Source of the DNA: Pedobacter sp. V48 | Lineage (GTDB): Bacteria; Bacteroidota; Bacteroidia; Sphingobacteriales; Sphingobacteriaceae | NCBI RefSeq assembly: GCF_000523515.1 | Contig: NZ_AWRU01000034.1 | Location: 233,107 to 266,377, forward strand | Length of the DNA: 33,271 nt | Reading direction: 5' to 3' | Shown here: positions 1 through 33,271 of the stretch, one piece after another | Layout: each line of letters begins with the position of its first letter | How positions within the stretch are numbered: the first letter of the stretch is position 1 | Made by a program: the position numbers and the translations under genes | Notes under the pieces: generated by a model | The model's database searches: none | The model's input: only the letters and a program-made list of their open reading frames with translations | What the model was told of the DNA's origin: nothing

Positions 1-27
1 TGCAATAATCATCAAAGTCCTTTTCAT
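1..27 (-). CDS. 5' end of a gene leaving the window (first nine codons)
   Basis: Read on the minus strand, the first 27 bases give ATG followed by codons for KRTLMIIA. This is a typical beginning of a signal peptide: a basic residue pair followed by hydrophobic residues. A Bacteroidota-type promoter element, TAATTTTG, lies 22 bases upstream (50-57). The frame is open to the window edge, but nine codons cannot identify a function. The call rests on the combination of start codon, signal-like residues and promoter element. Confidence 0.4.
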
Positions 28-49
28 AATATAAGGGTTTAACTAAAAG

Positions 50-57
50 CAAAATTA
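50..57 (-). promoter_or_regulatory. -7 promoter element (TAATTTTG) for the left-edge gene
   Basis: Minus-strand TAATTTTG matches the Bacteroidota -7 consensus TAnnTTTG exactly. It lies 22 bases before the ATG at 27. No clear TTG/TTTG -33 element is seen at the expected 19-21 base spacing. Confidence 0.4.
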
Positions 58-123
58 CTTAATATTTTTATTGATTTGTTTATCGATTTACAATCCAAAT
101 GTCAATAATCGAGTTAAAAAATG

Positions 124-711
124 TTAAATCTTAAGGCGCTTTAACTGTTCAATAAATTCAATGAATTTTGAACTTGAATAGTTGGCTGCCCCAGACTCGT
201 TATAAGATAGCCGGCCTTGCTTATCAAAAACAATTGTTGTGGGCAATGCTCCTTTAAAAAGATTTTCAGGAATATTGCTTGCTATGGAATAAACCGGCAT
301 TTGATAGCTTCTGTTGTCCATATACTGCTGTGCTTTAGCTAAGTCGCTGTCAGCATCTACCATTATAAACACTACGTCCTTGTCATTCTTGTATTGCTCA
401 TAGAACTTGTTGATAGACGGCATTTCTGCCAGGCATGGAGGGCACCAGGTAGCCCAGAAATTAATAAAAATTACCTTGCCCTTTAATGAGCTCAGGTCTG
501 TAACCTTTCCGCTCTTGTCTTCGAATTTAATCCCCGACAAATCCGCCGGAGGTGTTCCCTTTGCTATTGGTTCTGTTTTAGGTTTGAATAAACCGATTTC
601 CATTAAGCCCTGCATTAAAAATGCTTTAGCCGAAGGGACAAATAAAATTACCAGAAACAATGCTATAAAGAACGCATTAACAATATTTTTCCTCGTCATC
701 ATCTCTTTCAT
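124..711 (-). CDS. TlpA/ResA-like thioredoxin-fold protein, membrane-anchored
   Basis: A 195-residue thiol-disulfide oxidoreductase of the TlpA/ResA type, expected to act in the periplasm on cysteines of exported proteins or on cytochrome c maturation. Residues about 10-30 form one hydrophobic segment, a signal anchor or signal peptide. The thioredoxin domain covers about 52-195 and carries the active site WATWCPPC with C90 and C93. The later GALPTTIVFDKQGR matches the cis-proline region of the fold (ALPTT). The frame is open six bases further upstream to a TTG at 717, but the ATG at 711 is preferred because a TAACTTTG promoter element lies only seven bases before it. The upstream neighbour on the same strand is the sigma-associated barrel protein, 33 bases away, but the promoter suggests separate transcription. 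The exact substrate cannot be told from sequence. Confidence 0.88.
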   Translation of the reverse strand: MKEMMTRKNIVNAFFIALFLVILFVPSAKAFLMQGLMEIGLFKPKTEPIAKGTPPADLSGIKFEDKSGKVTDLSSLKGKVIFINFWATWCPPCLAEMPSINKFYEQYKNDKDVVFIMVDADSDLAKAQQYMDNRSYQMPVYSIASNIPENLFKGALPTTIVFDKQGRLSYNESGAANYSSSKFIEFIEQLKRLKI

Positions 712-718
712 AGCCAAG

Positions 719-726
719 CAAAGTTA
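719..726 (-). promoter_or_regulatory. -7 promoter element (TAACTTTG) of the TlpA-like gene
   Basis: An exact TAnnTTTG match on the minus strand, seven bases before the ATG at 711. The predicted transcription start falls almost on the start codon, so the mRNA would be leaderless or nearly so. This supports ATG 711 over the upstream TTG. Confidence 0.55.
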
Positions 727-744
727 CGCCTTTAAAAATAAACA

Positions 745-1995
745 CTAAAAATCCAGCTTAAGCCTTACGCCCGTGCCTATTAATCGCAAATTCTCTTTAG
801 AAACCTCTTTCATTGGAACTTTCATAAAAGGTTCTATTGATACGGCTTTATTTTTAGATATCTTTTGTTTATAGCCAAATGAAAAATTATAGAATCCGAT
901 ATACCTTCCATCTTTAATTTCAGATTCGGGTGCTGGTTCTACTACCCTTTCATTTACGGCAAATGTCTTAAGCTCCGCCAATCCATCACCACCAGAACTT
1001 ACAGCACGCTCTACCAATTTTTCCTGAATGTAACTGTTGCTCTGTTTCTGATTAATTACGGCAAATGCAGATACTCCAACATTGGCATACAGGTTTTTAC
1101 TTAAACGGTACTTCAGTTCAAGTGGAATATCTATACCGGTTACCTTAGCCTCTATTGATTCTAAATTTTTACTTTCGCCAGCAATAGCGGTACTTACAGG
1201 AGCAGGCAGGCTTCTTGATGCGGCCATTTCGCTATATGATACGCCGGAGTTTAAGGAGATTTTGTCTGATAAAGCATATCCCATACTTACCCCATAACCC
1301 ATGTTGAGTTTTTTTGTATTTCCAAATGATGGCGAAACAACAAGTCCCATTTCCCATTTGTCTTCTTTTCGGGGAGTCGATGATTTTGCCAGCGCTTCTC
1401 CCTGATTCTTTTTGGTTTCATTGTTTAGAAACTCCTGGAAAAGAGTGGTTTTATTTTCCGTTGCTATTGGTTTCGTTTCTGTTTTAACAATATCTTGCTT
1501 AGTATCTGGAACGCGAACCGAAGGCACAACAACGGGATTCGATTTTTCAGCAATTGCTTCTGTAGAGGAGGCCGAAAGGGTCTTTAAAGGCTCTTGAGCA
1601 GCGGTATAAACAGATATATTATTGCGTTCTCTTACCGCAGCTAATTGCTCATGTTCCTTCTCTGCTATCGGCAAATCTGCTTCTTTTACAATGTTCTCTT
1701 CAATTTTTACAGAAGGGGCAGGTGTTTCCTTTTGCTTATGTCGTACGTTTTGTGCTGGCAATACACCTGTTGTTTTGTTGGTGAAAAGTATAATTGCTGC
1801 ACCGGCAATAAGTATTACTGCCGCCGCGCTGCTTAAGCGCCACAACCATAATACTTTTGCATTCCTTTTCCCTTCAATTTGATTGAAGTTTTCCCATGAG
1901 CCCGGAACATACTCCTCCTCATGCCCTGTCAGACTTTCCTTTATATGAGCTATTAACTCATCTTCAGATCCTTTCATATGTTCAATTGGTTGCAT
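745..1995 (-). CDS. Sigma-associated single-pass membrane protein with C-terminal beta-barrel-like domain
   Basis: A 416-residue protein whose start lies inside the end of the ECF sigma gene (14-base overlap). A second ATG at 1977 would instead leave a four-base gap. The first ~48 residues look cytoplasmic and contain GSWENF, a motif I recall from Sphingobacteriaceae proteins encoded next to ECF sigma factors. One strong membrane helix lies at about 49-71. A charged, proline- and lysine-containing linker runs from about 75 to 212. The segment 213-416 looks like an outer-membrane beta-barrel of the OmpA/PorT kind, with alternating strands such as MGLVVSPSFG and GYGVSMGYALSDKISLNSG and a C-terminal aromatic residue (LKLDF). 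The gene order suggests it controls or is controlled by the adjacent sigma factor, probably as an anti-sigma-like partner, but no classical zinc anti-sigma domain is visible. The role is inferred. Confidence 0.72.
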   Translation of the reverse strand: MQPIEHMKGSEDELIAHIKESLTGHEEEYVPGSWENFNQIEGKRNAKVLWLWRLSSAAAVILIAGAAIILFTNKTTGVLPAQNVRHKQKETPAPSVKIEENIVKEADLPIAEKEHEQLAAVRERNNISVYTAAQEPLKTLSASSTEAIAEKSNPVVVPSVRVPDTKQDIVKTETKPIATENKTTLFQEFLNNETKKNQGEALAKSSTPRKEDKWEMGLVVSPSFGNTKKLNMGYGVSMGYALSDKISLNSGVSYSEMAASRSLPAPVSTAIAGESKNLESIEAKVTGIDIPLELKYRLSKNLYANVGVSAFAVINQKQSNSYIQEKLVERAVSSGGDGLAELKTFAVNERVVEPAPESEIKDGRYIGFYNFSFGYKQKISKNKAVSIEPFMKVPMKEVSKENLRLIGTGVRLKLDF

Positions 1996-2551
1996 ATGAA
2001 TTAATTAATGTTTTAGAATACAGGTCCCTCAACTTATTCTTGGCTCGTGTAAGGTATACCCTACTTGAACTCTCTGGAATGTTCAACATTTTCGATATCT
2101 CATCGTGCGAAAAACCTTCAATTTCATACATATTAAAAATAAGCCGGTGTGTTTCCGGCAATTGATTAAGCAGCTTTAAAATGTCTTGCACATTTAATTG
2201 CGACACGGCATTGACTTGTGTAAGCGGTTGCTGATCCTCACTAATATCATCAACATACAAGTATGTCCTTTTTGTTCTTAAAAAATCTATTGCTGTTCTT
2301 GATGAAATTCTTGCTATCCAGCCCTTAAAGGCCTTTTGTAATTCGGTGTTATCTTTTGGAAAACTAAATTGCGTTATTCCTTTAAAAATTTTTATAAAAC
2401 TATCATTTACAAGCTCTTCCGAGTCATTTCTATCGTTAACATAACGCAAAACAACGCCCATTAAATAGCCATAGAATGATTTATAGATCATCTCTTTACT
2501 CTTGTTGTCATTCTTCAAACACCCCGCTATAATATCCTCAAGCCCGAGCAT
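1982..2551 (-). CDS. ECF-type RNA polymerase sigma factor
   Basis: A 189-residue alternative sigma factor of the extracytoplasmic-function type, directing RNA polymerase to a specific promoter set. Region 2 lies at about 25-95 (YLMGVVLRYVNDRNDSEELVND, the -10 recognition helix region). Region 4 lies at about 125-185: the LPETHRLIFNMYEIEGFSHDEI stretch followed by MLNIPESSSRVYLTRAKNKL is a helix-turn-helix for the -35 side. The length is normal for the family. Its 3' end overlaps the start of the membrane-anchored barrel protein, so the two are almost certainly co-transcribed and translationally coupled. No exact TAnnTTTG element was found in front of it, and its own target promoter is unknown. 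Confidence 0.93.
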   Translation of the reverse strand: MLGLEDIIAGCLKNDNKSKEMIYKSFYGYLMGVVLRYVNDRNDSEELVNDSFIKIFKGITQFSFPKDNTELQKAFKGWIARISSRTAIDFLRTKRTYLYVDDISEDQQPLTQVNAVSQLNVQDILKLLNQLPETHRLIFNMYEIEGFSHDEISKMLNIPESSSRVYLTRAKNKLRDLYSKTLINSYATN

Positions 2552-2625
2552 TCTTCTTCAGCACAATTAAGAATTCTTCTTATAATCATATCATATAGCG
2601 TACAGCAAACCAAATAAATTTAATT

Positions 2626-2654
2626 TAAGCCGACTTAAATTGCAGGCCGGCTTA
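2626..2654 (-). terminator. Hairpin downstream of the DUF4397 gene
   Basis: A perfect seven-base stem (TAAGCCG/CGGCTTA) with a 15-base loop, 13 bases after the stop of the DUF4397 gene in the direction of transcription. It is followed on the minus strand by an AT-rich stretch (AATTAAATTTA) rather than a clean T run. A probable but weak terminator. Confidence 0.45.
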
Positions 2655-2667
2655 TTAAATCTTATTG

Positions 2668-3372
2668 TTAGTGAGTAAAAATAGCTGCTCCAACCTTCAT
2701 TTCTTCTGTTGTAGCTGCCTTAAGTCCTTTTACCCAAATGGTATAAACTTTTCCGTTCTCAATTTTTTGATCAGCCAACGTTGCAACATCAGCACCGGCA
2801 GCGTCTTTAACTTTAAACGATACTTTATCTCCAGCATCAACACTTTCAAAGTTACTATATTCTTTAAATAGTTTATTAGTAGCTACAGGCACATCCTTTC
2901 CAACTATTGATAAACTTAATGCAGGAGCGTCAGGGCTAAGGTTTATGAAACGAAGTTTCGCTTTACCAGCACCTGGCATGGTAACAGAATCTTTAACCAA
3001 CAAGAACTTTACTTTATCAAATGAATCGATAATGAAAAGTGAATATGCCTTTTGATCGGCTAATTTTAATTTTTCTGTTAAAACGCTGGTAGAAGATCCT
3101 TTTTTGGTGATTTTTACGTCTCTCTCTCCCGAATAAATTTGCTTATAGTCAATTCTGTTGGTGTAAGCAAAATCATCGTTGTTTACCTTGGTATCTCCAA
3201 TATAAAAATCTAATTTTTCAGTAGTTGGAGAAGCATGGATAACGTCCATAGCAGATATCGGTTGTGGGGTATAGTCGATCTTATCCTTTGAACAAGACAC
3301 CAATACTGCTGAGATGGTAACCGCAGCAATAAGTGTTTTCGATATCGCTTTAAATTTGTTTGAAATTTCCAT
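2668..3372 (-). CDS. DUF4397 domain lipoprotein
   Basis: A 234-residue exported lipoprotein. Residues 1-26 form a signal sequence ending in the lipobox LVSC, with C27 the predicted lipidated cysteine, followed by SKDK. The body matches my recollection of DUF4397, a family of beta-sandwich envelope proteins: it opens with MDVIHASPTTEKLDFYIGD, and a second repeat-like segment contains LRFINLSPDAPALSL. The two (I/F)(H/N)xSP motifs suggest two related sub-repeats. Function of the family is unknown. The gene stands alone between the sigma operon and htpG, all on the minus strand, and ends in a hairpin. No promoter match was recognised. The family call is fairly safe; the biological role is open. 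Confidence 0.78.
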   Translation of the reverse strand: MEISNKFKAISKTLIAAVTISAVLVSCSKDKIDYTPQPISAMDVIHASPTTEKLDFYIGDTKVNNDDFAYTNRIDYKQIYSGERDVKITKKGSSTSVLTEKLKLADQKAYSLFIIDSFDKVKFLLVKDSVTMPGAGKAKLRFINLSPDAPALSLSIVGKDVPVATNKLFKEYSNFESVDAGDKVSFKVKDAAGADVATLADQKIENGKVYTIWVKGLKAATTEEMKVGAAIFTH

Positions 3373-3495
3373 AATGTACTATCTTTTTAAGGGTTGTTTT
3401 TTACGATTAATAAAATAAATGGTTAATGGCCATTAACACTTTTTTTCACTAAAACGACTCTGACCGTCAAAACGCTACACCAGCCTTAAAAATAA

Positions 3496-3528
3496 ATATC
3501 CCGCCATGAAAAATTCATGGCGGGATAT
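3496..3528 (-). terminator. Strong terminator of htpG
   Basis: A perfect 15-base stem (ATATCCCGCCATGAA and its complement) with a three-base loop, 23 bases beyond the htpG stop. In the minus direction it is followed by the T-rich ATTTATTTTTA. It separates htpG from the DUF4397 gene. Confidence 0.85.
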
Positions 3529-3551
3529 AAATATATTATAAATATGAAAGC

Positions 3552-5441
3552 TTAGATCAGCTCAACGCTTCTGCTCACAAAAGCCGTTAACTCTGCTCCT
3601 GTTAACATTCCCTGAGCAAGCAAAGCTAAATCCACCGCTTGTTTAGCAAGCAGGCTCTGTTCTTCCTCGTTATCTGTTTTAAGAATCTTTCCAATCAATT
3701 TATGGTTTCCGTTAATAGCAACCTTATAACTGTCGGGCATATTGCCATAGAAACCCATTCCGCCACCCATTTGGGCCATGTCCTTCATACGGCGCATAAA
3801 CTCATCCATAGTTACCGTAACAGGTAACTCATCCGGATTTAAGCCCACTACCTCTACATGCATACCGGGTTTAGTTATTGCTTTTTCAAAAATGCTCGAC
3901 ACCGTTTTGCTTTGTTCTTCAGTAAGTACAGACTCAATAGCATCACCTTTTTCAATCAATTTATCAGCTACACTTGAATCTACCCGTTTTAAGGCGGTTT
4001 TTTCGAGCTTTTGCTCCAGGTGACTAACAAAGTGATTATCAATAGCAGAATTCATTAACAACACATCGTAATCCTTTTTGTTGGCCGATTGAATAAAACT
4101 ATCTTGTTTTGAAGGGTCGTTTGAGTAGATATAAACTACCTGCCCGTTTTTATCCGTCTGGAAATCTTTAACTTTTTCACGGTATTCATCAAGCGTAAAG
4201 TTTTCATTCTTGGTGTTTGTTAGCAATGCGAAATCTTTTGCTTTATCATTAAATTTCTCTTCACTTACCATTCCGTATTTTACGAACAACCCGATATCTC
4301 CCCACTTTTCTTCATATCCTTTACGGTCTTTGTTAAACAACTCCTGAAGTTTATCGGCTACCTTTTTAGTGATGTAGCTGTTGATTTTTTTAACGTTACT
4401 ATCTGCCTGTAAAAAGCTTCTTGATACGTTCAAGGGAATATCTGGTGAGTCAATAACACCGTGCAATAACATTAAGAACTCTGGCACAATATCTTTTACC
4501 TCATCGGTAATAAATACCTGACGTGAAAACAACTTGATCTTATTGCGCTGCATATCAAAATCATTTTTCACTTTAGGGAAGTACAATACTCCTGTTAAGT
4601 TAAAAGGATAATCTACATTTAAGTGGATCCAAAACAATGGATCTTCAGAAAATGGATACAATTGCTTGTAAAATGCAAGATAGTCTTCATCTGACAAATC
4701 TGCAGGCGCCTTAGTCCAGATCGGATTAGTCGTATTGATAATGTTATCAACCTCTACGCCTATAGTTTTTGGTTTTCCTTCTTCATCTTCGCCATCTGGT
4801 TCCTGAACTGTTTTTGTTCCAAACTTAATTGGTACCGGTAAAAATTTACCATACTTATCAAGAATCTCTTCTATTTTATGATTGTCTAAAAACTCTTCAG
4901 ACTCTGCATTTATGTGGAGGATAATTTCAGTACCTCGTGTTGTTTTGCTTCCAGCAGTAATTTCAAACTCAGTGCTGCCATCACAAATCCATCTTGCTGG
5001 CTCTGCGCCTTCCTGATATGACAACGTTTGGATCTCTACTAAATCAGACACCATAAACGCCGAATAAAAGCCTAAACCAAACTTACCAATGATCTCATTT
5101 GCATCTTTTGCGTCTTTAAATTTCTCTACAAACTCACTTGCTCCGGAAAATGCAACCTGATTAATATATTTTTTGATCTCTTCGGCAGTCATCCCCAAAC
5201 CGTTATCGGTAATGGTAATGGTCTTCTTTTCTTTGTCAACAGCAACCTCAACTAAAGGGTTACCCAGCTCTCCGCTGTACTGACCAAGGGCTGCCAAGCG
5301 TTTAATTTTTTGTACCGCATCAACGGCATTTGAAACAAGCTCTCTTAAAAAGATCTCGTTATCGGAATATAGGAATTTCTTGATGATTGGGAAAATGTTC
5401 TCCGTGTGAATGGATATCGTTCCTTTTTCTTCTATGCTCAT
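3552..5441 (-). CDS. htpG: Molecular chaperone HtpG (Hsp90 family)
   Basis: A 629-residue cytosolic ATP-dependent chaperone; the length is normal for bacterial Hsp90. The N-terminal GHKL ATPase domain shows all nucleotide-binding motifs: RELVSNAVDA (E34, N38, D42), TDNGLGM (about 78-84) and GKFGLGFYSAFMV (119-131). The middle domain contains VLYFPKVKNDFDMQRNKIKLFSRQ-type sequence and the catalytic-loop arginine region PLNVSRSFLQ (LNVSR). The C-terminal dimerisation domain ends at SRSVELI. A methionine/glycine-rich stretch (RRMKDMAQMGGGMGFYG) lies in the C-terminal third. The gene is monocistronic: it is flanked by a perfect terminator and by a 140-base divergent intergenic region shared with the DUF2157 gene. 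That region contains a 13-base palindrome that could be an operator, but no known CIRCE-type element was recognised. Confidence 0.97.
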   Translation of the reverse strand: MSIEEKGTISIHTENIFPIIKKFLYSDNEIFLRELVSNAVDAVQKIKRLAALGQYSGELGNPLVEVAVDKEKKTITITDNGLGMTAEEIKKYINQVAFSGASEFVEKFKDAKDANEIIGKFGLGFYSAFMVSDLVEIQTLSYQEGAEPARWICDGSTEFEITAGSKTTRGTEIILHINAESEEFLDNHKIEEILDKYGKFLPVPIKFGTKTVQEPDGEDEEGKPKTIGVEVDNIINTTNPIWTKAPADLSDEDYLAFYKQLYPFSEDPLFWIHLNVDYPFNLTGVLYFPKVKNDFDMQRNKIKLFSRQVFITDEVKDIVPEFLMLLHGVIDSPDIPLNVSRSFLQADSNVKKINSYITKKVADKLQELFNKDRKGYEEKWGDIGLFVKYGMVSEEKFNDKAKDFALLTNTKNENFTLDEYREKVKDFQTDKNGQVVYIYSNDPSKQDSFIQSANKKDYDVLLMNSAIDNHFVSHLEQKLEKTALKRVDSSVADKLIEKGDAIESVLTEEQSKTVSSIFEKAITKPGMHVEVVGLNPDELPVTVTMDEFMRRMKDMAQMGGGMGFYGNMPDSYKVAINGNHKLIGKILKTDNEEEQSLLAKQAVDLALLAQGMLTGAELTAFVSRSVELI

Positions 5442-5503
5442 ATGTTAACTCATTTTTAAGTACATAGGCTCCCTATCAAGGGATGTTCCAAATTACTTTT
5501 TGT

Positions 5504-5516
5504 TGTCAAATTGACA
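5504..5516. promoter_or_regulatory. 13-base palindrome between htpG and the DUF2157 gene
   Basis: TGTCAA-A-TTGACA is a perfect palindrome with a one-base centre. It lies 63 bases upstream of htpG and 65 bases upstream of the divergent DUF2157 gene. The central position suits a repressor or activator site serving either promoter. It is only one occurrence, so function is inferred. Confidence 0.3.
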
Positions 5517-5581
5517 GTAAGTAACATTTACACGACATCTTTTTTGTATACTTGAGTATCCTATGATCAACATCTCAACCA

Positions 5582-6562
5582 ATGAACATTGAACTTTTTA
5601 AAAAGCTTTTCGAAGAAGACTGTATTTCCGAAGATTCATTCGAAAGGATCAAAAACGCTCCTCGAACCACCTTGTTTTCTTTGCACTGGGAGGTAAAAAC
5701 TTTGCTTTACCTCGGTGTAATGTTGTTAAGTTCCGGCCTGGGCATTCTCATCTATAAAAACATAGACACAATTGGCCATCAGGTCATTTTATTAATCATT
5801 GCCGCCATCAGTGCCGGATGCTTTTTTTACTGCTTTAAGCATAAGAAGCCCTTTAGCAAAGAGTTGATAAAATCTCCGAACTCATTTTTTGACTATATCC
5901 TCCTTCTGGGCTGCCTTAGCTTTTTATCATTTGTTGGTTATTTGCAATTCCAGTATACCGTATTTGGCACCAACTACGGAATGGCCACTTTCATCCCTAT
6001 GGTTGCATTGTTTTATATTGCCTATGAGTTTGATCATCTGGGCATTTTAGCGATGGGGATAACCAATTTGGCCATTTGGATGGGAGTATCCGTAACTCCA
6101 AAACAATTGTTACTAAACGCTGATTTTAATAGTCAGACTGTTATATTTACTTACCTGTTACTTGGGTTATTATTACTTCTTGCTGCCTACCTGACTGTTT
6201 ATTTTAACTTTAAAAAGCACTTCAGATTTACATACCAGCATTTCGGCGTGCACCTTTCCTTTATATCGCTATTAGCAGGCTACTTCTTTTATTACGATTC
6301 AGGCTTTGCATTTCTATTCATGGCAGCCCTGTTTGCGCTGGCCTTTTATATTTATAAAGATGCCATGAAACATCAGTCTTTCTACTTCTTGTTACTGGAT
6401 GTTATTTATACTTATATAGCCATTAGCACCTTGGTAGTAAGGGGCCTTTTCGCGATGAAAGATGATGCATCAATCACCCTTTCCTTTATGTATTTTATCG
6501 CCTCTGCAATTGGTATTATATTTCTATTAATTAACCTCAACAAGAAAATTAAAGCCGTATGA
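5582..6562 (+). CDS. DUF2157 domain membrane protein
   Basis: A 326-residue integral membrane protein. The N-terminal ~45 residues are soluble and include KKLFEEDCISEDSFERI and HWEVKTLLYLGVMLLSSGLGI, the characteristic opening of DUF2157 proteins (a short cytoplasmic helix-rich segment, then membrane helices). About nine hydrophobic helices follow up to the C terminus. The function of the family is unknown. A near match to the -7 element (TATACTTG, 5547-5554) lies 27 bases before the ATG. The stop codon overlaps the start of the next membrane protein in an ATGA arrangement, so the two are translationally coupled and probably act together. Confidence 0.75.
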   Translation: MNIELFKKLFEEDCISEDSFERIKNAPRTTLFSLHWEVKTLLYLGVMLLSSGLGILIYKNIDTIGHQVILLIIAAISAGCFFYCFKHKKPFSKELIKSPNSFFDYILLLGCLSFLSFVGYLQFQYTVFGTNYGMATFIPMVALFYIAYEFDHLGILAMGITNLAIWMGVSVTPKQLLLNADFNSQTVIFTYLLLGLLLLLAAYLTVYFNFKKHFRFTYQHFGVHLSFISLLAGYFFYYDSGFAFLFMAALFALAFYIYKDAMKHQSFYFLLLDVIYTYIAISTLVVRGLFAMKDDASITLSFMYFIASAIGIIFLLINLNKKIKAV

Positions 6563-7737
6563 TTATTTACAACAACATTTGGCTGGCTAATTTATTAATT
6601 AGAGAAGAAGCACAAAAAGCCCGTAAAGCCGAGACAATAAGTATCGAGGAGCAAAAGAAAATAGAGGAAAAACATCCTGTAGGATTTTATTCTCCTAATA
6701 TTTTTATCAGAATAGGCTTGTTTATTCTAACCTGCATCATTGTTTCCTTTTCCATTGGATTGCTAATACTTATGGTAAGTAACACGAATATTATTGACAA
6801 ATGGGGCTTTTCATTCTTTGTAGGAATACTTACCTACATCGCCCTTGAGATAATGGTCAGAAAAAGCAATCACTTTAAATCAGGAGTTGATGATGCCTTA
6901 ATGTGGATCTCAGGGGGCTTACTTTTAACTGCATTTATTATCCTGCAAGCAGATCTAAGCAGCAATTTTCCGTATTCACGCATTTCATTCTTTCTATGCT
7001 TATTAGCCCTGTACTATGCCCTTCGCTTTATAGATATGTTAATGACAGCCATAAGCCTTTTTGCGCTTATTGCCACGATCTTTTTTGTTTGGAAAGACCT
7101 TTTTTCATGGGGAATGTCAACCATGCCTTTTTTAATGATGATTGCTTGTTCAGGAATTTATTTTTTATCCAAACGGAGCGTAGGAAAAAAAGCTACCCTC
7201 TTTTATACCAACTGCTTGTATGTAGTACAGATTGTAAGTTTGCTTGTTTTATATCTGGCAGGAAATTATTACGTGGTACAATCGCTTAGCCCCGCTAGCG
7301 AAGGCATATACGATAGCGCTGAACCGGCTACTGTTCCTTTTGGGTTTTTCTTCTGGGCATGGACTATCCTCATCCCTTTTATTTATTTAGGGCTTGGAAT
7401 AAAAAACAAGGATGTAATCATTTTACGAACAGGCCTGATCCTGATAGCCGCAGCAGCATTTACTTTCAGAAACTACTATCATCTCATGCCAATTGAAGGC
7501 GTGCTTAGCATTGTCGGGATCATCCTTTTAGGAATCTGTTATATGGTAATGAAATACCTTAAAACACCTAAACACGGCTTCACGTATGAAGATTTAGAGG
7601 ACGACAATTTTATGGATAAACTAAAAGTAGAATCACTCATTGTATCTGAAACTTTCTCTGGCACCCAGCCTCAGGGCGACAATACCAGGTTTGGTGGTGG
7701 AGACTTTGGAGGTGGGGGGGCCAGTGGTAATTTCTAA
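6559..7737 (+). CDS. Polytopic membrane protein with glycine-rich C-terminal tail
   Basis: A 392-residue protein with a soluble charged N-terminal segment (about 1-45, rich in K and E), roughly nine membrane helices between about 50 and 340, and a cytoplasmic or exposed tail. The last residues, from about FGGGDFGGGG to ASGNF, resemble the GGGxFGGGGASGxW endings seen on TPM-domain (DUF477) and DUF2207-type membrane proteins. I do not recognise a named family for the body. It overlaps the DUF2157 gene by four bases (ATGA) and is probably co-translated with it, so a two-subunit membrane complex is plausible. A run of seven G bases (7714-7720) falls in the tail. Function is not known. Confidence 0.7.
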   Translation: MIIYNNIWLANLLIREEAQKARKAETISIEEQKKIEEKHPVGFYSPNIFIRIGLFILTCIIVSFSIGLLILMVSNTNIIDKWGFSFFVGILTYIALEIMVRKSNHFKSGVDDALMWISGGLLLTAFIILQADLSSNFPYSRISFFLCLLALYYALRFIDMLMTAISLFALIATIFFVWKDLFSWGMSTMPFLMMIACSGIYFLSKRSVGKKATLFYTNCLYVVQIVSLLVLYLAGNYYVVQSLSPASEGIYDSAEPATVPFGFFFWAWTILIPFIYLGLGIKNKDVIILRTGLILIAAAAFTFRNYYHLMPIEGVLSIVGIILLGICYMVMKYLKTPKHGFTYEDLEDDNFMDKLKVESLIVSETFSGTQPQGDNTRFGGGDFGGGGASGNF

Positions 7738-7774
7738 AGAAATCGTTATCTTGAGCTAACTTAATGCTTTAAGA

Positions 7775-8227
7775 ATGAACTCTTCCAAATTAAAAGCAAT
7801 GCAAACCATACATCTTGCATTCTGCCTGGCCATCGTTTTAATGGCAGCCACCTCGTATCTAACCGTTAAAGATCGTCTTTACCTGGATGCCGATTTGAAT
7901 CAGAATGATGTATTCTTTCCGCTATTTCCTTTGATTGGTCTTGTTTCAATTGCATTAGGACAATTCTTGTTCAAAAAGCAGTTATCTAATGTTCAGGAAC
8001 TTTCTGCAGATGACAAGATCAATAAATATCAAGTTGCTTTCTTAATGCGCACCGCTCTTTTTGAGCTTCCTGCTCTGTTAAATATTGTTGGCTTTCTGGT
8101 AAGCGGCAACATTGTGTTTTTGATTGCAGGAGTTGTTTTTTTCATGCTCTTGGTATCAGCAAGGCCAAGCAAACAGGCTATTACTGAGGCCTTAAACCTG
8201 AATTATCCGGATACAGAAAAATTATAA
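7775..8227 (+). CDS. Small membrane protein, function unknown
   Basis: A 150-residue protein with four predicted membrane helices, at about 9-28, 47-64, 92-108 and 110-130. The first helix follows the short N-terminal stretch NSSKLKAMQT. Between helices 2 and 3 lies a charged loop (KKQLSNVQELSADDKINKYQ). Composition, codon use and position suggest a real gene: it lies 37 bases after the glycine-tailed membrane protein and 36 bases before the M16 peptidase, on the same strand. I do not recognise the family and assign no function. Confidence 0.6.
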   Translation: MNSSKLKAMQTIHLAFCLAIVLMAATSYLTVKDRLYLDADLNQNDVFFPLFPLIGLVSIALGQFLFKKQLSNVQELSADDKINKYQVAFLMRTALFELPALLNIVGFLVSGNIVFLIAGVVFFMLLVSARPSKQAITEALNLNYPDTEKL

Positions 8228-8247
8228 TCGCATGATATATTTCTCTG

Positions 8248-8255
8248 TATCTTTG
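8248..8255 (+). promoter_or_regulatory. -7 promoter element (TATCTTTG) of the M16 peptidase gene
   Basis: An exact TAnnTTTG match followed by CA and an AT-rich stretch, eight bases before the ATG at 8264. The element is positioned for a leaderless or near-leaderless transcript. It falls in the 36-base gap after the small membrane protein gene, indicating independent transcription of the peptidase. Confidence 0.6.
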
Positions 8256-8263
8256 CACAATTA

Positions 8264-9493
8264 ATGGAATACAACGTTCACACCTTGCCTAATGGCATCC
8301 GCCTACTTCATGTACCGTCTGCATCAGCAATATCTCATGCCTGTATTATTATAAATAGTGGCTCCAGAGATGAGAGTGATAAAAATGCAGGCCTGGCCCA
8401 TTTTATAGAGCATCTGATTTTTAAACGTACCGAGAAGCGCAGCACAAATCAAATACTAAACAGACTTGAAAGTGTAGGCGCAGACTTAAATGCCTACACC
8501 ACAAAAGAGTATACATGCATCCATGCTTCATTTCTAAATCCTTATTTAGACAGAACCCTGGAACTTTTTAACGATATCGTTTTTCATTCTACATTTCCTG
8601 AGGATGAAATGGATAAAGAGAAAAGTGTGGTATTGGATGAAATAGCCTCCTACCTTGATCAGCCGGAAGAAGCTATTTATGACGATTTTGAGGATATGGT
8701 ATTCTCCGGACACGCACTTGGACGTAATATACTGGGGACAACAGAAAGTGTAAGCAAAATCACTCAGAAAGATATCCATCAGTTTATAAAGGAAAACTAC
8801 CATACCGATAAGATGGTGATTGCGGTATTGGGCAATTATTCTTTAAATAAGGTAGTAAAAGTTGGCGCAAAGCACTATTCGGAAATTCCGGCTAACCTCC
8901 ATACATCAACCAGGCACGCTCCCTTACGGGCTCCTGTTGTTACTAAAACATTCAATAAGCCAATCCAGCAAGCCCATGCAATGCTGGGTTCTCAGGCATA
9001 CTCTTTACACCACCCTTATAAAACAGGTTTGTTATTATTAAATAACCTTCTTGGGGGCAATGGCATGAGTTCTATACTGAACCTTCAGATCAGAGAAAAG
9101 TATGGAATTGCCTATACCATTGAATCTGGCTATAGCCCATTAAGTGACACGGGTATTTTTACCCTTTATTTTGGCACTGATAAGGAAAAAGTAAATAAGG
9201 CAAGTGCGCTTATTTTTAAAGAGCTGAAAAAGCTTCGCGATAATCACTTCAGCGAAGTGCAACTCCAAAAAGCTAAGAATAAATTCATCGGACAGATTGC
9301 CCTGGGCGAAGAAAACCGAATCGGGCTCATCATTTCTATGGCCAAAAGCCTTATTGACTATGATAAAATAGACGATCTCGAAACCGTTTTCAGCAAGATA
9401 CAAGCAGTATCAACAACAGATATTGGTAATATTACCAATGAAATATTAGATGAAAGTAATCTTAGTGCGCTAACTTTTTATCCTTTAGGGTAA
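8264..9493 (+). CDS. M16 family zinc metallopeptidase (pitrilysin-like, single-chain half)
   Basis: A 409-residue zinc peptidase of the M16B type, acting on short peptides or unfolded segments. The inverted zinc site HFIEH (H46, E49, H50) is intact. The third ligand lies at the expected distance in VVLDEIASY (E126). The second half-domain (about 190-405) contains the usual YGIAYTIESGYSPLSDTG region typical of the non-catalytic repeat. At about 409 residues this is a single-unit M16B enzyme, probably a homodimer. There is no signal peptide, so it is likely cytosolic. It is transcribed from its own TATCTTTG promoter, and def follows three bases after its stop codon but with its own promoter element. 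Known relatives include mitochondrial processing peptidase and B. subtilis YmxG; the substrate here is unknown. Confidence 0.92.
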   Translation: MEYNVHTLPNGIRLLHVPSASAISHACIIINSGSRDESDKNAGLAHFIEHLIFKRTEKRSTNQILNRLESVGADLNAYTTKEYTCIHASFLNPYLDRTLELFNDIVFHSTFPEDEMDKEKSVVLDEIASYLDQPEEAIYDDFEDMVFSGHALGRNILGTTESVSKITQKDIHQFIKENYHTDKMVIAVLGNYSLNKVVKVGAKHYSEIPANLHTSTRHAPLRAPVVTKTFNKPIQQAHAMLGSQAYSLHHPYKTGLLLLNNLLGGNGMSSILNLQIREKYGIAYTIESGYSPLSDTGIFTLYFGTDKEKVNKASALIFKELKKLRDNHFSEVQLQKAKNKFIGQIALGEENRIGLIISMAKSLIDYDKIDDLETVFSKIQAVSTTDIGNITNEILDESNLSALTFYPLG

Positions 9494-9499
9494 TATTTG

Positions 9500-9507
9500 T
9501 ATTTTTG
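9500..9507 (+). promoter_or_regulatory. -7 promoter element (TATTTTTG) of def
   Basis: An exact TAnnTTTG match, four bases before the ATG at 9512 and just past the stop codon of the M16 gene. It places the transcript start at or next to the start codon and argues against the in-frame TTG at 9497. Confidence 0.55.
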
Positions 9508-9511
9508 CAGA

Positions 9512-10078
9512 ATGAAGTTACCCATTGTAGCATACGGAGATCCGGTTTTGAAAAAAGTATGCGCTCCAATTGATGAGACATACCCGGATTTGGCACAGCT
9601 AATCACCAATATGTTCGACACCATGTATAACGCAAGCGGTGTTGGCTTGGCAGCCCCTCAGATTGGGTTACCAATACGCCTGTTTATTGTTGATACTGGC
9701 GCTGATGAAAAAGATAAAAACCGTTTTAAAAAGGTATTTATCAATGCTGAAATTCTGGAAGAAACCGGAGAACCATGGGCTTTTAATGAAGGATGCTTAA
9801 GTATTCCCGATATCAGAGAAGATGTGACCCGTAAACCAAATGTTCTTATAGAATATTATGATGAGAATTGGGAGCTTCATACCGAAGAATTTACAGGCAT
9901 GCCTGCGCGTGTTATTCAACACGAATATGACCATATAGAAGGTACTTTATTTACTGATAAATTAGGATTGTTGCGGAAGAGAATGCTTCAAAGCAAGTTG
10001 GATGCAATTTCTAAAGGCAATATAAAGGCCGATTATAAGATGCGTTTCCCTAATCAGCACAAAGGTAAAAAGCGCTAA
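9512..10078 (+). CDS. def: Peptide deformylase
   Basis: A 188-residue cytosolic iron/zinc enzyme that removes the formyl group from the initiator methionine of nascent proteins. All three family motifs are present: GVGLAAPQIG (43-52), EGCLS (93-97, with metal ligand C95) and HEYDH (137-141, with both histidine ligands and the catalytic glutamate). ATG at 9512 is preferred to the in-frame TTG at 9497, since homologues start near MKLPIVAYGDPVL and a promoter element sits directly in front. No fmt is adjacent. Its stop codon overlaps the stop codon of the convergent minus-strand gene. Confidence 0.97.
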   Translation: MKLPIVAYGDPVLKKVCAPIDETYPDLAQLITNMFDTMYNASGVGLAAPQIGLPIRLFIVDTGADEKDKNRFKKVFINAEILEETGEPWAFNEGCLSIPDIREDVTRKPNVLIEYYDENWELHTEEFTGMPARVIQHEYDHIEGTLFTDKLGLLRKRMLQSKLDAISKGNIKADYKMRFPNQHKGKKR

Positions 10079-10716
10079 TTATCGGCGCTTCTACTCTTAT
10101 CCCCTTTAAAGATAGACTGCATTAGTTTACCCCATGCAAATGGATTAAGTAAAGGATTAGTCTGAACCATGTTCTTATTTAGCGACCTTTCATGGTTTGT
10201 TCTGAAATTTGTGCTCTGAATCTCTCCACCATCTCTTGGAAGGGTTTGCATTAAACCAGACAGGCTTTCTTGTGACAGGTTTTTAGCGGCAATGGCATAA
10301 TCATCATCCGCTATCTTCATAGACATAAAGTCCCTCGTGAATTCCTCCACAGTTGCCCATGGATAAACCCGAACAGTGGGAAGGTTTATGATTTCGGCTT
10401 TCAGTTTAATCATAGCCGTATACTTGGTGTCATTAATTACAGAGGGAACCGCTAAAAGCAAGTCTTTATAACCTACCGCGGTATACAAAATTGTATCTCC
10501 TGGATGGGCTATAAAAGAAAAGAATCCTTTATAATTGGCAGCATAACGCTGCTCCTTATTCGATAAATTTGTAACCGTAACATAAGGCACAACAGTATTA
10601 CTATCCACATCGGTAATAATTCCGGAAAATTGGATCAATTTCTTATCCGTAGTTATTTGCTGTGCAAATATCGAAGAAACGAAAAGAAGCAATATTAAGG
10701 TGAACGAATACTTCAT
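10075..10716 (-). CDS. Exported CarboxypepD_reg-like domain protein
   Basis: A 213-residue protein with a signal peptide (about 1-18, ending near FAQ). It is followed at about 27-105 by a beta-sandwich resembling the CarboxypepD_reg-like domain (FSGIITDVDSNTVVPYVTVTN, then NYKGFFSFIAHPGDTILYTAVGYK). This domain is widespread in Bacteroidota TonB-dependent receptors and envelope proteins. Here it stands alone, with a C-terminal ~100 residues of unknown fold. The gene ends on a CTAA shared with the end of def on the other strand. An exact -7 element (TAATTTTG) lies four bases before the ATG. Probably periplasmic or surface-associated; function unknown. Confidence 0.75.
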   Translation of the reverse strand: MKYSFTLILLLFVSSIFAQQITTDKKLIQFSGIITDVDSNTVVPYVTVTNLSNKEQRYAANYKGFFSFIAHPGDTILYTAVGYKDLLLAVPSVINDTKYTAMIKLKAEIINLPTVRVYPWATVEEFTRDFMSMKIADDDYAIAAKNLSQESLSGLMQTLPRDGGEIQSTNFRTNHERSLNKNMVQTNPLLNPFAWGKLMQSIFKGDKSRSADN

Positions 10717-10720
10717 GTTA

Positions 10721-10728
10721 CAAAATTA
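10721..10728 (-). promoter_or_regulatory. -7 promoter element (TAATTTTG) of the CarboxypepD_reg-like gene
   Basis: An exact TAnnTTTG match, four bases before the ATG at 10716 on the minus strand. This is the same short spacing as in def and trmD. Confidence 0.5.
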
Positions 10729-10770
10729 GCTGTATTTGGTAAAACGGCTAGTTAAATAGTGTTAAATCGT

Positions 10771-11016
10771 TTATACTGGTTCAGCTAAATTTATAGCTAC
10801 CACTGAGGTAATTTGTGGTACTGCCTTCATAATTGCTTGTTCAATGCCCGCCTTCATTGTCATAAAGCTCATTTTGCAGGATCCGCAGTTACCTAATAAT
10901 TTTAATTTAACTACATTCTCCGGCGTAATCTCTTCAATCGCAACATCTCCACCATCCGCTATTAAATACGGACGAATGGTCTCTAGTGCCTGCTCTACTT
11001 GTTCTGTTAAATTCAT
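10771..11016 (-). CDS. NifU C-terminal domain (Nfu-type) iron-sulfur scaffold protein
   Basis: An 81-residue protein consisting only of the NifU C-terminal domain. It shows the family pattern RPYLIADGGDV followed by the cluster-binding GNCGSCKMS, with C44 and C47. Nfu proteins carry a 4Fe-4S cluster as a dimer and hand it to target enzymes. The gene lies 37 bases after the Mrp-type ATPase on the same strand. This pairing of a carrier with an Mrp/ApbC ATPase supports a role in cluster delivery. No SUF or ISC genes are in the window. Confidence 0.93.
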   Translation of the reverse strand: MNLTEQVEQALETIRPYLIADGGDVAIEEITPENVVKLKLLGNCGSCKMSFMTMKAGIEQAIMKAVPQITSVVAINLAEPV

Positions 11017-11053
11017 TGGTTATATTTTATTAAAGTATAAAAATAGTAAATTT

Positions 11054-12130
11054 TTAGCAATTAGCAGTTTGTGCATTATTTATAGCTACTTGCTGAGCTA
11101 CTCTTCCTGCTATTTCTGCGAATGCTCCAGAAAGCACACTCTCTGTATTTAAGGCTATAGGCGCTCCATTATCTCCTGCTTCTGCAATGCTTTGTACAAT
11201 TGGAATTTCACCTAAAAACGGCACATCAAAAGATTTTGCCAATTCTTTACCTCCATCTTTACCAAAAATATAATACTTACTCTCTGGCAATTCTTCAGGT
11301 GTAAAATAAGCCATATTTTCGACAACTCCTAAAACAGGAATATTGATGCCTGGCATTTTAAACATAGCTAAACCTTTTCTGGTATCAGCTAAAGCCACCT
11401 GCTGAGGAGTAGTAACAATGACAGCCCCGGTAATTGGGAAGCTTTGCGTAATGGTGATGTGGATATCTCCGGTACCCGGAGGAAGATCTACAATCAGGTA
11501 ATCAAGCTCGCCCCAGTCTGCATCATTAAACAACTGCTTTACCGCATTCGAAGCCATTGGTCCGCGCCACGGCACTGGCTGGTCAGGATCTGCAAAAAAA
11601 CCTAACGACAGTAGCTTTATCCCGTACTTTTCAATTGGCAAGATAAGGGTTTTACCGTCTTCCGTTTCCCTGGCACTTGGCTTCGCACCAACCAGATCAA
11701 ACATTGTAGGCACAGATGGCCCATAAATATCTGCATCTATCAAACCAACTTTTGCTCCATCAGCAGCTAAAGACACTGCAAGATTACTTGCAACGGTCGA
11801 TTTCCCTACACCTCCTTTTCCAGATGAAACCAGAATGATATTTCTGATGTCTTTTAACTGGGTACTATCCATTGGCTTGGTTACCCTCGAAGTAATATTG
11901 ATACTTACCTCTGCCTGCTGGCTAACAAAATGTTTAATCGCGTTTAGACAGGCATTCTTAAGCATATCCTTCATAGGACACGCAGGAGTAGTCAATTCTA
12001 AGGTAAAACTTACGTTCTTATCTTCTATTTTTAAATCTTTGATCATGTTCAAAGTCACCAGATCTTTTTTAAGGTCTGGGTCTTCAACATTTCTCAAGGC
12101 TGCAAGGACTTGTTCTGGGCTAATAATCAT
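11054..12130 (-). CDS. Mrp/NBP35-type P-loop ATPase (iron-sulfur carrier)
   Basis: A 358-residue cytosolic ATPase. It has an N-terminal MIP18/DUF59 domain (about 1-80, with DPDL and TTPACPMKD), then a deviant Walker A motif GKGGVGKS (104-111) and IDADIYGPS (131-139). The family is implicated in Fe-S cluster transfer. The frame is open upstream to an ATG at 12166, but the ATG at 12130 is preferred: a TAAATTTG promoter element lies five bases before it, and homologues begin just before the EQVLAALRNVEDPDL stretch. Unlike E. coli Mrp/ApbC, no CxxC follows the ENMAYF segment; it reads TPEELPESKYYIFG instead. Cluster binding, if any, must therefore use other ligands. The neighbour downstream is the Nfu-type gene. 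Confidence 0.93.
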   Translation of the reverse strand: MIISPEQVLAALRNVEDPDLKKDLVTLNMIKDLKIEDKNVSFTLELTTPACPMKDMLKNACLNAIKHFVSQQAEVSINITSRVTKPMDSTQLKDIRNIILVSSGKGGVGKSTVASNLAVSLAADGAKVGLIDADIYGPSVPTMFDLVGAKPSARETEDGKTLILPIEKYGIKLLSLGFFADPDQPVPWRGPMASNAVKQLFNDADWGELDYLIVDLPPGTGDIHITITQSFPITGAVIVTTPQQVALADTRKGLAMFKMPGINIPVLGVVENMAYFTPEELPESKYYIFGKDGGKELAKSFDVPFLGEIPIVQSIAEAGDNGAPIALNTESVLSGAFAEIAGRVAQQVAINNAQTANC

Positions 12131-12135
12131 TGTTA

Positions 12136-12143
12136 CAAATTTA
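12136..12143 (-). promoter_or_regulatory. -7 promoter element (TAAATTTG) of the Mrp-type gene
   Basis: An exact TAnnTTTG match on the minus strand, five bases before the ATG at 12130 and inside what would be codons if translation began at 12166. It supports the shorter reading. Confidence 0.55.
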
Positions 12144-12291
12144 ACTAAAACTCCCCAAGCATTCATGGCTCTTGGTTACATTATTGCAAATGGGTGAATA
12201 ATTTTAATTGACTTTAGCGTTTTTAGTGTAATTTTAACACGAAATAAACATTTATATTTAACGTTTAGCAATAAAAATTTTATTCTACAGC

Positions 12292-14469
12292 ATGCATCTT
12301 CCAAAAATTAATATCCCTAAAAAATACATAAAGATAGGAGCGTGGGTTTTAGGCTGTTTTCTAGTGATTTGTATTACGGTTGGTGCCATTGCCTACAACA
12401 AAAGAGAAGCTTTACTAAAGACAATGATGGCCAAAGCAATTGCAAAAGCCGACAAAGACTTTAATCTGAATATTAAAATTGGAACGGCTGGCTTTAGTGG
12501 TCTTAGTACTGTTCACATGACCAATATTACAATTGTCCCTAAAGATAGAGATACCTTAACCACCATCAACGATCTGACCGTAGGTGTTAAGCTGTTTCCT
12601 TTAATTGTTGGCAATGTAAAATTATCGGAGGTTACGCTAAATACGGGTAAAATAAATATTGTATTTAAAGATTCACTTAGCAATCTCGACTTTATTCTAA
12701 AACGTAAAAAGAAAGATAGCACCGAGAAAAAATCTAAGGTAGATCTTGGTGATTTAGCCCACAACCTACTCAATCAGTTTCTTTATAAAATACCGGACAA
12801 CATGGAGGTTAAAAACCTGATGTTAACCGTTAATGATAATGACACCGCCCATTTAAAGTTCTTAACCACCACTGCAACAATAGACGATGGCGACCTAACG
12901 TCTACAATACTTGTAAATGATAAAGATGCAACCTGGCATATAAATGGAAAATTAAAGCCCGGAAAAAAACAGCTGGATGTGATGCTGTTTGCAGACAAAA
13001 GCCCTGTTCAGCTTCAGTATCTTAATGATAAACTGCATGCCAAGTTTAGCTTTGACACCGTCAGAACAGAGATGAAAAATGCAGACTACAGCGGCGATGC
13101 TTTCAAAATAGAAGGCTCCTGGTCGGTAAAGAACTTATTGATCAATCATCCAAAAATCGCATCCAATGATATTGTTGTGCCCGATGCAAAGATTGACGCC
13201 GATATGCTTATCGGAGAAAATTACCTTGCCCTGGATAGTTCCTCAACAATTCTTTTAAAAAATGCGACCATACACCCGTACCTAAAATACACCCTTTCTC
13301 CTAACAAAATCTATGAGCTAAAGGTTCGTGCTCCTGAACAAGATGCTCAAGAGCTTTTCAACTCTTTTCCGCATGGGCTATTCGAATCGCTGGAAGGATT
13401 AAAAGTGAGCGGAAAGCTTAAGTACGATCTTGATTTTTATCTTGATAGCGCTTTGCCAGACAGTGTTAAATTTTACTCCGGGTTAACGCCTACAAATTTC
13501 AAGATCTTAAAATTAGGTAAAACCAACCTGCAGAAAATTAATAAGGACTTTATATATACACCATACGAGCGCGGAAAACCTATGCGCGATATCATGATAG
13601 GCCCTTCCAATCCTAATTACACCCCGCTTTCACAGGTTTCGAGCAACTTTAAAAATGCAATATTAACCTCCGAAGATCCTTCTTTCTTTACACACAAAGG
13701 CTTCGTTCAGGAATCAATTCGCAAATCTTTTGCGGTAAACTTTAAAGAGAAAAGGTTTGTTCGTGGTGGCAGTACCATTTCCATGCAATTGGTTAAGAAC
13801 ATTTTTTTAAGTCGACAAAAAACCCTTGCACGCAAAGCAGAGGAAATACTAATCGTTTGGCTCATAGAAAACAACCACCTTATTACTAAAAACAGGATGC
13901 TTGAAGTCTATTTTAACATTATTGAAATGGGCCAGAATGTTTACGGTATCGGTGAAGCCACAAGACATTATTTTGGAAAAAGACCATCAGACCTGAATAT
14001 TGGAGAAGGCATATTCCTTGCAAACATAGTTCCCAGACCTAAAATAGCCTTATATAAATTCAGAGGTGATGGTGGCCTTAAGGACTATATGTATCCGTAC
14101 TTTAAATACATTGGTAACATTATGGCCAAAAGGGGGTTAACTCCTCCGGATACCAGCGGTTATGGCTTCTATAACGTTCATCTAAGAGAAGGACTACGCC
14201 AATATTTATTGCCTGACACCACCACCATTGATACAAATGCTTTTGACAGTGATGACCCTCTGCCTGCAATAGAAACACACGATGCCTCTAAAAACTTGTT
14301 TGACCGGTTATTTGGCGGAGAAGCCAAAAAAGATTCTGTCTCAAAACCGAATATAACTGTTGATACAGTGAAGAAAACCAGGAAACAACTAAGAGAAGAA
14401 AAAAGAGAGCTGCGAAGAAAAGAAAAGGCCCTGGAAGAGGAACTCGAAAAGCAGAAAAAAGAAAACTAA
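12292..14469 (+). CDS. AsmA-like/GT51 peptidoglycan glycosyltransferase
   Basis: A 725-residue membrane-anchored protein. A single helix lies at about 16-38. It is followed by a long beta-rich region (about 40-400) resembling AsmA/DUF748-type envelope proteins, with repeated beta-strand segments such as VHMTNITIVPKDRDTL and LTSTILVNDKDATWHINGKL. A GT51 transglycosylase domain lies at about 430-620: SEDPSFFTHKG holds the catalytic glutamate (E461), and RGGSTISMQLVKN (about 491-503) and the NHLITKNRMLEVYFNIIEMG stretch are typical. There is no transpeptidase domain, so it would polymerise lipid II glycan strands without crosslinking. The C-terminal ~55 residues are a highly charged K/E coiled-coil-like tail. 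It starts a plus-strand cluster with hpt and psd. Confidence 0.86.
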   Translation: MHLPKINIPKKYIKIGAWVLGCFLVICITVGAIAYNKREALLKTMMAKAIAKADKDFNLNIKIGTAGFSGLSTVHMTNITIVPKDRDTLTTINDLTVGVKLFPLIVGNVKLSEVTLNTGKINIVFKDSLSNLDFILKRKKKDSTEKKSKVDLGDLAHNLLNQFLYKIPDNMEVKNLMLTVNDNDTAHLKFLTTTATIDDGDLTSTILVNDKDATWHINGKLKPGKKQLDVMLFADKSPVQLQYLNDKLHAKFSFDTVRTEMKNADYSGDAFKIEGSWSVKNLLINHPKIASNDIVVPDAKIDADMLIGENYLALDSSSTILLKNATIHPYLKYTLSPNKIYELKVRAPEQDAQELFNSFPHGLFESLEGLKVSGKLKYDLDFYLDSALPDSVKFYSGLTPTNFKILKLGKTNLQKINKDFIYTPYERGKPMRDIMIGPSNPNYTPLSQVSSNFKNAILTSEDPSFFTHKGFVQESIRKSFAVNFKEKRFVRGGSTISMQLVKNIFLSRQKTLARKAEEILIVWLIENNHLITKNRMLEVYFNIIEMGQNVYGIGEATRHYFGKRPSDLNIGEGIFLANIVPRPKIALYKFRGDGGLKDYMYPYFKYIGNIMAKRGLTPPDTSGYGFYNVHLREGLRQYLLPDTTTIDTNAFDSDDPLPAIETHDASKNLFDRLFGGEAKKDSVSKPNITVDTVKKTRKQLREEKRELRRKEKALEEELEKQKKEN

Positions 14470-14502
14470 TAATCGACTCTCTTATTGGTTAATCGCGTAA
14501 CT

Positions 14503-15060
14503 ATGAACACAATTCAAATAGAAGATAAAGAATTCGAAATCTTAATTCAAAATGACAATATTGCCAAGCGAACCCGCTTAATCGGCATCCAAATAAATGT
14601 AGATTACGAGGATCGCTGCCCTATATTTATTGGCATTTTGAATGGGAGCTTTTTGTTTATGGCCGACCTTTTAAAAGAGATTACCATATCCTGCGAAGTA
14701 GGGTTTATCAAAGTCTCATCTTATGAGGGCACAGAAAGCAGTGGTAACATCAGAGAGACCTTTGGTTTGCCTAACGACCTGAAGGATAGAGATGTCATTC
14801 TGATTGAAGACATTGTTGATACCGGACTTACCCTCAGCTATATTCTCGCTGAAGTATACAAACAAAACCCGGCCTCCGTTAAAGTTTGTTCCCTGTTATT
14901 AAAACCAGCCGCACTAAAAAGCCCAATTGAAGAACTGGAATATGTAGGGTTTGAGCTCAGTAATGAATTTGTTGTTGGCTATGGACTAGACTATAATGGT
15001 CTCGGAAGAAACCTTAATGATATCTACAGAGCCAAAACTGTTGCCTCTGTTTTACCGTAA
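14503..15060 (+). CDS. hpt: Hypoxanthine phosphoribosyltransferase
   Basis: A 185-residue purine salvage enzyme that makes IMP (and GMP) from hypoxanthine (and guanine) with PRPP. The PRPP-binding motif VILIEDIVDTGLTL (98-111) is intact. The earlier GILNGSFLFMADL region matches the family's first loop, and the end LDYNGLGRNLNDIYR is the usual C-terminal signature. ATG 14503 is chosen over the in-frame TTG at 14485, since homologues begin near this point. The gene lies 33 bases after the GT51 gene and 46 before psd, all on the plus strand. Confidence 0.94.
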   Translation: MNTIQIEDKEFEILIQNDNIAKRTRLIGIQINVDYEDRCPIFIGILNGSFLFMADLLKEITISCEVGFIKVSSYEGTESSGNIRETFGLPNDLKDRDVILIEDIVDTGLTLSYILAEVYKQNPASVKVCSLLLKPAALKSPIEELEYVGFELSNEFVVGYGLDYNGLGRNLNDIYRAKTVASVLP

Positions 15061-15106
15061 TCCGATATTTTTTTCCCAATTTTGCACCAAACATATTACT
15101 AAAAGA

Positions 15107-15766
15107 ATGACCATACACAAAGAAGGATATACCACAATAGCCGTTTCACTACTCTTCATCTTTATAATTAATGCAGTTGTTGACTATAAATTTGCAGACA
15201 TTACCTGGTTAAGGTGGTTCATTTATATTTTTTCTTTTGCACTGTTTGTTACCGTACTACAGTTCTTCAGAAACCCTAGCCGTACATTTACAACCGGTGA
15301 TAATCTGGTAATCTGCCCTGCCGATGGGAAAGTTGTAGTAATAGAAGAAACTCAGGAAGGTGAGTATTTTAAAGACAAAAGATTACAGGTGTCCATATTT
15401 ATGTCGCCGGTAAACGTACACATTAACAGAAACCCTATTTCGGGAGTAGTTAGATTCTTCAAATACCATCCTGGCAAGTATCTGGCTGCCTGGAACCCAA
15501 AATCATCAACAGAAAACGAGCGTACAACCGTTGTAGTGGAACATAAAAATGGCACCCCGGTATTATTCAGACAAATTGCAGGTGCACTTGCCCGACGCAT
15601 TGTTTGGTATATCAAAGAGGGCGACAATGTTGAGCAGTCTGAACAATTCGGCTTTATTAAATTTGGCTCAAGAGTAGATATATTTTTACCTATTGGCACC
15701 AAAGTTAACCTTGAACTTGATCAGGTTGTAAAAGGCGGTATTACCGTTTTGGCCGAACTTTCTTAA
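15107..15766 (+). CDS. psd: Phosphatidylserine decarboxylase proenzyme (short, archaeal-type family)
   Basis: A 219-residue inner-membrane enzyme that converts phosphatidylserine to phosphatidylethanolamine. Two hydrophobic helices lie at about 11-26 and 33-53. CPADGKVVVIEE (about 70-81) and SPVNVHINRNPISG (about 100-113) carry the conserved active-site residues. The self-cleavage site is FGSR, with cleavage expected between G187 and S188, generating the pyruvoyl group at S188. The length fits the short type. The ATG at 15107 is preferred over upstream in-frame starts that overlap hpt. A near-consensus -7 element (CAATTTTG) lies about 20 bases before it. Its stop overlaps the stop of the convergent MscS-like gene. 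Confidence 0.94.
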   Translation: MTIHKEGYTTIAVSLLFIFIINAVVDYKFADITWLRWFIYIFSFALFVTVLQFFRNPSRTFTTGDNLVICPADGKVVVIEETQEGEYFKDKRLQVSIFMSPVNVHINRNPISGVVRFFKYHPGKYLAAWNPKSSTENERTTVVVEHKNGTPVLFRQIAGALARRIVWYIKEGDNVEQSEQFGFIKFGSRVDIFLPIGTKVNLELDQVVKGGITVLAELS

Positions 15767-16887
15767 AGCGGTTTTCCGGCAGGGGGAGCATCAGTTACAG
15801 AGCGCTGCGTAGGATAGGCAAATCCCGATTTATGGGCCTCAACTATCTCGATGAGCTTAAAATTAATCTCCTCCTTAACCTTAACATGCTGACTAAATTC
15901 CATGTTTATCACAAGGTACACAACCTGGATATTTAAGGCGAAATCCCCAAAATTATCAAAAGTGGCATAGCCATCCCTTGTATTGGAATCATTTTTCAAG
16001 AATGTATTGATATCATCTAAAATCTTTTTAATATCCTCACGCTTCGTTTCATAAGTAATTCCGATATGGAAGTTCACCCTTCTGTAGTTCCTTAATGTAA
16101 CATTTTCCAGAACCCCATCAATCATTGCCCTGTTCGGGATAACAATTGTTGTCTTATCCGGACTTATCAGCCAGGTGCTTCTAAAACCAACCTTTTCTAT
16201 AGTTCCCTCAATTCCATCAACCTTAACCACATCCCCTACAGTAAATGGCTTATCCAGAAATATCGTAAAAGAGCCTATTAGATTCTCTAAACTCTCTTTA
16301 GCCGCCAGGGCTATAGCTATACCTCCAATACCTAAGCCGGTAATTAATGTTAGCACATTGATTTCAAAAACAAAACCCAACAGTACAAAGAAGCCCAAAA
16401 AGCAGATTAAGGTTTTTGTTAACTCCTTTAAAAATGGAATTAACTGATCATCAGCTTTATTATTAGTTATGGATGCTTTATACTTTAAAACATGAGCTAT
16501 AAAGTCAATTATCCTTAAAATAATCCAGAATATAGATAGAATGATCAGGAACAAAAAAATCTTATCGATACAATCCCCTATAGTCACCTCAAGCTTAGAT
16601 TTTGCCTTGTGCCATATGATAACATCCAATGGATATTTTAATTGATTTACGGCAAGATAAAGCGCACAAAATGTAATGAAAGATTCGATGGGCTTTAAAA
16701 GCAGCGATACAAACGTGTCATCTTTAATATTTTCTGCAAATTTTTTAAATGCCGTAAAGATCAAAAGACTAAACAGACGAGATACCAGTCTTTTAAAAAT
16801 CAGGCCCAATAAAATGAACCCTCCAAAAAGACAGTATTGCTTTACTGTGTTTCCCCAAAATACCTGATCGAAAATATTAATATCCAT
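15763..16887 (-). CDS. MscS-type mechanosensitive ion channel
   Basis: A 374-residue inner-membrane channel of the small-conductance mechanosensitive family. Four membrane segments lie at about 14-42, 60-84, 103-130 and 158-200. The pore-lining helix GLGIGGIAIALAAKES is followed by LENLIGSFTIFLDKPFTVGD and VDGIEGTIEKVGFRST, the family signature and start of the cytosolic beta domain. The C-terminal soluble portion ends at about residue 374. It opens under membrane tension and releases solutes on osmotic downshift. It starts three bases after the stop of the dehydrogenase gene, so the two are almost certainly one transcript. Confidence 0.92.
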   Translation of the reverse strand: MDINIFDQVFWGNTVKQYCLFGGFILLGLIFKRLVSRLFSLLIFTAFKKFAENIKDDTFVSLLLKPIESFITFCALYLAVNQLKYPLDVIIWHKAKSKLEVTIGDCIDKIFLFLIILSIFWIILRIIDFIAHVLKYKASITNNKADDQLIPFLKELTKTLICFLGFFVLLGFVFEINVLTLITGLGIGGIAIALAAKESLENLIGSFTIFLDKPFTVGDVVKVDGIEGTIEKVGFRSTWLISPDKTTIVIPNRAMIDGVLENVTLRNYRRVNFHIGITYETKREDIKKILDDINTFLKNDSNTRDGYATFDNFGDFALNIQVVYLVINMEFSQHVKVKEEINFKLIEIVEAHKSGFAYPTQRSVTDAPPAGKPL

Positions 16888-16890
16888 AGT

Positions 16891-18117
16891 TTATACCAAT
16901 TGTTTTAGTGCGATTTCAAAGGCTGTTCTAGACAAGCCGGTTTTAGCTGTATCGTGCTTATAAACAGCCTTCATTGCTTTATATATTACTTCAGATGCAT
17001 CAGAAAAAATAGCATCGTCACTCATCTCTACATTTCTTTGCATTAAATATGCAAATACTCTGGCCATGCCGCAATTGGAAATAAAATCAGGAATCACAGC
17101 AACGTGATTGTCCGCATGTTCCATAATGCTGCCAAAGAAAATCTCTTTATCCGCAAAAGGAACATTTGCACCACAGGCAATCACTTCAAGCCCGCCAATT
17201 ATCAACTGATCTACTTCTTCCTGCTTTACCAGACGGGAGGCAGCAGCAGGAACAAATATTTCTGCCCCGATGTTCCAGATCTCCTTATTCGCTTCCTCAA
17301 AAGACAACAACGAAGGAGATATCAATGTATTACCCGTCCTGTTGTTAAACAGCCCGATAATTTCCTCGGCAGTAAAGCCATTCGTGTTAATTAGCCCACC
17401 AACACGATCAATTATTCCAACAATTTTTACGCCATTTTGAGCAAGATAGTATCCTGCAGCGGCAGCAACATTACCCCAACCCTGAATAATTGCTTTTTTA
17501 CCCCCTAGCTCGCCGCCCCAGATCTTATAAAAATGTCCAATTGATTCTGCAACACCATAACCGGTAATCATATCAGCTACCTTATACTTTCTTTTAATAT
17601 CCGGAGTGTAGTTCAAATCTTCAAGAACCTTTGAAACGCCATAGCGTAACTGACCAATCTGATGAATGCGTTCATTCTCTCTGGCTTGATAATGTCCATT
17701 GATCACCCCTTCCTGAGGATGCCATAAGCCATAATCTTCAGTTATAGGAATAACCTCATGAATTTCATCAATATTTAAATCGCCCCCGGTACCATAATAG
17801 CTTTTTAGCAAAGGCATTACGGCCTTGTACCACCTTTCCAGTACCTGCGCTTTTCCTGGATCTGCAGGATCGAAATTAATTCCCGATTTGGCCCCTCCTA
17901 TTGGCGGCCCCGATACGGTAAACTTCACCTCCATGGTTTTTGCTAAAGACTCCACTTCTCGCTTGTCTAGACCCTTACGCATTCGGGTACCTCCACCCGC
18001 AGCACCGCCCCGTAGTGAATTAATAACTACCCAGCCTTCAGCTTCAGACTCCTTGTCTTTCCATTCAAAGACAATCTCAGGTCGTTTATCCTCAAATTTT
18101 TTTAATAGTTCTTTCAT
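16891..18117 (-). CDS. Glu/Leu/Phe/Val dehydrogenase family enzyme
   Basis: A 408-residue NAD(P)-dependent amino-acid dehydrogenase. The substrate domain contains GGAAGGGTRM (37-46) and GGAKSGI with the catalytic lysine K77. The nucleotide-binding domain has IQGWGNVAAAAGYYLA (about 211-226). The family oxidatively deaminates glutamate, leucine, valine or phenylalanine; which of these is used cannot be told here, although leucine/valine dehydrogenases are usually shorter. The frame is open to an earlier ATG at 18153, but homologues start near MKELLKKFEDKRPEIVFEW, which is the ATG chosen. It is followed directly by the MscS-like gene on the same strand. Confidence 0.9.
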   Translation of the reverse strand: MKELLKKFEDKRPEIVFEWKDKESEAEGWVVINSLRGGAAGGGTRMRKGLDKREVESLAKTMEVKFTVSGPPIGGAKSGINFDPADPGKAQVLERWYKAVMPLLKSYYGTGGDLNIDEIHEVIPITEDYGLWHPQEGVINGHYQARENERIHQIGQLRYGVSKVLEDLNYTPDIKRKYKVADMITGYGVAESIGHFYKIWGGELGGKKAIIQGWGNVAAAAGYYLAQNGVKIVGIIDRVGGLINTNGFTAEEIIGLFNNRTGNTLISPSLLSFEEANKEIWNIGAEIFVPAAASRLVKQEEVDQLIIGGLEVIACGANVPFADKEIFFGSIMEHADNHVAVIPDFISNCGMARVFAYLMQRNVEMSDDAIFSDASEVIYKAMKAVYKHDTAKTGLSRTAFEIALKQLV

Positions 18118-18311
18118 CAATGTTCCAGTTAGTTCCAGAATGAAACTGACCATATCATTTTTTCCCTTTAGTGGGTAATGATGTGCTTAGTTAAATCCAG
18201 ATAAGTTAGTTACAACAAACTTAGATAAAAGCAACTATGCATTTACGATCCACCATTAAAATAATGATAAATCATAATTAATTATTCCAGAACAGAGTGG
18301 TTTCGGTCCAA

Positions 18312-18345
18312 ACAAAAAAACCTCCCCGATACAATCGGGAAGGTT
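18312..18345 (-). terminator. Strong terminator of rplS
   Basis: A 12-base stem (AACCTTCCCGAT in the minus-strand RNA, with one G-U wobble) and a three-base loop, followed by seven T residues in the minus direction. The wobble pairs only in minus-strand RNA, which fixes the orientation. It closes rplS, whose stop is 22 bases upstream. Confidence 0.88.
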
Positions 18346-18366
18346 AATATGCTTTTTCTAAAAAAA

Positions 18367-18714
18367 TTAAACTCTTTTAGATTTGATACGAGCTGCTTTA
18401 CCAGTTAACTCACGTAGATAGAATAATTTCGATCTGCGAACTTTACCGTGGCTGTTAACTTCAACTTTAGCGATGTTTGGAGAATTTATCGGGAAGATAC
18501 GTTCAACACCAACACCATTAGACATTTTACGAACGGTAAACGTTTCATTAGCACCAACGCTATTACGTTGTAATACTACACCTTGGTAAATTTGAATACG
18601 TTCTTTATTACCTTCGCGAATTTTATAGTGAACACTCACTGTATCTCCTGATTTGAATGCAGGAAACTCATTTTTTGCGATTACCTGCTCTTCAACAAAT
18701 TTTACTAAATCCAT
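18367..18714 (-). CDS. rplS: 50S ribosomal protein L19
   Basis: A 115-residue ribosomal protein with the full L19 pattern: [20 protein letters not shown], the [42 protein letters not shown] stretch and a basic end. L19 sits at the 30S-50S interface. Usually rplS follows trmD directly; here about 1.3 kb with three helix-turn-helix genes separate them. The gene therefore probably has its own promoter: TAATATTG (18761-18768), one mismatch from consensus, lies 46 bases before the ATG. A strong terminator follows. Confidence 0.98.
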
Positions 18715-18731
18715 GATTTTAAGCTATTAAG

Positions 18732-18756
18732 CCGATTTTTTGTTGTTTAAAATCGG
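18732..18756 (-). promoter_or_regulatory. rplS leader hairpin
   Basis: An eight-base inverted repeat (CCGATTTT/AAAATCGG, nine-base loop) between a near-consensus promoter element and the rplS start. Ribosomal protein genes are often autoregulated through leader structures; here that is only an inference from position. Confidence 0.35.
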
Positions 18757-18916
18757 ACTGCAATATTAGGAATTTTATTTTAGAAATAAAAGTGATTTTT
18801 ATTTTTTTCCACATTCTTTATTATTTCCACATATTCAAAAGCAAATATACTCATTCTTCAGATAAATAATTCGGCCAATAAAGCCCTTGTAAAGCGGGTT
18901 TATCCATGGCTACTCG

Positions 18917-19210
18917 CTAAGCACTAAAAGCTTCAGTATTATGATATTCCATGATCAAAACACTCTGGGCCTCACAACAAATTTTTGAATTGGCCAGCTC
19001 TCCAATTTTCCTATTAAACATGATCTCCAGTTTTCTTACCATTTCATAAGGAATATCAACCTTATCAGTAACTTTTAACTTCCTGTAATTATGAAAAGCA
19101 TTAGAAGGAATTCCCAATTCACGTGGGATAATCGTTAGCGCGGCCTTATAATTTGATAAATTTAACTTTCTTCTTGCTTCATCAATTTTATATTCTCTTT
19201 GTTCTTTCAT
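18917..19210 (-). CDS. Small helix-turn-helix protein (paralogue 1)
   Basis: A 97-residue protein. The central region IIPRELGIPSNAFHNYRKLK (about 27-46) has the spacing of a Cro/C1-type helix-turn-helix, with the L-G-I turn and the N-x-x-H-N-Y-R recognition helix. The N-terminal YKIDEARRKL and the following DIPYEMVRKLE are shared with the neighbouring paralogue encoded 46-115 bases upstream on the same strand. The last ~30 residues contain two adjacent cysteines (ICCEAQ) and are not similar to anything I recognise. It probably binds DNA. It lies in the block inserted between trmD and rplS, in tandem with its paralogue; no mobile gene is near. Confidence 0.62.
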   Translation of the reverse strand: MKEQREYKIDEARRKLNLSNYKAALTIIPRELGIPSNAFHNYRKLKVTDKVDIPYEMVRKLEIMFNRKIGELANSKICCEAQSVLIMEYHNTEAFSA

Positions 19211-19256
19211 GATATAATCTTGTCAGTTAGTCCGTTTTTTGAATTTACGCTACGCA

Positions 19257-19564
19257 TCATTCCCTACTTTGCTGTAGTTCAGTAGCTATCAGCTCATCCG
19301 GCGTTTTGCCCCTTATGGGCTTATTCAGCAATCCCCTTGGCTCCAGTTCAAACAATCCTCAAACAGAGCCACAATGTCATGAGGGATATACTGAGCATCA
19401 CTAAAAAGAATGTTTCGATAATTATGAAGTGTATTGAGTGAGATGCCTAAATATTTAGGCAATTTCCTAATCGCTTCGCGGTGGTGGTCGATCGATCTTT
19501 TTAGCAAACACTCGTTAATCTTGTACCTCCTCGGTGCACTGTCGCTGATCTTTACTCTTTTCAT
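19257..19564 (-). pseudogene. Small helix-turn-helix protein (paralogue 2), probably frameshifted
   Basis: The open frame 19325-19564 encodes 79 residues, starting at ATG 19564 and ending in NWSQGDC. The helix-turn-helix RKLPKYLGISLNTLHNYRNI (about 33-52) and YIPHDIVALFE match paralogue 1 position by position. Beyond the stop, another frame on the same strand continues with convincing coding sequence, from FELEPRGLLN to TELQQSRE, ending at a TGA at 19257-19259. Adding one base near 19346-19349 joins the two into a ~102-residue product. This then aligns without gaps with paralogue 1 past the break: E, N, L, N and I match in the 16 residues from the E of IMFNRKIGELANSKI. The gene is thus probably damaged by a single-base loss or a sequencing error. 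If it is not, the product is the shorter 79-residue protein. Confidence 0.55.
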
Positions 19565-19622
19565 ACCTACGTTAGTTTAATTTGGTTATGCTTATTTTTT
19601 GTATTTTTATCAAAAAAATGTA

Positions 19623-19646
19623 ATGCTATTCATAATTTTATAGCAT
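19623..19646. promoter_or_regulatory. Inverted repeat between divergent helix-turn-helix genes
   Basis: A perfect 7-base inverted repeat (ATGCTAT/ATAGCAT) with a ten-base AT spacer, extendable to 8 of 9 pairs. It lies 59 bases upstream of the minus-strand paralogue 2 and 50 bases upstream of the plus-strand regulator. The position suits an operator shared by both genes, possibly bound by one of their products. Confidence 0.45.
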
Positions 19647-19695
19647 AAGCGCACCAAATATTTTAAGTGCCGGCCAAATTTATACGGAATTTTTT

Positions 19696-20049
19696 ATGGT
19701 ATTAAAGCGAATAGTCGATGAGCTACTCAAAGAAAAAGGCAGATCAATGACCTGGCTTGCTCAAGAAATGGGCAAAACCTTTGATGGCCTGAAGCTGAGT
19801 TTAACAAGGGGGTCAATAAAATATAATGATATTATAACCCTTTCTAAGGTGTTGAAAATGCCCCCTGCTACCTTTTTTCAGTCGCCAGTAATACCGTACG
19901 ATACCAAGATCACAGAAAGTCTTGTGGGCGATCAAAAAGCAGAATATGCCGATCTAAAGAGCAATTTGAAAAATTGCAAAGAGATGCTTACCGCATTGAA
20001 AGATCAAATAAAAGATAAGGATAAAATTATTTCGCTCCTGAGCAAATAG
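19696..20049 (+). CDS. XRE-like helix-turn-helix regulator with coiled-coil tail
   Basis: A 117-residue protein. The N-terminal ~65 residues look like a Cro/C1-type domain: IVDELLKEKGRSMTWLAQEM, then KTFDGLKLSLTRGS as the recognition part, then a DIITLSKVLKMPPATFF helix. The C-terminal ~45 residues are a K/E-rich heptad-like coiled coil (KSNLKNCKEMLTALKDQIKD), probably for dimerisation. It is transcribed divergently from the two minus-strand paralogues and converges on trmD with two bases between stop codons. It probably regulates itself and its divergent neighbours. No effector domain is seen. Confidence 0.68.
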   Translation: MVLKRIVDELLKEKGRSMTWLAQEMGKTFDGLKLSLTRGSIKYNDIITLSKVLKMPPATFFQSPVIPYDTKITESLVGDQKAEYADLKSNLKNCKEMLTALKDQIKDKDKIISLLSK

Positions 20050-20051
20050 GA

Positions 20052-20729
20052 CTAATCTTCAAGTAAATCAGGGCGACGTTGTTGTGTTCTCGCCAATGCC
20101 TGATCATGGCGCCATTCATTAATCTTAGCCTCATGACCGCTTAGCAGCACATCAGGAACTTTGTGCCCATTCCAGTCAGCAGGCCTGGTATAAACAGGAG
20201 CATCCAGCAGCTCTCCCTGGAAACTGTCAGACAAAGCCGATGTTTCATCATTCAAAACACCAGGAATAAGCCTTACAATAGCATCAACTAAAACGGCAGC
20301 AGGAAGCTCTCCTCCCGACAAAACATAATCCCCGATAGAAATCTCGCGTGTAACAAATAAATCTCTTACGCGCTGGTCTATGCCCTTATAATGACCACAC
20401 AGAATCATAATGTTACCCTTGCCGGATAATTCGTTTGCAATCGTCTGGTTAAAGGTCACCCCATCAGGGCTCATAAAAATTACCTCATCGTAATCACGCT
20501 CAGCCTTTAGTCCTTCAATACATCTGGCAAAAGGCTCAATAGACATCACCATACCGCTACCACCGCCATAAGGATAATCATCTACACTTTTCTGCTTGTT
20601 CGTGGAATAATCCCTAAGGTTATGAACCACTATCTCAGCAATGCCTTTCTTTTGAGCACGTTGCAAAATGGAGTGGGCAAAAGGACTATCCAAAAGAGCC
20701 GGTAAAACAGTTATAATGTCAAAACGCAT
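20052..20729 (-). CDS. trmD: tRNA (guanine37-N1)-methyltransferase
   Basis: A 225-residue SPOUT methyltransferase that makes m1G37 in tRNAs to prevent frameshifting, using S-adenosylmethionine. The trefoil-knot region is clear: [14 protein letters not shown] (about 107-120), [16 protein letters not shown] (about 130-146). The family C-terminal pattern [32 protein letters not shown] follows. The length is normal. A TATCTTTG element four bases before the ATG indicates its own promoter, so it need not depend on rimM. rimM is 15 bases upstream on the same strand. Its 3' side faces a convergent helix-turn-helix gene instead of rplS. Confidence 0.97.
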
Positions 20730-20733
20730 GGTG

Positions 20734-20741
20734 CAAAGATA
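20734..20741 (-). promoter_or_regulatory. -7 promoter element (TATCTTTG) of trmD
   Basis: An exact TAnnTTTG match on the minus strand, four bases before the trmD ATG, in the short gap after rimM. Its spacing predicts a leaderless trmD mRNA. Confidence 0.55.
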
Positions 20742-20744
20742 AAA

Positions 20745-21272
20745 TTAAGGATTGATATATATGTCTAATAAGCCCTCAGGCAAATCAACAAGCATAGTCC
20801 CTTCATCCTCATCAATCTCAACAATCATATCATCATTTAAAGGAAACAGGATTTCCTTACTTTGATAGGCTACCGTAGCAACAAATTGCTGAGGGTATTC
20901 ATTTACTTCAATAATTTCACCAAGCTCCCCATGTGTTTCATCAAAAACAACAAAGCCTTTTAAATCATTATAATGAAAATCTTCATCAGAACGATCCGGC
21001 ATTTTTGTTAAAGGCAGGTACACTTTCTTTCTTAATAGAGGCTGGGCCTTGTCTATATGATCGATGTCATCAAAATAGAAATTGCCCGTATTATTTGTCT
21101 GAAGCTTATAAGACGACACAAAGAAAGGCACCATTTTGCCATTAATATCCGCAAAAATCACATCAAGTTCCAACAATTCAGGCTCATCATATTCAAAGAA
21201 TAGCTGAACCTCTCCCTTTAATCCCTTTGTTTTGGTAATGTATCCTATATAAAATGCTTCTTCTATTTTCAT
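20745..21272 (-). CDS. rimM: Ribosome maturation factor RimM
   Basis: A 175-residue 16S rRNA-processing factor that binds S19 during 30S assembly. The N-terminal domain shows the GYITKTKGLKGEVQLFFEYDEPE pattern. The C-terminal PRC-barrel is seen at about 98-170 (DEDFHYNDLKGFVVFDE, then EILFPLNDDMIVEIDEDEGTMLVDLPEGLLDI). The length is normal. It lies 123 bases after rpsP, separated by a terminator, and 15 bases before trmD. No exact -7 element was seen in front of it, so how much it depends on read-through from rpsP is open. Confidence 0.96.
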   Translation of the reverse strand: MKIEEAFYIGYITKTKGLKGEVQLFFEYDEPELLELDVIFADINGKMVPFFVSSYKLQTNNTGNFYFDDIDHIDKAQPLLRKKVYLPLTKMPDRSDEDFHYNDLKGFVVFDETHGELGEIIEVNEYPQQFVATVAYQSKEILFPLNDDMIVEIDEDEGTMLVDLPEGLLDIYINP

Positions 21273-21340
21273 TGGTGTATTATTAATTTTGGTCTATTAG
21301 CTACGATTGCCACCGCCTTTCATAAACCCCTAAATAAAAA

Positions 21341-21376
21341 AATAGCGAAGAAATCATATAAAGATTCTTCGCTATT
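21341..21376 (-). terminator. Terminator/attenuator between rpsP and rimM
   Basis: A perfect 12-base stem (AATAGCGAAGAA and its complement) with a 12-base loop, followed on the minus strand by an uninterrupted T run (TTTTTATTTA). It lies 19 bases after the rpsP stop, so most transcripts should end here unless read-through occurs. Confidence 0.8.
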
Positions 21377-21395
21377 ATTCAGAATAACAAAAATA

Positions 21396-21986
21396 CTATG
21401 CTTCTTCTTCTTTGCTTTCTTCTGTAGCTTCTGCTGCAGGAGTTTCTTCTGCTACCGGAGCTTCTTCAGTTGGAGCTTCAGCTACTGGAGCTTCTTCAAC
21501 CACTTCTTCTTCTACAACCTCTTCTACCGGTGCATTTTTAATTGCAAGGGCAGCAGCACGGTCAGCATTTTTCTTAGCTTCAGCAGCCAGAGCAGCTTTT
21601 CTAACTTCATCTTTAGATTTAGTTAAACCCTCTTTTTTGCCTTCAATTTTACCGTCTTTAGCGCTTAACCATTCAGCAAATTTAGCTTCCGCTTGTTCTG
21701 CAGTTAACGCACCTTTTTTAACACCACCTTCTAAGTGTTTTTTGTATAAAACACCTTTGTAAGAAAGGATAGCACGACAAGTATCCGTAGGTTCAGCACC
21801 TTTGTTTACCCAGTCTAAAGTTTTGTCAAAGTTAAGATCGATAGTAGCTGGATTGGTGTTTGGGTTGTATGAACCTAAACGCTCAATGAATTTACCATCT
21901 CTTGGTGAGCGGGAATCCGCTACCACAACGTGGAAAAAAGGTTTACCTTTTTTACCGAATCTTTGCAATCTGATTTTAGTTGCCAT
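21396..21986 (-). CDS. rpsP: 30S ribosomal protein S16 with long acidic tail
   Basis: A 196-residue protein. The first ~80 residues are a standard S16 ([39 protein letters not shown] stretch, then [17 protein letters not shown]). Typical S16 is about 80-100 residues. The extra C-terminal part includes a basic/alanine-rich helix-like stretch ([19 protein letters not shown]) and an E/A/V-rich low-complexity end with EEVV and APVAE repeats. Long S16 tails occur in Bacteroidota. The function of the tail is unknown. Transcribed from a full-consensus promoter (22044-22074). Confidence 0.96.
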
Positions 21987-22043
21987 TTCTCTTTTAGTTT
22001 ATGTATTCAACATAGTTCCCGGAGCTTCGTGCTTGCGGGGTTG

Positions 22044-22074
22044 CAAAAGTAAGTAAAATACTAATGATTAACAA
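22044..22074 (-). promoter_or_regulatory. Full Bacteroidota promoter of rpsP
   Basis: A TTG (-33, at 22072-22074), a 20-base spacer and an exact TACTTTTG (-7, at 22044-22051) on the minus strand. This is the best complete promoter match in the window. It leaves a leader of about 50 bases, GC-rich and able to fold (CCCG/CGGG), before the rpsP ATG at 21986. Confidence 0.7.
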
Positions 22075-22147
22075 GATGCAATAATTTTAAATTCATTTAA
22101 CATAACTGTCTCCCCAATTAAAGATATTTGGAACAAACGACATACAA

Positions 22148-22666
22148 ATGAGAATAGCCATAGACATGGACGAGGTTTTAGCCGATCCGATACACAAATT
22201 TATACACCTTTATAACAGGGATTACGGAATCCCGCTTGACTTGATTATTGAACCGGGAAATGAAGTTTACCAGCATATGCCAGAGCATATTAACAATAAA
22301 TGGTTCGATTATATTAATGAAAAAGGCTTTTTCAGAGACCTCCCGCTAATTGAAGGAAGTGTAGAAGCTGTTAAAAAATTACAGGAACATCATGATGTAT
22401 ATATCGTTTCTGCAGCCACAGAATTTAGGAACTCTCTTGAAGACAAGCTTGACTGGCTGGCAGAGCATTTTCCTTTTATTACCTGGAGAAACATCATGTT
22501 CTGCGGAGATAAAATTGTTGATGTAGACGTAATGATTGACGACAGAGCAAAAAATTTCATTGGTTTTAAAGGCAGAAAACTCTTATTCTCCTCTCCCCAC
22601 AACTTACTACTAAAAGATTACGAGCGTGTAGATACCTGGCAACAGGTTTTGGATAAATTACTGTAA
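22148..22666 (+). CDS. HAD-family 5'(3')-deoxyribonucleotidase-like protein
   Basis: A 172-residue protein resembling the NT5C type (cytosolic 5'(3')-deoxyribonucleotidase), removing phosphate from nucleoside monophosphates. The HAD nucleophile motif is DMDEV with D6 and D8. Motif II lies in YIVSAATEF and the later VDVMIDDRAKNF carries the acidic motif IV residues. The length fits the family. It is divergent from rpsP and precedes the YbjQ gene by 43 bases. The substrate is inferred from family resemblance. Confidence 0.85.
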   Translation: MRIAIDMDEVLADPIHKFIHLYNRDYGIPLDLIIEPGNEVYQHMPEHINNKWFDYINEKGFFRDLPLIEGSVEAVKKLQEHHDVYIVSAATEFRNSLEDKLDWLAEHFPFITWRNIMFCGDKIVDVDVMIDDRAKNFIGFKGRKLLFSSPHNLLLKDYERVDTWQQVLDKLL

Positions 22667-22709
22667 CAAATCCACAAAATCATCATCAAACCTAAAAACC
22701 AATTAAAAG

Positions 22710-23030
22710 ATGCTAATTACAACAACCAATTCAGTAGAAGGCAAAAAAGTAGTTAAATACATAGGCCTTGTAAGTGGCGAAACCATTATCGGTGCCAATA
22801 TTTTTAAAGATCTTTTTGCCGGAATACGAGACATCGTTGGAGGCAGATCGGGATCGTATGAACAAGTATTAAGAGAAGGCAAGAACACTGCAATTAATGA
22901 AATGCAGCAATATGCAGCCGCAATGGGTGCCAATGCCATAATCGGAGTAGATTTAGATTATGAAACAGTAGGCAGCGGCGGCAGCATGTTAATGGTTGCG
23001 GCAACAGGAACTGCTGTAGTAATAGAATAA
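22710..23030 (+). CDS. YbjQ/UPF0145 family protein
   Basis: A 106-residue protein of the YbjQ type. The strands EGKKVVKYIGLVSGETIIGAN and the helix YEQVLREGKNTAINEMQQYAAAMGANAIIGVDLDYETVG match the family, which forms pentamers. The biochemical function is not known. It ends one base before the large palindromic terminator shared with pfkA. Confidence 0.9.
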   Translation: MLITTTNSVEGKKVVKYIGLVSGETIIGANIFKDLFAGIRDIVGGRSGSYEQVLREGKNTAINEMQQYAAAMGANAIIGVDLDYETVGSGGSMLMVAATGTAVVIE

Positions 23031-23069
23031 CAAAACAAAAGGCCCTAAAATTTAGGGCCTTTTGTTTTG
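23031..23069. terminator. Bidirectional terminator between ybjQ-like gene and pfkA
   Basis: A perfect 19-base inverted repeat with a one-base centre (arms CAAAACAAAAGGCCCTAAA and complement), placed exactly between the stop codons of two convergent genes. It has a GC core with A/T tracts on both sides, so it can end transcription from either strand. Confidence 0.92.
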
Positions 23070-24053
23070 TTATAACGACAATATCTCTACCAGTTTTAAC
23101 CAGGCAGGACTTATTTCTTTCGCATCAATATGCTTAATAGCATGATTAAATGGCGTAAAAACAATCTCTTTATTCTTTTGCCCAACCATTACGCCTGTTT
23201 GTCCGGCTAAGATCCCTTCTACAGCAACCACACCTAAACGGCTAGCCAAAACCCTATCCATACAACTTGGTTTACCGCCGCGCTGAATATGGCCCAATAC
23301 AGAAACCCTGATGTCATATGCCGGGAATTTCTCTTTCAGAACCTCGCCAACATTAAAGCCGCCACCAATCTCATCACCTTCGGCAACGATAATTATTTTA
23401 GATGCCTTATCCTTACGTCCGGTCTCAAGTCTGGTAACCAAACCATCAATGCCCATATTTGCTTCAGGGATCATAATAGCCTCTGCACCTACTCCTATTC
23501 CACTTCTCAAAGCAATAAGACCAGAATCACGGCCCATCACTTCAACAATAAATAAACGGTCGTGTGACTCTGCTGTATCTCTAATCTTATCAACAGCATT
23601 AATAACCGTATTAATTGCCGTGTCATAACCTATCGTAAAATCGGTTCCTTCCAGATCATTGTCAATAGTTCCAGGTAAACCTATCACAGGGAAATCAAAC
23701 TCATGAGTAAACAAATCTGCTCCTGTAAAAGTACCATCACCACCAATAACAATTAATGCATCTATGTTATTTTTCTTTAATTGATTGTACGCCTGTTGTC
23801 TTCCTTCTTTGGTTCGGAATGAATCACTCCTTGCCGTTTTCAAAATCGTTCCCCCACGTTGGATGATATTTGCTACAGACTTGCGGTCCATCTCAATAAA
23901 GTCCCCATTCACCAGTCCTTCGTAGCCTCTTAAAATACCCGTAACGTTTAAATCGTAGTAAATTGCTGCCCTTACTACCGCTCGTATTGCAGCGTTCATT
24001 CCGGGAGCATCGCCTCCAGATGTTAATACACCTATGTTTTTAATCTTATTCAT
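23070..24053 (-). CDS. pfkA: 6-phosphofructokinase (ATP-dependent type)
   Basis: A 327-residue glycolytic enzyme making fructose 1,6-bisphosphate. The motifs TSGGDAPGMN (11-20), GGDGTFTGA (104-112) and GTIDNDLEGTDFTIGYDTA (about 128-146) are intact. Glycines, rather than Asp and Lys, at the two positions that separate ATP- from PPi-dependent enzymes point to ATP as phosphate donor. The length is normal. The start ATG overlaps the end of dsbD by eight bases (ATGAATAA), so translation is coupled. It ends at the bidirectional terminator. Confidence 0.97.
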   Translation of the reverse strand: MNKIKNIGVLTSGGDAPGMNAAIRAVVRAAIYYDLNVTGILRGYEGLVNGDFIEMDRKSVANIIQRGGTILKTARSDSFRTKEGRQQAYNQLKKNNIDALIVIGGDGTFTGADLFTHEFDFPVIGLPGTIDNDLEGTDFTIGYDTAINTVINAVDKIRDTAESHDRLFIVEVMGRDSGLIALRSGIGVGAEAIMIPEANMGIDGLVTRLETGRKDKASKIIIVAEGDEIGGGFNVGEVLKEKFPAYDIRVSVLGHIQRGGKPSCMDRVLASRLGVVAVEGILAGQTGVMVGQKNKEIVFTPFNHAIKHIDAKEISPAWLKLVEILSL

Positions 24054-25770
24054 TTGGTTTTTCAGCTTGTTTGAATTTATCTAAACCACTTCGTAAATAT
24101 GCAGCATATTCTTTTGCATCAAAAATTGCCCCCTGTGGTTTAACTAAGGGAATTAGGTCATGTCCCGCCAATACATAGAATGGCTGAGAGTTAGATCCAT
24201 ATTTTGTAGCCTGGAAATCACCGTTCCACTTCCCCAGATCATCTGTCGTTGTCCTCAGAATCTCCGAATAATGAACTTTTTCCTTCGGCATTTTAATTTT
24301 ACGTTCATCCACATAAAGCTGTATCAATACGTATTCGTTGATTACACGTCCTACCTCCGCATCTATCCAGACTTTATCCTCCATTTTGCGACAGTTTACA
24401 CATGCCCAGCCTGTAAAGTCTATCATAACCGGTTTGTTTACCTTTTTAGCATAAGCCAAACCTTCTTCCAGATCGAAAAACGGAGTAAAACCAATTGGTT
24501 TTTTAAATACATCATCGTATTTCACTTTAGACGGAAACTCGGTATCCACTTTTGATTGCGACGAGCCGTTTCCGTTAAGGATAAAATCCTGAGTATTCAT
24601 TGGAGGCGCAAGGCCACTCAAAACACTTACCGGAGCACCCCATAAACCAGGCACCATATAAATGGCAAAAGAAAACGAAAGTATGGCAAGGAATAATCGT
24701 GGTACGGATACATATGGCAGATCACTATCGTGCGAAAATTTGAGTTTCCCTAATAAATAAATACCCATTAAGAAGAAAATCACGATCCATACTACCAGGA
24801 ACACCTCACGATCGAACCATTCCCAATGCCAAACTAAATCTGCAGCAGAAAGGAATTTCAGCGCTAAGGCAAGCTCAAGGAAACCTAGGCAAACCTTCAC
24901 ACTATTCAACCATCCACCTGATTTAGGCATGCTGCTTAAAAAGCCAGGGAAGATTGCCGACAAAGTAAATGGAAGAGCCAATGCCAACGAAAAGCCAAAC
25001 ATTCCTACGGCCGGCGCAAGCAACTCACCTTTTGAACTCGCATCTACAAGCAAGGTTCCTATAATAGGTCCTGTGCATGAAAAGGAAACCAAGGCAAGAG
25101 AAGCCGCCATAAAAAAGATACCTCCTAAACCTTTACTGTTATCGGCCTTATTGTCAATTTTATTAACGAAAGAACTTGGCAATGTAATCTCAAATGCACC
25201 GAAAAAGGAGATGGCAAAAACGACCAGTAGAATAAAGAAGAAGAAATTAAACAGTCCGCTACTACTCAACGCATTTAAGCCGGCCGATCCAAATAATACC
25301 GTAATTAACAGCCCAAAAGCAACATAAATAACAATAATAGAGAGGCCATAAATAATCGCCTGTCCAATTCCTTTATTCTTGCTGCCTGCCCTTTTGGTAA
25401 AATAACTTATGGTTAGCGGCACCATTGGAAAAATACAAGGCATTAAAAACGCTAAAAACCCACCAACAAGACCGGCAATAAAAGTTTGCCAAAGTGTTTT
25501 CTTATGATCAGCCTCATCAGATAAAACCGCTGTAGCCGACTTATCCTGGGCATGATCTACAGTTGCGCTCTGCGCTATAGCATCCTTTTTTACAGTGTCT
25601 TTTACCATGTTGTTTACTGCACTATCCTGAGCAGAACCAACCTCAGTAAAAACCAGATCATCCGTTCCGGTCGAATCCTGAACCTGAGTAGCGGCAAATC
25701 CATGCCCCGTTATTGTTACAACAAAAAGAAAGAACAAGCTCAGTATTAAAAGTGTTTTTTTCATCCGCAT
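24046..25770 (-). CDS. DsbD-type thiol:disulfide interchange protein (membrane plus thioredoxin domains)
   Basis: A 574-residue inner-membrane electron carrier that moves reducing equivalents from cytosolic thioredoxin to the periplasm. After a signal sequence (about 1-27) comes a ~65-residue low-complexity spacer where other DsbD proteins have their N-terminal domain. The membrane domain (about 92-380) has the two conserved cysteines in MPCIFPMVPLT (C112) and SFSCTGP (C232). The C-terminal thioredoxin domain has WACVNC (C457, C460). The missing N-terminal domain is encoded separately nearby (25982-26431). An alternative start lies six bases in, at ATG 25764. The gene is coupled to pfkA. Confidence 0.92.
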   Translation of the reverse strand: MRMKKTLLILSLFFLFVVTITGHGFAATQVQDSTGTDDLVFTEVGSAQDSAVNNMVKDTVKKDAIAQSATVDHAQDKSATAVLSDEADHKKTLWQTFIAGLVGGFLAFLMPCIFPMVPLTISYFTKRAGSKNKGIGQAIIYGLSIIVIYVAFGLLITVLFGSAGLNALSSSGLFNFFFFILLVVFAISFFGAFEITLPSSFVNKIDNKADNSKGLGGIFFMAASLALVSFSCTGPIIGTLLVDASSKGELLAPAVGMFGFSLALALPFTLSAIFPGFLSSMPKSGGWLNSVKVCLGFLELALALKFLSAADLVWHWEWFDREVFLVVWIVIFFLMGIYLLGKLKFSHDSDLPYVSVPRLFLAILSFSFAIYMVPGLWGAPVSVLSGLAPPMNTQDFILNGNGSSQSKVDTEFPSKVKYDDVFKKPIGFTPFFDLEEGLAYAKKVNKPVMIDFTGWACVNCRKMEDKVWIDAEVGRVINEYVLIQLYVDERKIKMPKEKVHYSEILRTTTDDLGKWNGDFQATKYGSNSQPFYVLAGHDLIPLVKPQGAIFDAKEYAAYLRSGLDKFKQAEKPNE

Positions 25771-25928
25771 TCCGATTACCTATTTAAAACCATGAAAAAC
25801 CCCGCCATTATATTCATTTTCATGATGAGGGCGTGAAATTACTTATAATTTTTTATTTAAAGACGGTGTTGTAACTGCTAAAGTGTTAATTTTACTATCA
25901 GCTAATAATCCCTTAAAACCCTTTAAAT

Positions 25929-25968
25929 GAAAAAAGGGTACTCTGAAAACTCAAAACACCCTTTTCTC
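25929..25968 (-). terminator. Terminator after the DsbD N-terminal domain gene
   Basis: An 11-base stem (GAAAAAAGGGT and near-complement) with an 18-base loop, followed on the minus strand by a T run (CCCTTTTTTC). It lies 14 bases after the stop of the stand-alone domain gene and separates it from dsbD. Confidence 0.65.
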
Positions 25969-25981
25969 TATCCGTATCAGC

Positions 25982-26431
25982 TTACTTTACCGGAATGCTG
26001 AAGCTTACTTCTTCAGGAGGCAAACACTGTTTATCGTTACATACCATAAATTCTACTTTTCCCTTCACGGTAGTAGCACCTTTATTCAACTTGATTTTTT
26101 GCTGAAATGTAACGCCGTCGCCAAAATAGCTAACGTTCATTTTAAAATTCTCATCGTAATAGTTTATAGCCTTAGGCTCTGTAGTCTTTCCATTAAGTGC
26201 ATAATCACTAGATGGACTAAAAGTAAATGTAGTTTTACTTGGCCCGCCTGGTTTCAAATTTTGAGAATAAATATGCCATCCATCTTCAATATTCGCTTTA
26301 ATATAAAGTATTGCTTCCGTTTTACTCACTTTCTTAGCTGCGTAAGCCCATGTTACAGGTTTTTCAATTTGAGCTACTGCTCCTAGCACTGTAAATAAGA
26401 CTAATGTTAATACCAAACTTATTCTTTTCAT
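25982..26431 (-). CDS. Stand-alone DsbD N-terminal-like periplasmic domain
   Basis: A 149-residue secreted protein: signal peptide about 1-20 (ending AVAQ), then a beta-sandwich with GWHIYSQNLKPGGPS (51-65) and the pair of cysteines in FMVCNDKQCLPPEEV (C131, C136). This matches the DsbD alpha domain, which receives electrons from the membrane domain and passes them to periplasmic partners. It is a separate gene here, 13 bases after birA and upstream of the membrane dsbD gene. It probably completes the DsbD pathway in trans. Confidence 0.85.
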   Translation of the reverse strand: MKRISLVLTLVLFTVLGAVAQIEKPVTWAYAAKKVSKTEAILYIKANIEDGWHIYSQNLKPGGPSKTTFTFSPSSDYALNGKTTEPKAINYYDENFKMNVSYFGDGVTFQQKIKLNKGATTVKGKVEFMVCNDKQCLPPEEVSFSIPVK

Positions 26432-26444
26432 CTGTAATTGTTTT

Positions 26445-27233
26445 TTAATTTTTATATTCTTTATCCGTTAAAAATTCAACCTCTTTAAAGTTATATATTC
26501 TTTCCTTTCCTGAGGTTAAAAGAACCAATTGTCCGGCCTCTGTAATTCCGGTTATTGTAGCTTCAAAAACCTCGCCATTCTGTCTGTAAAAACCCAATTT
26601 GTTAAATCGGTATAGGTTTTCAAGGTACTCTTTCATCAGGCTATTGTAATTTCCTGCTTTCAATTTGAGGTACTGACTTTCAATATGACTGCAAATTTCA
26701 GCTAATAGCTCAATTAAATTAACATCGTGCTGTAAAATTTCATATAACGATGTTGCTACTTTGGTCTTCTCAATATCAAATTTTTGCTGGTTAACATTCA
26801 TTCCTATGCCAACAATGCTCGATTTAAAACGGTTCCCAGACAGGCTGTTTTCAATTAAAACCCCTCCTATTTTACTGTCATTATAGTAAATATCATTAGG
26901 CCACTTAATCGTTATCCCATCCTTTACAAAGCGCCTTAAAGCCTTGTTAATGCCATTACTAACCGCTATATTTAGCATAAATTGCTTGTTTATGGGTAGA
27001 AATGCCGGTGTTAGAAAGATGCTGAACGTAAGATTTAATCCAGGCTCGCTGTACCAGGTGTTTTCCTGTTGTCCTCGGCCCGCAAATTGGTTATCTGCCA
27101 TAATAACAGTCCCTTCCGGTAATGGCTCGGATTTTGACACCATCAACTTCAAAAAGTTATTAGTAGAATCAACCGCTGATAATCTGATAAGATTTTGACC
27201 AACAAATAATGTTGAAAAAGTGTTATTTTGCAA
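26445..27233 (-). CDS. birA: Biotin--[acetyl-CoA-carboxylase] ligase (monofunctional)
   Basis: A 262-residue enzyme that activates biotin to biotinyl-AMP and attaches it to carboxylase carrier proteins. The catalytic motif GRGQQENTW (52-60) and KWPNDIYY (110-117), with KIGG (121-124) following, are present. There is no N-terminal helix-turn-helix, so it cannot act as a biotin repressor like E. coli BirA. The start is a TTG at 27233, because no ATG lies before the essential LSAVDSTNNF region. It shares a 41-base divergent intergenic region with rsfS; its own -7 element is probably 27257-27264. Confidence 0.92.
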   Translation of the reverse strand: MQNNTFSTLFVGQNLIRLSAVDSTNNFLKLMVSKSEPLPEGTVIMADNQFAGRGQQENTWYSEPGLNLTFSIFLTPAFLPINKQFMLNIAVSNGINKALRRFVKDGITIKWPNDIYYNDSKIGGVLIENSLSGNRFKSSIVGIGMNVNQQKFDIEKTKVATSLYEILQHDVNLIELLAEICSHIESQYLKLKAGNYNSLMKEYLENLYRFNKLGFYRQNGEVFEATITGITEAGQLVLLTSGKERIYNFKEVEFLTDKEYKN

Positions 27234-27243
27234 GTGTTGATTG

Positions 27244-27251
27244 TATATTTG
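27244..27251 (+). promoter_or_regulatory. -7 promoter element (TATATTTG) of rsfS
   Basis: An exact TAnnTTTG match on the plus strand, 23 bases before the rsfS ATG. It lies between birA and rsfS, facing the birA element. Confidence 0.45.
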
Positions 27252-27256
27252 TTTAT

Positions 27257-27264
27257 CAAAATTA
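27257..27264 (-). promoter_or_regulatory. -7 promoter element (TAATTTTG) of birA
   Basis: An exact TAnnTTTG match on the minus strand, 23 bases before the birA TTG start. It is only five bases from the rsfS element, so the two promoters overlap and may compete. Confidence 0.45.
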
Positions 27265-27274
27265 AAACATTTTA

Positions 27275-27649
27275 ATGGTAAAAAAGAAAATTGTAAACCT
27301 TTCTACATACCTCTCAGAAATAGCCGTACACGGCATACAGGAAAAAAAAGGCAATGATATTGTCCGCCTGGACCTAAGAGATCTAAACAGTTCCGTTTCT
27401 GACTATTTTATTATCTGCAGCGCTAATTCAGCCACTCAGGTTAAGGCCATTGCCGATAGCGTAGAAGAAGAAATCTATAAAAATACCCAAACAAATCCTT
27501 GGCGCAAAGAAGGACAAGATGCTGCTGAGTGGATAATCCTGGATTATTTTGATGTTGTTGTCCACATATTTAAAACTGAAAAGCGAGACTTTTATGGGAT
27601 AGAAGACCTATGGGGCGATGCCCAGGCAACCTCCTATAAAAGCGCATAA
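27275..27649 (+). CDS. rsfS: Ribosome silencing factor RsfS
   Basis: A 124-residue protein that binds L14 and blocks 50S-30S joining when translation must slow down. The family pattern is complete: VRLDLRDLNSSVSDYFIICSANSATQVKAIADSVEEE, NPWRKEGQDAAEWIILDYFDVVVHIF and the ending YGIEDLWGDA. The length is normal. It is followed by ftsH after 30 bases on the same strand, a neighbourhood common in Bacteroidota. Confidence 0.97.
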   Translation: MVKKKIVNLSTYLSEIAVHGIQEKKGNDIVRLDLRDLNSSVSDYFIICSANSATQVKAIADSVEEEIYKNTQTNPWRKEGQDAAEWIILDYFDVVVHIFKTEKRDFYGIEDLWGDAQATSYKSA

Positions 27650-27679
27650 TCATTTACTTCCACATTTTTTGATATAACG

Positions 27680-29770
27680 ATGAAAGAGAACCCGAATACA
27701 AAACCCAAACTAATAAAGAGAATTCCAAATATTCCGAAGAAGCCTCAAAAAGGTTCAAAATTCAATATTTTTTGGGTTTACGCAGCAATTATTTTAGGAC
27801 TGATTTTATTGCAGTTCCTATTCAATGCCGATACCAGCAAACCAATTACCTACCGCGTTTTTGAAAAAGAAATGCTTTTACCAGGTGATGTACAAAAACT
27901 AGTAGCATATAAGCACGAAGATCTTGTAAAAATTGAGGTATACATTAAAAAAGACAAGCTAAATCAGCCTAAGTATAAAGAGTACCAAAACAAAAGTAAT
28001 TTTGGAACAAACACTGGCCCTATAGCTTATTTTACGGCCGGATCAATGGACGCGCTTGATACACAATTAAAGGAATCTCAGAAAAACCTTCCCCCCGATC
28101 AGCAGATTTTAGCAGAAAAAGAAACCAGACAAAGTTCATTTAACTCGTGGTTCTTCACGGTAATTATCCCTGTTCTATTGTTCATTGGCTTCTGGATCTT
28201 TATTATGCGTCGTATGGGCGGTGGTGCAGGTGGTGGTGGTGGTCAGATTTTCAATATCGGGAAATCTAAAGCAACCCTGTTCGACAAGGAAAGCCAGGTA
28301 AACGTAACATTTAATGATGTTGCCGGCCTCGAAGAAGCAAAACAAGAGGTAATGGAAATTGTAGATTTCCTTAAAAACCCTAAAAAATACACCAATCTCG
28401 GTGGTAAAATACCTAAAGGAGCATTATTAGTAGGCTCTCCGGGAACCGGTAAAACATTATTAGCCAAAGCCGTTGCCGGCGAAGCGCAAGTTCCTTTCTT
28501 CTCACTTTCAGGTTCTGATTTCGTAGAAATGTTTGTGGGTGTTGGAGCATCACGTGTACGTGATTTGTTTAAACAGGCTAAAGACAAGGCACCATGTATC
28601 ATCTTTATTGATGAGGTTGATGCGATCGGTCGTGCCCGTGGTAAAAACAGTATGATGGGTGGTAATGATGAGCGTGAAAACACACTAAATCAGCTATTGG
28701 TTGAAATGGATGGTTTTGGTACCGATTCTGGTATCATTATCCTTGCTGCTACCAACAGGCCTGACGTATTGGATACGGCCTTGTTAAGACCGGGAAGGTT
28801 TGACAGACAAATCTCTATAGACAAACCTGATTTGGTTGGTCGTGAGCAGATCTTTAAAGTTCACCTTACCCCTATTAAAACATCTCAGGAAGTTGATGCT
28901 AAAAAACTTTCTGCGCAAACTCCGGGCTTTGCCGGAGCAGAAATTGCCAACGTTTGTAACGAGGCCGCACTTATCGCAGCCCGTCGCAATAAAGAAAGCG
29001 TTGACATGCAAGACTTCCAGGATGCAATTGACCGTGTTATCGGTGGTTTAGAGAAGAAAAACAAAATCATTTCACCAGAAGAAAAAAGAATCGTTGCTTA
29101 TCACGAGGCTGGTCACGCAATTGCAGGATGGTTCCTGGAACATGCAGATCCACTTGTAAAAGTATCTATAGTTCCTCGTGGTGTTGCTGCTTTAGGATAC
29201 GCACAATACTTACCTAAAGAGCAGTTTTTATATACTACAGAGCAATTAACTGATGGTATGTGTATGACAATGGGTGGAAGAGTAGCTGAAGACATTGTGT
29301 TCGGTAAAATCTCTACAGGAGCTCAAAATGACCTTGAAAGAATTACCAAGTTATCATACGCAATGGTTACCATATACGGTATGAACAGCACTATTGGTAA
29401 CGTGTCATTCCACGATCCTCAAAATGAGTATAACTTTAATAAGCCATACTCAGAGAAAACATCTGAAATGATTGACCATGAAGTACGTATCCTTATTTCA
29501 CAAGTTTACGACAGAACGAAACAATTATTGACAGATAAAAGAGATGGCCTAGAAAAGCTTGCTCAGAAACTAATAGAAAAAGAGATTCTTTTCCAGGCAG
29601 ATTTAGAAGAAATCTTAGGAAAACGTCCTTTTGACAACCGTACTACTTACGATGAGTTTGTAAACGGTACAGGCGATCAAAAACCTGCAGCAGAAGGCCT
29701 TTTACATGAAGGTGTTGGCGAAACTACAGATCCTGCAGCTTCTATCACGCCAACTACTACAGAGTCTTAA
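27680..29770 (+). CDS. ftsH: ATP-dependent zinc metalloprotease FtsH
   Basis: A 696-residue membrane-bound AAA+ protease that degrades misfolded membrane proteins and regulators. Two membrane helices lie at about 28-45 and 155-177, with a periplasmic domain between. The AAA module has Walker A GSPGTGKT (252-259), Walker B in FIDEVDAIG and the second region of homology RPGRFDRQI. The zinc site HEAGH lies at 475-479. A glycine-rich linker ([12 protein letters not shown]) precedes the AAA domain. The C-terminal tail ends in a T/P-rich stretch. It is co-directional with rsfS and ends in a strong hairpin. Confidence 0.98.
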
Positions 29771-29783
29771 TTACAATATTTAT

Positions 29784-29831
29784 GGGGCAGCCATTTCGCA
29801 ATAAACGAAATGGCTGCAAATCCCTTTTTTT
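29784..29831 (+). terminator. Terminator of ftsH, immediately before the LUD gene
   Basis: A perfect 12-base stem (GCAGCCATTTCG, 29787-29798, and its complement, 29806-29817) with a seven-base loop. GGG (29784-29786) can extend it by pairing with CCC at 29822-29824 across a four-base bulge, and seven T residues follow directly. The T run ends at the ATG of the next gene, so it would also reduce read-through into that gene. Confidence 0.82.
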
Positions 29832-30476
29832 ATGCAAGAAAATATTTCCTCCAAAGAGTTAATGCTGAAAAAGATAAGGAAGGCGCTTCTTGAAAAAAGA
29901 GACAACCCTTATCCAAATTTAGAAGATACCCCGCTGTATACAGAAAATACAGAGTATCCGGAGGTATTATTTGCAGAACAACTTACCGCCGTTTCCGGCA
30001 ATTTCATCTACTGCGAAAACGGTATAGAGTTTATTGAAAACATCCTCCAGCTTGCAGACCGCTTTAACTGGCGCAAAATATACTGCTGGGAGCCGGAATT
30101 ACAAGAACTTTTAACAGAATACGAATTTCCTTTTTATAAAACAGACAAAGATTTTGACCTTGCCGAAGTCGGGATCACCCTGTGTGAAGCGCTGATCGCG
30201 CGCAATGGCTCTGTAATGGTTTCAAACCAAAACGCAGCCGGTCGCAGACTTAGTATCTTCCCGCATCATCACATTGTTATTGCCAGAACAGGGCAGCTTG
30301 TAATGGACCTGAAAGATGCTTTTAAGCTCATTAAAGACAAATACGGCAGTCAAATCCCATCAATGATCAGCACCATTACAGGACCAAGCAGAACAGCAGA
30401 TATTGAAAAAACATTGGTTCTTGGAGCACACGGACCAAAAGAATTATTTGTATTTTTAATTGAAGATTTCTCTTAA
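29832..30476 (+). CDS. LUD-domain (LutC/YkgG-like) protein
   Basis: A 214-residue protein. The family core is seen as AEVGITLCEALIARNGSVMVS (about 115-135), then LSIFPHHHIVIARTGQLV and TGPSRTADIEKTLVLGAHGPKEL (about 186-208). LutC is a subunit of lactate oxidation complexes (LutABC), but no LutA or LutB is in the window, so the role here is unclear. In several Bacteroidota this gene follows ftsH, as far as I recall. No signal peptide or membrane helix is seen, so it is probably cytosolic. Confidence 0.88.
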   Translation: MQENISSKELMLKKIRKALLEKRDNPYPNLEDTPLYTENTEYPEVLFAEQLTAVSGNFIYCENGIEFIENILQLADRFNWRKIYCWEPELQELLTEYEFPFYKTDKDFDLAEVGITLCEALIARNGSVMVSNQNAAGRRLSIFPHHHIVIARTGQLVMDLKDAFKLIKDKYGSQIPSMISTITGPSRTADIEKTLVLGAHGPKELFVFLIEDFS

Positions 30477-30541
30477 AATTTTTATTTCTAATATAATAGT
30501 TCTATTTTTATACTGTATACCAAAACAGTCTGCGGTTCATA

Positions 30542-31624
30542 ATGAGCAATAAAACAAACTTACACTCGGTTATTACAGGTACAGGTAGCTATATTCCCGA
30601 AAACGTCATTTCTGGCGACTCTTTTTTAACCTCCACATTTTACGATAATGGAGTGGTTTTAGAAAAAGACATCAATGAAGTAATAAATAAATTCGCAGAG
30701 ATCACAGAGATTCTCGAGAGACGCTATGTTGATGACAACATCGTAAATAGTGACATTGCGGCTATCGCTGCTCAACGTGCAATTGACGACGCAGGAATAG
30801 ACAAGGAAACGCTGGATCACATCATATTCTGCCATAACTTTGGAGACGTAAAAAGCGGCAGCAACAGAATGGATATCCTTCCTTCTTTGGCCGCCAAGGT
30901 AAAGCAAACCCTGCATATCTTAAATCCCGATTGTGTTGCCTATGATATCATCTTTGGTTGCCCGGGATGGGTTCAGGGCGCAATACAAGCCAATTATCTC
31001 ATTCAAAGTGGTGATGCAAAAAGAGTAATGGTTATTGGCGCAGAAACGCTTTCCAGAATAACCGACCCCCATGACCGCGACAGCATGATCTTCTCTGATG
31101 GTGCGGCAGCCGTTATTTTTGAAGCTCAGGAATCCGAAAACCCTTTAGGCATCGTTGCACATAAAACACAAACCTATGCGGTTGATTATGGCTCCTTATT
31201 GGTAATGGGCAAAAGCAACAACCCGAGCGAACGCAATGGTAATACTTACCTTAAAATGAATGGCCGTAAGCTCTATGAGTTTGCCGTTATAAACGTTCCT
31301 CAAGTCGTTAAAAAGGCTATAGATAAAGCAGAAATAGACATTAAAGACGTTAAAATTGTTTTCATACATCAGGCTAACGGGAAAATGGATACCGCTATTA
31401 TGAAACGCTTATTTAAGCTTTATGATTTGGATACTGTGCCCGAAAACCTTGTTCCTATGACCATTTCATGGTTAGGAAATAGCTCTGTAGCTACTATACC
31501 GACACTGCTAGACCTAGTTCTAAAAGAAAAGGTAGAAGGCTATAAAGTAAAGAAAGGTGAATACGCCGTATTTGCATCTGTAGGCGCCGGCATGCACATC
31601 AATGCGTTTGTTTATCGTTTTTAA
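30542..31624 (+). CDS. Beta-ketoacyl-ACP synthase III family enzyme
   Basis: A 360-residue condensing enzyme of the thiolase fold. The catalytic triad is complete: C140 in FGCPGWVQGA, H276 in IHQANGKMD, and N313 in WLGNSSVAT. KAS III primes fatty acid (or related) synthesis by joining acyl-CoA to malonyl-ACP. At 360 residues it is longer than classical FabH (~315-330), with an extra N-terminal region containing FLTSTFYDNGVVLEKD. No other fatty acid genes are adjacent. It could be a specialised paralogue rather than the main FabH. It follows the LUD gene after 65 bases. Confidence 0.9.
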   Translation: MSNKTNLHSVITGTGSYIPENVISGDSFLTSTFYDNGVVLEKDINEVINKFAEITEILERRYVDDNIVNSDIAAIAAQRAIDDAGIDKETLDHIIFCHNFGDVKSGSNRMDILPSLAAKVKQTLHILNPDCVAYDIIFGCPGWVQGAIQANYLIQSGDAKRVMVIGAETLSRITDPHDRDSMIFSDGAAAVIFEAQESENPLGIVAHKTQTYAVDYGSLLVMGKSNNPSERNGNTYLKMNGRKLYEFAVINVPQVVKKAIDKAEIDIKDVKIVFIHQANGKMDTAIMKRLFKLYDLDTVPENLVPMTISWLGNSSVATIPTLLDLVLKEKVEGYKVKKGEYAVFASVGAGMHINAFVYRF

Positions 31625-31633
31625 GCTACAACT

Positions 31634-33142
31634 TTAGTCAGCATTTTTGTCAATTCTCTTGATACCGGCTTTTGCCTGTGTTTCAATACTGCTTTCATAA
31701 TCGTGGTTTTTCATTTGAATTGCAACATTGAAAAAAGCTTTAGCCTTTGAGAAGTTTGCTTTCTTCTCGTAAATCTTGCCAATCTGCAATGCAGAATTTG
31801 CTGCAAAGTAGTATTTCAGGTTTTTTCCTGTATTAATGGCATTCTGGTAATTGGTAAGCGCTATATCGTCCTTTCCAAGCTCATCATTTATACGCCCCAG
31901 GCGATAATAGTATTCAGTTTTATCCCTGGCAGAGGCAAAGCTATCCCCTTTACTGTCTTTTAGCTCTTCCAGCGCTTTATTATAATAGCCCCCATCAAAT
32001 AATAACCTGGCTTTTAAAAGGTCTTTATTTGGCATAGATTCGCCCGCTTCATTAAGCGCCTGCTTATCCTTTTCCTGATAAGTATAGCCGGTCGACTTAA
32101 CCTTGTTCATAAATGCAGTATAAGCCCCTGTATCGCCTTTTAGTAAGAAGACCCAGCCTAAGTGCAGGTTTGCATCTTTAATGTAATTAGCGCCTTTATT
32201 AAGCTGCAGAAACCGGTTAAAGTTCTGGCCAGACGAATAATCAAGTTTATTAAGCTTTGCAGCACCCAGCAAAAACTCCAAATAAGGAAAAGATTGATAC
32301 TCTGCTCCTGTTGGCCTGTTATTTAAAATACTGATGGCCTCATCATTATGACCGTTCTTTGAGCAAACCAATGCCTGCAAATATGTTTTTAACAGACTAC
32401 TCTCTGCAATTCCGGAGGTGTATTTCATTGTTTTGCTATAGGCCGAAGGGCTATGTGCTATGTCGTTTAACACAAACACATAATAGAACACCACTTCTTC
32501 ATAGAATGGCTCAAATTTAGATTTGGGCAAGCTTTCGGACAACTTATCTAGCATTGCTATTCCGCTTTGAAGATTCCCTTTTATACCGAACGTAGAAAGT
32601 GTACTCTTCAAAATTCCGTCTGGCAGGTTACCCAAAAAAGCATTGATCAGTCCTAACCCTTTTGAATTTAGGGTAAATGCCGGAAACTTCTTGTTGTTAT
32701 CCTGTAATAAGCCGTTGGCCTTTTTAATTTCCCTTGCGGCAGTAAAATATTCGCCGTATCGCCCTCTAATTAAAGCCCATTGTAAGTTTATCTCGGCCTG
32801 TGCGTATAAATAGTATGGAGACGACTTGTCGCCATCAGCGATTTGATCTAACCGTGTAGATTTATTTTCCTTTAACTTGTCAAAGTCCGCCTTGCTTTCT
32901 GTAGTGAGCAAATAAAAATAATCAACATAGTTTTCCAGTAAAGGCACTATTCCATTATCAGGATGAATCTTTTTCTCGGCAGCAATCAGTTTTCTGGCGG
33001 CGCTTAGCTTAAGCTCAAATATGTTTTGATAAGCCTTTAAGCAGTTGGTATTAAAGTCGAAATTTGCGTAAATAACCGTTGGCGAAAACAACAAAAAAAC
33101 GATCAGCACACATTTATATACAGAACCGGAAATCATATTCAT
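31634..33142 (-). CDS. Exported tetratricopeptide-repeat protein
   Basis: A 502-residue protein with a signal peptide at about 1-26 (VLIVFLLFSPTVIYA). The body is alpha-helical, with TPR-like repeats most evident at the C-terminal end: YYRLGRINDELGKDDIALTNY, then ALQIGKIYEKKANFSKAKAFF. An upstream half (about 30-330) reads as degenerate TPR-like helices. TPR proteins are scaffolds for protein-protein contact; the partner is unknown. The start could also be the third codon (ATG 33136). It converges on the KAS III gene with a nine-base gap. Confidence 0.75.
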   Translation of the reverse strand: MNMISGSVYKCVLIVFLLFSPTVIYANFDFNTNCLKAYQNIFELKLSAARKLIAAEKKIHPDNGIVPLLENYVDYFYLLTTESKADFDKLKENKSTRLDQIADGDKSSPYYLYAQAEINLQWALIRGRYGEYFTAAREIKKANGLLQDNNKKFPAFTLNSKGLGLINAFLGNLPDGILKSTLSTFGIKGNLQSGIAMLDKLSESLPKSKFEPFYEEVVFYYVFVLNDIAHSPSAYSKTMKYTSGIAESSLLKTYLQALVCSKNGHNDEAISILNNRPTGAEYQSFPYLEFLLGAAKLNKLDYSSGQNFNRFLQLNKGANYIKDANLHLGWVFLLKGDTGAYTAFMNKVKSTGYTYQEKDKQALNEAGESMPNKDLLKARLLFDGGYYNKALEELKDSKGDSFASARDKTEYYYRLGRINDELGKDDIALTNYQNAINTGKNLKYYFAANSALQIGKIYEKKANFSKAKAFFNVAIQMKNHDYESSIETQAKAGIKRIDKNAD

Positions 33143-33200
33143 AACTAAGGCAAGGATTTACTAAATCTTAATGCTTTGCTGCAAGCAAAAATTCTTCCAC

Positions 33201-33244
33201 AAAAAAGAAGGTGTATCATTGTCATATGATACACCTTCTTTTTT
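33201..33244. terminator. Long perfect hairpin at the right edge
   Basis: A perfect 19-base inverted repeat (arms AAAAAAGAAGGTGTATCAT and complement, six-base loop) with T/A runs at both ends. It lies 59 bases upstream of the TPR gene and probably ends a minus-strand gene lying beyond the window. It could act in both directions. Confidence 0.75.
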
Positions 33245-33271
33245 ACTCCCGTCAATCTGACCTTATTTCAG

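Follow-up and report, generated by a model that had tools for sequence, protein, structure and literature searches.

We analyzed a 33,271-nucleotide stretch of the 6.46-Mb assembly of Pedobacter sp. V48 (G000:C34:233107-266377; the whole stretch is called the window below) and found on its minus strand, at 745 to 1995, an intact ORF that starts with ATG and encodes a 416-amino acid (aa) protein, very probably an anti-sigma factor of the Dma type. The minus-strand gene order is htpG, a DUF4397 gene, an ECF sigma factor gene, the 416-aa gene, and a thioredoxin-like gene; the names of the two flanking genes are our assumption from the look of the sequences. The DUF4397 gene (2668 to 3372, minus strand) is lipoprotein-like and precedes the sigma gene (1982 to 2551, minus strand), which encodes a Das-like protein of 189 aa and shares 14 nt with the 416-aa ORF. 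The original prediction had named this overlap, and its placement of the gene at 745 to 1995 and of the segment borders within the protein was essentially right, as judged by the ORF, hydrophobicity, and AlphaFold2. The sigma protein passed the Pfam cutoffs for both Sigma70_r2 and Sigma70_r4_2 (hmmscan), and only general sigma models matched it in Pfam and NCBIfam.

The closest titled record, a protein of P. panaciterrae LMG 23400, is 97% identical to the 416-aa protein. The DUF4397, sigma, and 416-aa genes occur together in all nine titled Pedobacter loci, htpG accompanies them in all but L011 (eight of nine, once on the opposite strand), and a thioredoxin-like gene in five. Across the genus, the 416-aa protein was matched in 56 of 60 genomes, and with these matches and the nine titled loci we rejected the possibility of a chance ORF at 745 to 1995. 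We also rejected the absence of the system from some Pedobacter genomes: the four genomes that P0001 failed to match (G032, G039, G044, and G054) all match profile A2, the match in G044 being weak and lying in a 261-aa frame.

The first 49 residues (1849 to 1995, minus strand) contain two predicted helices, the pattern ELIxHIxxxLxxHEExYxxGaWExF, and a near-invariant Trp34, which is kept in at least 90% of 104 aligned proteins encoded directly behind sigma genes in a sample of the class. The Lys/Arg-rich flank places this segment, by prediction, in the cytosol. It is followed by a predicted inner-membrane helix (residues 50 to 72; 1780 to 1848, minus strand), Lys/Arg-rich on its cytosolic side; the strongest 19-residue hydrophobic stretch of the protein begins at residue 54 and AlphaFold2 draws a helix over residues 45 to 71, in agreement with the single N-terminal transmembrane helix of Dma proteins. 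No curated anti-sigma family of the FecR, zinc-finger, or RseA types matched the 416-aa protein in Pfam or NCBIfam at E values up to 10. The expectation that no classical anti-sigma domain would be visible thus held at the level of these databases but failed beyond it, as the N terminus belongs to a recognizable family: residues 9 to 48 aligned with a profile of N termini from other families at an hhalign probability of 97.4% and a score of 46.1, whereas 50 column shuffles scored 7.9 on average and never more than 15.3. The comparison profile consisted of two Bacteroidaceae sequences and 76 N termini of other families, the latter retained from 100 pairs after removal of 10 in same-family loci and 14 failing the helix filter, and the match points to homology with other sigma-linked Dma members. 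In the PDB, the A1 profile found no relative; three matches to Large T antigen at E values of 1.3 to 1.4 were taken as chance.

Residues 73 to 212 (1360 to 1779, minus strand) are predicted to form a periplasmic tether that is mostly disordered. Its length varies between 125 and 168 residues, and is never under 125, in 37 orthologs, and is 107, 149, and 129 residues in three V48 paralogs. The prediction of disorder follows from the low aromatic content (2.5% compared with 9.7% in the barrel described below) and from the AlphaFold2 confidence, with blocks of pLDDT 21 to 28 at residues 71 to 180 and 37 to 50 at residues 181 to 210; the excess of disorder-promoting residues is small (53.1% in the tether, 49.1% in the barrel), and the tether contains no Cys and 0.0% Trp. 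Together with a mean pairwise identity of only 15.9%, these features give the long disordered tether seen in Dma. By a simple polymer estimate, 125 to 168 residues have a contour of 45 to 60 nm (∼50 nm for 140 residues), which is enough to cross a periplasm of 20 to 30 nm.

The C-terminal part, residues 213 to 416 (748 to 1359, minus strand), is predicted to be an outer-membrane beta-barrel ending in Phe. The full-length AlphaFold2 model, built from 10 sequences, had a mean pLDDT of 51.8 and a pTM of 0.41, with residues 1 to 50 at 33 to 46, most of the barrel at 69 to 88, and four barrel blocks at 48 to 64; its barrel strands span residues 214 to 415. A model of the barrel alone with the preceding helix (residues 184 to 416) agreed on the strands and reached a mean pLDDT of 71.1 and a pTM of 0.55. 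From the strand lengths, the nine strand segments probably represent eight membrane strands and an outer hairpin at residues ∼319 to 354. The top Foldseek matches of the barrel were OmpA, Ail, and OmpX, and VIA-align gave Z scores of 17.3 to a Legionella porin-like protein (3.8 Å over 170), 16.8 to OprF (2.1 Å over 127 residues), 16.1 to PagL, and 15.3 to 15.4 to OmpA crystal structures; NspA and OmpW were also among the best structural matches, and soluble barrels ranked lower (PsbO with Z up to 10.8, YceI-like with 8.9). The structural matches of the barrel-only model gave the same picture. The sequence family PF13568 scored 25.4 bits on the 416-aa protein, under its cutoff of 27 (hmmscan), and 28.6 with neighboring pieces in a six-frame search. 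The terminal residue is Phe in all 37 orthologs, which, with the fold, makes the C-terminal outer-membrane barrel of Dma a prediction for V48 as well. A soluble C-terminal domain was rejected with the barrel fold in both AlphaFold2 models. The architecture given in the original prediction, one inner-membrane helix near the N terminus, a linker of ∼140 residues, and a C-terminal outer-membrane barrel, was therefore recovered segment by segment, the last of these as a prediction; the structural modeling that it called for returned an outer-membrane-type barrel in place of the soluble fold that would have spoken against it.

Among the 37 orthologs (duplicates L001, L005, L018, and L025 and paralogs L002 to L004 dropped; one near-identical pair kept), pairwise identity averages 54.9% over residues 11 to 48, 46.0% over the helix, 15.9% over linker residues 73 to 183, and 56.0% over the barrel. 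Conserved ends around a middle that drifts in sequence while limited in length are the pattern that a membrane bridge predicts. A profile of the 416-aa protein matches 109 of 198 genomes of the class. Although the 153 loci (duplicates counted) were gathered by similarity to Dma and not to sigma, 150 of them contain a sigma ORF, and with the 14-nt overlap in V48 we consider the adjacent ECF sigma gene the cognate one. Several sigma-linked proteins of ∼220 to 265 aa (L065, L067, L070, and L080, among others) keep the N-terminal segment and helix and by length seem to have no barrel.

The DUF4397 gene is a regular partner of this pair. Of 43 loci, duplicates counted, 40 encode a relative of its product (P0003) beside the sigma and barrel genes; the V48 paralog loci L003 and L004 are without DUF4397, and L002 gives a shortened view of the gene seen in L005. 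In 29 of 33 stretches upstream of DUF4397, TAGCGTTT recurs at fixed spacing, and in the window we predict an ECF-type promoter, TGTAGCGTTT-N13-CGTTTT, at 3451 to 3479 on the minus strand; the form of the motif resembles ECF promoters in general. The strict form, TGTAGCGTTT-N13-CGTWW, occurs 185 times in 60 Pedobacter genomes compared with 3 times in the control, about one site per genome being the operon's own, from which the motif was derived. A looser form, TGTAGCG-N16-CGTWW, occurs 13 times in the V48 genome compared with none in the reversed control. At three mismatches the motif was not enriched (130 compared with 118 in the control), and outside the family the strict form was at background, with 7 matches in 192 genomes compared with 8 in the control. 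In one of these seven cases (G186, L051), the motif precedes its sigma gene by 155 nt. By eye, the intergenic stretches of Bacteroidaceae contained no such motif.

Within the family, 36 of 47 loci (L001 to L047, duplicates counted), including all nine titled ones, carry the strict motif upstream of the sigma gene. The 11 misses comprise three V48 paralogs (two views of one), one truncated window duplicate, and seven loci ending 867 to 926 nt upstream; for six of these seven, a motif match appears further out in the genome lists. From its position, the motif is presumably what this sigma factor reads.

We studied 45 distinct motif sites, 13 in V48 and 32 in other Pedobacter genomes. All but two (43 of 45) lie outside ORFs of 150 aa or more, and two are directly before a sigma gene. 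A lipoprotein-like gene follows the site in 34 of the 45 cases by a looser test and 24 by a strict one, leaving 11 and 21 without; as controls, 0 of 19 near-motif sites passed the strict test, and 41 and 60 of 2,000 random positions (∼2 to 3%) passed the loose one. Of the 45 sites, 11 precede DUF4397 genes, and of the other 34, 23 precede lipoprotein-like genes (8 of 11 in V48 alone). Family scans of ten V48 targets identified a serpin, a lipocalin-like protein (Lipocalin_4), another DUF4397 protein, and a Dabb protein that carries no lipoprotein signal; five were without a family and one had a match only below the cutoff. The motif sites thus predict a lipoprotein regulon, and paralogous sigma factors may share the same motif. 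The serpin, lipoprotein-like by the looser test (L198:1556-2800), lies 27 nt behind a looser-form site in the V48 genome.

V48 carries three paralogous sigma-Dma pairs, on C15 (L002/L005), C6 (L003), and C31 (L004). The C15 operon keeps the DUF4397 gene and has a promoter variant with three mismatches, and the C31 operon combines the strict motif with a different lipoprotein-like gene; in the stretch fetched for C6 there was no lipoprotein-like gene and no motif under six mismatches. Just downstream of the predicted promoter in the window and before the DUF4397 gene, positions 3422 to 3437 (unstranded) form a perfect 16-bp palindrome, GTTAATGGCCATTAAC. Elsewhere in the V48 genome it is found only in the C15 paralog operon, even with one mismatch allowed, and this restriction to two operons suggests a second regulator or an RNA element common to both.

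The closest described systems are from gut Bacteroidales, as far as the passages of the Dma and Reo papers extend, and V48 would carry their architecture into Pedobacter with a different partner gene. Passages of one paper (PMC13088901) describe Dma1 and Dma2 of Bacteroides thetaiotaomicron as an N-terminal anti-sigma segment, a transmembrane helix, a disordered tether, and a barrel, encoded next to an ECF21 sigma gene; in the absence of Dma2, das2 and the operon genes rise, and loss of Dma1 induces nigD1. The V48 protein shares with Dma1/Dma2 and their partners Das1/Das2 the N-terminal segment, the one transmembrane helix, the long disordered tether, the C-terminal barrel, and the adjacent ECF sigma gene but differs in that Pedobacter is not a gut species and its upstream gene is DUF4397, not NigD. 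For Reo of Phocaeicola vulgatus, passages of two papers (PMC9308784 and PMC13114119) describe a protein that spans all compartments and likely senses outer-membrane stress, and an EcfO regulon that contains nigD genes, putative lipoproteins. EcfO-Reo (Phocaeicola vulgatus M0N98_03761-03760) thus resembles the V48 pair in its barrel-bearing anti-sigma factor and in having lipoprotein genes in its regulon, whereas the organism is another and the predicted Pedobacter targets belong to other lipoprotein families. The proposal of an envelope-spanning V48 protein that reports the state of the outer membrane to the sigma factor was therefore right in kind and had its counterparts in print, for Reo (PMC9308784, PMC13114119) as such and for Dma1/Dma2 (PMC13088901) as envelope-spanning architecture and sigma control. 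With the anti-sigma architecture already published for relatives, the fresh parts are the candidate promoter consensus, the predicted regulon, and the type IX variant described below.

A Bacteroides finegoldii locus (NZ_OY725958.1; L266) is annotated as NigD-like, sigma-70 family, and outer membrane beta-barrel protein; as in V48, the sigma gene is followed by the barrel gene on the same strand, there with a 6-nt gap, but the NigD-like gene is divergent. Identity between the two sigma factors is 29% over 169 columns, and the barrel proteins gave a weak match to each other in direct BLAST. Between the Pedobacter and Bacteroidaceae-type Dma profiles, the barrel aligned with a probability of 99.2% and an E value of 1.2e-19, and by sequence profiles, which alone show it, both protein ends are homologous to those of the Bacteroidaceae relatives. 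An unannotated P. massiliensis record has, by ORF reading, apparently the same gene order. Among the matches listed from the open-licence PMC literature on such anti-sigma factors, none contained "Pedobacter"; the pairing of DUF4397 with a sigma gene and the motif was not found in open-licence PMC papers, and among the matches listed there for DUF4397, nothing concerned this setting.

We conclude, with a probability of about 0.86, that the 416-aa protein is an envelope-spanning anti-sigma factor of the Dma/Reo type that controls the adjacent sigma factor and lipoprotein genes. Architecture, conservation, gene linkage, barrel fold, homology at both ends, and motif enrichment were computed directly. 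On these we infer a mechanism in which the ECF sigma factor, whose gene lies just upstream, would be bound and sequestered by residues 1 to 48, a single helix would anchor the protein in the inner membrane, and the disordered tether would cross the periplasm to an OmpA-size barrel inserted at the same time in the outer membrane. When the outer membrane or the assembly of the barrel is disturbed, the sigma factor would be released and would start transcription at TGTAGCGTTT-N13-CGTWW promoters, both in its own operon and ahead of the lipoprotein genes. In FecR-type signaling, too, an anti-sigma factor relays a signal from the outer membrane to an ECF sigma factor, but receptor and anti-sigma factor are separate proteins there, whereas V48 has both on one chain.

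The alternatives concern what the barrel senses and whether the chain stays whole. An envelope-spanning anti-sigma factor could have a barrel that responds to one particular cue, for example a ligand or a lipoprotein contact, and not to the general state of the outer membrane; the conservation of the barrel (56% mean identity), its predicted outer hairpin at ∼319 to 354, and the conserved linkage of the DUF4397 gene are in favor of this variant, which we hold possible, with the odds against it. It is rather improbable that the protein, made full length, is normally cleaved in the linker, leaving the barrel and the inner-membrane anti-sigma part separate in the resting cell. Several anti-sigma factors are processed by proteases (RseA, RsiV, and FecR-type systems), and an unconserved linker predicted to be disordered would suit such a step, but the linker never falls below 125 residues even as its sequence changes, which is the behavior to be expected of a tether, and the alignment contains by eye no conserved cleavage motif. 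The weakest alternative, a mainly mechanical tether or spacer between the membranes with an incidental sigma linkage, fits the geometry (contour ∼50 nm for 140 residues) but is very unlikely given an N-terminal segment as conserved as the barrel, a sigma ORF in 150 of 153 loci, and shorter relatives that keep the sigma linkage seemingly without a barrel.

The predicted envelope-spanning anti-sigma factor of V48 may have relatives with other anchors. Of the 104 proteins directly behind sigma genes in the class sample, 18 carry a type B sorting domain of type IX secretion (CHU_C or TIGR04131), and in nine of nine picked relatives the same N-terminal segment and helix are combined with PKD domains and with a CHU_C domain that scores above the cutoff. 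If the type IX system exports these CHU_C relatives and their N terminus remains cytosolic, surface-tethered anti-sigma factors could form a modular class with interchangeable anchors, the barrel being one of several and the Pedobacter form running a lipoprotein regulon via one shared promoter; we offer this broader reading tentatively. A real type IX variant would make the physical coupling of sigma factor and cell surface a general design across the class. No open-licence PMC paper connected an anti-sigma factor to type IX secretion with type B sorting, and the nearest among the matches listed was a paper on PorA and SigP (PMC7712824). PKD and CHU_C domains in place of the barrel were observed at L053, L054, L058, L064, L091, L092, L117, L129, and L146. 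By eye, a few of the 104 sigma-linked proteins have a different N terminus (L104, L121, and L143, for example), and at L104 and L143 TGTAACTTT...CGTCTT lies 29 nt upstream of the sigma gene.
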